From: Nitrospirota bacterium
GTDB lineage: Bacteria > Nitrospirota > Nitrospiria > SBBL01 > JAADHI01
Assembly: GCA_029261165.1 (NCBI GenBank)
Contig: JAJDBV010000086.1
Coordinates: 1 to 51,521, forward strand
Reading direction: 5' to 3'
Length of the DNA: 51,521 bases
The notes below the pieces were generated by a model. The model was not told the origin of the DNA, searched no databases, and saw only the letters and a program-made list of their open reading frames with translations. Positions 1 to 51,521 of this stretch are shown piece after piece. The first letter of the stretch is position 1. Every line of letters begins with the position of its first letter. A program made the translations under genes and the position numbers.

Positions 1-190
1 CCTACGGACGACAGATGTGACGGGGGTATCGAAGTTGGCGGAAGGTGTTGAGATGGTGATGCCCGGAGATAACGTGACGATGGAAGTGGAATTGATCATG
101 CCGATCGCGATGCAGGAAGGATTGCGCTTTGCAATTCGGGAGGGTGGCCGGACGGTTGGTGCCGGTGTCATCACTGAGATCATTAAGTAG
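1..190 (+). CDS. tuf: Elongation factor Tu, C-terminal end (partial)
   Basis: Only the last 62 codons are present, read from base 2 to the TAG at 188-190. The translation ends the EF-Tu beta-barrel domain 3, with the typical [20 protein letters not shown] and final VITEIIK stretches. EF-Tu is the GTPase that delivers aminoacyl-tRNA to the ribosome. It lies directly upstream of rpsJ, the usual str-S10 junction, with a short gap and no terminator between them, so the two are probably co-transcribed. The 5' end lies outside the window. Confidence 0.97.
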
Positions 191-237
191 CGAAGTTGGT
201 GTTTAGTGGGTAAGTCAGGTGTAAAGGGGTGGTATTT

Positions 238-543
238 GTGAGTCAAAAGATACGGGTTCGTTTGAAGGCATATGATTACCGTCTCCTTGATCAGTCGATT
301 GGCGAGATCGTTGATACGGTGAAAAGGACGGGGGCAAAGATTGCAGGTCCAATCCCTTTGCCGACAAAAATCGCTAAATATACAGTACTTAAATCGCCTC
401 ATGTTGACAAGAAGTCAAGAGAGCAGTTCGAGATTCGTACGCATAAACGCCTGATCGACATACTCGAGCCGACACCAGACACGGTTGATGCGCTGATGAA
501 GTTAAACCTTTCGGCGGGGGTGAACGTGGAGATCAAACTTTAA
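238..543 (+). CDS. rpsJ: 30S ribosomal protein S10
   Basis: S10 sits in the 30S head and, in many bacteria, also binds NusB in antitermination. The protein has the family opening [12 protein letters not shown] and the RTHKRLIDI segment; 101 residues is the usual length. An in-frame GTG lies at 229, but the GTG at 238 is preferred because an AGGGG at 224-228 stands about nine bases before it and the family begins at this residue. First gene of the S10 cluster after tuf. Confidence 0.96.
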
Positions 544-559
544 AAGGGAAGATGCAGGA

Positions 560-1228
560 ATGGTCAACGGATTAATCGCACATAAATTAGGCATGACGCA
601 GGTCTATTCTGAGGCGGGCCGCTTGGTCCCGGTTACGGTACTTGAAGTTGGGCCCTGTAAGGTCGTGCAGATAAAGACTTCTGAGAGAGAGGGGTATTCG
701 GGGGCGCAGCTTTCTTTTGATGAGGTGAAAGAGCACCGTGTGACTAAGCCATCTCGAGGGCATTATGGGAAGGCCGGTGTTCAACCGGCTCGGGTTTTGA
801 GAGAGTTTGGTGGAGACTTGAGCGGATTGAGCATTGGTCAGGCGGTTACAGCGGAAATTTTTGAAAAAGGGGAGTACGTCGACATCACTGGGGTTTCAAA
901 GGGAAAAGGCTTCCAGGGGGTTATGAAAAGGCATAATTATCGAGGAGGTCCGGCGAGTCATGGATCGATGTTTCATCGTGCAACGGGTGCTGTCGGGCAA
1001 TGTTCCTCTCCATCGCGGGTCTGGAAAAATAAAGGCATGCCGGGCCAAATGGGAAATAAGCGTGTAACAACACAGGGTCTTGAGGTGGTAGAGGTCCGTG
1101 TCGCAGAAAATCTTGTTTTTGTGAAGGGCTCGGTCCCCGGGGGAAGTAAGGGGGTGGTCATGATTCGTAAGTCCGTGAAGGGTAAAGTCAAAAAAGAGGT
1201 CGTTGCCAAAGGTGGCAAGAAAAAATAG
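560..1228 (+). CDS. rplC: 50S ribosomal protein L3
   Basis: L3 is an early assembly protein of the 50S subunit whose long extension reaches towards the peptidyl-transferase centre. At 222 residues it is near the family norm. The opening GLIAHKLGMTQV and the GGPASHGSMFHR and GQMGNKRVT segments are diagnostic; the last includes the loop whose Gln is methylated in E. coli. The last 15 residues are Lys/Gly rich. Starts 16 bases after rpsJ. Confidence 0.97.
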   Translation: MVNGLIAHKLGMTQVYSEAGRLVPVTVLEVGPCKVVQIKTSEREGYSGAQLSFDEVKEHRVTKPSRGHYGKAGVQPARVLREFGGDLSGLSIGQAVTAEIFEKGEYVDITGVSKGKGFQGVMKRHNYRGGPASHGSMFHRATGAVGQCSSPSRVWKNKGMPGQMGNKRVTTQGLEVVEVRVAENLVFVKGSVPGGSKGVVMIRKSVKGKVKKEVVAKGGKKK

Positions 1229-1258
1229 TAGAAAAATGTGGTTCGGATAGGAAGAGTG

Positions 1259-1897
1259 ATGCCAGAAGTAGAGATTAAGAATAATCACAATGAGAAAGCA
1301 GGGTCAATGGCCCTGGATGATCGGGTTTTCGGCGGAAAAGTTTCGCGTCCGCTATTGCATGAGGCGGTGCAGTTGCAGCTTGCTTCTAGACGGCAAGGAA
1401 CGGCGGCGACAAAGACCAAGGGCTTGATCCGCGGCGGAGGTAAAAAACCCTGGAAGCAGAAGGGAACAGGGCGTGCGCGTGCCGGTTCGAATCGATCCCC
1501 TCTTTGGAGAGGAGGCGGGACTGTTTTTGGCCCAACGCCCCGAAGCTACGCCTACTCGATGCCAAAGAAGAAAGCGCGGGCAGCTCTCTTTTCCGCACTT
1601 GCCTCCAAGGTTCAGGAGGAAAGTCTTGTTGTTCTGGAAGAGTTTACATTTACGGAAGTCAAAACGCGATCGATGGCCCTTCTTCTTAAAAAACTTGAAC
1701 TGGCAGGGAGAATTCTGGTTGTCACTTCTCAAAAACAGGATGATCTCAATCGAATGATTCACAATCTTCCTAATGTCCATTTGGTAGAGGTTCGTCAACT
1801 GAATGTTTATGACCTTATTATGGCCGATACGCTTCTGACGACACAACGTGATATTGCCCGGCTGGTAGAGGTATGGGGGACCCATGAATCCGCATGA
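1259..1897 (+). CDS. rplD: 50S ribosomal protein L4
   Basis: L4 binds 23S rRNA and its extended loop lines the exit tunnel; in E. coli it also represses the S10 operon. The loop is recognisable as GGGKKPWKQKGTGRARAGS with the following PLWRGGGTVFGP. I take ATG 1259 (212 residues) over an in-frame GTG at 1238, because AGGAAG at 1249-1254 precedes it and homologues start near here. The last 14 bases overlap rplW, implying translational coupling. Confidence 0.95.
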   Translation: MPEVEIKNNHNEKAGSMALDDRVFGGKVSRPLLHEAVQLQLASRRQGTAATKTKGLIRGGGKKPWKQKGTGRARAGSNRSPLWRGGGTVFGPTPRSYAYSMPKKKARAALFSALASKVQEESLVVLEEFTFTEVKTRSMALLLKKLELAGRILVVTSQKQDDLNRMIHNLPNVHLVEVRQLNVYDLIMADTLLTTQRDIARLVEVWGTHESA

Positions 1898-2168
1898 TCT
1901 AATTGTCCGGCCTCTTCTAACTGAAAAGAGTACATCCTTGCGTGAGAACCATAACAAGGTCTGCTTTGTCGTGCGTCGTGAAGCGAACAGGACGTCTGTG
2001 AAGCAGGCGGTTGAAGAGGCATTAAATGTTAAGGTTGAAAAAGTGAATATTATCAATATGATTGGGAAGACAAAGCGCCTTAACCGCTTTGTTGGAAAGC
2101 GTCCCGACTGGAAAAAGGCGGTTGTGACACTAAAGAAGGGGGAGAAGCTTGATCTTTTTGAAGGGTAG
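1884..2168 (+). CDS. rplW: 50S ribosomal protein L23
   Basis: L23 lies at the tunnel exit and docks trigger factor and SRP in bacteria. The 94-residue product has the family opening DLIVRPLLTEKS and the ending segment GKRPDWKKAVVTL. The start lies inside the end of rplD, so the two are translationally coupled. It is one of three exit-site proteins in this window (with L22 and L17), but it has a normal length and no extra tail. Confidence 0.96.
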   Translation: MNPHDLIVRPLLTEKSTSLRENHNKVCFVVRREANRTSVKQAVEEALNVKVEKVNIINMIGKTKRLNRFVGKRPDWKKAVVTLKKGEKLDLFEG

Positions 2169-2213
2169 TTTCTTGGTTTTCCCGTTTGACAGTAAAGATG
2201 AGCGAGTCGCGAA

Positions 2214-3044
2214 ATGGGTGTAAAAAAATACAAACCGACATCTCCAGGGCGTCGTGCTGCGATGGGACTGACTTTCGATGAAATTACGAAGTCAAAGCCC
2301 GAAAAAAGCCTCCTTCAGCCTTCTCCTTCGTCTGGTGGAAGAAACAACCGCGGTAAGATGACGATCCGTCATCGCGGTGGAGGACATAAGCGTGCCTATC
2401 GTATCATTGACTTCAGGCGGGATAAGTTTGGAATCCCGGCCAGGGTTGCGGCGATTGAGTATGACCCGAACCGCTCGGCGCGGATTGCCCTTTTATTTTA
2501 TGTTGATGGTGAAAAGCGTTATATTGTCGCGCCTATTGGCTTGAAGGTGGATGATCGTGTGATGTCCGGTCCGGATGCGGAGATTAAGGTTGGATGTGCC
2601 CTTCCCCTTGAGAACATTCCTGTGGGAAGTACGATTCACAATATAGAACTGAAAAAAGGAAAAGGGGCGCAGCTGATTCGGAGCGCTGGGGCCTCGGCAC
2701 AATTGATGGCCAAAGAAAAAAACTTTGCGAACATTCGCATGAAGTCTGGTGAAATTCGCTTGATTCGTCTGGATTGTATGGCCACACTCGGACAGGTTGG
2801 AAATATTGATCACGGGAACTTTTCTTATGGAAAAGCGGGAAGGCGAAGGTGGTTGGGGCGGCGTCCTCATGTCCGGGGCGCGGCAATGAATCCTGTCGAC
2901 CATCCACATGGCGGAGGGGAAGGAAAGGCGGGTCAGGGAAACCCTCATCCCGTTTCGCCGTGGGGACAGCTTGCGAAAGGCTTTAAAACCCGCCGAAGAA
3001 AAGAGACCGACAAGTTTATTGTTCGCAAGCGTAAAAAGAAATAG
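2214..3044 (+). CDS. rplB: 50S ribosomal protein L2
   Basis: L2 is a universal 50S protein needed for subunit joining and peptidyl-transferase activity. The 276-residue product contains [13 protein letters not shown] at the N-terminus, the [19 protein letters not shown] region, and the C-terminal [14 protein letters not shown] loop carrying the conserved histidine next to the catalytic centre. Family length is normal. It follows rplW by about 45 bases. Confidence 0.98.
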
Positions 3045-3085
3045 CCAGCGAAGTTGAAGGTCGGCTGGATAACGAGGGGAATGTA

Positions 3086-3373
3086 ATGCCGAGATCATTA
3101 AAAAAAGGGCCGTTTGTGGATGACCATCTGGCTGAGAAAATTTCCAGGATGAATGCATCAAATGACCGGAAAATCATTAAGACCTGGTCAAGGCGTTCTA
3201 CGATTATTCCGGAAATGATCGGACATACCATGGCGGTTCATAATGGGAAGAAGTTTATCCCGGTGTATATCACTGAAAATATGGTAGGCCATAAATTGGG
3301 GGAGTTTTCTCCGACCCGTTTTTTCAAGGGGCATGGGCATGCTAGGACAGAGAAGGCAAGTGCCTTGAAATAG
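3086..3373 (+). CDS. rpsS: 30S ribosomal protein S19
   Basis: S19 forms a complex with S13 in the 30S head near the A and P sites. The 95-residue product opens with [14 protein letters not shown] and contains [16 protein letters not shown] and [12 protein letters not shown], all family signatures. A purine-rich GAGGGGAATGTA lead-in precedes the ATG. Length is typical and no anomalies are visible. Confidence 0.97.
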
Positions 3374-3433
3374 CTGGGTGTAAAGAGAGGCTTTGTCGCC
3401 TTTTGATGGTTTTATATAGAGTGAGTTGGAAGT

Positions 3434-4087
3434 ATGGAAGCAAAAGTAATTCTAAGATACATACGTATCGCCCCTAGAAAAGCAAGACTCGTGGCTGATC
3501 TGGTTCGCGGAAAAAGTGCTGAGGAAGCGTTTACGATATTGAAGTTTACGCCTAGGCGCGGTGCAATGATCATCGAAAAGGTCTTGAAGTCTGCGGTCGC
3601 CAATGCATCTCAGAAGGAAATGGGAGATGTCGACGCCCTCACGATTTCAAGGGTCTGTGTCGATGGTGGTCCGACGATGAAGAGAATGCGACCTAGAGCG
3701 ATGGGGCGGGCGAATACGATTTTGAAGAGAACGAGCCATATTACGCTTATTCTCTCTGGAGAAGAGGGGTCAACAAAAAAGAAGCGCAAGCCAGATTCTG
3801 CGGTTGCAAAATCTAAAAAAGCGGGTCCAACCGAAAAAAAGGCGACAAGCCCTAAAAGCACTGTCGGGAGGAAAAAGGCTGTTCCGAAACAAGAAGCTGC
3901 TTCCAGGAAAAAAGTTGCCTCCAAAAAAGAGAGTGATTCTGGAAAGGGCGTTGCTTCTAAGAAAGTGCCTGCTTCAAGGACGAAGGTCTCGCCTGACAAA
4001 GAGACGGTTTCGGGAAAAGCGGCATCCCTTAAAAAGGTGGCCGTCCCCAAAACAAAGAAAGATGCAGATTCTCAGAAGGAGAAGTAA
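3434..4087 (+). CDS. rplV: 50S ribosomal protein L22 with a long Lys/Ser/Ala-rich C-terminal tail
   Basis: Residues 1-110 are a normal L22, with [20 protein letters not shown] and the tunnel-lining hairpin ending in [14 protein letters not shown]22 usually stops near residue 110. Here the frame continues to residue 217 with a low-complexity tail of Lys, Ser, Ala, Thr, Val and Pro containing many KK pairs and ASKK or SGK repeats. The tail is real coding sequence: the frame stays open and the TAA overlaps the rpsC ATG by one base (TAATG). The tail is probably disordered and basic; its role is unknown. L22 lies at the tunnel exit, so it could reach rRNA, the nascent chain or the membrane. Confidence 0.95.
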
Positions 4088-4761
4088 TGGGACAGAAGGT
4101 CCATCCTTACGGATTTAGATTAGGATATATCAAGACATGGAATTCTCGGTGGTATGCAGAGAAGGACTATTCCAAGCTCCTTCACGAAGATCTGGGAATT
4201 CGGAAGATCGTTAAAAAGAAGCTTTTTCATGCCGGAATTGCACGTATTGAGATTGAACGTTCCGGGAATCAAATTAAGCTGACGCTTCATACCGCGCGAC
4301 CGGGGATCATTATTGGACGGAAAGGCGCTGAGGTCGACAAGCTGAAGGTCGAACTGGAGGCGATGTGCAAAAATCAGGTCTATATCAATATTAAGGAGAT
4401 AAAAAAGCCGGAATTAGATGCTCAGTTGGTTGCTGAGAATATTGCGATGCAGCTTCAAAAGCGGATCGCGTACCGGCGTGCAATGAAAAAAGCCGTTGCC
4501 TCTGCCTTACGCCTGGGCGCCCAGGGGATTAAGGTGCGCTGTGCCGGGCGGTTAGGAGGCGCTGAGATTGCGCGCTCCGAGTGGTATCGGGAAGGAAGGG
4601 TTCCATTGCATACGCTCAGGGCAGATATTGATTATGGTGTGGCAGAGTCGGCAACTACCATGGGACGGATTGGAGTAAAGACTTGGATTTATCGCGGTGA
4701 GATCCTCCCTGGGGTCGAGCGTGAAGAGGCGTCTATGCCTGGGAGAGGAGATAGGAGATAA
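4087..4761 (+). CDS. rpsC: 30S ribosomal protein S3
   Basis: S3 lies at the mRNA entry channel and contributes to mRNA unwinding. The 224-residue product shows [12 protein letters not shown] at the start, a KH-domain [10 protein letters not shown] motif near residue 80, and [20 protein letters not shown] in the C-terminal domain. It is coupled at both ends: its ATG overlaps the rplV stop and its TAA overlaps the rplP ATG, each by one base. Confidence 0.98.
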
Positions 4762-5174
4762 TGCTTTCCCCGAAAAAAGTAAAGTTTAGAAAGAGAATGA
4801 AGGGTCGGATGACCGGTAAGGCCTATCGGGGTTCAAGCTTAAGTTTTGGAGAGTTTGGGCTGAAAGCCCTTGAGCCGGGCTGGGTGACTGCAAGACAGAT
4901 CGAGGCGGCAAGAATCGCGATGACACGATATGTTAAGCGTGGCGGTAAAATCTGGATTCGTATTTTTCCCGACAAGCCTATCACCAAGAAACCGGCTGAA
5001 ACCCGAATGGGTAAAGGGAAGGGGTCTCCTGAATATTGGGTGTCTGTTGTTAAGCCTGGTTGTATTCTTTATGAGATGGATGGCGTGTCATCAGAGGTGG
5101 CGAAAGGCGCCTTCCGGCTGGCATCTTACAAGCTTCCCATTGCGACGAAGTTTGTTTCTCGTGAGGAGTCGTAA
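4761..5174 (+). CDS. rplP: 50S ribosomal protein L16
   Basis: L16 organises the A-site tRNA region of the 50S subunit. The 137-residue product has [11 protein letters not shown], the [10 protein letters not shown]-like segment, and [13 protein letters not shown] with the conserved glycine-rich loop. Normal length. The ATG shares one base with the rpsC stop and rpmC follows with no gap. Confidence 0.97.
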
Positions 5175-5387
5175 ATGGATACGAAAGAGTTGAGGGATCT
5201 GACCAGGGAAGATCTGCTCGAACGAGAGAAAAGTTTGAGAAAAGAGTTATTCAATCTTCGCTTTCAGTCCGTATCAGGGCATGTTGAGAATCCATGCAGA
5301 ATTAAGGAAGTTCGACGGGATGTTGCGAGGGTAATGACCTTCTTGAAAAAGTTAGACGCGCAGGGTTCTTCTACACAGGAAGGCTGA
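5175..5387 (+). CDS. rpmC: 50S ribosomal protein L29
   Basis: L29 is a small two-helix protein at the tunnel exit beside L23. The 70-residue product has the family pattern ELRDLTREDLLERE followed by KELFNLRFQSVSG and ends in an arginine-rich helix. The start is immediately adjacent to the rplP stop. Confidence 0.94.
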   Translation: MDTKELRDLTREDLLEREKSLRKELFNLRFQSVSGHVENPCRIKEVRRDVARVMTFLKKLDAQGSSTQEG

Positions 5388-5432
5388 TGCGCCGGAGATG
5401 TTTCTCCGTACAATGGTTTTATAGGGATTAGA

Positions 5433-5684
5433 ATGCTGAAAAAGAGGAAAGAATTTGTTGGAAGGGTCGTCAGTGACAAAATGGAGAAGACGGTCGTTGT
5501 TGCAATTGATCGTGTTGTCAAAGAGCCTCGATATAAAAAATATATCAAACGAACGACGAAATTGAAGGCGCACGACGAAAAAAATGATTGTCACGTTGGC
5601 GACCAGGTTAAGCTTATTGAGACCCGTCCCTTGAGTGCCGAAAAAAAATGGGCTGTCTTGGAAGTTTTGGTACGTGCAACATAA
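5433..5684 (+). CDS. rpsQ: 30S ribosomal protein S17
   Basis: S17 is an OB-fold protein binding 16S rRNA early in assembly. The 83-residue product contains FVGRVVSDKMEKTVVVAIDR, the HDEKNDCHVGDQVKLIETRPLS-type core (here at residues 49-70) and ends KKWAVLEVL. Length and position after rpmC are standard. Confidence 0.96.
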   Translation: MLKKRKEFVGRVVSDKMEKTVVVAIDRVVKEPRYKKYIKRTTKLKAHDEKNDCHVGDQVKLIETRPLSAEKKWAVLEVLVRAT

Positions 5685-5759
5685 ATGATGGCAGGGTAGG
5701 CTTTATTTTTCCAGCCGCAGTGCTCAGTTTGAACCTCCTTCAAGAAGTGGGTATTTGAA

Positions 5760-6128
5760 ATGATACAGATCTACAGTATGCTTGATGTGGCTGATAATTC
5801 CGGGGCGAAGAAGGTGATGTGCTTTCATGTCCTTGGAGGGTCCAGAAAGCGCTATGCGTCGATAGGGGATATTGTTGTTGCGACGGTTAAGGTGGCGATT
5901 CCGCAGGGAAATGTGAAGGCGGGCGATGTTGTTAAGGCTGTGATTGTTCGAACGGCAAAAGGAATTCGACGAGAAGATGGTTCCTATATCAAGTTTGATC
6001 GCAATGCCGCTGTTTTGATTAATCCGCAAGGTGAGCCGATTGGGACTCGTATTTTTGGGCCGGTGGCCAGGGAGCTTCGCCGGAAGAAATTTACAAAGAT
6101 TGTTTCACTTGCGCCTGAGGTTATTTAG
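5760..6128 (+). CDS. rplN: 50S ribosomal protein L14
   Basis: L14 forms part of the inter-subunit bridge B8 and the translation factor binding side. The product is 122 residues, the standard length. It opens with [18 protein letters not shown] and includes [19 protein letters not shown] and [14 protein letters not shown] 75-base gap separates it from rpsQ; no promoter stands out in it. Confidence 0.97.
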
Positions 6129-6194
6129 GCAGGAGTGCCCAGATCTGGTGTTGGGTCTTTATAGGGGTAAGCGGTATTTGAGGAGAGGGTTCGG

Positions 6195-6539
6195 ATGAAG
6201 GTCTCGGCAGTGGTCAGAACGAAGATAAGGAAAGGCGATCTCGTTCGTGTCACATCAGGTAAGGAGAAGGGGAAAGAGGGAAAGGTTCTCGGTGTTCTTT
6301 ACGAAAAAGAATCCGTTGTTGTTGAAAGCTTGAACCTTCTGAAAAAGCATGCAAAACCGACCCAACAGAATTCCCAGGGAGGCATCATTGAGAAGGAGGG
6401 ACGAATTCATCTTTCTAATGTGATGTTGCTTTGTGGAAATTGTAATAAGCCGGCGCGCGTGGGAATGAAACTGCTGGCAGACGGGAAGAAAATGAGGACC
6501 TGTCGGCGTTGTGGAGAGGTGTTGGATAAAGAGGTTTGA
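6195..6539 (+). CDS. rplX: 50S ribosomal protein L24, zinc-ribbon form
   Basis: L24 initiates 50S assembly. The 114-residue product has the KOW motif in KIRKGDLVRVTSGKEKGKEG near residues 10-29 and a C-terminal pair of cysteine knuckles: C80-x2-C83 and C103-x2-C106, with KPARVG and DGKKMR between them. This probable zinc ribbon is common in bacterial L24 outside the enterics. A GAGGAGAGGG stretch precedes the ATG. Confidence 0.96.
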   Translation: MKVSAVVRTKIRKGDLVRVTSGKEKGKEGKVLGVLYEKESVVVESLNLLKKHAKPTQQNSQGGIIEKEGRIHLSNVMLLCGNCNKPARVGMKLLADGKKMRTCRRCGEVLDKEV

Positions 6540-6582
6540 TTTGGATCCGCACCTGTTGGGATTTTAATAAAGAGATAGGATT

Positions 6583-7161
6583 ATGGCAAAAACAGTTCAA
6601 GTTGAGGCGCTGATTGACCGGTATCGCGGGAAAATTCACCCAGCGATGATGAAAGAGTTTCAGTACGCCAATAAAATGCAAGTTCCGAAAGTTGAAAAAG
6701 TCGTCCTTAATGTTGGTATGGGGCTGGCGATTACCAACTCAAAGCTACTGGACGCTGCAGTGAGTGAATTGGGGATGATTACGGGACAGAAACCGGTGAT
6801 CACAAAGGCAAAAAAGTCAATTGCCGGTTTCAAGATCCGGGCCGGGATGCCGATCGGGTGTAAAGTGACATTACGCCGCTCAAGAATGTATGAGTTCCTT
6901 GAGCGCCTTCTCTATACGGCCCTGCCGCGGATTCGAGATTTTAGGGGCATTTCCTTTAAAGCGTTTGACGGGAACGGGAATTATGCCTTGGGGATCAAGG
7001 AACAGTTAATTTTTCCAGAAATTAATTATGACGATGTCTCCGCGGTTCACGGCATGGACATTATTATTGTGACCACGGCGGCAAATGACAGGGAAGGAAA
7101 AGCGCTTTTAAAAGGGCTCGGTTTTCCCTTCCGAAAGACGAAAGAGGAGAAAGGTGGCTAA
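6583..7161 (+). CDS. rplE: 50S ribosomal protein L5
   Basis: L5 binds 5S rRNA and contacts P-site tRNA. The 192-residue product has [29 protein letters not shown] and [20 protein letters not shown], all typical. It is slightly longer than the usual 180 residues through its N- and C-terminal ends. Its last eight bases overlap rpsN, so the genes are likely translationally coupled. Confidence 0.97.
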
Positions 7162-7339
7162 AAAATCTCTCATTGCGAAGGCGTTGAGAACGCCTAAGTT
7201 TGATGTAAGAAAATACCATCGGTGTTTGGTTTGCGGTCGGGTTCGGGGCTATCTCAGGAAGTTTTCAATGTGTCGAATTTGTTTCCGTATGCTTAGTCTT
7301 AAGGGGGAAATCCCGGGCGTGACCAAGTCGAGTTGGTAG
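7154..7339 (+). CDS. rpsN: 30S ribosomal protein S14, short zinc-binding type
   Basis: At 61 residues this is the type Z form of S14, with C24-x2-C27 and C40-x2-C43 forming a zinc knuckle, as opposed to the 100-residue zinc-free form. It lies in the 30S head. The GTG start is within the end of rplE (GGTGGCTAA), giving an eight-base overlap. A gap of about 100 bases to rpsH follows, in which I see only the rpsH ribosome-binding region. Confidence 0.96.
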
Positions 7340-7443
7340 TTTTTTTCGCGTATCGTTTTATTGTCCTCAAGGTGTTGAGTGGGAGCGGCTCTGGATTCCG
7401 AAATAGTGGAATTGAGAGAGATCTTTAGTCGTGGAGTAATGGA

Positions 7444-7839
7444 ATGACCGATCCGATAGCAGATATGTTGACTCGAATCCGCAATGCAAAGCAGCGGAAA
7501 CATGAAATTGTGTATATCCCTCTTTCTAAGCAAAAGGTGGAGATCGCCCGGATTCTTAAAGAAGAGGGATTCATCCGGGCTTTTAAGGTCATGGCTGGTG
7601 ATCCGGGAAAAGGTGAAATAAGGATTCTTCTCAAGTACAGCGGCAAGCAGGAGTCTGTCATCACTGACCTGAAACGGGTCAGTACGCCGGGACGGCGGGT
7701 TTATGTTGGGCGGGAAGCCATTCCTTACGTCAAGAGAGGGCTGGGTATTGCCATTCTTTCGACCTCAAAGGGGATGATGACGGATCGTGCGTCACGGCGT
7801 GTCAGTTTGGGAGGAGAGATCCTCTGTTATGTTTGGTAA
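7444..7839 (+). CDS. rpsH: 30S ribosomal protein S8
   Basis: S8 is a primary 16S rRNA binder; in E. coli it represses the spc operon. The 131-residue product opens with [14 protein letters not shown] and ends with the signature ISTSKG-like [15 protein letters not shown] followed by GGEILCYVW. Normal length and position. Confidence 0.97.
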
Positions 7840-7855
7840 AGTGCGGGAGTAATTG

Positions 7856-8392
7856 ATGTCTCGGGTGGGTGAAAAAAAGATTCAGATTCCAAGTGGCGTT
7901 ACGGTAAAAGTAGATGCCGACATCGTTCATGTCAAGGGTCCCAAGGGAGAGTCCCAGAAAGCAATTCGTCCAGAGTCCAAGGTGGCGATTGAGGACGGTT
8001 ATGTGGTTGTATCCCGCTGTTCCGACGAACGTCGGCATAAGGCAATTCATGGCTTGGCCAGAAGTGAAATCAATAATATGGTTCAAGGTGTTTCAGTCGG
8101 GTTCGAGAAGGTACTTGAAATCAAGGGCGTCGGCTATCGCGTTGCCTTGAAGGGAAAGGTCCTTGATTTTAGTTTGGGTTATTCTCACCCTGTTCTTTTT
8201 GATCTCCCAAAAGGGATTGATGCAGTAGTGGAAAAACAGACGACATTAACAATTAAAGGGATTGATAAATACATGGTCGGTCAGGTTGCAGCGAACATCC
8301 GTGCCTTAAGAAAGCCTGAGCCCTATAAGGGTAAGGGAATAAAATATCGTGATGAACGTATCCTTCGGAAGGAAGGAAAGACAGGGAAGTAG
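7856..8392 (+). CDS. rplF: 50S ribosomal protein L6
   Basis: L6 stabilises the factor-binding region of the 50S subunit. The 178-residue product opens with MSRVGEKKIQIPSGV and contains LEIKGVGYRVALKGK and the C-terminal KPEPYKGKGIKY motif. The frame is open from a TTG at 7853 directly before the ATG; the ATG at 7856 is chosen because GGGAG at 7845-7849 is well spaced. Confidence 0.97.
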   Translation: MSRVGEKKIQIPSGVTVKVDADIVHVKGPKGESQKAIRPESKVAIEDGYVVVSRCSDERRHKAIHGLARSEINNMVQGVSVGFEKVLEIKGVGYRVALKGKVLDFSLGYSHPVLFDLPKGIDAVVEKQTTLTIKGIDKYMVGQVAANIRALRKPEPYKGKGIKYRDERILRKEGKTGK

Positions 8393-8401
8393 GGACAATT
8401 C

Positions 8402-8779
8402 ATGGCAATTTCATCAAAAGAAAAAAGGTTGGCAAGAGAGAGGCGACATCGTCGTGTTCGGCGAAAAATCGTAGGGACGGCCGACTGTCCAAGGCTTTCT
8501 GTCTATAGGAGTCTGAATCAGATTTATGCCCAGATTGTTGACGACCATTCTGGAAAAACCCTGGTTGCTTCCTCTAGCCTGAAAAAAGGGGGCAAGGCTG
8601 AGCATAAAGAGGGAGAGGGCGGAAAAATAGAAGTGGCGAAGGCGGTCGGAACGAATCTGGCAACACTTGCGAGGTCAGCTAAAATTGAGAGAGTGGTTTT
8701 TGATCGGGGAGGATACATCTATCATGGTCGAATCAAGGCCCTCGCCGATTCAGCCAGAGAGGGTGGATTGATTTTTTGA
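8402..8779 (+). CDS. rplR: 50S ribosomal protein L18
   Basis: L18 binds 5S rRNA together with L5. The 125-residue product has [12 protein letters not shown], the [18 protein letters not shown] segment and ends [17 protein letters not shown], the family's closing helix. The basic N-terminus is typical. It follows rplF by nine bases. Confidence 0.97.
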
Positions 8780-8824
8780 CACACTCTGCGGAGATGCGTT
8801 AGAGGTGCTGGGAGGAGGTCGTGA

Positions 8825-9322
8825 TTGGAGAGAATTAGTCCGGATGGTCTAACACTGAAGGACAAGGTGGTTTTCATTAATCGCTGCGCGAAGGTGGTTA
8901 AGGGAGGAAAGCGGTTTTCTTTTTCTGCTATTGTCGTTGTCGGCGATGGTGCGGGACATGTTGGGGCGGGCACGGGAAAGGCCTCAGAGGTTCCGGAAGC
9001 AATCCGTAAGGCCATTGAGAATGCTAAAAAGAATTTAATCCGTGTTCCTTTGAAAAATTCTACGATTCCTTTTGAAGTGATAGGTCGATTTGGCGCGGAA
9101 CGGGTTATGTTGAAGCCGGCATCTGACGGGACCGGAATTATTGCAGGAGGGGCTGTTCGGGCCGTGATGGAAATGGCAGGCGTCTCTAATATTCTGAGCA
9201 AGTGCCTTGGCGGAGGGAATCCTATGAATGTTGTCAGCGCAACGATTAATGGGTTTTCGCAACTCAAAGATCCAGCGGATATCATGAGAATGAGACGGAT
9301 GGAAACATCCGTTCCGGAGTAG
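8825..9322 (+). CDS. rpsE: 30S ribosomal protein S5
   Basis: S5 contributes to decoding fidelity and, with S3 and S4, surrounds the mRNA entry. The 165-residue product contains [40 protein letters not shown] and the [18 protein letters not shown] segment. Its start is TTG 8825, supported by AGGAGG at 8813-8818 six bases upstream; no ATG lies in frame nearby. Confidence 0.96.
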
Positions 9323-9329
9323 GTGCGGC

Positions 9330-9515
9330 GTGTCGAAGAAGCTAGAGATTACATTGAGAAGAAGTTGTATCGGCCGACCTGAGAAGCATCGTCGTGTTAT
9401 TACCGGCCTTGGGCTTCGAAAGATGAATCAGACGGTCGTTCGGGAAGATACGCCACAAATACGGGGGATGGTTCAGAAGATATCTCATCTCTTGAAGGTA
9501 AAGGAGATTTCTTGA
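9330..9515 (+). CDS. rpmD: 50S ribosomal protein L30
   Basis: L30 is a small 50S protein near L13 and L20. The 61-residue product has [20 protein letters not shown] and [20 protein letters not shown], the normal family pattern. It starts with GTG. Its TGA overlaps the rplO TTG start by three bases (TCTTGAAG). Confidence 0.95.
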
Positions 9516-9955
9516 AGATATCGGATTTGGCTCCGGCAAAAGGGGCGAAGAAGAAGGGAAAGAGGATAGGCCGCGGACCCGGGTCGGGCCATGGTAAAAC
9601 GTCGACCAAGGGGCACAAGGGCCAGGCTGCACGCTCAGGAGGAACCAAGGCACCTGGTTTTGAGGGGGGGCAGCAGCCTCTGATTCGCCGGGTTCCCAAG
9701 CGTGGTTTTACGAATATCTTTCGGAAACAATACACTGTGGTTAACCTGGACAGGCTAAATTGTTTTGAACCTGAGGCGATTGTTGATCCGCAGGCACTCC
9801 AAGCCGCGGGCTTGATCAAAAAGTCGAGTGAGAAGATCAAGGTGCTGGCGGGTGGAGATCTCAGTAGGCCGCTTGTCATCTCTGCTCATAAGTTTAGCCA
9901 GGAAGCAGTGAAAAAGATTCAATCTGCCGGAGGGCGGACTGAAGTTATTTCTTAG
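9512..9955 (+). CDS. rplO: 50S ribosomal protein L15
   Basis: L15 is a late assembly protein of the 50S subunit. The 147-residue product carries the glycine- and basic-rich N-terminal region [19 protein letters not shown] and the [18 protein letters not shown] motif. The TTG start is inside the rpmD stop; AAAGGAGA lies just upstream. It is followed nine bases later by secY, the usual order. Confidence 0.96.
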
Positions 9956-9964
9956 GGGATCGGA

Positions 9965-11278
9965 TTGCTCGAACGCTTTTTTGCCAGTATAAAGAATGTT
10001 GTAAAGATTGAGGAACTGAGGCAGCGGATCGCTTTCACGGCGATGATGTTGGTTGTCTACCGGATGGGTGGGCATATTCCGACGCCTGGAATAAACAATG
10101 AACAGTTGAGTAGTTTTTTGACCGAAAGAGGGGGTGCTTTGATGGGCTTTCTCGACATGTTCTCTGGGGGTGGGCTCTCCCGGTTAACCATCTTTGCCTT
10201 AGGGATCATGCCGTATATCTCCGCCTCAATTATTCTTCAACTTCTGACGGTGGTGATTCCAACACTTTCCAAGCTGGCAAAAGAGGGTGAGAGCGGGAGA
10301 AAAAAAATTACGCAGTATACCCGTTTTGCCACGATCGGTATTGGTCTTGTTCAAGCAATCGGAATTGCGATTGGATTAGAAGGGATGGAACAGGGGCGGT
10401 TTGTTCAGAACCCTGGATGGGCATTCCGATTGATGACGATGATCACGATTACAGCGGGAACCGCTTTTCTGATGTGGTTGGGTGAGCAGATTACGGAAAG
10501 AGGAATTGGAAATGGGATCTCCCTGATCATCTTTGCCGGAATTGTTGTTCGCTTGCCGGCTGCGGTACTGAACACCTTTCAACTCTTCCAGGCAGGACAG
10601 ATCAGCTTCATTTTCTTGATGATTCTTGCCGCGATGATGATTGGTATCGTTGTTGCCATCGTTTTTCTTGAAAGTGGTCGGAGAAAAGTCTCCGTTCAAT
10701 ATGCAAAAAGGGTTGTTGGCCGAAAAATTTACGGCGGGCAGAGCACACATATTCCTTTGAAGATTAATACTGCGGGCGTCATTCCTCCGATATTTGCCTC
10801 TTCAATTATTGCTTTCCCGGCGACGATTGCCGGTTTTGTTGCCGTTCCCTGGGTGCAGGCGATTGGACGGAACCTCTCTCCAGGGACCCTTTTTTATACG
10901 ATTACCTATGCACTTCTCATCATATTTTTTGCTTTTTTTTACACCGCCATTGTCCTCAATCCAGTGGATATGGCGGATAACATGAAAAAATATGGAGGCT
11001 TTATTCCTGGAATACGCCCGGGACAAAGAACTTCAGATTATATTTACAAGGTCTTAACGCGGATCACATTTGCAGGGGCCATCTATCTTGCCTTGGTTGC
11101 AGTGACGCCTGAGATCCTCATATTCCGTTTTAATGTTCCCTTCGCGTTTGGAGGAACTTCTCTCTTGATCGTCATCGGTGTGGGAATGGATACCGCCCAG
11201 CAGATCGAAACACATATGTTGACGCGTAATTATGAAGGGTTTATGAAAAAAGGGCAGTTGAAGGGGCGCGGGTTTTAG
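9965..11278 (+). CDS. secY: Protein translocase subunit SecY
   Basis: SecY forms the protein-conducting channel of the inner membrane with SecE and SecG. The 437-residue product has the usual ten hydrophobic segments. Recognisable regions are RIAFTAMMLVVYRMGGHIPT-type TM1 (residues 20-39), the plug FLDMFSGGGLSR, GIMPYISASIILQLL in TM2 and the TERGIGNGISLIIFAGI stretch. Translation probably begins at TTG 9965. Its position between rplO and adk is standard for the spc operon. Confidence 0.98.
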   Translation: MLERFFASIKNVVKIEELRQRIAFTAMMLVVYRMGGHIPTPGINNEQLSSFLTERGGALMGFLDMFSGGGLSRLTIFALGIMPYISASIILQLLTVVIPTLSKLAKEGESGRKKITQYTRFATIGIGLVQAIGIAIGLEGMEQGRFVQNPGWAFRLMTMITITAGTAFLMWLGEQITERGIGNGISLIIFAGIVVRLPAAVLNTFQLFQAGQISFIFLMILAAMMIGIVVAIVFLESGRRKVSVQYAKRVVGRKIYGGQSTHIPLKINTAGVIPPIFASSIIAFPATIAGFVAVPWVQAIGRNLSPGTLFYTITYALLIIFFAFFYTAIVLNPVDMADNMKKYGGFIPGIRPGQRTSDYIYKVLTRITFAGAIYLALVAVTPEILIFRFNVPFAFGGTSLLIVIGVGMDTAQQIETHMLTRNYEGFMKKGQLKGRGF

Positions 11279-11301
11279 CAGCGTTTTTAAGGGGTGTTTG
11301 T

Positions 11302-11946
11302 ATGCGTCTTCTGTTTCTGGGAGCACCGGGTGTTGGGAAAGGGACTCAAGCGGAGGTTTTGTCCAGGCATTATGATCTTCCCCATATCGCAATGGGAGAT
11401 ATTATCCGGGAGGCAATGCGGAAGGGGACGCCTGTGGGTCTGGAGGCGAAAGCCTATGTCGAGAAAGGTCAACTTGTTCCGGATGAGGTGATCATCAAGG
11501 TGATTCGTGAACGGCTCAAGGAGGGAGACGCTAAAAAGGGTTATATCCTAGACGGTTTTCCACGGACGATCAGGCAAGGAGAGGCCCTAACTGAGATCTT
11601 GGAGCAAGAGGATGCAAAGATCGACCATGTGGTCAACTTTTTTGTCGATGAGGAGACCCTGGTAAAGCGAATCTCTGGTCGGAGGAGTTGCCCTTCGTGT
11701 GGAAAGGTGTACCATTTGGTGTATCGCCCGCCTGCGTGTGAAGGTCAGTGCGATTGTGGCGTCGACTTGATTCAGAGGAAGGATGATCGCCCTGAAACAG
11801 TAAAGTCCCGCTTGGGTGTCTATAAGAATGAAACCCTACCCCTTATTGAATACTATGAAAAAAAGGGGGATCTTCAGAACATTGAAGCGTGTGGAACCGT
11901 AGAGGAGATCTCAAAAAACGTGCAGAGCGTATTTGGGTCTGCTTGA
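11302..11946 (+). CDS. adk: Adenylate kinase with a cysteine-bearing LID
   Basis: Adk interconverts AMP and ATP with two ADP. The 214-residue long form has the P-loop GAPGVGKGTQ at residues 8-17, DGFPRT near 84 and the LID domain at about 122-160. The LID has cysteines C130, C133, C146, C150 and C152, so it is of the structural-zinc type, but the second knuckle is compact: C-D-C where the family usually has C-x2-C. Either C146/C150 or C150/C152 could complete the site. Lies between secY and map as usual. Confidence 0.97.
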   Translation: MRLLFLGAPGVGKGTQAEVLSRHYDLPHIAMGDIIREAMRKGTPVGLEAKAYVEKGQLVPDEVIIKVIRERLKEGDAKKGYILDGFPRTIRQGEALTEILEQEDAKIDHVVNFFVDEETLVKRISGRRSCPSCGKVYHLVYRPPACEGQCDCGVDLIQRKDDRPETVKSRLGVYKNETLPLIEYYEKKGDLQNIEACGTVEEISKNVQSVFGSA

Positions 11947-12008
11947 TTATTTGGGGGAAACCCTATGATGAAGGCCAATAACGGTTGAGATCTACTCTTG
12001 AAGGTCCG

Positions 12009-12755
12009 ATGATTATTTTAAAGTCAAAAGAAGAAGTTGCCAAGATCGCGTCAGCCTGTCAGATTGTTGCAGCGTCTTTAGAAGCATTAAGGGGGTATAT
12101 TGCTCCTGGTATGACGACAAAGGAGCTCGATCGTTTTGTTGAACAGAAGATACGTGACCAGGGCGGTATTCCAGCGTTCAAGGGATATAGAGATTATCCG
12201 GCAACGCTTTGCATTTCTGTCAATGAAGAGGTTGTTCATGGTATTCCATCCGATAAAGTGATCCAAGAAGGGGATATTGTGGGCATGGATCTTGGGGCGA
12301 TCTACGACGGTTTTTATGGTGATTCAGCCATTACGGTCTCAGTGGGTGAGGTGAGGGAAGAAGTGGAACGACTTATTCGGGTGACCCGGGAATCGCTCCA
12401 TGCCGGGATTGATCAGATGGTAGAGGGAGGTCGTTTATCCGATATTTCTCATGCGGTCCAGACGCATGTTGAAGCTGCCGGCTATTCGGTGGTCAGAGAT
12501 TTTGTGGGTCATGGTATTGGCCGTTCATTGCATGAAGAGCCACAGGTTCCGAACTTTGGACCGAAAGGCCGCGGGCCTCGGTTGCGCGAAGGGATGGTCC
12601 TGGCCATTGAGCCGATGGTCAATATGGGTGAATGCGCTGTGGAAGTATTAGGAGATCGCTGGACGGCGGTTACGGCCGACGGAAGTCTTTCGGCACATTT
12701 TGAACATACCATCGCAATAACCAAAGAAGGTCCGGTGATACTGAGCAAGATATAA
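12009..12755 (+). CDS. map: Type I methionine aminopeptidase
   Basis: Removes the initiator methionine from nascent proteins. The 248-residue protein has the pita-bread dimetal ligands D94, D105, H168, E201 and E232 and the substrate-side H77, in the contexts GMDLGAIYDGFYGDSA, GHGIGRSLHE, AIEPMV and FEHTIAIT. The frame is open from TTG 11985, but ATG 12009 matches the family start and has AAGG at 12001-12004. Confidence 0.97.
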   Translation: MIILKSKEEVAKIASACQIVAASLEALRGYIAPGMTTKELDRFVEQKIRDQGGIPAFKGYRDYPATLCISVNEEVVHGIPSDKVIQEGDIVGMDLGAIYDGFYGDSAITVSVGEVREEVERLIRVTRESLHAGIDQMVEGGRLSDISHAVQTHVEAAGYSVVRDFVGHGIGRSLHEEPQVPNFGPKGRGPRLREGMVLAIEPMVNMGECAVEVLGDRWTAVTADGSLSAHFEHTIAITKEGPVILSKI

Positions 12756-12792
12756 GCGCATTTGATCACGTTCTATCGGGTTAAGTTTATTT

Positions 12793-13020
12793 ATGGCGAA
12801 AGAAGAAAGTATTGAAGTACAGGGGACGATTCTTGAAACCCTTCCTAATGCGATGTTCAGAGTGGAACTTGAAAACGGCTACCGGGTTCTTGCGCATATA
12901 TCCGGAAAGATGAGGATGCATTACATCAAGATCATGCCTGGCGATACGGTAACCATTGAGCTTTCACCCTATGACTTAACGAGGGGACGGATTACTTATA
13001 GAGAGCGGCGTAAGCGGTAA
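12793..13020 (+). CDS. infA: Translation initiation factor IF-1
   Basis: IF-1 is an OB-fold factor that occupies the A site during initiation. The 75-residue product has [20 protein letters not shown] and [17 protein letters not shown] followed by [14 protein letters not shown], essentially diagnostic. Located between map and rpmJ, the standard alpha-operon junction. Confidence 0.97.
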
Positions 13021-13042
13021 ATTGTTAATAAATGAGGTTGAG

Positions 13043-13156
13043 ATGAAAGTACGTGCGTCAGTAAAGCCCATTTGTGTGAAATGTAAAGTTATCAAGCGAA
13101 AAGGGGTTATCCGCGTCATTTGCGAGAACCCCCGGCATAAGCAGCGGCAGGGTTAA
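13043..13156 (+). CDS. rpmJ: 50S ribosomal protein L36
   Basis: L36 is a 37-residue zinc-binding protein of the 50S subunit. The frame from ATG 13043 to TAA 13154-13156 encodes [14 protein letters not shown] at the start, with the zinc ligands C11, C14, C27 and H32, and ends HKQRQG. This is the zinc-containing (C+) form. The gene lies 22 bases after infA and 18 before rpsM. Confidence 0.97.
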
Positions 13157-13174
13157 AATCAAGGGAGAGGTTTC

Positions 13175-13549
13175 ATGGCTCGAATTGCAGGGGTTGATTT
13201 ACCACGAGATAAGCGGGTCGAGATCGGCTTAACTTACATACTAGGGGTTGGACGTCCCTCTTCTAAAAAGATATTGGAAAAACTTTCTATTGACCAGAAC
13301 ACGCGGGTTAAAGATTTAAGTGAAGACGAATTAATCCGTCTCCGTGAAGTCATTGAAAATGAGTACCAGGTTGAAGGGGATCTCAGGCGCGAGGTTTCCA
13401 TGAACATTAAGCGCTTGATGGATATTGGTTGTTATCGAGGGCTTCGGCACCGTAGAGGCTTGCCGGTGAGAGGACAACATACCAGGAACAACGCACGCAC
13501 GAGAAAAGGGCGTCGTAAGCAAGCCGTTAGAGGAAAGAAAAAGGTCTAA
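13175..13549 (+). CDS. rpsM: 30S ribosomal protein S13
   Basis: S13 contacts P-site tRNA and the 50S subunit through its C-terminal tail. The 124-residue product has [20 protein letters not shown], the [20 protein letters not shown] stretch and a very basic ending [24 protein letters not shown] precedes the ATG. Normal length. Confidence 0.97.
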
Positions 13550-13587
13550 CCGGTCAGTATTAAGGACATTAAAATTGAAAGGCTGTT

Positions 13588-13974
13588 ATGGCAACGAAGA
13601 AAGGGTCTAAGAAAAAAGAGAAGCGGCATATCCAAACGGGCGTTGCGCATATTCAGGCAACGTTTAACAACACCCTTGTCACCATTACGGATATGGGGGG
13701 GAATGTTATTGTCTGGGGGAGTGCGGGAAGTCTTGGTTTTAAAGGGTCACGTAAGAGTACTCCCTTTGCCGCACAACGCGCAGGTGAGGTTGTGGCAAAG
13801 AAGGCAATGGAACATGGGATGAAGCAGGTCGATGTTTTCGTGAAGGGTCCTGGTTCTGGAAGAGAATCGGCCATACGCGCGCTCCAATCCGCCGGGTTAA
13901 AAGTCAATCTCATCAGGGATGTAACGCCGATCCCCCATAATGGATGCCGGCCTCCGAAAAGGAGAAGGGTGTAG
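13588..13974 (+). CDS. rpsK: 30S ribosomal protein S11
   Basis: S11 sits on the 30S platform near the E site and the mRNA exit. The 128-residue product contains [31 protein letters not shown] and the invariant ending [18 protein letters not shown]. Normal in length and position. Confidence 0.98.
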
Positions 13975-13999
13975 GTTTTCCATGGGTTGTAATCGGTCG

Positions 14000-14015
14000 G
14001 AGCCAAGTGTGGCTC
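14000..14015 (+). promoter_or_regulatory. Hairpin in the rpsD leader
   Basis: GAGCCA-AGTG-TGGCTC forms a perfect 6-bp stem with a 4-base loop in the 92-base gap between rpsK and rpsD. It has no T-tract, so it is not an intrinsic terminator. S4 is the translational regulator of its own operon in several bacteria, so a structure ahead of rpsD could be an S4 binding site. This is inference from position only. Confidence 0.35.
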
Positions 14016-14066
14016 ACGAGGAACGAATGAAAAATATGATGTTTTTAGTGAAGTGGAGGTGTTTTC

Positions 14067-14693
14067 TTGGCTAGATATATTGGTCCTGCTTGTCGGCTTT
14101 GTCGGCGGGAAGGAACGAAGCTTTTTTTGAAAGGGAGTCGTTGTTTAACGGAGAAGTGTGCAATTGACCGAAGGAGTTATCCCCCGGGTCAGCATGGACA
14201 AGGACGACAGCGCTTTTCTGAGTACAGCCTTCAACTTCGTGAGAAACAGAAATTAAAGCGGATTTATGGTTTGTTAGAGCGTCAATTCAGGCAGTATTTT
14301 TATAGGGCGGACCAGCGGAAGGGTGTTACGGGCGAAAACCTCTTGGTCATGCTGGAGTCAAGGCTTGATAACGTTGTTTATCGTTTGGGATTCGCATCCT
14401 CCAGGAAGCAAAGTCGCATGTTGGTTCGCCAGAACCATTTTTCGGTCAATGGAAGACCGGTCAATATCCCTTCTTTTCTTGTAAATATCAATGATGTGGT
14501 TGAGGTTAGAGAAAAGAGTCGAGAGATCCTTCCGATCAAAGATGCGATGGAAGGGGCCGGGGCGCGGAATATTCCTTCATGGCTGGAAATGGAGAAGGAA
14601 CAATTAAAAGGATCGATAAAGGCGCGGCCGAGCAAGGAAGAGATTGCGCTTCCAGTGAATGAACAACTTGTTGTTGAGCTTTATTCGAGATAA
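14067..14693 (+). CDS. rpsD: 30S ribosomal protein S4, zinc-binding form
   Basis: S4 nucleates 30S assembly and affects decoding accuracy. The 208-residue product has zinc-finger cysteines C9, C12, C26 and C31 (ACRLCRREG and GSRCLTEKC), the [10 protein letters not shown] motif and an S4-type RNA-binding domain around [18 protein letters not shown]. It starts at TTG 14067 after GTGGAGGTG at 14052-14060. It lies between rpsK and rpoA as in most bacteria. Confidence 0.97.
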
Positions 14694-14767
14694 TCACATA
14701 AAAATAAAAGCAGCCGAAATGATTTATTATAATGAGGTTGTTTCCACGAAAAACGGGTGAGGCACTT

Positions 14768-15751
14768 ATGACGATTAGCACAAAAGACTTTCAAATTCCC
14801 AAGAAACTTGAAATTGATAAAAAAACACTTTCCAGGACCTATGGAAAGTTTTACGCGGAACCCTTTGAACGTGGTTTCGGGAATACGATTGGAAACTCTT
14901 TGAGACGCGTTCTACTTTCATCCATTGAAGGATCTGCCGTGACCTCAGTTAAAATTGAGGGCGTGCTTCATGAGTTTTCCACAATCCCTGGAGTTAAAGA
15001 GGATGTCACCGATATTATTTTGAACATAAAGAATCTCCGGTTGAAGCTCCATTCCAGCGAACCGAAGGTCATTCACCTGAAGAAGAAAGGAGCGGGGCCC
15101 GTTGTCGCAAAGGATATCACGCATGATGCGGATATCGAAATCCTGACACCGGACCTTCATATCGCCACCTTGGACAAGGATGGTAAGATTGACATGGAAC
15201 TGGTTGTAAAGAATGGGAGAGGATATATCCCTTCTGAAAGAAATAAAGAGGAAGGAGATACGATTGGCGTGATTCCAATTGACGCGATTTTTTCTCCCAT
15301 TCGCAAGGTTAATTTCTCCGTTGAAAATGCCCGTGTTGGACGTGTGACTGATTATGACAAGCTCATTATGGAGATAGAGACGGATGGAAGTCTTCGTCCC
15401 GATGATGTCCTGGGCCATGCTGCACAGATTCTCAAAGAGCACTTGGGCCTGTTTGTTAATTTTGATGAGCCTGTCGAGCCCGTGGAGCAAAAGAGGGATG
15501 AAGGGAAACATTATAATAAGAACCTTCTCAGGAGTGTCCACGAGTTGGAGTTGTCAGTTCGAGCTGCGAATTGCCTCAAAAATGCGAGTATCCGGACGAT
15601 TGCCGATCTGGTTCAACGAAGCGAACCGGAAATGTTAAAAACAAAGAATTTTGGTAGAAAGTCTCTAAATGAAATCAAAGAGATACTCCATGAGATGGGC
15701 TTGTCCCTTGGAATGGAAATAGAAGAGCAGGTCCCAGCTGAAGGGGAATAA
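14768..15751 (+). CDS. rpoA: RNA polymerase subunit alpha
   Basis: The alpha subunit dimerises to start RNA polymerase assembly and contacts UP elements and activators through its C-terminal domain. The 327-residue product has the N-terminal dimerisation segment [19 protein letters not shown], a linker near residues 230-250 and the alpha-CTD with [19 protein letters not shown] and [13 protein letters not shown]. An upstream in-frame ATG at 14732 lacks a ribosome-binding site; ATG 14768 has GTGAGG at 14757-14762. Confidence 0.97.
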
Positions 15752-15794
15752 TCAAGGTAACGTTCTATTTTAGATTTTTGAGAAGGGGAATAAA

Positions 15795-16295
15795 ATGCGC
15801 CATCGTATGGCCGGCCGAAAGTTGGGAAGAAATGGTTCTCATCGAAGAGCGCTTTATCGAAACCTTGTGACGTCTTTTCTTCGACATGAGCGGATAGAGA
15901 CGACGGAAGCGAAGGGGAAAGAGATTCGTTCTATTGCGGATCGGATGATTACACTGGGAAAGAAGGGGGATCTCCATTCCAGAAGAATGGCGAGTTCCTA
16001 CCTCATGAATCGAGGGGTTGTCTCCACGCTGTTTTCTGATATCGCGCCCCGATTTTCAGGGAGAAACGGAGGATATACCCGTCTGATTAAGACACGTCTC
16101 CGTTTTGGAGATGCGGCACCAATGGTTATTTTGGAGTTGACGGAGACCGAGGCAGCACTTCCAGAACCAGTGGAAAAAGAAGTTAAGTCAGAAAAAAAGA
16201 AGGAAGCAAAAGGCGATAAAGACAAGAAAGGAAAATCAAAAACTTCTAAGTCATCTCCAAAGAAGGAAAAGGTTTCCCCAGAAAAAAAGAAATAA
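15795..16295 (+). CDS. rplQ: 50S ribosomal protein L17 with a Lys-rich C-terminal tail
   Basis: Residues 1-118 are an ordinary L17, opening [20 protein letters not shown], with the [19 protein letters not shown] segment and [20 protein letters not shown]17 sits at the rim of the peptide exit tunnel. Residues 119-166 form an added tail dominated by Lys, Glu and Ser with runs of KKK, similar in character to the tail on L22 in the same cluster. It is the last gene of the ribosomal block. Confidence 0.96.
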
Positions 16296-16421
16296 TCTGT
16301 TGTTTCCCACCGTTATATCAAGACCCATTTTCCATAGATAGACGCGATGCATCCTTTAGACCGGTGTGGATTTGTTTGGGTTTTGTAAGGTGCGCCTTCG
16401 TCTAAAAAAAACTGTACAAAA

Positions 16422-16459
16422 AAGGACCCTCTCTCCATGATCTTGGAAAGAGGGTCCTT
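16422..16459 (-). terminator. Intrinsic terminator, mainly for the minus-strand gene
   Basis: A 15-bp stem with one mismatch is formed by 16422-16436 and 16445-16459 (AAGGACCCTCT..., AGAGGGTCCTT) around an 8-base loop. Read on the minus strand it is followed by TTTTTGTAC and more T-rich sequence, so it best ends the secreted-protein gene at 16490. On the plus strand it could also stop read-through from rplQ, though the T-tract there is weak. The rest of 16296-16489 shows nothing else. Confidence 0.8.
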
Positions 16460-16489
16460 CCTGTAGTTTAAAACTTCGTTGCTCAGATC

Positions 16490-17218
16490 TTATCTTGCCG
16501 CGGTTGGCGGTGTAATATTCAGATTGACTACTTTTTCCGATGCGGCCGACCCTTTCAATTTCGCTTCGATTGCCTTGAGCAAATACGCGGTCGAATAACC
16601 GACCTTATATTCTTTGGGATCTCCGGCAACCCATTTTCTGATCATGTCATCATGCACTTGGAACTTCCTCTTTATTGTAAATTTGACCTTTGTGACAGTC
16701 TTTGCCGCTGGAGCCTCTTTTTTCGCGACGGCCACTTTTTCTTCTTTTGAAGCTTTTCCCTCCGCTGGCTTGGCAGCGGGTGCGGCTTTTGCTTTAGCGG
16801 CAGGAACCTCGACTTCGACCTTCTTGATCCTTAACTTATAAGAATCCCGAAATTGAAGTTCAACCACGGGCGGTTTTGCGGAGAAAATCTTGAAGTAGCG
16901 ATAGGTCTGTGTTTTGATTCTTCCAGATTTTTTCTTGGCTTTCATCTTGCCGTGTGGATGGATATCTAGCCCCTTCTCCTTCATCACGGCAAGGATTGCG
17001 TCCCAAATCTTGTCATAATCTTCTGTGAACATCTTTTCGAGTGTCGGCAGTTTTTTTGCTACCTTGAGGGGTTCTCCTGCATCTCCACAAACCCATGATG
17101 TTTTAATCCAGCGACAGATTGTCAACGGTTTCTTGGCTTTCTTTGCCTCGACGGGCTGAGCAACCAAAAGGCTCAACGCCACTGGTAAAGAAATAAGCAT
17201 GATAACAAGTTTTTTCAT
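16490..17218 (-). CDS. Secreted protein of unknown function with a Lys/Ala linker
   Basis: Not recognised. The 242-residue product begins with a signal peptide (KKLVIMLISLPVALSLLVA, probable cleavage after VEA at residue 25). The N-terminal domain, about residues 60-135, has the pattern YDKIWDAILAVMKEKGLDI followed by GRIKTQTY and a beta-rich stretch, reminiscent of small envelope-lipoprotein domains with a wDAv...G.I.T pattern. A Lys/Ala/Pro-rich linker covers about 138-172, and a second basic domain follows. C35 and C44 could form a disulfide. ATG 17218 is chosen because GGAGGAG precedes it. A TTGACA lies at 17277-17282 on the minus strand, with a loosely spaced TATATA at 17250-17255. Periplasmic location is inferred. 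Confidence 0.85.
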   Translation of the reverse strand: MKKLVIMLISLPVALSLLVAQPVEAKKAKKPLTICRWIKTSWVCGDAGEPLKVAKKLPTLEKMFTEDYDKIWDAILAVMKEKGLDIHPHGKMKAKKKSGRIKTQTYRYFKIFSAKPPVVELQFRDSYKLRIKKVEVEVPAAKAKAAPAAKPAEGKASKEEKVAVAKKEAPAAKTVTKVKFTIKRKFQVHDDMIRKWVAGDPKEYKVGYSTAYLLKAIEAKLKGSAASEKVVNLNITPPTAAR

Positions 17219-17392
17219 TTTCTCCTCCAAAAAAATGAGAACATTTTCTTATATAACTAACTTTTTTTAGCGAAAGTGTCAAGGAAAATCGATCCGGGAA
17301 ATTTAGTGGTCTTAAGGAGATGGCCGAATATCTAAGGAGCCCCGAAGTTATCGAAGCATCAGAATATACACACTTTTTTCACAGGAATCTGC

Positions 17393-17421
17393 TTGACAAG
17401 CCCCTAGAGATAAGGTATTAT
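17393..17421 (+). promoter_or_regulatory. Strong sigma70-type promoter of the putative small RNA
   Basis: A perfect TTGACA -35 box at 17393-17398 is followed after exactly 17 bases by TATTAT (5 of 6) at 17416-17421. The predicted start of transcription is near 17428. It lies 111 bases beyond, and divergent from, the -35 of the secreted-protein gene. A Fur-like operator begins about four bases after the predicted start. Confidence 0.75.
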
Positions 17422-17431
17422 TCATTTAACT

Positions 17432-17450
17432 GAAAATGATTATCATAATC
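17432..17450 (+). promoter_or_regulatory. Fur box
   Basis: GAAAATGATTATCATAATC matches 16 of 19 positions of the classical consensus GATAATGATAATCATTATC and is itself a near-perfect inverted repeat. It covers about +5 to +23 of the predicted transcript, where bound Fur-Fe(II) would block RNA polymerase. Iron-dependent repression is therefore predicted. No fur gene is in the window, so the regulator is inferred. Confidence 0.75.
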
Positions 17451-17498
17451 GATTGTAGGTGGTTGCGGCCAGAGGTCTTCCAGGAAGAGAACCCATAG

Positions 17499-17532
17499 CC
17501 CACGGATTTGTTAAAAACCCCGTGGGTTTTTT
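17499..17532 (+). terminator. Intrinsic terminator of the putative small RNA
   Basis: CCCACGG (17499-17505) pairs with CCGTGGG (17520-17526) across a 14-base A/T-rich loop, and TTTTTT follows at 17527-17532. This is a textbook intrinsic terminator on the plus strand. An overlapping shorter hairpin with a 3-base loop is also possible. Confidence 0.75.
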
Positions 17533-17646
17533 AATGAAACAGAAGTGTATTCAGGCCTTATAGTTTAGGCTTAGATGAGGCCGGGCGATATTAAGAGAAC
17601 TTTTTTTTAAATTGGAAAGACGTCATTGGGAAAAAAGGAGATCAAA

Positions 17647-18435
17647 ATGTTGTCATTGAAATATCCTACAAAGAGCAAATCCGAATACCCGGATTTCTTA
17701 AAATTGACTGAAATGGTGAGAGATCCTGTTGATCTTTTAGAGGTCGCGTCAAAGTTGGGCGTATCTCCTTCCACAATCAGGAAGATTATTGAGGGGCGCC
17801 CGATTTCTAAGTACATCGAAGTGAAAGTGCATTCTGCCTTACGGTCAGATATTCAATTGTCCACTGAACCTGGGAAACCGTCTGCTGTCGACAAAATGAT
17901 AGAGATAAACCGACTTTACAGGGAATCGGGAACATTGAAAGCAGTCGGAGAGAAAATCGGATTAAGCCGGGAGCGTGTCAGGCAACTGCTAACCAAAGGG
18001 TCTCAAATAGGGCTGTTTGAATATCGACCGGGTAAACAGTCTGCGATACCGAAAGAAAAGATTCTCAGTGATTACAAGAAGTTTTTAAAATTGAATGTAG
18101 TTGCGAAAGAGAATAATATCTCTCTCCCTTACCTTCACCGGTTGCGAATGACCTATAAAATAAAAGGAAAGGAACTTGCCGCCGTCCGAGCTGCTTCCTG
18201 GAGGCAAAAATGTATTGAATCTTACAATGCGATTGCTCAAGAAGTGGGCCACTATCCAACAACGACAGAGCTTCAAAGAATGAGGAAAGGAAGATATCTT
18301 CAGACAAAAATACGGAAGTTATGGGGGTCTTTTTCGGCTTTCAGAAGAGCGTATAAGGTTCCTAACCCAGGTCAAAGCTCGGCCTGGTCCGGTTCGGCTC
18401 AGGACTCAATCCCTTCAAATCAGAAAATGGCGTAA
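17647..18435 (+). CDS. Multi-HTH DNA-binding protein, family not recognised
   Basis: The 262-residue product is built of successive DNA-binding modules. Residues 30-51 form a helix-turn-helix (VASKLGVSPSTIRKIIEG). Residues 96-117 match sigma-factor region 4 (GEKIGLSRERVRQLL). Residues 149-168 look like a third HTH (VVAKENNISLPYLHRLRM). Residues 188-237 (AIAQEVGHYPTTTELQ, then KIRKLWGSFSAFRRAY) resemble the homing-endonuclease-associated HNH repeat. No core sigma region 2 is present, so it is not a sigma factor; no nuclease motif is visible. ATG 17647 is preferred over TTG 17626 because GGAG at 17637-17640 precedes it. A transcription regulator is the likeliest role. It follows the Fur-box RNA and may share its transcription. 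Confidence 0.85.
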   Translation: MLSLKYPTKSKSEYPDFLKLTEMVRDPVDLLEVASKLGVSPSTIRKIIEGRPISKYIEVKVHSALRSDIQLSTEPGKPSAVDKMIEINRLYRESGTLKAVGEKIGLSRERVRQLLTKGSQIGLFEYRPGKQSAIPKEKILSDYKKFLKLNVVAKENNISLPYLHRLRMTYKIKGKELAAVRAASWRQKCIESYNAIAQEVGHYPTTTELQRMRKGRYLQTKIRKLWGSFSAFRRAYKVPNPGQSSAWSGSAQDSIPSNQKMA

Positions 18436-18523
18436 AAATGCTTGTTCAATATACAGCAATTATTCAAAAAGAGCTGGATCTTCTCAGCGGCTAAAGGGGT
18501 TTAATTTCTCCCTTTGCCAGAAA

Positions 18524-18553
18524 GCCCCGGCCTCGTCCCCCCGAGGTCGGGGC
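18524..18553 (+). repeat. 12-bp inverted repeat after the HTH gene
   Basis: GCCCCGGCCTCG at 18524-18535 pairs with CGAGGTCGGGGC at 18542-18553, with one G-U wobble and a six-base loop. It is very GC-rich but has no T-tract on either side, so it may be a Rho-assisted terminator or an mRNA 3' stabiliser. The rest of 18436-18658 contains a weak promoter-like TTGTAA-16-TATTAG (18606-18633) ahead of the cupredoxin gene. Confidence 0.6.
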
Positions 18554-18658
18554 AAATTCTAGATACGGTTACGTCATCGTGGAGCGATATGTTTTTTTCT
18601 GCCGATTGTAAAAAAGGTTAGCGGGATTATTAGAATTTAATATTTAAAGGAGGTTAGG

Positions 18659-19054
18659 GTGTCTATTCAAATTCGACTTCATTGCTTTGCCCTGTTGTTT
18701 ATTTTTTCTCTAATGTCGGTCTCTCTCGCGACTGCAGAAGCCTCAGAAGTGAGCGTTCAATTAAAAGAATTTCAAGTGATCGCGGCCCCCCTGACGGTTA
18801 GAGCGGGGAAAGTCCGTTTTGTTGCCGTCAATCGTGGAAAAGACAAGCATGAATTGGTGGTAAGGATCAAAGAAAATGGAAAATACAGGGAACTGGGTGA
18901 GATAGAACCCTTTCCACCTGGCGTTGCAAAAGATATAGTGTTAAATCTTTCGCCCGGAACCTATGAACTTTCTTGCCAGCTTGTTGAAATGGAGAAAGGG
19001 GGGACGGAGGAACATTACAAGGAAGGGATGCGTGTTGAAATTAAGGTGGAGTAG
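18659..19054 (+). CDS. Exported cupredoxin-like protein
   Basis: The 131-residue product has a signal peptide (hydrophobic residues 8-24, likely cut around residue 26-29) and a small beta-sandwich. Candidate type 1 copper ligands are H64 (KDKHELVV), C106 (GTYELSC), H119 and M124 (HYKEGM), in the plastocyanin order His...Cys...His-x4-Met. The Cys-His spacing (12 residues) is longer than in plastocyanin. It probably binds copper in the periplasm for electron transfer or copper handling. It starts at GTG after AAGGAGG at 18647-18653. Monocistronic by appearance. Confidence 0.85.
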   Translation: MSIQIRLHCFALLFIFSLMSVSLATAEASEVSVQLKEFQVIAAPLTVRAGKVRFVAVNRGKDKHELVVRIKENGKYRELGEIEPFPPGVAKDIVLNLSPGTYELSCQLVEMEKGGTEEHYKEGMRVEIKVE

Positions 19055-19152
19055 AGGTTTCTTGAAAACCCAATATAATAACAAGCCCCGCCCCGAATGG
19101 AGAGATCTTGCTATGTGAAATATTTTTGTTGACCCGATACATCATCCCAGAG

Positions 19153-19184
19153 ATCAGAGATCGGTCTTCTCCTGGCTCTGATCG
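19153..19184 (+). repeat. Inverted repeat between the cupredoxin and MFS genes
   Basis: GATCAGAG (19153-19160) and CTCTGATC (19177-19184) form an 8-bp stem separated by 16 bases that can pair partially further inward. It lies between the 3' ends of two convergent genes, so a transcription-stop role is plausible, but there is no T-tract. I see nothing else in 19055-19289. Confidence 0.45.
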
Positions 19185-19289
19185 AAACCTCTCCTGTTAT
19201 ATTCTCCCCTAGCCTAAGGCTGTCTCACCTTCTAAGTTTTTTTTGCGCGTTCAATGCCGTAGGACTAAATTTGCGATTATCATGCATGT

Positions 19290-20525
19290 TCATGACGACA
19301 AAACAGACGGTTCTTTGTCTAGTAAGAGGAAGGATGCCAGACTCAACAGGATGACTGCCCCCGCGAGAAAAAACATCGTTTGATAGCCATACCCTTTTGC
19401 AATCATTCCCCAAAAAGGAGCGCCGATGAAGATGCCGATATCAAAAAATAGCGTGAATATCGTCATCATACTTCCACGATTACCATCATGGCCCCGGTTG
19501 ATAATGATCGTCGATAAAATTGGAAAGATAAACCCATGACCCAATCCGCAGAATATACCGCTGATGATCAGGCCGACAGGATTGGACCAGGTGGAGATCA
19601 GGACAATCCCAGAGGCAAGGGAAGCCAGAGAGGGATAGAGGACCTTTTTGAGTCCGAAGCGGTCCGGCCAATTTCCTGCGGTCAAGCGAATCGCGACAGC
19701 GGACAGAGAGTAGGAGAGGAAAAAATAGCTTGCAAACCCGATTTGAACAGATTTTGCGTAAGGGGTCAGAAAGACCAGATAAGAGGCCATCCCAAGTGCG
19801 AAAGAGACCGTCGTTATCAGGGGAACACGGGTCGATCGTTGGAGGCCGATCTGAATGAAGCGTCTGATTGAAAGGCTGAGGGCATTGTGCTGCGGTTCTC
19901 GAATCGTGAGACTTGTGAGAACGGAGAGCCCCGCAAAGCCGATGCATCCCTTGAAGAGCAGACTGTAGCCTCCAATCCGCAAGAGGTGTTCTCCCAGTGG
20001 AACGCCAAGGGCTCCGGAAAGATGCCCTGAGACGCCAAAAAGGGCGATTCCCTCCGCCCGTCTTGATGGGGGAATGATGTCCGCGGCCAGTGTAAAGAAA
20101 GTGGCCATCAGGATCCCCCTCCCGAAGCCATGCAAAAGACGTATCCCGAAGATCTCGGGACCGATCCCGTCAACCCAGAGATAGGAGAGATTGGCGAGCA
20201 GAAAGATGAGTCCGCCGCTGATCAGGCAGGTTTTCCGTCCGATCCCATCCAGGGCAAGGCCGATACCCGGGCGGATGAGAATGCCGGCTAAAGAGGCCGT
20301 TCCCATAATGGTGCCGACCAGGGCCAGGTCTGCCCCGAAGTCTTGAAGAAAGACCGGAAGGAAGACATAAGGCCAAAAAGCGAAGCCAAAGAATAAATGC
20401 GAGACGAATAATAAGGAAAAGTCCCGCGTTAATAATGCGGGACTTTTCTCCAGAGAAGACCTTTTCCTTTGTAACATGCCCCATGATAGCAAACTCTTGC
20501 GGCCTACGCTATGGATCAGTTTCAC
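19290..20525 (-). CDS. Major facilitator superfamily transporter
   Basis: The protein (411 residues from GTG 20525, or 395 from ATG 20477) is an inner-membrane carrier with about twelve hydrophobic segments. It shows the MFS loop motif after TM2 (GIGLALDGIGRKTCL, the G-x3-D-x2-G-R-K/R type) and a related stretch, NWPDRFGLKKVLY, in the second half. The substrate cannot be told; the fold resembles small-molecule effluxers of the YfcJ or arabinose-exporter kind. The N-terminal start is uncertain: the first 30 residues are hydrophilic and the GTG has only a weak purine lead. It is divergent from dinB, 39 bases away. Confidence 0.9.
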   Translation of the reverse strand: MKLIHSVGRKSLLSWGMLQRKRSSLEKSPALLTRDFSLLFVSHLFFGFAFWPYVFLPVFLQDFGADLALVGTIMGTASLAGILIRPGIGLALDGIGRKTCLISGGLIFLLANLSYLWVDGIGPEIFGIRLLHGFGRGILMATFFTLAADIIPPSRRAEGIALFGVSGHLSGALGVPLGEHLLRIGGYSLLFKGCIGFAGLSVLTSLTIREPQHNALSLSIRRFIQIGLQRSTRVPLITTVSFALGMASYLVFLTPYAKSVQIGFASYFFLSYSLSAVAIRLTAGNWPDRFGLKKVLYPSLASLASGIVLISTWSNPVGLIISGIFCGLGHGFIFPILSTIIINRGHDGNRGSMMTIFTLFFDIGIFIGAPFWGMIAKGYGYQTMFFLAGAVILLSLASFLLLDKEPSVLSS

Positions 20526-20564
20526 CTTGTTGACGCCTCATCTCGGGAAGCATAAAATGGTCCT

Positions 20565-21728
20565 GTGATTCTGCATATAGACATGGATGCATTTTATGCT
20601 TCGATCGAGGAACGGGACCGCCCGGAGCTTTGCGGGAAGCCCGTCATCGTCGGGGGAAGTCCTGAGGGGCGTGGGGTGGTTGCGGCTGCAAATTATAAGG
20701 TCCGCAGCTTCGGGGTTCATAGTGCGATGTCCTCATCGAAGGCACAAAGGCTCTGCCCTGAGGCCATTTTTTTGCCTCCGAGGATTGGTCACTATGCGGA
20801 GGTCTCCGAGCAAATCCATCTTATTTTAAAAAAATACACCCCTCTGGTAGAACCCCTTTCTTTGGATGAGGCCTTTCTCGATGCCACCCATAGCGAAAAA
20901 CTTTTTGGGAATTCCGAAGAAATTGGACGACAGATCAAAAAGGAAATTATGGAGGAAACCCGGCTGTGCGCCTCTGTCGGAATTGCCCCCAATAAATTTG
21001 TGGCCAAGGTGGCCAGTGACGTGGGAAAACCGGACGGCTTCCTGGTCGTCAAGCCCGAGGGCGTTCAGGCCTTTCTCGATCCGCTGCCTGTCCGCCGTCT
21101 CTGGGGTGTCGGAAAGGCAGCGGATCGGTTGCTGTCGCAACGAGGGATCAGGACCATCTATCAACTTCGAAAGCAGCCTCGTGGTATGCTTCGCGACCTC
21201 TTTGGTAAATGGGGCGATCAGCTCTGTGCTTTTTCACATGGGCGGGATGAGCGGACGGTAATTCCTGATCATCAGGTAAAATCGATCTCTAATGAAACAA
21301 CCTTCGAAAAAGATTTTCAGGACTTCGACCTGCTGACATCTCACCTGGTGGCACTGACAGAGCAGGTGGCCTGGCGTCTGCGTCGACAGAATCTCCTTGC
21401 CCGCACGGTCGAAATTAAAATTCGTTTTGCTGATTTTAAGACCGTCACCCGTTCGCAGACCTTGCCTAAAGCAAGCCATACGACTCACGATTTCCTAAAG
21501 GTTGCTATTGCTCTTTTGAAAGAGAACCTTTCAAAAAGAAAACGACCTGTTCGATTGGTGGGGATGGGTGTCAGCCATCTGGACTCCGGAGAACTCCTGC
21601 AGGGAGAGCTCTTTTTAGACGAGGCCAGGCAAAAACAGCAACGCATCGATGCCGCAACAGATCTCATTAGGTCGAAGTACGGGGTATCTGCCCTCAAGCG
21701 CGGTGGAGGCGGCGACTCATCTAAATGA
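20565..21728 (+). CDS. dinB: DNA polymerase IV (Y family)
   Basis: An error-prone translesion polymerase. The 387-residue protein has the catalytic ILHIDMDAFYASIE opening (Asp ligands), the GVVAAANYKVRSFGV finger region and the LSLDEAFLD motif with the second pair of acidic ligands, then the helix-hairpin-helix and little-finger domains. GELFLDE near residue 350 could be the clamp-binding peptide. The start is GTG 20565, directly before the conserved ILHIDMD. No LexA-like operator was identified, so SOS control is not shown. Confidence 0.97.
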   Translation: MILHIDMDAFYASIEERDRPELCGKPVIVGGSPEGRGVVAAANYKVRSFGVHSAMSSSKAQRLCPEAIFLPPRIGHYAEVSEQIHLILKKYTPLVEPLSLDEAFLDATHSEKLFGNSEEIGRQIKKEIMEETRLCASVGIAPNKFVAKVASDVGKPDGFLVVKPEGVQAFLDPLPVRRLWGVGKAADRLLSQRGIRTIYQLRKQPRGMLRDLFGKWGDQLCAFSHGRDERTVIPDHQVKSISNETTFEKDFQDFDLLTSHLVALTEQVAWRLRRQNLLARTVEIKIRFADFKTVTRSQTLPKASHTTHDFLKVAIALLKENLSKRKRPVRLVGMGVSHLDSGELLQGELFLDEARQKQQRIDAATDLIRSKYGVSALKRGGGGDSSK

Positions 21729-21965
21729 AACCTCAAAAATCTAAGGTGAGTCTAGTAGCGGCTTAGTCTTTTTGACTGTAACACTCAAGACAGACGACTC
21801 TCCGTCACGATACAGGTAATCGCAGTGGTTTCCAGATCAGAAAGTCCCCTTCTTTAAAGGGGGTAAGGGGTTATCGGCACTTAGTGATGGTTGCTGCCTT
21901 ACTTAGAAAGGACAACTCGAATCTGAATACCTTTATCATGGCTTTGGTCTGATGAATGAGGGTGA

Positions 21966-22748
21966 TTAAACAAAGGGCTGAGAACTTTTCCCTGAAACAT
22001 TGTTTTCTGACTTTCGAATCTTCTTCCGGAAAGAAAACATTCCAGCTAGGCCAGATCCCAAGAGGATGAGGGTGCCAGGTTCGGGAACAGGCGTTGCGCG
22101 AAAACCAAAATCTTTACAACATTGATCATCATTTGGACGGACATAATCTGTTCTACCAGCCAAATTAAAATTGGAGTCTATAAAACCATCGGTGCTTTCA
22201 AGCCAAGCACTGACATAAGGCCCTTTTCCGGCAACATCGCTAAAGCTTCCGCCATGGAAATCTGCCAGTGCTATATAGCGCCATTGGTCAGATACTGAAT
22301 CACCATCTAGATCCACATCGTCAAGCAAACGTAACCAACCGAAGTTGTTTTTAGGGTATGCAACATCCCAATATCCTAGATCTGTGTTAGTTATTGTAAC
22401 ACCATCACTATATAAGAAATCTAATTCCCACATCGGTGCTGGGTTGGGGTCCCAAATGGTGCCAATATCTTTAGCGCCAACCACAGTCCCATGTATACGC
22501 ACCTCCTTCGAAAGGGTATCTATATCCATTTTAACATCAGCACCGGGGTCATCGAATGAGAATGTCCAATTGGATTCGTCTGTCGATGAGCCGAACAGAT
22601 CATCGAGCCTTAGCCCGTAGTCGGGATCGGCTTTTGCCCCAGGCGCTTTATCCGAAAGGTCGTAAGAAATGGTTATTGCTGAAGCGAACCCAGTCTGCAA
22701 TAAAATTGTAGCTAGTAAGATCGTAGAGTAAGTCTTCAGTTTATTCAT
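21966..22748 (-). CDS. PEP-CTERM sorted exported protein
   Basis: The 260-residue protein has a signal peptide (residues 1-24), a large beta-rich acidic ectodomain and the sorting signal VPEPGT (221-226), followed by a hydrophobic helix (227-240) and a basic RKK. PEP-CTERM proteins are handled by an exosortase and linked to extracellular polysaccharide. Residues 143-155 (DDVDLDGDSVSDQ) look like a calcium-binding loop. A 17-residue tail follows the basic cluster, longer than usual. ATG 22748 is chosen over TTG 22751 because GTGAGGA lies upstream. No exosortase is in the window. In the gap 21729-21965 only a short CCCCTT/AAGGGG hairpin is seen. Confidence 0.9.
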   Translation of the reverse strand: MNKLKTYSTILLATILLQTGFASAITISYDLSDKAPGAKADPDYGLRLDDLFGSSTDESNWTFSFDDPGADVKMDIDTLSKEVRIHGTVVGAKDIGTIWDPNPAPMWELDFLYSDGVTITNTDLGYWDVAYPKNNFGWLRLLDDVDLDGDSVSDQWRYIALADFHGGSFSDVAGKGPYVSAWLESTDGFIDSNFNLAGRTDYVRPNDDQCCKDFGFRATPVPEPGTLILLGSGLAGMFSFRKKIRKSENNVSGKSSQPFV

Positions 22749-23437
22749 CAATTGGTCCTCACCTTATACTCAACTCCCCTTGATGTTTAGGTGTAGGATG
22801 AAGAGAAATGTAATTTTTCTATAAAATCATCAATTAAGTTACTCTTGTCTATCGCATTAGTCAATCCCCTCAAAAGAGGGGGTTACGAGTGGCCTATTTC
22901 CGTCCTAGATAAACCTTACTTTCTCCTCACAATCGTCATTCCTGAGGGTCCTGGATGTTGAGGATTAGTAAGATAAATCTTCATTGTCCGACTCAAACCG
23001 ATACCCTTTGTTAAAGATTGAAGCAATATCCGAGCCATTGACGAAACACGTTGATGTTTAAGGGTTCTTCCTTTTTTTTTTTACCAGTTTCGTATTGAGG
23101 TGGTACGATTTCCGTCGGTTTTATCCCCTCCTGAAGGGGAAGTTACAACAATTCACTTATAAATCAAAAGGTTACATTAAAAAAGCTGGGTGGCACGATT
23201 TCTGTCGGTTGTTTCCAGGACGTGGATATTTCCAAAGTGTACGATTTTCCGACACCCATCTTAGTGGAGATATCCAATATAAAGTAAACGATTTCATATA
23301 GATATGGTTTTATAGGAATCTGAGCAGTAAATTAGTAAGATTAAAGTGTATGGTTTTCCGGACACTTTGGAGAGGGGCTTTACCCGACATTCCCTCGGAT
23401 CTTGGTATTGGTAGCAAAACATGGGAGCGGATAACCA
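22749..23437 (+). other. Gene-poor accessory stretch with short repeats
   Basis: No convincing gene lies in these 689 bases. It is more AT-rich than the neighbouring genes. It contains a perfect small hairpin CCCCTC-AAAA-GAGGGG (22866-22881) and, from 23101 on, the repeated motifs listed separately. The left part presumably carries the promoter of the PEP-CTERM gene (minus), but I could not identify one. It grades into the hipA remnant, so a decayed insertion is likely. Confidence 0.6.
23101..23367 (+). repeat. Degenerate repeats with an ACGATTT core
   Basis: TGGTACGATTTCCGTCGGTT (23101-23120) recurs as TGGCACGATTTCTGTCGGTT (23191-23210), 18 of 20 identical and exactly 90 bases apart. AGTGTACGATTTTCCGACAC (23236-23255) and AGTGTATGGTTTTCCGGACA (23345-23364) are a second related pair, with imperfect AGTGT and ACAC(T) ends. 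A weaker relative is at 23284. These resemble decayed insertion-sequence ends. Confidence 0.55.
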
Positions 23438-23761
23438 TTGCTTTCTCCAGGCTTTGATATGCTCTACAGTTTTAATCCTTCCGGAGCATGGATGGCCAGC
23501 CATCAGATGACCCTGAACGACAAACGAGATGATTTCACGATGGACGTTAAGGCCTGCGCGAAGGCCGCCTCGATGAAGCACGGACGCGCGGAGTCGATTG
23601 TCAATGAAGTAGGGAAAACAGTGTCCCGCTGGAAAGATTATGCCGAAGAAGCGGGTGTCCCGGTTTCGGTGTGTGATCAGATTCAGCGGACGCTTCGCTT
23701 AGAACTAGGAAATACGAACCAGGATAAGACCTTTCCCCTTTATTTCCTCTTGAACATCTAA
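23438..23761 (+). pseudogene. hipA remnant (C-terminal fragment)
   Basis: The 107-residue frame matches only the last part of HipA-type serine/threonine kinases: LSPGFDMLYSFNPSG, then HQMTLNDKRDDFT, KACAKAASMKHGRAE and VGKTVSRWKDYAEEAGVP. HipA toxins are about 400 residues, so the kinase core is missing. An in-frame TAA lies at 23432-23434 and upstream frames do not restore the homology, so this is a broken gene rather than a short one. No hipB antitoxin is present. The last dozen codons read past the normal family end. It is probably not expressed as a functional protein. Confidence 0.75.
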
Positions 23762-23818
23762 AAAAGGGTGAAGTATAATCATACACAAGCTTAGAATAAA
23801 GTGATGGAGGGTGGAAGG

Positions 23819-24067
23819 GTGATTGCTGAAGATGTGTTTGTGGCTTATATCCGGAAGGCTATGCCGGATTCCGAGGTAAGTCTTGTCGATAAGACAGGGA
23901 TGATGGACCATTTTCGGGTCAGGATTGTTTCCGAGGCCTTTGCAGGGAAGAACTTGCTGGATCGGCACAGGCTGGTTCAGCAATCATTGGATGAGCCGAT
24001 GAAGGATGGACGGATTCATGCTCTGGAGATCAAGGCACATACACCGGAAGAGTTTGCGACTCTGTAA
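23819..24067 (+). CDS. BolA-family protein
   Basis: The 82-residue product has the class II KH-like BolA fold pattern, with AYIRKAMPDSEVSLVDKTG, a central DHFRVRIVSEAF and the family hallmark LLDRHRLVQQSL containing the conserved RHR. BolA proteins pair with CGFS-type glutaredoxins to bind or transfer [2Fe-2S] clusters. GTG 23819 is preferred to GTG 23801 because GGAGG at 23806-23810 is well placed. The glutaredoxin gene follows after 45 bases, which supports a shared Fe-S role. Confidence 0.92.
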   Translation: MIAEDVFVAYIRKAMPDSEVSLVDKTGMMDHFRVRIVSEAFAGKNLLDRHRLVQQSLDEPMKDGRIHALEIKAHTPEEFATL

Positions 24068-24112
24068 TTTTTTACTTGATTATGTGCATTTGCATAAAAA
24101 GAGGGAGTGTTC

Positions 24113-24442
24113 ATGGAAAATCTGATTGAAGAAGAGATCAAGAAAGAAATCAAAGAAAACAAGATTCTGATATACGGCAAGGGAAGCAAGATGATGCCGA
24201 TGTGCGGATTTACAAAGGAGACCATTGAGTTCTTTGACCGATATGGCTATCCTTTTGAGCTGATTGATGTCTTAAGAAACATGGAAAAGCGGGAAACCCT
24301 CTCTAAGATGACCAATTGGCCGACACTTCCAAAGGTCTTCATTGATGGTGAATTTTATGGGGATACCGACATTCTCGATGAAATGGCCACGAAGGGAGAG
24401 ATTGAACCCCTTCTCAAGAAGGCATTTGCTCCGGCAGAATGA
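24113..24442 (+). CDS. grxD: Monothiol glutaredoxin (Grx4 type)
   Basis: The 109-residue thioredoxin-fold protein has a single active-site cysteine C31 in MPMCGFT, where the family usually has CGFS; the WPTLPKVFIDGEF and GDTDIL segments bind glutathione. Such proteins carry a glutathione-ligated [2Fe-2S] cluster between two subunits or with a BolA partner. ATG 24113 is supported by AGGGAG. It is adjacent to and probably co-transcribed with the BolA gene. It ends 26 bases from the convergent der. Confidence 0.94.
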   Translation: MENLIEEEIKKEIKENKILIYGKGSKMMPMCGFTKETIEFFDRYGYPFELIDVLRNMEKRETLSKMTNWPTLPKVFIDGEFYGDTDILDEMATKGEIEPLLKKAFAPAE

Positions 24443-24468
24443 CCTTTCTCCGCTTCAATAGAAACCGG

Positions 24469-25800
24469 TTATCCTGTTTTCAGGCGGTCCCGTGACTTTC
24501 GTCTGAGTTTTAGGCGAATCGGGACCCCGTTGAAAGGGAAGGACTTCCGCAACTGGTTCTCGATGTAACGGAGGTAGTGGTCCGGGAGCCCTGAAGGGGC
24601 GTTTGCGAACAGGACAAAGGTCGGGGGACGGACCGCCGCCTGGGTGATGTAATTGAGGTGGATTGTTCTTCCCTTGTGGAGCGGCGGAGGATGGCTTTCG
24701 GTGACCCGTTTGAAAAAGCGATTGAGATCACCCGTTGTGACTCGGTTTGTGTATCCTTTGTAGACCTTTTCAATTTTCTGAAAAATATTTTGTAGGCCCG
24801 TTTCCTTCAGCGCGGAGATATATTCTCTCTGGAGGTCGTGCATGAAAGGGAACCTGAATTCCTCCTGATGGGTAATTCGCTCTTTTCCATCTTTTTTAAA
24901 GAGGTCGGATTTATTGATCAGAAGGATCAATCCTCTTCCGGCTTCAATGATCTGGCCCGCGATTTTTGTATCCTGTTCGGTAATGCCCTCAACCCCGTCA
25001 ATTAGAAGCAGTGCGATATCGCAACGCTCTAGTGCGCTTTTTGTTCTGGAGAGGCTGAAGCGTTCAGCCCCGTGACGGATTTTCCCCCGCCTTCGAATCC
25101 CGGCAGTATCAATGAAGAGATATTTCTTCTTACGAAAAGTTACCCAGGTATCGATGGTATCCCGCGTGGTTCCCGGGATATCACTGGTAACCAGTCGGTC
25201 TTCCTTGAGCAGAGCGTTGACCAGGGTCGATTTTCCAACATTGGGACGCCCCAGAACAACGATCTTGGGTCCCGCTTCAATCACCGTTTCCTCTGAAGGG
25301 GCCATATGCGGATAGAGGGCATCAAGGAGATCACTCAGCCCCTCATTGTGTTCCGCGGAAACCGGGAAAAATGTTTCGATGCCCAACTTGTAAAACTCGC
25401 CCAGACCGTCTTTTCCTTTTCCTTCTATTTTATTAATGACATAGGTGATCGGTTTTCCACTTTTTCGCAGGAGTTTGTGCAGCGCCAGATCGACCGGCGT
25501 GATGCCTTCCCGAACATCCATGAGAAACAGAACGATGTCTGATTGTAGAATGGCGGCTTTTGACTGTTGGCTGACCTGTTCCGGGAGGGTTTCCCTGGAA
25601 TCGGGGAGGAGGCCCCCGGTGTCGATGAGGGTATACTGTCGATCCCGGTAGTGGCAGAGGGCCTCGTTCCGGTCTCGGGTGATTCCCGGAAGGTCTTGAA
25701 CGATCGCCTTTCGTTTCCCGACCAGTTTATTAAAGAGGGTTGACTTCCCCACGTTAGGACGACCGACAATCGATATAGTAGGGTGATCTAATTGTCCCAC
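24469..25800 (-). CDS. der: Ribosome-assembly GTPase Der (EngA)
   Basis: Der has two GTPase domains in tandem and a C-terminal KH-like domain and acts in 50S assembly. Both G1 motifs are present (GRPNVGKSTL near residue 13 and near 190), with DLPGITRDR and DIPGTTRDT as G2/switch segments, DTGG and DTAG as G3, and NKIE and NKSD as G4. The 443-residue start at GTG 25800 gives the family N-terminus; the frame is open to 25851, inside the upstream gene. It overlaps the stop of the upstream 153-residue gene by 13 bases, the last gene of that operon. Confidence 0.96.
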   Translation of the reverse strand: MGQLDHPTISIVGRPNVGKSTLFNKLVGKRKAIVQDLPGITRDRNEALCHYRDRQYTLIDTGGLLPDSRETLPEQVSQQSKAAILQSDIVLFLMDVREGITPVDLALHKLLRKSGKPITYVINKIEGKGKDGLGEFYKLGIETFFPVSAEHNEGLSDLLDALYPHMAPSEETVIEAGPKIVVLGRPNVGKSTLVNALLKEDRLVTSDIPGTTRDTIDTWVTFRKKKYLFIDTAGIRRRGKIRHGAERFSLSRTKSALERCDIALLLIDGVEGITEQDTKIAGQIIEAGRGLILLINKSDLFKKDGKERITHQEEFRFPFMHDLQREYISALKETGLQNIFQKIEKVYKGYTNRVTTGDLNRFFKRVTESHPPPLHKGRTIHLNYITQAAVRPPTFVLFANAPSGLPDHYLRYIENQLRKSFPFNGVPIRLKLRRKSRDRLKTG

Positions 25801-26249
25801 GGACCTTTTTTCTCCTCGGCGGCCTTGTTTTTTGCCACGATTTCGCGCCATTTTTCAGGGACGGACTCTTCTTCAAGCCTGACCCTGAAATTCCGGGTCG
25901 CGATGAAGGTCATCCCCTGGTAGAGATTGATCTTATACTTCCCCCGGCCATAGGTTTTTTCAAGATAGGCCATTAATTGTTCCTTTGAAAGAATGTCATC
26001 CAGTTCTGCCGTGGTCCGTTCTTCAAGATCATTAAAGACAACGATCATGCCGACCTTCTCTTCGATCATGATCTTTATTGAGGCTTCCGGATAGATCTGT
26101 ATATATTTTTCTTTCATTGCACTGACCTCTGGTGCGCCAGAGGATGCGCTGCGACGAATCTTTCGAACATATTCCTTAAACATATACCAGAGCCAACTCT
26201 TGAATCGATCTTCTTTATCCAAGCCTAGTTCTCCATCTCCATGACTCAT
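25788..26249 (-). CDS. 153-residue protein of unknown function in the AAA+/VWA operon
   Basis: Not recognised. The product is soluble, charged and mixed alpha/beta: an N-terminal helix (KSWLWYMFKEYVRKIRRSA) followed by a basic and acidic middle, IMIEEKVGMIVVFNDLEERT as a predicted beta-helix element and a C-terminal segment ending EEKKGPWDN. No signal peptide or membrane segment. Its ATG overlaps the VWA gene stop (ATGA), and its stop lies within the der start, so it is expressed with both. It could be an adaptor or regulator of the AAA+/VWA machine, which is inference from position. Confidence 0.88.
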   Translation of the reverse strand: MSHGDGELGLDKEDRFKSWLWYMFKEYVRKIRRSASSGAPEVSAMKEKYIQIYPEASIKIMIEEKVGMIVVFNDLEERTTAELDDILSKEQLMAYLEKTYGRGKYKINLYQGMTFIATRNFRVRLEEESVPEKWREIVAKNKAAEEKKGPWDN

Positions 26250-29227
26250 GTTGTGAGCTGCTTATATATATAGGGCAACCTGGCCGGAAGTTTCTCCACA
26301 TGGTCGATCACCATGTAGGCCACATCTCCATACATCCCCTTTAGGTATTTATCTCCGTCTCGGTCTACCGTGATGCAATAGGGATAAATCCCCTGTCGTT
26401 TTGCCTCGCGAAGCGCCATCCGCGTGTCGGCCATGGCGTAGGAGCCGCGGTAGTCGTCATCAAGCGGTTTCCCGTCGCTGATCAGGACCAGTATTTTGAC
26501 CTTGACCGGTTGAGACACCAGTTTTCGGGTCGCATGCCGGATTGCCGCGCCGTCTCTATTTTGTATGGCCGGTTGTATCCCGCCGATTCGGCAGTCAATC
26601 TCGCGATTATAGTTTTCCTCAAAGTCCTTCAGTATCTTGAAGTCGACGGTATCTTTTCCCTGTCCGGAAAAACCGTAGAGGGCAAATCGATCCCCGACGG
26701 CATCGATGGCCCGGGAAAGGAGAACAAGAGCTTCCTTTTCGATTTGCAGGATGGTTTTATTGATCTGGGGAAGCTGTTGCTGGGTGGATCCGCTCATATC
26801 CACAAGAAAGGCAACCGCGACGTTGCGCTCTTTTTTATGCCGGGCAACGTAGATCCGGTCAGATGGGGATCGGCCCGATTTTGCCTCGATGCGGCTTTCC
26901 ATGAGGGCGTCAAGGTCGAGGGCGTCTCCTTCCTTTTCCCTTTTCACCCGCTTGAGCCCTTCCGGCCTGAGGTAGAGAAAGGCGGTCTGAATCGAATGGA
27001 CCATCCCGCCGTATTCGGACAGAACGGCGTCGACCAGAGTGGAATCTACCGGGGGAACACGCCCTTCAATGACACGGCACCAGCTTGGCCGGTAGTCCTC
27101 CGCTTCGCAATTCCATTCATCGTAGAGAAACGTCTTTTTTCTTTGATTTCCGCTTTTTTCTGACTGATCGGCCCCGAGCCTGTCGGCAATTCGGTCAAGG
27201 TTTTCCTCTGCCTTACCTTGCCGGAGGGCCTCCATGCTCACTGCTCCCTGGTCCACCGAAGTAGAGAGGGCAGACTCGGCGGATTCGGAAGAGAGGTCGA
27301 CCCCGGCTTCTTTTAACTTTTCCAGAAGATCATCGGTGTATTTTTTCAAGACTTTCCGTGTTTCTTCGACCCGTCCCGGTTCGATGGACCCCCGAGAGGA
27401 AGGGCGGATTTCTCCGCTTTCTTCGCCTTTTCCCTTGGCACGCCTTCCCTCTTCTTCGAAGGTCTCCATCGGCCCCGTGGGCATTTCCTGGATGTCCTCT
27501 CCCTCTTCCAGATGTTCGAAAACCGCGCTTGCCGCCTTCATGGATGTTGCCACAGTCGCCTCCGGTGTTTGGACCGCTCCGAGGATGCGGCAGGCCTCGA
27601 AGAGGATTTTTTGAAGGCCCGTGGGGATCGGTTCTTTGGTCTTTCCGGCCAGGGAGATTTGAAGGAGGAATTCCAGGACTACGCCCCGAGGGGTCAGGCC
27701 GATCAGGCTGGGTCTCTGTTCCAGATCGGCCTCACGCATTCGAATAATGGCCCGTCGGAGACCGGGATATTCCTGCTTCAGCTTGAATTCAATACGGCTT
27801 CCTTCGGTAATTTCAAAGAGTTTTTTAATCAATACTGGTTCAGGAAAGAGAGAGAAAAAGGAGGTCAGGCTGGAAAAATCGCCCCGCCGTTGATACTTTT
27901 CCTGAAGAGACGCAATCAGATCAGCTGTTTCATTCATCTGCGGGAAGAAGGTTCCGTATTCAAGATAACCGGCCTGATAAGCCGTGGCGACTTTATACCA
28001 CTCAAAGTTGAGCTCATCTGTCGGGAATCGACCGACATGGGCCGGAAGGTAGATCGTTTTCCCATCGGTTGTTGGAAGGTCGGCCTCTCTTTCAGTCTCC
28101 CCTTCTCCCAGGCGTGTCGTCGGCGCGATCGAAACACGCTGTCCTGAAAGGGCTTCGGCATAAATCTTGAGTGTCCGTGAAATGCGCGACAGGGAAACGC
28201 CTCCTTTTAATTGATCGATGGCATGAAAGGCCGATTTTGATTTGAGTGAAAAGAAGCCCTGTGCTGCATCCGGATTTTTTTTGAGGAGGCTCATCCCGGT
28301 ATCGACCCACTCGGAAAACTGGTTCGAAATCGCTCCCATTTCCTTGAGAATTCTCGGTCCACTTAAAAAGAGGGTTGCGGCAAGTTCCCCGTCAAACCGG
28401 GCAATCTCGGTGGCCTTCTCAAGCAGGACTGTTTCCAGGCGCAGAGTCCTGAAGGCAGGGAGGACCTCTAGCGCGTCGTTGAAAAGCTGCCCTGCCAGTG
28501 TCAGCGATTGCTCTGCCACCTCGCCAGTCAGTTCAAGCAGGAGGGACTGCTCGGATGAGGATGAAATCTTTGAGAAGACCTCTGGACTGTTTCTCATAAA
28601 GAGGAGGATCTGAAGAAGGTTTCCTTGCGCAAGTTTCAGTCCGACGGCAATCCACTTCGGGATCAATGCCAGAGGAAGATGCCCGAGGAGCGCGGGGGTG
28701 ATCCGAAAATATTCAACCGCGAGGGTGTAATCGGTTTTCCCCAGGGCAAGGCCCTGCCCGGCCCACTCGGAGAAGGCCGCATCGGTCATGTCGGGATGAT
28801 CGAGTAGCGGTGCGGCCTGACGGTAATATTCAACGGCGAGGTTATAGTCTTTCTGCGCCAGGGCGTTTCCCTGCCGGATAAACCGTTCACGCATCGCCCG
28901 GGTGGAGATCCGTGAAAAGACACGGGGACCTTCCTTGAAAAACTTGATTCCCGCGCCAGCCGACTTCTTGGCGATGGGGATGCCCATTGCGACCCATCCC
29001 CCCAATTCGTCGGGAAAAAGTGCCTTGAGGATGCCTGGAAGAACACGGAAATATTCTGCTGCCGCCTTCATCGAAAAATCCGAAAGGATCAGGCCGACTT
29101 GAAAGGCCGTGGCCAGGTCGGAGGCTGGAATCATCTCAAGGGGATCTGTAATCTCCTCAATCTCGTCTGAATCGAGTGTCGATTCAAGGAGTTTTTTGAC
29201 GGCGTGACATGTGGAGGGTATGTTCAT
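26246..29227 (-). CDS. CbbO/NorD-type von Willebrand factor A protein with helical repeats
   Basis: A 993-residue protein. Roughly residues 40-400 contain degenerate helical repeats of about 35 residues (A..Y.LAVEYFR..P.LL..., W...G..L), then a charged linker. The C-terminal VWA domain, from about residue 795, carries a MIDAS site with DMSGS at 810-814 and a later LISDGKP at about 916-922. In known systems such proteins partner a MoxR-type AAA+ ATPase (CbbQ/CbbO on Rubisco, NorQ/NorD on nitric oxide reductase) to remodel or metallate an enzyme. The client here is unknown, as no Rubisco or reductase gene is in the window. It overlaps the ATPase gene by four bases. Confidence 0.92.
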
Positions 29228-30036
29228 TCAAAAAAACTCTGTATAATCTCGACCAGGCTTCGCCGCATATCCTGGTCGTCAGTCATCGTATCGGCGATGG
29301 CCGCTTCGCAGGCAAGATGGGGTGGAATCCCGCGTTCGATCAACTGACCCGCGTAGATTAAGAGGCGGGTGCTGACCCCTTCTTCAAGGCCATGATCGCG
29401 GAGGTTTCGGACTTTTTCCCCGACAGAGACCAATTTTCCGGCAATCTCATGAGAAACGCCGGACTCATGAGAAACAATTTCTGTCTCGACCGACCGGGTG
29501 GGGTATTGAAACTCCAGGGCAATGAAGCGTTGCCGCGTGCTCTGTTTAAGATTTTTCAAGACGCTCTGATAACCGGGGTTATAGGAGATGACAATCATAA
29601 AGTCGTCAGAAGCGGGGAGGACTTCTCCCTTCTTTTCAATCGGGAGGATGCGCCGGTCATCTGTGAGGGGGTGGATCACAACCGTTGTATCTTTCCGCGC
29701 CTCGACAATTTCATCGAGATAACAGATCGCCCCATGTTTTACGGCAAGCGCCAGCGGGCCGTCGCTCCAGACCGTTTCATCCCCTTGAAGGAGGTAGCGA
29801 CCGACGAGGTCGGATGCGGTTAGATCCTCATGACACGCAACGGTGATGAGGGGGCGTTTGAGATGATAGGCCATATGAGAGACAAAGCGGCTCTTTCCGC
29901 AGCCGGTTGGACCCTTCAGGAGGACCGGGCGTTTTGAATCATAGGCGGCCTTAAAGAGCCGAACTTCCTCACCAATGGGTTGATAATAAGGCTCTTTTTC
30001 CAAAAAAAAAGGCGCCATCTTTGCTTGCTGCTCCAT
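29224..30036 (-). CDS. MoxR-type AAA+ ATPase of the CbbQ/NorQ family
   Basis: The 270-residue protein has the Walker A motif GPTGCGKS (42-49), Walker B with ICYLDE (105-109), sensor-1 Asn in SYNPGYQS (153) and the STRQRF arginine-rich stretch (166-171); the NPGYQS...STRQRF spacing is a CbbQ/NorQ signature. It forms a hexameric ring that works with the VWA partner encoded next. The frame is open to 30081, but ATG 30036 has AAAGGAGG directly upstream and a promoter at 30080-30109 begins further out. First gene of the operon. Confidence 0.94.
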
Positions 30037-30079
30037 CCCTCCTCCTTTCAAGGTGATAAAACCGAATAAATCTGACGGC

Positions 30080-30109
30080 ATTATAACCCGCTCGACGGGA
30101 TAAAAACAA
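30080..30109 (-). promoter_or_regulatory. Promoter of the AAA+/VWA operon
   Basis: On the minus strand a perfect TATAAT -10 box (30080-30085) is preceded by an 18-base spacer and TTGTTT (30104-30109) as a weak -35. The predicted transcription start near 30073 leaves a leader of about 37 bases before the ATPase ATG at 30036. It diverges from the TPR gene promoter. Confidence 0.55.
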
Positions 30110-30162
30110 TGTCGCTCTTCAGACGAGGAATCCTATCCCGACTCCTGAGCGCGTAAATATTT

Positions 30163-30191
30163 TTGACTCCTTTGGTCCTTTATTGTAGAGT
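30163..30191 (+). promoter_or_regulatory. Promoter of the TPR gene
   Basis: TTGACT (30163-30168) is separated by 17 bases from TAGAGT (30186-30191), matching the sigma70 pattern at 5 and 4 of 6 positions. The predicted start is near 30198, just ahead of the AAGGAGG ribosome-binding site at 30203-30209. Confidence 0.5.
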
Positions 30192-30216
30192 AGCTGGCAC
30201 TTAAGGAGGAATGTCT

Positions 30217-30933
30217 ATGGAAGGGTTTGAGGCGGTCTATGAAAAGGCTTTAGCGGCCTTTAAAAAGGGAGAGGTCGAGGAAGCGGAGCGGCTTTACCTT
30301 CTCCTCCTGGAAGGGCATCCGAGGGGGTATGCGGATGTCTACAATAAGCTGGGCATCATTGCGTGTCAGAAAGAAGATCCTCAAAATGCCGTGGAATATT
30401 TCAAAAAGGCGCTTAAGATTAACCCGCGCTATACGGAGGCATCCTTAAATCTGGCGATTAGCCTGAATGACCTCGGACAGTACGATGACGCCAGCAAGAC
30501 GTTTTCCAAGGCGGCAGAGGTTGTCCGGGCCGAAAGAGAGTCGGTCGACCCCTATCTTTCCGGGAAGCTTGCCAACGAGCATGCGAAGCTGGGTGACATT
30601 TATTCTGAAATCGGCTTGCTGGACGAGGCCCTGGTCCAATACCGGAAGGCCCTTTCGATGCGTCCCAACTTTGCCGATGTGCTGACAAAACTTGGAATTG
30701 CCCTCCGGGAGAAAGGTTTGTTTGACGAGGCAATTGAAAAGTTTAACAAGGCGAAACAGACTAATCCGCAGTATACGAACGCGATGGTTCACCTTGGTAT
30801 TACCTATTACATGAAGGGTTTTATTGATCTTGCCCTGAAAGAATGGGAAGCGGTGCAGAAAATCAACCCTGGGGTCAAAGAGGTACAGGCCTACCTTTCA
30901 CTCGCCAAGAAAGATATTGTTGATGATGAGTAA
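30217..30933 (+). CDS. Tetratricopeptide repeat protein
   Basis: The 238-residue protein consists of about six TPR units (for example VYNKLGIIACQKEDPQNAV, KLGDIYSEIGLLDEAL and LGIALREKGLFDEAI), each with the small-Gly-Tyr-Ala spacing. No signal peptide or enzymatic motif is seen, so it is a cytoplasmic scaffold of unknown partner. The ATG at 30211 touches AAGGAGGA; ATG 30217 has the better spacing. It is divergent from the AAA+/VWA operon and convergent with dinG. Confidence 0.93.
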   Translation: MEGFEAVYEKALAAFKKGEVEEAERLYLLLLEGHPRGYADVYNKLGIIACQKEDPQNAVEYFKKALKINPRYTEASLNLAISLNDLGQYDDASKTFSKAAEVVRAERESVDPYLSGKLANEHAKLGDIYSEIGLLDEALVQYRKALSMRPNFADVLTKLGIALREKGLFDEAIEKFNKAKQTNPQYTNAMVHLGITYYMKGFIDLALKEWEAVQKINPGVKEVQAYLSLAKKDIVDDE

Positions 30934-30954
30934 GGGCTCCCAAGCGTTTCGATG

Positions 30955-32934
30955 CTATGGGCCGCCCTGGAGTTCTGTAAAAAAAGATTTTACCTCCTCA
31001 AGTGAGGCTGTCCGTGGTGCCGGGGGGAGGCTGGACAGGAAACATTCCCCATATTTTTTCTTCGTAATACGATGATCAAGAATCGCAATCAGACCGCGAT
31101 CATCCTTCCTCCGAATCAAGCGACCAATCCCCTGACGGAGAGACAGAACAGCCGACGGGACTTGAAATGTCATGAACGGATTCTTCCCTTGTCGGGCCAG
31201 TGATTCGATCCGAGCCGTGATGAGCGGATCCGCCGGTGAGGAAAAGGGGAGCTTGTCGATGATGACACAAGAAAGGGTCTCCCCATCAACATCCACTCCC
31301 TGCCAGAAACTGCTTGTTCCGAAGAGGACGGACGACAACTCCTTTCGAAAGGCTTCAATAAGATATTGCTTCGGTTGGTCCCCCTGTTTCAGGCACAGAT
31401 AGGGAAGACGCCCTGAGATATTTTGATAGACGGCTTCTAAATTTTTCCAACTGGTGAAAAGGAGAAAGGCCCTTCCTTGGCTTGCTTCCAGGATCTTCAT
31501 GATCTCCTCCGAAAGGGCATCCGAAAATGTGGGGTTTGATGGATTGGGAAGATGAGTCGGAAGGTAGAGGAGGGCCTGTGTTTCATAATCAAAGGGGGTC
31601 GTTAGACGGACCTCTTCTGCGTTCTTGATTCCGATCTGTTCCTTAATAAATTTAAAATGATTCATCGCGGAGAGGGTCGCCGAGGTCAGGATGATAGGGA
31701 TCTCTTTTTCAAAGAGCCTTTCCTGCAATATGGCGGATACATCAAGCGGAGAGGCGTGGAGAAAGATGCCACGCTTCCGTTGTTGCCCCCAAAAGACGAG
31801 GTTGTTCTCTTCTCCTGATTTCGCACTTTCGGATTTTTTGTCTTTTTCTCCGGCGGTTGTAAAGATCCGGAGATCGTTAGAAAGGGATTCTATCCTTTCA
31901 AGAAGATGGGTGATTCCCTCACTTTTGGAGGGGAGGTTGTTGATGGTGCGGCTCAAGAGCGTAAAAGATTGGTGTAATTGTTTCCCGGATGAGATGGCCT
32001 CTTCAGAGAAATCCTGAAGTGTCAGTCGATATCGGTCTTCCCCTTTTCTGAAATGATGAAAGAAGTGATTTGAATCAGACAGGGTTCTTTTGATTTGTTC
32101 AAGGCAGAGCCGATGGTCTCCCTTAAAGAGTCGGAACTCCCGTTCTGCATCGCGGGCAAAGTCCTCAAGCCGGTGTGTGCTGACGGAGGTTCCAAAGTAT
32201 TGGGTTGCCGTTTCTTCCAGCAGGTGTGCCTCGTCAAAGATAACGGCGTCATAATGCGGTAGGATTTGGCCGTAAGAGATATCCTTGAGGGCGAGATCTG
32301 CAAAGAAAAGGTGATGATTGACGATGACGATGTTCGCCGCCGCCGCGTCCTGTTTCATCCGGGTCAGATAACATCGGTCATAAGCGGGACATTGTCCCCC
32401 AAGGCAGGCATCTCCTTTGACCGAAACAGACTGCCATATTGCGGCATTGTCCTGGAGTGGTGAAATCTCGGCGCGGTCTCCGGTTTCGGTTCTTGTCGCC
32501 CATGACCGGACCTTCTCAAAATCATTCTCGGCCTCGATTCCTTCGAAGGACGGCTGTCTTAAAGATTCCTCAAATCGATGCAGGCAGAGGTAGTTTGATT
32601 TCCCCTTCATCATGCTGTAGGTGAAGTGGCAACCAATATTTTGGGAGAGAAAGGGAAGGTCCTTGAGAAAGATTTGGTCTTGGAGCGTCTTGGTTCCGGT
32701 GGAGATGACCACCTTCTTTCCACTGAGAATGGCAGGAATCAGGTAGGCCCATGTTTTTCCCGTTCCGGTCGCGGCTTCTACCAGGAGCGTCGATCGCTGG
32801 TCGAGTGCCTCGCTGACCGACTGGGCCATCTTCATCTGGGATTCACGGTATTCAAAATCTTTTACGACAGAAGAGAGGCCTCCCCGGGGGCTGAAGAGAT
32901 CCTGACAATCGTCTAATGATTCAGTGAAATTCAT
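30955..32934 (-). CDS. dinG: DinG-type ATP-dependent DNA helicase (XPD family)
   Basis: A 659-residue superfamily 2 helicase with an iron-sulfur domain. Walker A EAATGTGKT lies at 53-61, the DEAH box (IFDEAHLLEE) near 232, and the last motif is RQGIGRLIRRKDDRG. Cysteines C117, C177, C182 and C188 (NYLCLHR, GDACLGGQC, YDRC) fit the [4Fe-4S] ligands of XPD/DinG enzymes, which unwind DNA or DNA/RNA forks. It is the last gene of the polyamine/NAD/queuosine operon and overlaps the SPOR gene stop by four bases (ATGA). Confidence 0.94.
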   Translation of the reverse strand: MNFTESLDDCQDLFSPRGGLSSVVKDFEYRESQMKMAQSVSEALDQRSTLLVEAATGTGKTWAYLIPAILSGKKVVISTGTKTLQDQIFLKDLPFLSQNIGCHFTYSMMKGKSNYLCLHRFEESLRQPSFEGIEAENDFEKVRSWATRTETGDRAEISPLQDNAAIWQSVSVKGDACLGGQCPAYDRCYLTRMKQDAAAANIVIVNHHLFFADLALKDISYGQILPHYDAVIFDEAHLLEETATQYFGTSVSTHRLEDFARDAEREFRLFKGDHRLCLEQIKRTLSDSNHFFHHFRKGEDRYRLTLQDFSEEAISSGKQLHQSFTLLSRTINNLPSKSEGITHLLERIESLSNDLRIFTTAGEKDKKSESAKSGEENNLVFWGQQRKRGIFLHASPLDVSAILQERLFEKEIPIILTSATLSAMNHFKFIKEQIGIKNAEEVRLTTPFDYETQALLYLPTHLPNPSNPTFSDALSEEIMKILEASQGRAFLLFTSWKNLEAVYQNISGRLPYLCLKQGDQPKQYLIEAFRKELSSVLFGTSSFWQGVDVDGETLSCVIIDKLPFSSPADPLITARIESLARQGKNPFMTFQVPSAVLSLRQGIGRLIRRKDDRGLIAILDHRITKKKYGECFLSSLPPAPRTASLEEVKSFFTELQGGP

Positions 32935-33638
32935 CGGTGATCGGTTGTGACGAAGGAATCGAGCTTCTCAGAACGTTTGATCCGATTGGATACGCTTACT
33001 GCCTCGGCACGATTCGCATAGTGCCCGATACGGACACGGTGCCATCGTCCTTTTTGGGGGATTTCCTGTGAGACGACGTATGCGTCATGGCCCCTTTTTC
33101 TTAATTTCTCGGCAAGAGCCTCTGCACTGATTTTTTTAGAAAAAGAGGCGACTTGAACCGCATATTGATTCGTAGCAGATTTTTGGGGAAGGATGGGTGT
33201 TTTCATCGCCTGCTTTGTCTTGAGGGGTTTCTTTTTCTTAGGCGTTATTTTCTCAGCCTTCTCCGGGTTTTTCTTTGTTTTTGGGGGGGAGTTTCTCTTT
33301 TTCTCGTCCTTAAGGGTCTTTAAGAAGGTGAGTTCATTTTTGGGACGTGGCCCGATCGGTTTTTTTTCCGCTTTTGTCGGGACGGATGAGGTTTCTTTCT
33401 TTGAATCGGTCCGCATCTTGCCGGGTGTTAGCTCTGAACGGAAACGTTCTGTCTCTTCCTCTTTTTCTTTAGAGAGGGATGTTTCAGAGGGAAAATTTTC
33501 GGTTGGTTTTTCTTCGAAGAGGAAGAAGAGGACGAGAAAGACCAGGATTCCCATGAAAGCAATCAGCAGAGTCGGAGGCTTCTTCCTTTTTTTTGCCGGT
33601 TTTTCTTCGGTTTCTTTCAGAATTCTCAGGTCGCGCAT
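32931..33638 (-). CDS. SPOR-domain membrane protein
   Basis: A 235-residue single-pass protein: a basic N-terminus, one membrane segment at about 23-42, a long very Lys/Glu-rich linker (45-155) and a C-terminal SPOR domain (from about 158: YAVQVASFSKKISAEALAEKL ... RVRIGHYANRAEA). SPOR domains bind denuded peptidoglycan at division sites. It lies between queA and dinG in a co-directional run, 45 bases after queA. Confidence 0.93.
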   Translation of the reverse strand: MRDLRILKETEEKPAKKRKKPPTLLIAFMGILVFLVLFFLFEEKPTENFPSETSLSKEKEEETERFRSELTPGKMRTDSKKETSSVPTKAEKKPIGPRPKNELTFLKTLKDEKKRNSPPKTKKNPEKAEKITPKKKKPLKTKQAMKTPILPQKSATNQYAVQVASFSKKISAEALAEKLRKRGHDAYVVSQEIPQKGRWHRVRIGHYANRAEAVSVSNRIKRSEKLDSFVTTDHR

Positions 33639-33683
33639 TTCCCCTCCATCAGTCGCGGTTCAGAATGCCACTATTTTCATACA

Positions 33684-34811
33684 TCATACAACAAACATGG
33701 CATCACCGTAGCTATAAAATCGGTAACGCTGTGCGATCGCTTCCCGGTATACGGAACGAAGCGCATCTTCTCCGGCAAAGGCGGAGAGCAGAACCAATAA
33801 AGTCGACTTCGGCAGGTGAAAGTTTGTAATCAAGGCATCAATTCCTTTAAAACGGTATCCTGGGGTAATGAAGAGGCCGGTCTCGCCCTCTGTTGCCTGA
33901 ATCCGTCCTTCAGGCTGCGTGACTGTCTCCAGGACGCGCGTTACGGTGGTACCGACAGCAATGATCCTTCCCCCTTTTGCCCGTGTGGCGTTGATCTGTG
34001 AGGCTGTTTCCTCTGAAACTTGAAACCATTCCCGGTGCATCACGTGGTCTTGAATTTTTTCTGAGCGAATTGGCTGAAAGGTGTCGAGGCCGATATGGAG
34101 CGTGACCGTCGCCGTCTGTATCCCTTTCTTCCGGATCGTTTTCAGCAGGGGATCGGTGAAGTGGAGACCCGCAGTGGGTGCTGCAGCGGAGCCCCAGGAC
34201 TTCGCATAGACCGTTTGATACCTCGTCCGGTCTTCAGATTCAAAAGATTGATTCACGAATTCAGAACGATCGCGTTTTTCTACTTTTCTCCTCTTCAGGA
34301 TATAGGGCGGAAGCGGAATCTCTCCCCACTTTTCCAGAAAGGCGTAGACATCCTGATATTGATCTGAGGGAAGGCGAATGACGATCTCATGACGCCCTTC
34401 TCCCAGGTCTTTTAAAAAACGGCCCGTGACATTTGCTTCAAAGAAAAAGTCAGTTGTTTCGCGGCCCCTCCCTTTGACCAGGACCTCCCAGCACTCACTG
34501 AAGATCCCTTTTCGTCGTGGAACCTGATGTGGAAGCGGTCTTAGAAACAGGAATTCCAGTCGACCGCCAGATGCCTTCTTCGCGGTGAGGCGGGCGGGGA
34601 AGACCCGTGTATCATTCAGGACCAGGAGGTCGTGAGGATTGAGGTATTCCGGGAGAGAAGAAAAAGTGCGATGTTCAATCTGTCTCTGATTTCGATGATA
34701 GATCAGGAGCCGACTTTGGTCCCGTTCTACTGGTGGGGCTTCCGCGATGAGGGCCGGGTCGAGGGGGTAGTCATAGGCAGCAACACTCTGAATATTTTTT
34801 ATTGAGATAAT
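33684..34811 (-). CDS. queA: S-adenosylmethionine:tRNA ribosyltransferase-isomerase, non-canonical start
   Basis: QueA makes epoxyqueuosine from preQ1-modified tRNA. The full frame reads through YPLDPALIAEAPP, SRLLIYHRN, LVLNDTRVFPARL, WGSAAAPTAGLHFT and ITNFHLPKSTLL, all family segments, with no internal stop, so it is intact. No ATG, GTG or TTG exists between the in-frame TGA at 34821-34823 and the conserved start. ATT at 34809-34811, seven bases after GAGG, is the best start (375 residues); ATC 34806, ATA 34800 and ATT 34791 are alternatives. The start overlaps the spoIID stop, so translational coupling is likely. Confidence 0.88.
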   Translation of the reverse strand: MISIKNIQSVAAYDYPLDPALIAEAPPVERDQSRLLIYHRNQRQIEHRTFSSLPEYLNPHDLLVLNDTRVFPARLTAKKASGGRLEFLFLRPLPHQVPRRKGIFSECWEVLVKGRGRETTDFFFEANVTGRFLKDLGEGRHEIVIRLPSDQYQDVYAFLEKWGEIPLPPYILKRRKVEKRDRSEFVNQSFESEDRTRYQTVYAKSWGSAAAPTAGLHFTDPLLKTIRKKGIQTATVTLHIGLDTFQPIRSEKIQDHVMHREWFQVSEETASQINATRAKGGRIIAVGTTVTRVLETVTQPEGRIQATEGETGLFITPGYRFKGIDALITNFHLPKSTLLVLLSAFAGEDALRSVYREAIAQRYRFYSYGDAMFVV

Positions 34812-35929
34812 TGTAGTGCCTCATAAGGTTGCAAAGTTACACCAGGGTAATAGTATAGTAATATTTTCTCAAAGTTCAATCCCTTCTCGGCCAGGACTTT
34901 TGTCCCCCACTGGCAGAGACCGACTCCATGTCCATACCCCATTCCTTCAAATTTAAGCTCCTTTCCGAAAGAATCAATCCGGAAATTGGTACTGGGGAGG
35001 ATGCGGTATCCGAGTGCCTGACGAAGATCTTCGGCCTTTAGAATAATCTCTCCCCCATTGTACAAAATCCTGACCGTTAGGAGACGTCCCGCCCGGCTCC
35101 ATTTAAGTGGCGTCAATGTCGCCACCGCACGGACGGGAAATCCCTTTTTGCGAAGGGCGCTTTCGAGATCGGACAGGGTAATCGTCTTCTTCCATTCATG
35201 ATAGGGCGACTCCCTGTCGAGAGGACAGCTCACTCCTTTTAAATAAGGCAGGTCGATATTCCACCTTTCGGCGGCATCCTCAGTCGGGCCTGCTGAAGTC
35301 GAGTGAAAGAAAGTCAGGGCCGGTGCATCCTCATAGCTCAGTATCATGCCTGCGGTCATTTCCACGGCCGAGGATGTGCGGCGATTTTCGACCGATGCGC
35401 CTTTATAGACCTGTGCCAGGATGGATCCGACAAGATCATAATCTCTCCCCCGGTTTTCCCTTTTTTTATAGAGCGCATAGGTTCTGGAGATGACCGCCTG
35501 TACCTTAAGGGCTTCCATCTTCCACTTGGAAGGCATCTCAGAGGGAACCACACCCTTGAGGTAGAGCTCTAGATCGACCTCGTTTAACACAAGAAGTCCA
35601 CCTTTTTTTCTGATGACCCGAAATGTACCCTGGAAAGGGTTTTGGTTAATGGAGATCCTTCCTCCCCGTCGGGGAATAAAAAGAAGTTCTTGTAAGTGGC
35701 TGTCTGCGCGGTTGACGGCAATACCACCCGGAGATAATGAAATCCGGGCGGATTTCATGGGTCGCCCGAGCCGTTTTCCCGAGGGCGTGATGATTGAAAA
35801 CCCTTTATCCGAGGTGAATGCAAGCTGTTTAACCTGATCCATTAATGAAACGCGTAGCGTTTCTTCCGCTTGAAGGGGGTGGGGGGCAGCAAGGAGCGTC
35901 AGCGCAACGATAAAAAGAGACAGGATCAT
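34799..35929 (-). CDS. SpoIID/LytB-domain exported protein
   Basis: The 376-residue protein has a signal peptide (MILSLFIVALTLLAAPHPL) and a SpoIID/LytB domain: VVPSEMPSKWKMEALKVQAV, the RTYALYKK segment, SYEDAPALTFFHSTSAGPTED and GMGYGHGVGLCQWG. SpoIID is a lytic transglycosylase acting on peptidoglycan stripped of stem peptides; outside spore formers such proteins are thought to remodel the wall. Its ATG overlaps the DUF2905 stop (ATGA). Its end overlaps queA. Confidence 0.93.
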   Translation of the reverse strand: MILSLFIVALTLLAAPHPLQAEETLRVSLMDQVKQLAFTSDKGFSIITPSGKRLGRPMKSARISLSPGGIAVNRADSHLQELLFIPRRGGRISINQNPFQGTFRVIRKKGGLLVLNEVDLELYLKGVVPSEMPSKWKMEALKVQAVISRTYALYKKRENRGRDYDLVGSILAQVYKGASVENRRTSSAVEMTAGMILSYEDAPALTFFHSTSAGPTEDAAERWNIDLPYLKGVSCPLDRESPYHEWKKTITLSDLESALRKKGFPVRAVATLTPLKWSRAGRLLTVRILYNGGEIILKAEDLRQALGYRILPSTNFRIDSFGKELKFEGMGYGHGVGLCQWGTKVLAEKGLNFEKILLYYYPGVTLQPYEALQLSQ

Positions 35930-36138
35930 TTTTTAATAAACCAGAATAAGAGAGAAAGGACGAGGCTGATCAGAAGGCATGTCACCCAAGGGAAATAGAA
36001 AGTAAAGTTTTTGCGTTGAATGAGGACATCTCCCGGAAGTTTCCCGATGCCGGGGACCTTGGCAAAAAGCATGATAAGGCCTCCGATGAGGGCAAGAAAA
36101 ACACCAAAGAGAATCAGAGAACGACCGATGTCAAACAT
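35926..36138 (-). CDS. DUF2905 small membrane protein
   Basis: The 70-residue product from ATG 36138 has two hydrophobic segments (about 6-24 and 46-66) separated by the conserved KVPGIGKLPGDVLIQRKN loop, the DUF2905 signature. Its function is not known. An earlier in-frame start at 36171 is rejected because it lies in the upstream nadA gene and the family begins at MFDIG. It is found next to queA or spoIID-like genes in many bacteria. Confidence 0.9.
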   Translation of the reverse strand: MFDIGRSLILFGVFLALIGGLIMLFAKVPGIGKLPGDVLIQRKNFTFYFPWVTCLLISLVLSLLFWFIKK

Positions 36139-36142
36139 AGGT

Positions 36143-37069
36143 TTACGATCCGATCTCCAGCATTCTATCAATAGCCTGTTTGGCTCTGTTGGCGATAGAA
36201 GGTTCTACCGTAATCGGGTATTGCAGTGATTCCAGTGACCAGAGCAGTTTCTCCAGATTATTGACCTTCATGTGGGCACAGTCGCACCAGGTGCAAGCGG
36301 GAATAAAATCTTTTTCGGGATTTTCTTTTTTAAGCCGGTGGAGAATACCGACTTCCGTCGCGACGATCACCTCCCGTTTTTCTGTCTTTGTTGCTTCTGT
36401 GCAAATCCCGCTGGTTGAAAGGACCTGATCCGCCATCCCGCTGACTGCCGGAGTACATTCCGGGTGGGCCATGACCAAAGCATCGGGATGGGATGTTTTT
36501 GCAGCATCGAGGTCAGCCGTCATGATTCTAAAGTGGGTGGGGCAGTAGCCATTGAACAGAATCAGCTTCCGACCGGTCTTTCGTGTGACATAATCACCGA
36601 GATATTGATCAGGAATAAAGATAACTTCACGGTCTTTCGGAATGGACTGCACCACGTTGGCGGCGTTAGAGGAGGTACAACAGATATCCGATTCGGCCTT
36701 GACCGCCGCGCTGGAGTTGACGTAGCAGACCACAACCGCGTCCGGATGTGAGGCCTTAAGGGTTCGGACCTCTTCGGCCGAGATCATTTCGGACATACCG
36801 CATCCCGCCGCAACGTCCGGCAGGAGGACAGTCTGATCTGGGCAGAGGATGGCGGCGGTCTCCGCCATAAAATGAACGCCGCAAAAGACAATCACCTCGG
36901 CGTCGGTTAGCGCCGCTTTCCGAGAAAGTTCGAGGGAGTCGCCCAGAAAATCCGCAACGTCCTGAATCTCGCCGACCTGATAATTATGGGCCAGGATGAT
37001 CGCATTGCGCTCCTTCTTCAGGCGTTCAATACGGGCAATGAGTCTGTCTTGCGTCGCGGTTTTAATCAT
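36143..37069 (-). CDS. nadA: Quinolinate synthase
   Basis: NadA condenses iminoaspartate with dihydroxyacetone phosphate to give quinolinate for NAD. The 308-residue product has HNYQVGEIQDVADFLGDS, the VFCGVHFMAETA segment and cysteines C90, C176 and C262, whose spacing fits the [4Fe-4S] ligands. ATG 37069 is used because the frame's TTG at 37126 lies at the end of the upstream decarboxylase gene and gives a non-family extension. nadB and nadC are not in the window. Confidence 0.95.
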   Translation of the reverse strand: MIKTATQDRLIARIERLKKERNAIILAHNYQVGEIQDVADFLGDSLELSRKAALTDAEVIVFCGVHFMAETAAILCPDQTVLLPDVAAGCGMSEMISAEEVRTLKASHPDAVVVCYVNSSAAVKAESDICCTSSNAANVVQSIPKDREVIFIPDQYLGDYVTRKTGRKLILFNGYCPTHFRIMTADLDAAKTSHPDALVMAHPECTPAVSGMADQVLSTSGICTEATKTEKREVIVATEVGILHRLKKENPEKDFIPACTWCDCAHMKVNNLEKLLWSLESLQYPITVEPSIANRAKQAIDRMLEIGS

Positions 37070-37122
37070 CTTCGGATTCTCAATAAATATGGACTTGAGT
37101 CTATCACAGCAAAATAGGCCAA

Positions 37123-38628
37123 TCAAGTTTGGTCCGGTGTGATGTGTCCCTGCCTCTTGACCACCGAAAGCCTGTTTCCGGAAGAGTCAAGTCCGTCGAT
37201 GGTTGCGCCGAGCCGGTCCATCTGCCGGATGTAGTCGATGACCTCGGTCGTGACGATTTCGCCGGGGATGAGGAGCGGAATACCGGGGGGATAGACGGTG
37301 ATGATCTCAGCGCAGACGGCGCCGCTCGTTTCTTCAAAGGGAACAGACTCATGTTTTTTGAAATAGGCCTCCCGGGGGGTGATCCAGGTGGGTTTCCCGA
37401 AAGGGGGAAGCCCGACCTCAGGCGATAAGGGTTTCGGCGACCGGGTCCCGTGGTATTCCTTCGACATCTCCCGAAGGGCCTCCATCAGGCGGTTTATGTC
37501 GTCCCGACGGTCGCCGATGCTGATGATGACCAGGATATTCAGAGGGTCGGCCATCTCCACCTGGATGTGGTAGTCGTTGTTTAAAATCCGGGAGGCCCGA
37601 TAGCCAGAAAGCCCCAGATCCCGCACAGAAATAGTCAGTTTCGTGACATCGAACCCTCCTCCTTCCGAGGGATATTGTTTTTTAAGCGTGTCCCGTCCAA
37701 AACAGAAGAGGCCCGGAATCCGGTTGATCCGGCTTCGCGCCTCTTTTGCAAGTTTTATCGTCTTTTCAAGAAGTTTTTCCCCTTCCGTTGCCATTTGCAT
37801 TCGTGCAAGATCAAGAGAAGCCATCAGGATATAGGAGGGGCTGGTACTCTGGATGAACCGAATGGCTGTGGCCAACGCAGTCATGTCTATTCGCCCTCCC
37901 TGGGCGTGGAGCATGGAGGCCTGTGTCATTCCTCCGATAATCTTGTGGGTGCTTTGTACAGAGAGGTCGGCCCCTGCCTGCATCGCGGAGATCGGGAGCT
38001 TGGGGTGAAAAGACAGATGGGGGCCATGGGCCTCATCCACTAGAACCATGAGTCCTTTTTTATGGGCGTAGGGGATGATCGCTTCCAAGTCGGCTGTGAT
38101 ACCGTAATAGTTTGGCGTGGTCAGGATGAGGGTCTTCGCCGCCGGGTTGGCGTCAATGGCGGCACAGGTGTCTGCAACGGTCACATTCAGTGTTAATTTC
38201 AGATCTTTGTCTACGGCAGGGCTGAAAAAAATTGGGCGGGCGCCTGAAAAAATGAGGCCCGCCAGAACCGACTTGTGGGCATTCCGCGCAATGAGGACTT
38301 GATCATTGGGATGGCAGGTCGCCAGCATCATGGCGTGATTTCCGCCGGTTGTACCGTTCAAGAGGAAAAAAGAGCGGTCGGCACCATAAGCATGGGCCGC
38401 CAGTTCCTGAGATTCTTTGATGACTCCTCTTGGTTTTTGAAGAGAGTCCACTTCATCCAATGTGGTTAGATCGATGGAAAAAATATTTGGCCCGACAAAC
38501 TTACGAAAACGGGTTGAGATCCCTTTTCCGCTCTTATGACCGGGGGTATGAAACGAGACCTTCCGACTCTCGGCCAGGGCAACCATGGCGTCGAAGAGAG
38601 GGGTTTTGAACTGTTCCTCGTTTATCAT
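37123..38628 (-). CDS. speA: Pyridoxal-phosphate Orn/Lys/Arg decarboxylase, probably arginine decarboxylase
   Basis: The 501-residue fold-type I PLP enzyme resembles Bacillus SpeA, lacking the N-terminal wing domain. It shows FHTPGHKSGKG, LLNGTTGGNHAM, VDEAHGPHLSFHP and QSTHKIIGG with the PLP lysine. It makes agmatine (or cadaverine or putrescine; the substrate cannot be told). It follows speD and speE directly, so it likely serves spermidine synthesis. No agmatinase is visible. Confidence 0.88.
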   Translation of the reverse strand: MINEEQFKTPLFDAMVALAESRKVSFHTPGHKSGKGISTRFRKFVGPNIFSIDLTTLDEVDSLQKPRGVIKESQELAAHAYGADRSFFLLNGTTGGNHAMMLATCHPNDQVLIARNAHKSVLAGLIFSGARPIFFSPAVDKDLKLTLNVTVADTCAAIDANPAAKTLILTTPNYYGITADLEAIIPYAHKKGLMVLVDEAHGPHLSFHPKLPISAMQAGADLSVQSTHKIIGGMTQASMLHAQGGRIDMTALATAIRFIQSTSPSYILMASLDLARMQMATEGEKLLEKTIKLAKEARSRINRIPGLFCFGRDTLKKQYPSEGGGFDVTKLTISVRDLGLSGYRASRILNNDYHIQVEMADPLNILVIISIGDRRDDINRLMEALREMSKEYHGTRSPKPLSPEVGLPPFGKPTWITPREAYFKKHESVPFEETSGAVCAEIITVYPPGIPLLIPGEIVTTEVIDYIRQMDRLGATIDGLDSSGNRLSVVKRQGHITPDQT

Positions 38629-38648
38629 GACGGAAGCCGGGGCTTGGA

Positions 38649-39569
38649 TCAGCTATATATGTACAAGGGTTGATTGTCTTCGATGATCCGTTCCTGTTTT
38701 TCCAGGGTGAGGCGGACCTGTTTTTGAAGCATGAATTGTCCCAGGTGGGTTTCTCCGTCATAGGAGCGCAGTTCCCCCTCGACCCTTTGGGTAATACTCC
38801 GGTCGATTTCTTCTTTGTCGAAGGATTGGGGGTCGAAGTGTTTCGACGCGAGTGCAAAACCCCAGGGGAGTCCGAAAGAGGGGATCGTGGCCTGATAGGG
38901 AGAAACGACCGGGAAGACCGCCTTGAGTGTTTGATAGACTGCCGAAAAACAAAGAAGGTCAGAGGTAGAGGTGGTTCCCGCCTGAAGAGAAATAATCCCG
39001 TTGTCGTTGAGCCTTTCCATGACCAGATGGTAGAACTCTTTTGTGTAGAGAAGGTATGCGGGACCTTCCTCAACCGGCTCTGAGATGTCGATGATGATAA
39101 TATCATAGGTTTCATCGGTCTCCTCCAGATATTTCCGCGCGTCCAGAAAACGAAGCTCCGCGCGAGGATCTTTGAAGGCCCCTTGATGCCATTGCGGAAG
39201 ATGGCGCTTGCATGACTGGACAACCTCCTCATCAATATCGACCATGAGGACCTTCCGAACCGACTTGTGGCGCAGGATTTCCCGGAGCGTCGCTCCTTCT
39301 CCCCCACCGACGATAAATACCTTTTCAGGATTTGGGTGGGTCAGCATGGCCGGGTGGACCAGGGCCTCATGGTAGATAAATTCGTCCTCCTCGCTGGACT
39401 GCATTTTCCCGCCCAGCACCAGACAACGGCCGTAACTTCGGGTTTCCAGAATCTCTAGTTGTTGGAATTTCGTCTGTCTGTTGAAAATAACGGTTTCAAT
39501 CGCATGCATATGCCCTTCAAATGGGGTCAGATAGTCAAGGAACCATTTGTAGTTCTTTTGGTCGGTCAT
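38649..39569 (-). CDS. speE: Spermidine synthase (aminopropyltransferase)
   Basis: Transfers the aminopropyl group of decarboxylated SAM to putrescine. The 306-residue product has YGRCLVLGGKMQSSEEDEF, the VGGGEGATLREIL glycine loop, the VDIDEEVV acidic end and IIIDISEPVEEG. The frame extends to 39647, but ATG 39569 gives the normal start and overlaps the end of speD by 35 bases. Second gene of the polyamine group. Confidence 0.95.
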   Translation of the reverse strand: MTDQKNYKWFLDYLTPFEGHMHAIETVIFNRQTKFQQLEILETRSYGRCLVLGGKMQSSEEDEFIYHEALVHPAMLTHPNPEKVFIVGGGEGATLREILRHKSVRKVLMVDIDEEVVQSCKRHLPQWHQGAFKDPRAELRFLDARKYLEETDETYDIIIIDISEPVEEGPAYLLYTKEFYHLVMERLNDNGIISLQAGTTSTSDLLCFSAVYQTLKAVFPVVSPYQATIPSFGLPWGFALASKHFDPQSFDKEEIDRSITQRVEGELRSYDGETHLGQFMLQKQVRLTLEKQERIIEDNQPLYIYS

Positions 39570-39969
39570 ATTGGGCGGGCGCTCCTTTGTCAGGCTTATG
39601 AGGCGGTTTCCGGTTATCGGCGGACAGCAGGCCTCTTTTGACTTCAATCATCGATGGATTTTTTGATTGGAGTTTTCGGATGAGATAGTCGGCTGCTACA
39701 GAGGGTTTCAGTGTTTCACCACAGGTAAAAATATCGACCGCGGCGTAGGCGTATTCCGGCCAGGAATGAATTGTTAGATGGGATTCCGCGATGACAACAA
39801 CGCCGCTGATCCCGAAAGGATTGAAGCGGTGAAAGCGACTTTCTATGACTGTGGCTTTTGCTTCTTTTGCCGCTGTCACGAGGAAAGTTTCGAGTTTTTT
39901 CGGGTCATTCAAGAGCTTGGCGTTACAGTCTTTTAACTCCAAGAGCAAATGCGATCCTAAAGCTTCCAA
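39535..39969 (-). CDS. speD: S-adenosylmethionine decarboxylase proenzyme
   Basis: This pyruvoyl enzyme makes decarboxylated SAM. The 144-residue prokaryotic form self-cleaves between E62 and S63 (VVIAESHLTIHSWPE), with H68 and C83 (FTCG) as processing and proton-transfer residues, the same numbering as in the Thermotoga enzyme. It starts at TTG 39969 after GAGAGGGGG. It is the first gene of the speD-E-A-nadA operon and has a promoter at 40042-40071. Confidence 0.96.
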   Translation of the reverse strand: MEALGSHLLLELKDCNAKLLNDPKKLETFLVTAAKEAKATVIESRFHRFNPFGISGVVVIAESHLTIHSWPEYAYAAVDIFTCGETLKPSVAADYLIRKLQSKNPSMIEVKRGLLSADNRKPPHKPDKGAPAQYDRPKELQMVP

Positions 39970-40041
39970 GTTGTTTGCCCCCTCTCATGTACGACCCGCT
40001 CCCGTAACCGGGTTTGTTCATCGAATCAGGAAAACAGGGGA

Positions 40042-40071
40042 ATTCTACAGGATACGAGAGAGAATTTTCAA
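40042..40071 (-). promoter_or_regulatory. Promoter of the speD operon
   Basis: On the minus strand TTGAAA (40066-40071) and TAGAAT (40042-40047) are separated by 18 bases and each match the sigma70 consensus at 5 of 6 positions. The leader of about 65 bases to the speD start contains an ACCCG/CGGGT hairpin. Confidence 0.6.
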
Positions 40072-40138
40072 CAATTAAATCCGGGTTTCAGCGGAGCAGG
40101 GAAGGCGTTATCGTTGCCTGACAGCGGAGCCTTAGCGC

Positions 40139-40366
40139 TTATACGGTAAGGTGCTTCTTGCGTGTTTCATACTCTTCCTTGTTGATCTCACCTTTGGCAT
40201 ATAACTCCTGGAGATATGATATCGGATCGCCTTGAGGACTCGGCCCCTTCACGGGACGGCGTAGAGGTGCCCTCTTTCCGGTCCCGCGAATCGCCCAGAT
40301 CGTGGTGACGATTAACAGGGCGATCAATCCGCCCAGAATTATCTTGTAAAGGGTCAGGTTCAACAC
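40139..40366 (-). CDS. SHOCT-domain small membrane protein
   Basis: The 75-residue product has one N-terminal membrane helix (about residues 7-25), a basic linker and a C-terminal SHOCT motif (YLQELYAKGEINKEEYETRK). SHOCT domains are short oligomerisation modules often attached to membrane anchors; the function of this kind is unknown. It lies upstream of the speD promoter with the same orientation and is divergent from the GNAT gene. Confidence 0.87.
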   Translation of the reverse strand: MLNLTLYKIILGGLIALLIVTTIWAIRGTGKRAPLRRPVKGPSPQGDPISYLQELYAKGEINKEEYETRKKHLTV

Positions 40367-40491
40367 AATGGCATGGAATCGATGTCTGCTATGTTCTATA
40401 ATATACCACGATCTTATTTTAGAATATCTTGTCCAAAGAAGGCAAGGCCATTATCCGGGATTTGATTTTGAGAAGGAAAGGAATCATCTGA

Positions 40492-41022
40492 ATGTCGTGG
40501 AGACCGACACCGATTACAACAGAACGACTCTATCTTGCCGCTCCTGATGATGTGGTCCAACCTTTATTTTCTTTAGAAGGTGGGTCCGCTTTAGACCAGG
40601 CCTTGCCGGGTCTTCCAAGTAATTGGAAGATTTTTATAAGGGAGTCGGGTCAGCCGATTGGGTCAATCGGATTTATTCGCTGGGAAGGAGAGGAGAAACT
40701 GGGTGAGATTGGATTTATCCTGATGAACAAATATACTGGACAGGGTTTTATGACGGAGGCGTGCAAGGCTGTCCTGGACTTCGGTTTTCATCAGATGGAG
40801 CTTGAAATTATCGAGGCGAAGTCCTTACCGAAGAATGTCGCTTCTCTCCGGGTTCTGGAAAAGTCCGGCATGATGAAGAAAGATTGTGTCCGGGCCCGTC
40901 TTTGGTCGAAAGGTCCTTTGGTGGATCTTGAGCGCTTTGTCCTGACGAAGTCGGGGACTTGTCGGCCGATGGACCCACAAGAGAATTTTGAAGGAAATAA
41001 TCTCGGAAGAGAGAATTTCTGA
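40492..41022 (+). CDS. GNAT-family N-acetyltransferase (RimJ/RimL-like)
   Basis: The 176-residue product has the GNAT architecture: SGQPIGSIGFI (beta 4), the acetyl-CoA loop in MNKYTGQGFMTEACKAVL and the C-terminal NVASLRVLEKSGM motif. The closest well-known group is RimJ/RimL ribosomal-protein acetyltransferases and their relatives; the substrate is unknown. Its TGA shares one base with the ATG of the receptor gene, so the two are translationally coupled. A TATAAT lies at 40397-40402 upstream with no clear -35. Confidence 0.88.
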   Translation: MSWRPTPITTERLYLAAPDDVVQPLFSLEGGSALDQALPGLPSNWKIFIRESGQPIGSIGFIRWEGEEKLGEIGFILMNKYTGQGFMTEACKAVLDFGFHQMELEIIEAKSLPKNVASLRVLEKSGMMKKDCVRARLWSKGPLVDLERFVLTKSGTCRPMDPQENFEGNNLGRENF

Positions 41023-42965
41023 TGAGAGTTGGACTTTTACTGATGGCGTGGCTGGCTCTGGCCGCAAATGCCTCCGGACAGTCTGAAACCCCGAAAGAGT
41101 TTGAACCTGTGATTACGCTTGATCCGCTTGTGGTCACTGGGACTTTCATTCCAAGTATTCTCGAACAAAGCACCCCCAGCGTGACGGTGATTACGGCGGA
41201 AGAGATTATGGCACGGCAGGCCGACAGTGTCATCGCGCTTCTGAGAGCGGTTCCGGGAATCCATATCGATCAGCGGGGAGGTCGTGGAAGTGTGAGCTCG
41301 GTCTACATGCGGGGCGGCGATCCAAATTATACCCTTGTACTTATCGACGGGGTGAAGGTCAATGATCCGACCAATAGCCGCGGAGGATCTTTTGATTTTT
41401 CAACACTCAATGTGGACAATATCGAACGGATAGAGATCGTCCGGGGACCGCTTTCTTCGGTCTACGGATCTGACGCGATGGCGGGGGTGATCAATCTCAT
41501 CACACATCGTGGAAGCGCTGTGCCACTCAACAGCTTTATGGTTTCCGGGGGGCGCTTTGGTTCTTATCACACCCTGCTTGAGAGTCGGGGAAGGTCCAGC
41601 CGAGTTGATTATTCTTTAAGCGGCTCCACGCTCGACTCCGGTGATCCTGTGGAGGGAAGCGGTTTTTCAAGCAAAGATTTTCATGCGAATTTTGGTCTGC
41701 TTCCATCCAACGACACTGATCTTCGCTTCGTGTTCAGATACGCAGACAGTCATCTTGAGTCTTTCCCAGATGATAGTGGCGGACCGGCTTCCCCCGATGC
41801 CGTGCTACGTGGTGCAGAAGCACGGGATGTCCGTGAATCGACCTTCGGGAGCGAATTTTCCACTGTGCTCATTCCCCGCTGGGTGGCCACATTAAATATC
41901 GGGTATTATGATCGTCAGGAAGAGATCGACTCTCCAGGGGTCGCTACGCCAATAGCCGGAACGCGGACTGGTATTCCTCCGAATACCTCTAACAATGAAT
42001 ACCGTCGCTATAATGTGAACCTGCACAACCAATTCCTTGGGTTTGAAGAGGTTCGTCTGGCGATGGGTATCGAGGCACAATCAGAGGTCGGTTCCAGCCA
42101 GGGGAGCCTGTTCTTTGGACCCGTGGCCATCCCAACGGGATTTGAACGCAAACGCAAACTTTGGGCACTCTTTGCTGAGGCCCAGTACAGTTTTTTACCA
42201 GAGATACTTCTGGAAACGGGTGTGAGGCTCGATTTTCCGGAAGATTTTAGCTCAGAATTGAGTCCGAGCTTCGGGTTTTTCTACAAGATTCCATCCGCGA
42301 ACACAAGGCTCCGTGCAAGTTGGGGGGAGGGTTTTAAATTACCCAGTTTCTTTGCCTTGGGTCATCCGCTCGTTGGAGCAATCGCCACAGGCGAAGATCT
42401 GGTCCCCGAAAAGAGCCGCGGTATTGAAATCGGGGCCACTCAATCGCTTCGGGAGTCGTCTCTTACCTTGAGTGCGACCTATTTTTCAAACCAATACATA
42501 AATGCAATCGATTTCCAGGAAGTACCGGTACCAAAACTGGTCAATCGCTCAGAGATCACAACGGAAGGAATTGAAGCGGCCATTCACTTCAAGGCTGGAC
42601 GGAGATTGGACCTCTCATCCCATTTGACCTACCTCGAGACAGACATCAAAGGTGTTGAGGAGGTGCTCCGGAACCGCCCGAAGTGGCGGGGAGGCATCAC
42701 TGTTCAGTGGCGTCCTTTATCATCTCTTGTTGTGAATGCGGATGTGCTTTATATCGGCAAGGTCTCTGATTCGTCAATTCCAACGGACGATCCTGATTTG
42801 GTGGGAGACTATACGCGGATAAATTTTGCTGTAACATGGACGGCGAGTCCCACGTGGCACTATTTTCTGGTGGTAGACAATCTATTGGATGAGGACTATG
42901 AAGAAGCCATCGGTTTTCAGGCACCGGGAATAAACCCGCGCATTGGGTTACGAGCAAGTTTGTAA
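41022..42965 (+). CDS. TonB-dependent outer-membrane receptor, BtuB-like
   Basis: The 647-residue protein has a signal peptide (about residues 1-19), a TonB-box-like LDPLVVTG near 33-40, a plug domain (TPSVTVITAEEIMA, VYMRGGDPNYTLVLIDGVKVND) and a 22-strand barrel with repeated beta-hairpins ending RIGLRASL. The plug segment NDPTNSRGGSFDFS resembles the vitamin B12 receptor BtuB, but no cobalamin riboswitch is seen upstream, so the substrate may be B12, a siderophore or another complex. It is coupled to the GNAT gene. Confidence 0.92.
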   Translation: MRVGLLLMAWLALAANASGQSETPKEFEPVITLDPLVVTGTFIPSILEQSTPSVTVITAEEIMARQADSVIALLRAVPGIHIDQRGGRGSVSSVYMRGGDPNYTLVLIDGVKVNDPTNSRGGSFDFSTLNVDNIERIEIVRGPLSSVYGSDAMAGVINLITHRGSAVPLNSFMVSGGRFGSYHTLLESRGRSSRVDYSLSGSTLDSGDPVEGSGFSSKDFHANFGLLPSNDTDLRFVFRYADSHLESFPDDSGGPASPDAVLRGAEARDVRESTFGSEFSTVLIPRWVATLNIGYYDRQEEIDSPGVATPIAGTRTGIPPNTSNNEYRRYNVNLHNQFLGFEEVRLAMGIEAQSEVGSSQGSLFFGPVAIPTGFERKRKLWALFAEAQYSFLPEILLETGVRLDFPEDFSSELSPSFGFFYKIPSANTRLRASWGEGFKLPSFFALGHPLVGAIATGEDLVPEKSRGIEIGATQSLRESSLTLSATYFSNQYINAIDFQEVPVPKLVNRSEITTEGIEAAIHFKAGRRLDLSSHLTYLETDIKGVEEVLRNRPKWRGGITVQWRPLSSLVVNADVLYIGKVSDSSIPTDDPDLVGDYTRINFAVTWTASPTWHYFLVVDNLLDEDYEEAIGFQAPGINPRIGLRASL

Positions 42966-42992
42966 GGCAAGTTGGTCAAAAAGCATCGCGTC

Positions 42993-43841
42993 CTATGGAC
43001 TGGGGCGATTGAGGAAATAGAAGTGATCGGTCGGACCGTGGCCGTGGCCGATAGAAAGGCCATGACGAATGGCCCCTGTCACGTAGTTCTTGGCAGATCG
43101 AACGGCCTCGATAAGGGGTAAGCCCAAGGCAAGATGGGTCGCGATCGCCGAGGCGTAAGTACAACCGGTCCCGTGTGTGCTGGATGTTTTAATAAACACT
43201 CCACTCAGCAGTGTTGTGTTCTTTCCGTCATAAAGAACATCGGATCCCGGTGCCTCAAGAAGATGCCCGCCTTTGATTAAAACGGCTTGGCAGCCGAGTT
43301 TCATCATTTGCTGGGCCGCCTCTTCCGCCTCCGTGATTGTTCTGACTTTCATTCCTGTGAGTGCTTCCGCTTCATGAATGTTTGGTGTTACAAGGGCCGC
43401 TTGCGGGATGAGATCGGATTTGATCGACTGAACCGCGTCCGGCTTCAGAAGGGGGTATCCGCTTTTTGAGATCATGACGGGATCAATGACCAAATTCCGG
43501 ACCTCGAGGTGTCTTAAAAGAAGGGAGATCCGCTTCACGATTTCCCTTGAGGAGAGCATGCCTGTTTTCACGGCGGCCACATCGAAATCGTCAAAAATTG
43601 CCCTCATCTGGGCCTCGATGCTTTCGAGGGGGAGGTCGAAGGAGTTTATCACTTCTACCGTGTTCTGAGCAGTCACCGATGTCAGGACCGCCAAGCCGTA
43701 TGCGCCATTGGCATGGATGGTCTTGATATCCGCCTGAACTCCGGCGCCTCCGCCCGGATCGAACCCGGCGATGGTAAGCACCTGAGGAAGGCTTTTTCTT
43801 GTCTTTTGTTCGGTTTTTCTTTCCGAACCATCATTTTTCAT
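42993..43841 (-). CDS. thiD: Hydroxymethylpyrimidine/phosphomethylpyrimidine kinase
   Basis: ThiD phosphorylates the thiamin pyrimidine twice. The 282-residue ribokinase-like protein has TIAGFDPGGGAGVQADIKT, the VIDPVMISKSGYPLL segment and STHGTGCTYASAIATHLALG with the anion-hole glycines. It is monocistronic as seen here, convergent with the TonB receptor and divergent from the pga operon. The start follows the family pattern but the ribosome-binding site is weak. Confidence 0.95.
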   Translation of the reverse strand: MKNDGSERKTEQKTRKSLPQVLTIAGFDPGGGAGVQADIKTIHANGAYGLAVLTSVTAQNTVEVINSFDLPLESIEAQMRAIFDDFDVAAVKTGMLSSREIVKRISLLLRHLEVRNLVIDPVMISKSGYPLLKPDAVQSIKSDLIPQAALVTPNIHEAEALTGMKVRTITEAEEAAQQMMKLGCQAVLIKGGHLLEAPGSDVLYDGKNTTLLSGVFIKTSSTHGTGCTYASAIATHLALGLPLIEAVRSAKNYVTGAIRHGLSIGHGHGPTDHFYFLNRPSP

Positions 43842-43927
43842 TCAGTGATCATTTTCGCAGATCGAATCAAAATCTTGAGGTGTTACCCTACGATGTCCTG
43901 AGATAGGCGTATTTTAAAATAATACGA

Positions 43928-43947
43928 CAGTATTTGCAATAATACTG
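43928..43947 (+). promoter_or_regulatory. Inverted repeat, possible operator upstream of pgaA
   Basis: CAGTATT (43928-43934) and AATACTG (43941-43947) form a perfect 7-bp inverted repeat with a 6-base spacer in the 163-base gap between thiD and pgaA, 23 bases before the -35 of the predicted pga promoter. The size fits a dimeric regulator site. The regulator is not known. Confidence 0.4.
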
Positions 43948-43969
43948 GACGGTTATGTCGAAAATAAGG

Positions 43970-43998
43970 TTCCAAATGCCACATTTTTGTGCTATAGT
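43970..43998 (+). promoter_or_regulatory. Promoter of pgaABCD
   Basis: TATAGT (43993-43998, 5 of 6) is preceded by a TGC extended -10 element and, after a 17-base spacer, a poor -35 (TTCCAA, 43970-43975). The start of transcription would be near 44005, the ATG of pgaA. If so the message is leaderless. Confidence 0.45.
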
Positions 43999-44004
43999 GC
44001 CCGA

Positions 44005-46473
44005 ATGTTTAATATAGAAAAATTACCTAAGTTATTTATTATTTGTTTGGATTTGCTCCTCTCTTTCCGAGATCGCCGGTTTGTTGCGCATATAATATTG
44101 GGCGGGCTTTTTTTTCTTGGCTGGCCGGTCACACTACAGGCTGAAGGTCAGAACACAGGCAAGTATGAAAAAGCGTTGCGGCTTGCCCGCGACGGCCAAC
44201 ATGAGGCGGCGCTGCCCATGTTGCGAGAGTTGACAGAGCAGTTCCCGGAAGAGAGTACGTACTTATATGACTACATCACCGTGCTTGGATGGATGGAGCG
44301 TGATTCAGATGTATTATTTCTCCAGTCACAAATCGATCTTGAAATTGCCCCCCCATATGTTCTTGAAACGTTTGGTCTGTCGGCACGAAATGTTGAAAAT
44401 TTTCCGCTGGCGATAAAGTTTTATACCCTGGCGGCGCAACGGGAGCCTGCTACCCTGGAAAGTGAGCTGGGGCTTGCGCTATCACATGCGGAAAATGGTG
44501 AAACTGAAAAAACCATTGAAATGTTACAGCGTTTGGATAAGAAGACCCCTGGGGAGATCGCCATTCTTGAAGCATTTGCCTTCGTTTATGAACTTAGGGG
44601 AAACCCCTTCGAAGAGTTGGCCGTTCACCACCGCATCCTGAAGGTTGATCCGGATCATCGCGAATCTATACGGCGGAGGATCCTGATTACTGCACAATTG
44701 GGTGCCCCCCATCTTGCTGCCGAGATGGTCAAAAAAAAAACCGGACTTCTCAGCCCTGAAGAAGTTGAAGTGATAATCGGTGATCAGGCTGCGCAATTGA
44801 TGAGATGGGGCGGATTTTACAATCCGACACCTCAGGGTCGTTTTCAGGATATCGATGCGGCCATTCAATTACTCCAAGATCAATTGCAACGTCTAGAAGC
44901 ACGAGGCGATGTGAGAACGGAGGCTTACCGGCGTGCGAGGTTCGACCTCGTAGTCGCATTCAGAGACCGGGAAAGAATGCGGGATGTGATTGTTCTGTAC
45001 GAGGACCTGAGTGCAGAGGAGACGACTGACATCCCAAGCTATGTCTTGGTTCCGATCGCGGATGCTTATTTATATGAAAAAAGGCCGGTTATCGCCCGAG
45101 ATCTTTATTTGGAAGCTCTTGAGAAAAACCCCAAGGACTTCGACATCAGTATTTCACTCTTTTATGCTCTGTTTGATGCAGGTGAATATGTCTCTGCACT
45201 ACAGTTGATTGACACACTCACAGCTGAACAAGGGGAGAATAGACGAAAATTGAGAGCCGAGTCAGTGGCCATCATGGGTTATGCCTGGTCGGATCAATTG
45301 GCAGAGGCGCAGCGGCGTCTGGAACCATTGGTCGATCGTGCTCCAAACAACCCCTACCTTCATAGTGACCTGGGCTATATTTATTTATGGCGGGGTTGGC
45401 CCCGGCGCGCCCGGGAAGAATTTCAGCTGAGCAATCTGATCGAATCGGAGGTTCTTGGCGCACAGATTGGGAAGGTTGAGGTCGAACGCGAGCTAAATGA
45501 ATTTCGGAATGCAGAAAAAAGCTTTTTCCATCTCGAAGAAAACCACATCGATAACAAAGAAGTCCAGCGCTTGGGTCGTGGCTGGAAGATACACAATATG
45601 CGGGAGTTGTTGGTGGATTTTTCAGACGGTCGGAGCAGCAGTAGCCTACAGGAAGGCTCACGGGATCTTGTCCTCGATGCCACCCTCTACTCTCGCCCTT
45701 TTGATTATAGCACCCGCTTCTTTGCACACAGCCACTACCGTCAATCTAAATTTCCGGAAGGGACCGGTACTTATCGGCGGCAGGGCGTCGGCCTCCAATA
45801 TCATGTGAAAGATCTCGAAATCTCCGGTGAACTTTCTGGCGGGTATAGCCAGGATGCAGGACTGGGGTTGGACCTTCGCGCGAACTGGATGCCCGATGAT
45901 TATTGGGTCTTGGGAGCCGAGATCAACACCTATAGCAATGAGGTCCCATTACGGGGTCGTCTCAACGAAGATGTTGATGGTTGGTCTGTTGGTTTAAACG
46001 CCGACTATCGCTTTCATGAGTCGCGAACTATCGGTGTTGGGCTTCAACGTCTTGAGTCCAGTGATAACAACCGACGCACCACCTATTCCGCGACCGTGTT
46101 GCAGCGATTAATGACACGCGCTGCCTACAAACTGAGTGGTCGCTTGGGATTTTACGGTTCCAAGAATACCTTGGTCAATGCATCTTACTACAATCCGAGC
46201 AGGGATCTGTCGACTGAAGTGACCCTGGTCAATGAGTGGTTACAATTTCGACATTATTCACGATCACTCTTACACAGACTTGGATTGTCGGTCGGGAGAT
46301 ACCGCCAGAGCGGTTTTGGGTCCAAAGGATTCTGGGGGATCAACTATGACCATCAGTGGGAGATAAATGATAGCCTCAATCTTCTCTATGGTGTTGGACA
46401 TTCAAGCCCTGTATATGACGGGATTTCAGAAACCTTGACGCAATACACCATGACGCTGGACTGGAGGTTCTGA
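44005..46473 (+). CDS. pgaA: PNAG export porin PgaA
   Basis: PgaA is an outer-membrane barrel with periplasmic TPR repeats that exports poly-beta-1,6-N-acetylglucosamine. The 822-residue product has an N-terminal hydrophobic stretch (about residues 27-44, WPVTLQAEG before cleavage), a TPR region to about residue 520 and a C-terminal barrel with many alternating beta-segments, ending in TMTLDWRF with the terminal aromatic residue. The N-terminus is long for a signal peptide (start ATG 44005; an in-frame TTG at 43987 is within the promoter). First gene of the pga operon. Confidence 0.9.
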   Translation: MFNIEKLPKLFIICLDLLLSFRDRRFVAHIILGGLFFLGWPVTLQAEGQNTGKYEKALRLARDGQHEAALPMLRELTEQFPEESTYLYDYITVLGWMERDSDVLFLQSQIDLEIAPPYVLETFGLSARNVENFPLAIKFYTLAAQREPATLESELGLALSHAENGETEKTIEMLQRLDKKTPGEIAILEAFAFVYELRGNPFEELAVHHRILKVDPDHRESIRRRILITAQLGAPHLAAEMVKKKTGLLSPEEVEVIIGDQAAQLMRWGGFYNPTPQGRFQDIDAAIQLLQDQLQRLEARGDVRTEAYRRARFDLVVAFRDRERMRDVIVLYEDLSAEETTDIPSYVLVPIADAYLYEKRPVIARDLYLEALEKNPKDFDISISLFYALFDAGEYVSALQLIDTLTAEQGENRRKLRAESVAIMGYAWSDQLAEAQRRLEPLVDRAPNNPYLHSDLGYIYLWRGWPRRAREEFQLSNLIESEVLGAQIGKVEVERELNEFRNAEKSFFHLEENHIDNKEVQRLGRGWKIHNMRELLVDFSDGRSSSSLQEGSRDLVLDATLYSRPFDYSTRFFAHSHYRQSKFPEGTGTYRRQGVGLQYHVKDLEISGELSGGYSQDAGLGLDLRANWMPDDYWVLGAEINTYSNEVPLRGRLNEDVDGWSVGLNADYRFHESRTIGVGLQRLESSDNNRRTTYSATVLQRLMTRAAYKLSGRLGFYGSKNTLVNASYYNPSRDLSTEVTLVNEWLQFRHYSRSLLHRLGLSVGRYRQSGFGSKGFWGINYDHQWEINDSLNLLYGVGHSSPVYDGISETLTQYTMTLDWRF

Positions 46474-46474
46474 G

Positions 46475-48418
46475 GTGATTCGAACGCTGATCGTGGTCAT
46501 AATGATCTCTTTTGCGGCACTTTTCCCCTCGCTTGGGTTTCCAGAGAGCCCTTTTACCGTTCTTTCTTATCACGACATCCTGGATGAGGGTTCCAAAGGG
46601 TCGGCAGATATGAGCATCAGTACTGAGACGCTGATTGCACATTTTTCCTGGATACGGGCGCATGATTTTCATGTGATCAGCCTTGACGATATTGTCGCGG
46701 CGAATGAGGGCAGAAAGGCCCTGCCTGATCATGCAATATTACTGACTTTTGATGATGGTTATCAGAGTGTCTATCGTCGGGTTTACCCGTTACTCAAATT
46801 ATTCAACTATACAGCGGTTATTGCGCCTGTTGGAAAATGGATGGAGGCCGCGCCGGGAGACTCGGTATTGTATGGAGAGGAGATGGTGTCGCGTGATCAG
46901 TTTCTTTACTGGAGCCAAGTCAAAGAAATGGTCGACTCGGGTCTTGTGGAAGTGGCTTCTCACAGTTATGACCTTCATCAGGGAGTGATGGCCAATCCTC
47001 AGGGGAATGTGCAGCCTGCGGCGACAACGCGATTGTACGACACGGACAAAGGTATTTATGAGTCCGATGATGATTACTCCCTGAGATTACGCCAGGATCT
47101 ATCACAGAGCATTCAACTTATTGAACGGAAGGTGGGTCTAAAACCACGCGCCATCATCTGGCCCTATGGGAGCTACAATCAACAAACAATCGATATCGCA
47201 CGCGATCTTGGCATGACGATTACGATGGGTTTGGGTGATGGGGCGAATGATGCCGATGCCCTGTCGGCATTCCGCCGGATACTCATTGGCGATGATGCCC
47301 CGCTATCCGACTTCATTTGGACCATACATAATCCGAACCCCATGCGCCGTATCCGGGTTGTGCATGTCGATCTTGACTATATTTTTGATGAGGACCCTGT
47401 AAGACAGGAACACAACCTGCGTCTTTTGCTGAACCGGATTGAAAAACTTGACATTAATACGGTTTATTTACAGGCCTTTGCCGACCCCGATGGTAACGGC
47501 AGTGCGGATGCACTCTATTTCCCAAACCGTCATCTGCCTGTGCGTGCCGATCTGTTTAATCGAGTTGCCTGGCAACTGAAGACACATACCGGTGTTCGCG
47601 TCTATGCCTGGATGCCGGTCCTGGCTTTTGAGTTTGGAGAAGACCATCCCGTATCGAGATTTTATCTGAAAACAGGATCTTCCGATACAGAATCACAAGT
47701 CACGGAAGCCTACAAGCGATTGTCCCCCTTTTCTCCCTCTGTTCGTAAGGTCGTGGGTGAGATCTATGAGGATCTGGCGAAACATACCCATTTTTCCGGC
47801 CTCTTGTTTCACGATGATGCCTATCTGACCGATTTTGAAGATGCCAGCCCTTGGGCGCTCGAACACTATAGGGATCAATGGAAACTGTTGGGCTCCATTG
47901 ATGACATTCGAAGTTCCCCAAAGTTGTTGGATAAGTGGAGTCAGCATAAAATTCAATTCCTGATAGATTGGACAAAGGACTTGGAAAGTCGTGTTCGAAA
48001 GTATCATCCTGAAATAAAGACTGCACGGAATCTCTATGCCAGCGTTGCTTTGAACCCTGAAGCAGAGCGCTGGTTTGGTCAGTCTTTCAAGGGATTTCTG
48101 GATCATTATGACTATACGGCGATCATGGCCATGCCCTATCTTGAAGGCGCGGAAGATGCCGATCAGTGGTTGGAAATGCTGGGAACACATGTTGCCGGGA
48201 TCTCGGGCGCTCTGAATAAAACCGTGTTTGAACTACAGAGCATCAACTGGAAGACTCGGATGGTAATTGGGAGTGACACGCTTGCTCGCCAGATGAAATT
48301 GCTAAATAGAAGAGGTGCGGTAAGCTTTGGTTATTACCCGGATGATTTTCTTCAGGGATATCCGGAGATCTCAAAGATCAGACCGGTTATTTCGTTAAAC
48401 GCCAACCCATACAAATAG
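46475..48418 (+). CDS. pgaB: PNAG N-deacetylase PgaB
   Basis: PgaB partly deacetylates PNAG in the periplasm, which allows export. The 647-residue protein has an N-terminal NodB-type deacetylase domain (LLTFDDGYQSVY with the metal Asp residues, ASHSYDLHQG, WPYGSYN) and a C-terminal hydrolase domain starting near VVHVDLDYIFDEDP. The signal peptide (MIRTLIVVIMISFAALFPSL) lacks a lipobox cysteine, so the protein is soluble, unlike the E. coli lipoprotein. It starts with GTG 46475, one base after the pgaA stop. Confidence 0.95.
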   Translation: MIRTLIVVIMISFAALFPSLGFPESPFTVLSYHDILDEGSKGSADMSISTETLIAHFSWIRAHDFHVISLDDIVAANEGRKALPDHAILLTFDDGYQSVYRRVYPLLKLFNYTAVIAPVGKWMEAAPGDSVLYGEEMVSRDQFLYWSQVKEMVDSGLVEVASHSYDLHQGVMANPQGNVQPAATTRLYDTDKGIYESDDDYSLRLRQDLSQSIQLIERKVGLKPRAIIWPYGSYNQQTIDIARDLGMTITMGLGDGANDADALSAFRRILIGDDAPLSDFIWTIHNPNPMRRIRVVHVDLDYIFDEDPVRQEHNLRLLLNRIEKLDINTVYLQAFADPDGNGSADALYFPNRHLPVRADLFNRVAWQLKTHTGVRVYAWMPVLAFEFGEDHPVSRFYLKTGSSDTESQVTEAYKRLSPFSPSVRKVVGEIYEDLAKHTHFSGLLFHDDAYLTDFEDASPWALEHYRDQWKLLGSIDDIRSSPKLLDKWSQHKIQFLIDWTKDLESRVRKYHPEIKTARNLYASVALNPEAERWFGQSFKGFLDHYDYTAIMAMPYLEGAEDADQWLEMLGTHVAGISGALNKTVFELQSINWKTRMVIGSDTLARQMKLLNRRGAVSFGYYPDDFLQGYPEISKIRPVISLNANPYK

Positions 48419-48424
48419 GCTGGA

Positions 48425-49690
48425 ATGGAAGATATGCTCTCACAGTTTTTTTCAGGACTCAATAACTTCCTCTTCTACTATCCATTGTTCATGACCTATC
48501 TTTGGTTGATCGGCGCCCTGTTCTACTTCAAGCATTGGGAAACCGGTTTAGAGCATCAAATTGAAGACATGCCAAAGTTGCCGGAGTCGCCTCCCGTTTC
48601 CATTATTGTTCCTTGCCACAACGAAGAAGCAAACATAAGAGAAACTTTATTGTTTCTGGTGAATCAGAAATACCCGAACTTCGAGATCGTCGCGATCAAT
48701 GATGGCAGTACTGACAAAACGGCGCAGATTCTTGATGACTTATCAAGTAGTGTGAAAAAACTACGGGTCATTCATCTTGCCAAGAATCAAGGCAAGGCGA
48801 TGGCATTACAGATGGGATCACTTATGTCTGCAAATGAATTCCTGATCTGTATTGATGCGGATACCTTGCTGGATGAACATGCCACGACATGGATCATGAG
48901 CCATTTCGTGAAAGGATCGCGGGTGGGTGCTGTAACAGGTAACCCTCGTATACGCACACGCTCCACATTGCTCGGCCGAATTCAAGTTGGTGAATTTTCA
49001 GCAATTATTGGAATGATTAAGCGCGCTCAGAGAATTTATGGGCGCCTGTTCACTATTTCGGGTGTTGTTTCGGGTTTTCGCAAAACAGCGCTTCACCAGG
49101 TGGGTTACTGGGACATCAATACGGTGACAGATGACATCAATATCAGCTGGAAACTTCAAATGAACCACTGGGATATCCGCTTTGAACCAAATGCCCTTTG
49201 CTGGATTCTGACGCCAGAAACCGTAAAGGGGCTGTGGCAGCAACGGCTTCGCTGGGCGCAAGGAGGCGTGGAAGCTCTTTTGAAGTTCAGGCGCAAAGTT
49301 TTTACGTGGCCGAAACGCCGTATGTGGGGCGTGTGTATTGAATATCTCATGAGCATTTTCTGGGCTTACTGTATGGTGCTGGTTGTCCTGATATGGCTGT
49401 TGGGACAGGTGATCCCCTTGCCTGAGTATTTACAGGTGCCATCGCTTATTCCTGGTTGGAATGGTGTTTTGCTAAGTACCACTTGTCTGATTCAATTTGG
49501 TGTCAGTCTGATGATTGACTCGCGTTATGAAAAAGGAATCGGAAAGGTCTATTACTGGATGGTCTGGTATCCGATGGTGTACTGGCTGCTCACTGTATTC
49601 ACCACTGTCGTTGCTTTACCGAAAGCAATCTTCAAGAAACGTCAAGCACTTGGAATATGGGAGAGTCCAGACCGAGGATTACGACTATGA
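48425..49690 (+). CDS. pgaC: PNAG synthase, glycosyltransferase family 2
   Basis: PgaC polymerises UDP-GlcNAc at the inner membrane. The 421-residue protein begins with a membrane helix (about 14-35), then the GT2 domain with SIIVPCHNEEANI, AINDGSTD, CIDADTLLD, TDDINISW and QQRLRWAQGG (QxxRW), followed by three to four helices from about residue 300. In known systems c-di-GMP activates it through PgaD. It follows pgaB by six bases. Confidence 0.96.
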   Translation: MEDMLSQFFSGLNNFLFYYPLFMTYLWLIGALFYFKHWETGLEHQIEDMPKLPESPPVSIIVPCHNEEANIRETLLFLVNQKYPNFEIVAINDGSTDKTAQILDDLSSSVKKLRVIHLAKNQGKAMALQMGSLMSANEFLICIDADTLLDEHATTWIMSHFVKGSRVGAVTGNPRIRTRSTLLGRIQVGEFSAIIGMIKRAQRIYGRLFTISGVVSGFRKTALHQVGYWDINTVTDDINISWKLQMNHWDIRFEPNALCWILTPETVKGLWQQRLRWAQGGVEALLKFRRKVFTWPKRRMWGVCIEYLMSIFWAYCMVLVVLIWLLGQVIPLPEYLQVPSLIPGWNGVLLSTTCLIQFGVSLMIDSRYEKGIGKVYYWMVWYPMVYWLLTVFTTVVALPKAIFKKRQALGIWESPDRGLRL

Positions 49691-50163
49691 GATCGTTGAT
49701 CATAAACGCACCGGATCTACAGACAATGCGACAACGCTTTGTCTCCTCATTTTTTACATTTTTATTTTGGGCAATTTGGATGTACCTGTGGTTACCGTTG
49801 GTGAGCTTGGTGGCCTGGCTCGTGGGGATAGATCTTTTTTATCAGCAGATGATTGTACAAAGTGGATACCAAAGCGTAGCCGCATTAATCGGCTGGTTTG
49901 TGCTGGCGGTTCTTTTTATGGCGGTCACCTTATTGGGATGGGCTGGATACAACCTATTGCTTTTCCGTGGAAAAGGTCGCCGTAAGAATATTAAAGCTGT
50001 TGAGGCTGTCGAAATGGCAAATCGTTTTCAAGTGAATGTATTTCAGCTTAAAGAGTGGCGCAGATCAAAATGGCTGACGATACATCATGACGATCATTGC
50101 AAGATAGACCACATTGACAAGCAGAGAAAACAACCAGCAGCTGGTCTCAAAAGTTCGGCGTAA
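49687..50163 (+). CDS. pgaD: PNAG synthase auxiliary protein PgaD
   Basis: PgaD is a small inner-membrane partner of PgaC that takes part in c-di-GMP sensing. The 158-residue product has two membrane helices (about 22-45 and 60-85) followed by a basic cytoplasmic part with RGKGRRKN and a C-terminal tail. The ATG overlaps the pgaC stop (ATGA). The last gene of the operon; no terminator is clear in the following sequence. Confidence 0.9.
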   Translation: MRSLIINAPDLQTMRQRFVSSFFTFLFWAIWMYLWLPLVSLVAWLVGIDLFYQQMIVQSGYQSVAALIGWFVLAVLFMAVTLLGWAGYNLLLFRGKGRRKNIKAVEAVEMANRFQVNVFQLKEWRRSKWLTIHHDDHCKIDHIDKQRKQPAAGLKSSA

Positions 50164-50622
50164 AACTGAAGCGATTCATTCTGTCTGAAATTAGGTTGAG
50201 CGGCCTCTATTTTCCGTCAATGAAAAGAAAAGCTGAGCCTCTTCTCAACACCACATTAAAGGTCAGGCCCGTCATTTCGGAGGTGTTCTCGGGCGAGAGA
50301 TAAAGTCCTCACTCGGGGACTTGATGAAGGCGCCTTCCAATTTCCCAAAAATCTGTTGACAAGGTTTGTAGCGTATGCTATAAGTCAAAAATTCGTTGGA
50401 GAATATTAATTTTTTAACCTTTTTTTCTTGTTAGAGAGAGGGTTTTATTTGAACATACTTTTATATTCTCTGAGTCGGTAATTTTTGGGTACATCATTCA
50501 CATCTTTCCACGCCGAACACCAATTCACTCGTTACTAGTTATGAACCCGGATGATTGCTTCTTGGGCCATGAGGCTGAGGAGTAGGGGGGAGTATCAGCT
50601 CTTTTTTAGGTGAGGGATAGGG
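50164..50622 (+). other. Intergenic region between pgaD and the cytochrome gene
   Basis: This 459-base stretch has no gene. The first 190 bases contain a weak AAGTCC/GGACTT hairpin (50303-50322) but no terminator. A strong promoter lies at 50356-50384. From its predicted start near 50391 a leader of about 230 bases runs to the cytochrome start. It holds several T-runs and G-rich patches and no riboswitch class I recognise; c-di-GMP-I motifs were looked for and not seen. Confidence 0.6.
50356..50384 (+). promoter_or_regulatory. Strong sigma70-type promoter of the cytochrome gene
   Basis: TTGACA (50356-50361, perfect) is followed by a 17-base spacer and TATAAG (50379-50384, 5 of 6) with TGC just before the -10, an extended -10 element. 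Predicted start is near 50391. It is among the strongest promoters in the window. Confidence 0.8.
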
Positions 50623-51521
50623 TTGCAGGATAGAAAAGGAAAGAACCTCGTAATGCCATCTCTATTGATGGCCCTATCGCTTATTTTTTTCAGTATGTCT
50701 TTCGCCCTTGGTGTGTCCTCAGCAATAGGGGCCGTATCTGAAGCAGAAATCGATCCAACCGTAGGGAAGCACCTCTTCCGCCACTACTGCGCTGTATGCC
50801 ATGGCGATTCCGGAAAAGGAAATGGCATCAATGCAGACCACTTGGGTGACGTCCATCCGACCGATCTAACGACGCCCGAATTCGACAAATATGATGATGA
50901 AGAGGTTTATGAGGTGATTGATGGAGGCGGTGCCGCGGTAGATATCTCCTATTACATGCCCCCCTGGGGAAGTGTCTTTACGGAGAATCAGATGCACAGT
51001 CTAGTTGCTTATATCCGAACCTTATCGGAAGAAAAGGGGACGGGAGAGGTCAAATCTGTCCGTCTTCCTGACCTCGGAAAAGAAGGCAAGGGGAAATGCG
51101 CTGTATGCCATGCAAAAGAAACCAACCTTCTTAGACCGATTGGCCCAAACATCGGTCACGAAGGCAGTAAGTTGAAACCGGAATGGTTGACAGAATTCTT
51201 AAAGAAACCGGACCGGATTCGTCCGATCGGCTTTATGCCGCTTACGAAGGCAAAGATGCCGAACTTTTTCTTCTCGGATGAGGAGCTTGCTGCTGTTGTC
51301 GCATATATGATGACGCTGAAGGATGAAGGGATTTCACCGAATGTCTTGCGCGGGTGGGATCCTTCCGATCCCGCAGAGATAGAAGAAGGGGAGTTTCTTT
51401 ATTTTGAGCAGTATGCCTGCGATGGCTGCCACAAGAAGACCTCGGACGGTGAGGGAGGGGTTGTCGGGCCGGTCCTGTCTGATGCCATGAAGCGAATTCA
51501 GCCGGAGTGGTTGTTCTATTG
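50623..51521 (+). CDS. Tri-heme c-type cytochrome (partial, 3' end outside)
   Basis: The frame is open from 50623 to the window end. It starts with an export signal (MQDRKGKNLVMPSLLMALS and a hydrophobic core) and has three CxxCH heme sites: CAVCH at 50788-50802, CAVCH at 51097-51111 and CDGCH at 51418-51432. The first domain has MPPWG as the probable sixth ligand. TTG 50623, after AGGTGAGG, is favoured over ATG 50653 because it adds the basic n-region. The protein is a periplasmic electron carrier or the cytochrome subunit of an oxidoreductase; more hemes may lie beyond the window. It lies just after the pga operon but has its own promoter. Confidence 0.9.
   Translation, partial: MQDRKGKNLVMPSLLMALSLIFFSMSFALGVSSAIGAVSEAEIDPTVGKHLFRHYCAVCHGDSGKGNGINADHLGDVHPTDLTTPEFDKYDDEEVYEVIDGGGAAVDISYYMPPWGSVFTENQMHSLVAYIRTLSEEKGTGEVKSVRLPDLGKEGKGKCAVCHAKETNLLRPIGPNIGHEGSKLKPEWLTEFLKKPDRIRPIGFMPLTKAKMPNFFFSDEELAAVVAYMMTLKDEGISPNVLRGWDPSDPAEIEEGEFLYFEQYACDGCHKKTSDGEGGVVGPVLSDAMKRIQPEWLFY

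Follow-up and report, generated by a model that had tools for sequence, protein, structure and literature searches.

Very few bacterial genes are known, to our knowledge, to start at codons other than AUG, GUG and UUG, and such starts are out of reach for gene callers. Among these genes is pcnB of Escherichia coli, reportedly found by Binns and Masters in 2002 to begin at AUU, a single enzyme gene limited by its start codon in the way that appears to apply to queA, although the two genes are different. The infC gene begins at AUU, AUC or AUA, and autoregulation by IF3 through its AUU and ATC starts is known (accessible part of PMC5472188). Conserved AUA and AUU starts were described for ccpN and cvfC1 of Staphylococcus aureus, respectively, both relying on an extended Shine-Dalgarno (SD) sequence and cvfC1 being the first gene of its operon (accessible part of PMC13009471), while sigR of Streptomyces possesses a lineage-conserved non-standard start that had been missed by annotation (accessible part of PMC5472188). 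Stop-start overlaps working through termination-reinitiation (accessible part of PMC10666635) form a further group of comparable arrangements.

The queA gene studied here, a tRNA-modification gene lying behind a spoIID/lytB-domain gene in a genome from uncultured Nitrospirota-like bacteria, shares part of its features with each of these systems. As in infC, a putative AUH start stands beside an SD-like site, but infC has a strong AAGGAGG, whereas queA displays only GAGG, overlaps the upstream gene and does not encode a translation factor. Like ccpN and cvfC1, queA would use conserved AUA or AUU codons; unlike them, it overlaps the gene ahead of it at the start, and relatives differ in the third base of the codon. 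The sigR start is likewise lineage-conserved and missed by annotation, but it is GTC rather than AUH and its repression by IF3 was shown experimentally. The same -4 nt geometry as in termination-reinitiation overlaps was found in relatives of this genome (ATGA in G008 and family f10, ATAA in family f5), but the proposed queA start is not AUG, GUG or UUG, and the overlap is 13 nt in the window and 22 nt in G009. As read from the aligned junctions, queA has a predicted lineage-conserved non-AUG start that would add a member to a known but small class. No report of a non-AUG queA start was found in the titles and abstract openings of matching open-licence PMC papers, nor, in the same literature, any report of translational coupling between SpoIID and queA, and the accessible part of PMC11497404 held nothing on AUU, AUC or AUA as starts.

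The features of the locus in the window (the whole stretch of 51,521 nucleotides that was analysed) are collected in Table 1.

Table 1. Coordinates of the spoIID-queA junction and of neighbouring features, in positions of the window.
Feature	Position	Strand	Remarks
queA, tRNA preQ1(34) S-adenosylmethionine ribosyltransferase-isomerase	33684..34811	-	375 codons from ATT plus stop; NCBIfam/Pfam models
ATT, proposed queA start codon	34809..34811	-	homologue of ATG (G008, family f10), ATA (f5) and ATC (G009)
ATC, proposed queA codon 2 (Ile)	34806..34808	-	junction alignment; start codon in the rival reading
GAGG, Shine-Dalgarno-like	34819..34822	-	7 nt ahead of ATT, within spoIID
TGA, upstream closure of the queA frame	34821..34823	-	read from sequence
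spoIID/lytB-domain gene, upstream of queA	34799..35929	-	TIGR02669, 232.8 bits; 13 nt overlap with queA counted from ATT
TAA, spoIID stop	34799..34801	-	spoIID three codons longer than in family f5
Internal GTG, earliest standard start in the queA frame	34254..34256	-	opens a truncated ORF of 190 residues

The queA frame was open from the TGA at 34823-34821 to its stop at 33686-33684 (378 codons from stop to stop) and matched the curated NCBIfam models NF001140 (419.7 bits, cut-off 324) and TIGR00113 (365.5 bits, cut-off 267.45) as well as Pfam PF02547, the model alignment beginning at residue 12-13 of the stop-to-stop frame. Behind the TGA, the frame continues with GGC ACT ACA ATT ATC TCA ATA AAA AAT ATT CAG, and no ATG, GTG or TTG was found on the minus strand of the window between this TGA and the GTG at 34256. 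A preliminary description of this DNA had claimed that the TGA is followed by no standard start before the QueA homology, that a GAGG stands seven bases ahead of the ATT inside spoIID, and that standard starts would truncate the gene at an internal GTG; each of these readings was recovered, the ORF at 33684..34256 being all that standard starts leave of queA. No second queA was found in a search of the same genome (G000). The tgt gene was present there (TIGR00430, 525.3 bits, cut-off 306.75), and its presence places the predicted QueA in a queuosine pathway.

Eighteen genomes of the order, G000 included, were searched, and queA was found in 17 of them; it had no match in G010, a genome that retains a spoIID relative. 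In 10 of the 17 queA-bearing genomes the gene stood directly behind spoIID, and eight of these ten spoIID-linked copies had no ATG, GTG or TTG in reach (G000, the six family f5 genomes G011, G013, G014, G015, G016 and G017, and G009 of family f3). The other two belong to family f2: queA of G008 starts with ATG, while the G012 junction is ambiguous, with standard codons only at least 44 nt inside spoIID and an ATT overlapping the spoIID TAG. The spoIID gene of G012 terminates early (..LQHY then TAG) and does not stand in the usual frame relation to queA, which occupies the other frame, leaving as start options the ATT overlapping TAG or an ATGATG about 50 nt inside spoIID. In the remaining seven genomes, which belong to the same family as the window (genera g2 and g3), queA was located elsewhere and had standard starts, and no spoIID match was obtained in any of the seven.

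Placed side by side, the junctions displayed one homologous triplet. It reads ATT in the window, ATC in G009, ATG in G008 and ATA throughout the six f5 genomes, and it is anchored both by the ends of SpoIID (YEEIK*, YKEIK, YEALQ, LEIR*) and by the beginnings of QueA ((M)IS.., (M)VP.., MIE.., MIT..). The preliminary description had proposed the ATT as start codon, and the alignment bears this out in that the ATT is the homologue of an ATG in G008 and six outgroup genomes and of ATA or ATC in seven relatives; initiation at this triplet is predicted. Of the 15 junctions aligned, 14 have Ile as codon 2, the exception being G009 with Val (GTT). All 6/6 junctions of the outgroup family f10 carry an ATG that overlaps the spoIID TGA by 4 nt (ATGA), exactly as in G008, so AUG is taken as ancestral; the ancestral arrangement would have been ATGA, changes of its third base giving AUA, AUU and AUC. 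The step from ATGATC to ATAATC in f5 is a single G-to-A change, which also converts the spoIID stop from TGA to TAA. The window has lost the spoIID stop at the ancestral position, and the gene is extended by three codons; in G009 it is extended by six, and QueA has one codon fewer from its start to the conserved F/Y-D-Y. The order formed one clade in the QueA tree (100/98), with family f2 nested beside G000, G009, g2 and g3 (support 85/84); since f2 includes the ATG of G008, this topology, whose inner branches are not strong, requires a minimum of two switches between AUG and AUH.

The reading favoured here, and considered likely, is that queA is translated from the AUU at 34811-34809, made workable by the SD-like site and by coupling to spoIID, and descended from an AUG ancestor. 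The ancestral start would have been an ordinary AUG that overlapped the stop of spoIID, an arrangement retained by G008 and f10, and its third base would have been lost in several lineages, while the A, the U, the following Ile or Val codon and the frame were kept. The initiator tRNA would pair with the A and U of AUH and mispair at the third base, the SD-like GAGG or AAGGAG at the end of spoIID would make the start workable, and ribosomes fresh from translating spoIID would help queA to start. Low output of QueA and sensitivity to IF3 would be expected; these four elements (initiation at the AUH codon, coupling, low output and IF3 sensitivity) are inferred, and what the comparison shows is the absence of standard starts, the homology and conservation of the codon and the selection acting on QueA. 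No odd initiator tRNA was seen in an ARAGORN scan of 30 of 43 tRNA loci, and the tRNA-Met genes seen have the anticodon CAT. In reporters of S. aureus, AUA and AUU starts gave about 10% of AUG output (accessible part of PMC13009471), and for ATT in E. coli a value of about 0.3% relative to ATG is cited from Hecht et al. (accessible part of PMC10666635), an output that may be too little for queA without coupling.

The SD-like site lies 5-7 nt upstream of the queA start and within spoIID, as GAGG in the window and f5 and as AAGGAG in G009. Duplex energy with an assumed anti-SD was -5.6 kcal/mol for the window GAGG and ranged from -5.6 to -8.2 kcal/mol at the AUH starts, against -2.8 kcal/mol at the ATG of G008, which looks like compensation. 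These spoIID genes contain 577 internal ATN sites, of which 35% attain -5, 26% -6 and 11% -8 kcal/mol; because such energies are common there, the SD alone counts as weak evidence. The anti-SD is assumed: the pattern of the 16S tail was absent from G000 and gave one match in seven other genomes, outside any rRNA-like context. Support for the putative coupling to spoIID is anatomical: the two genes overlap in 8/8 cases (13 nt in the window, 4 nt in f5, 22 nt in G009), and queA has a standard start in each of the seven sister genomes that gave no spoIID match. The f10 genomes combine AUG with this overlap, which means that AUH is not a necessary consequence of coupling. No RNA structure shared at the queA start was found (fold z-scores of -1.73 in the window, 1.07 in G013 and -0.04 in G009).

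Ratios of non-synonymous to synonymous substitution (dN/dS), obtained from 10 pairs among five f5 species, were 0.09-0.20 for the half of QueA ahead of the GTG at 34256 and 0.10-0.23 for the half behind it. Low values in both halves indicate that the complete protein is maintained, and full-length QueA is under purifying selection. The spoIID codons lying over the SD-like site (GAG GAA ATA AAA) were identical at every base in the five f5 species, a degree of identity reached by 3 of 224 four-codon windows of spoIID.

It is possible, if rather doubtful, that the AUH start is real but meaningless, the quality of the codon being unselected since very little QueA is needed. The third base has indeed drifted through A, T and C, QueA is presumably an enzyme needed in small amounts, and SD support at queA is modest. 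However, the protein itself is strongly selected, and every lineage is one substitution away from regaining AUG, a step that in f5 would leave SpoIID unaltered, yet none of the six f5 genomes has AUG. Switches from an ancestral AUG to AUU are also very rare, with 1 in 61,358 in a published reconstruction (accessible part of PMC5622118).

Initiation at the adjoining AUC (34808-34806), i.e., at codon 2 of the frame counted from AUU, is judged improbable. Apart from the window, seven junctions are non-AUG, and codon 2 is AUC or AUU in six of them; the spoIID stop of f5 overlaps it in a -1 arrangement (TAATC or TAATT, of the form TAATN). The codon is GTT in G009, however, and the same Ile codon stands after a true ATG in G008 and f10, so its conservation is explained by its role as residue 2; the spacing from GAGG to AUC would moreover be 10 nt.

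A start codon would not be needed at all if ribosomes shifted to the -1 frame, or the transcript slipped, close to the spoIID terminus and a SpoIID-QueA fusion resulted. QueA does lie in the -1 frame relative to spoIID, and runs of A are present at the junction, with six A following the first base of the spoIID stop in the window (34800-34795) and AAAA-TAA in f5. Against this, no slippery heptamer common to the junctions was seen by eye in their alignment, G009 has a TAA in the queA frame directly before the ATC and no A-run there, and G008 and f10 have an ATG. SpoIID/LytB proteins are normally exported whereas QueA is cytosolic, which also argues against a fusion. The frameshift fusion was rejected as very improbable, on the missing common slippery site and the G009 stop. 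An error of sequencing or assembly confined to this MAG-like genome of 89 contigs (a true G, or a base missing from the A-run) was rejected as a general explanation and has a negligible probability, seven other genomes of the order also being without a standard start at the same codon. The comparison of relatives, proposed in the preliminary description as a check, has in this way removed both alternatives named there, a sequencing error and a frameshift connecting QueA to another start, and the missing AUG in several distant relatives points to a start that would be weak by tolerance or by design.

The infC genes of the order displayed a similar pattern. An ATC behind a purine-rich SD, with no standard start near the N-terminus, was found in 10 of the 18 genomes (G000, the six of f5, G008, G009 and G010), and G012 shares this ATC but also has a TTG directly adjoining the SD. 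In G000 the infC start region (L135, G000:C37, about 45030) reads AAAGGAGG TCTTTT ATC. All seven g2/g3 genomes start infC with ATG, and this branch, in which no spoIID was found, has AUG in both infC and queA. The matching split of infC and queA across genomes suggests a shared sensitivity to IF3; it amounts to a single phylogenetic contrast in the IF3 tree, and the same genomes are those in which spoIID is absent, which confounds it. The two genes do not always go together, as G008 combines AUC in infC with AUG in queA. IF3 control of queA appears plausible from these patterns. The stronger proposal, that both genes are kept deliberately on AUH so that the IF3 level, and with it the growth state, sets tRNA queuosine, and that this arrangement dissolved in g2/g3, is unlikely. 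A pcnB-like gene matched in 18/18 genomes, always below the family cut-off, and in G000 it has an ATG six codons past its upstream stop; its frame, having this ATG, gives no support for a wider IF3 set. A second infC-like gene in G009 (L138, G009:C94:16322-16807, 161.6 bits) may be foreign, given the 8% contamination listed for that assembly.

The rarity of the queA situation was surveyed over 446,521 bases of the genome carrying it (the window and 20 further stretches, 15% of the genome), with an approach that is blind to starts shifted by only a few codons, such as that of infC. Among 382 coding-like ORFs, the coding signal lying upstream of any standard start reached 39.6 bits for queA and 10.0 bits for the next, and only queA stood out as a candidate for a wider set of non-AUG genes in this part of the genome. 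A cruder version of the survey, which kept 163 ORFs, flagged the same two loci, queA and L175. The latter was rejected as a second non-AUG start, being a transglutaminase-like gene interrupted by an in-frame TAA (L175:3956-3958) with the same frame continuing upstream. As a control, a standard start was present within 40 codons in 94 of 96 queA loci outside the order, the other two being cut by contig ends.

Within one order, a single codon would have moved through AUG, AUA, AUU and AUC with its protein still under selection. Nature may here have tested the lower limit of strength for a coupled start, and tRNA queuosine may be connected with IF3. The queA genes of this order are likely mis-annotated as fragments, of 190 residues in the present genome.

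Two further copies of queA differed in their coding sequence. That of G017 (L112/L115) shows a frame break near residues 152-157 and is otherwise near-identical to the G013 copy, the break being probably an assembly error. QueA of G008 (L114/L116) is longer, at 401 residues, with extra residues between query residues of about 99 and 109.
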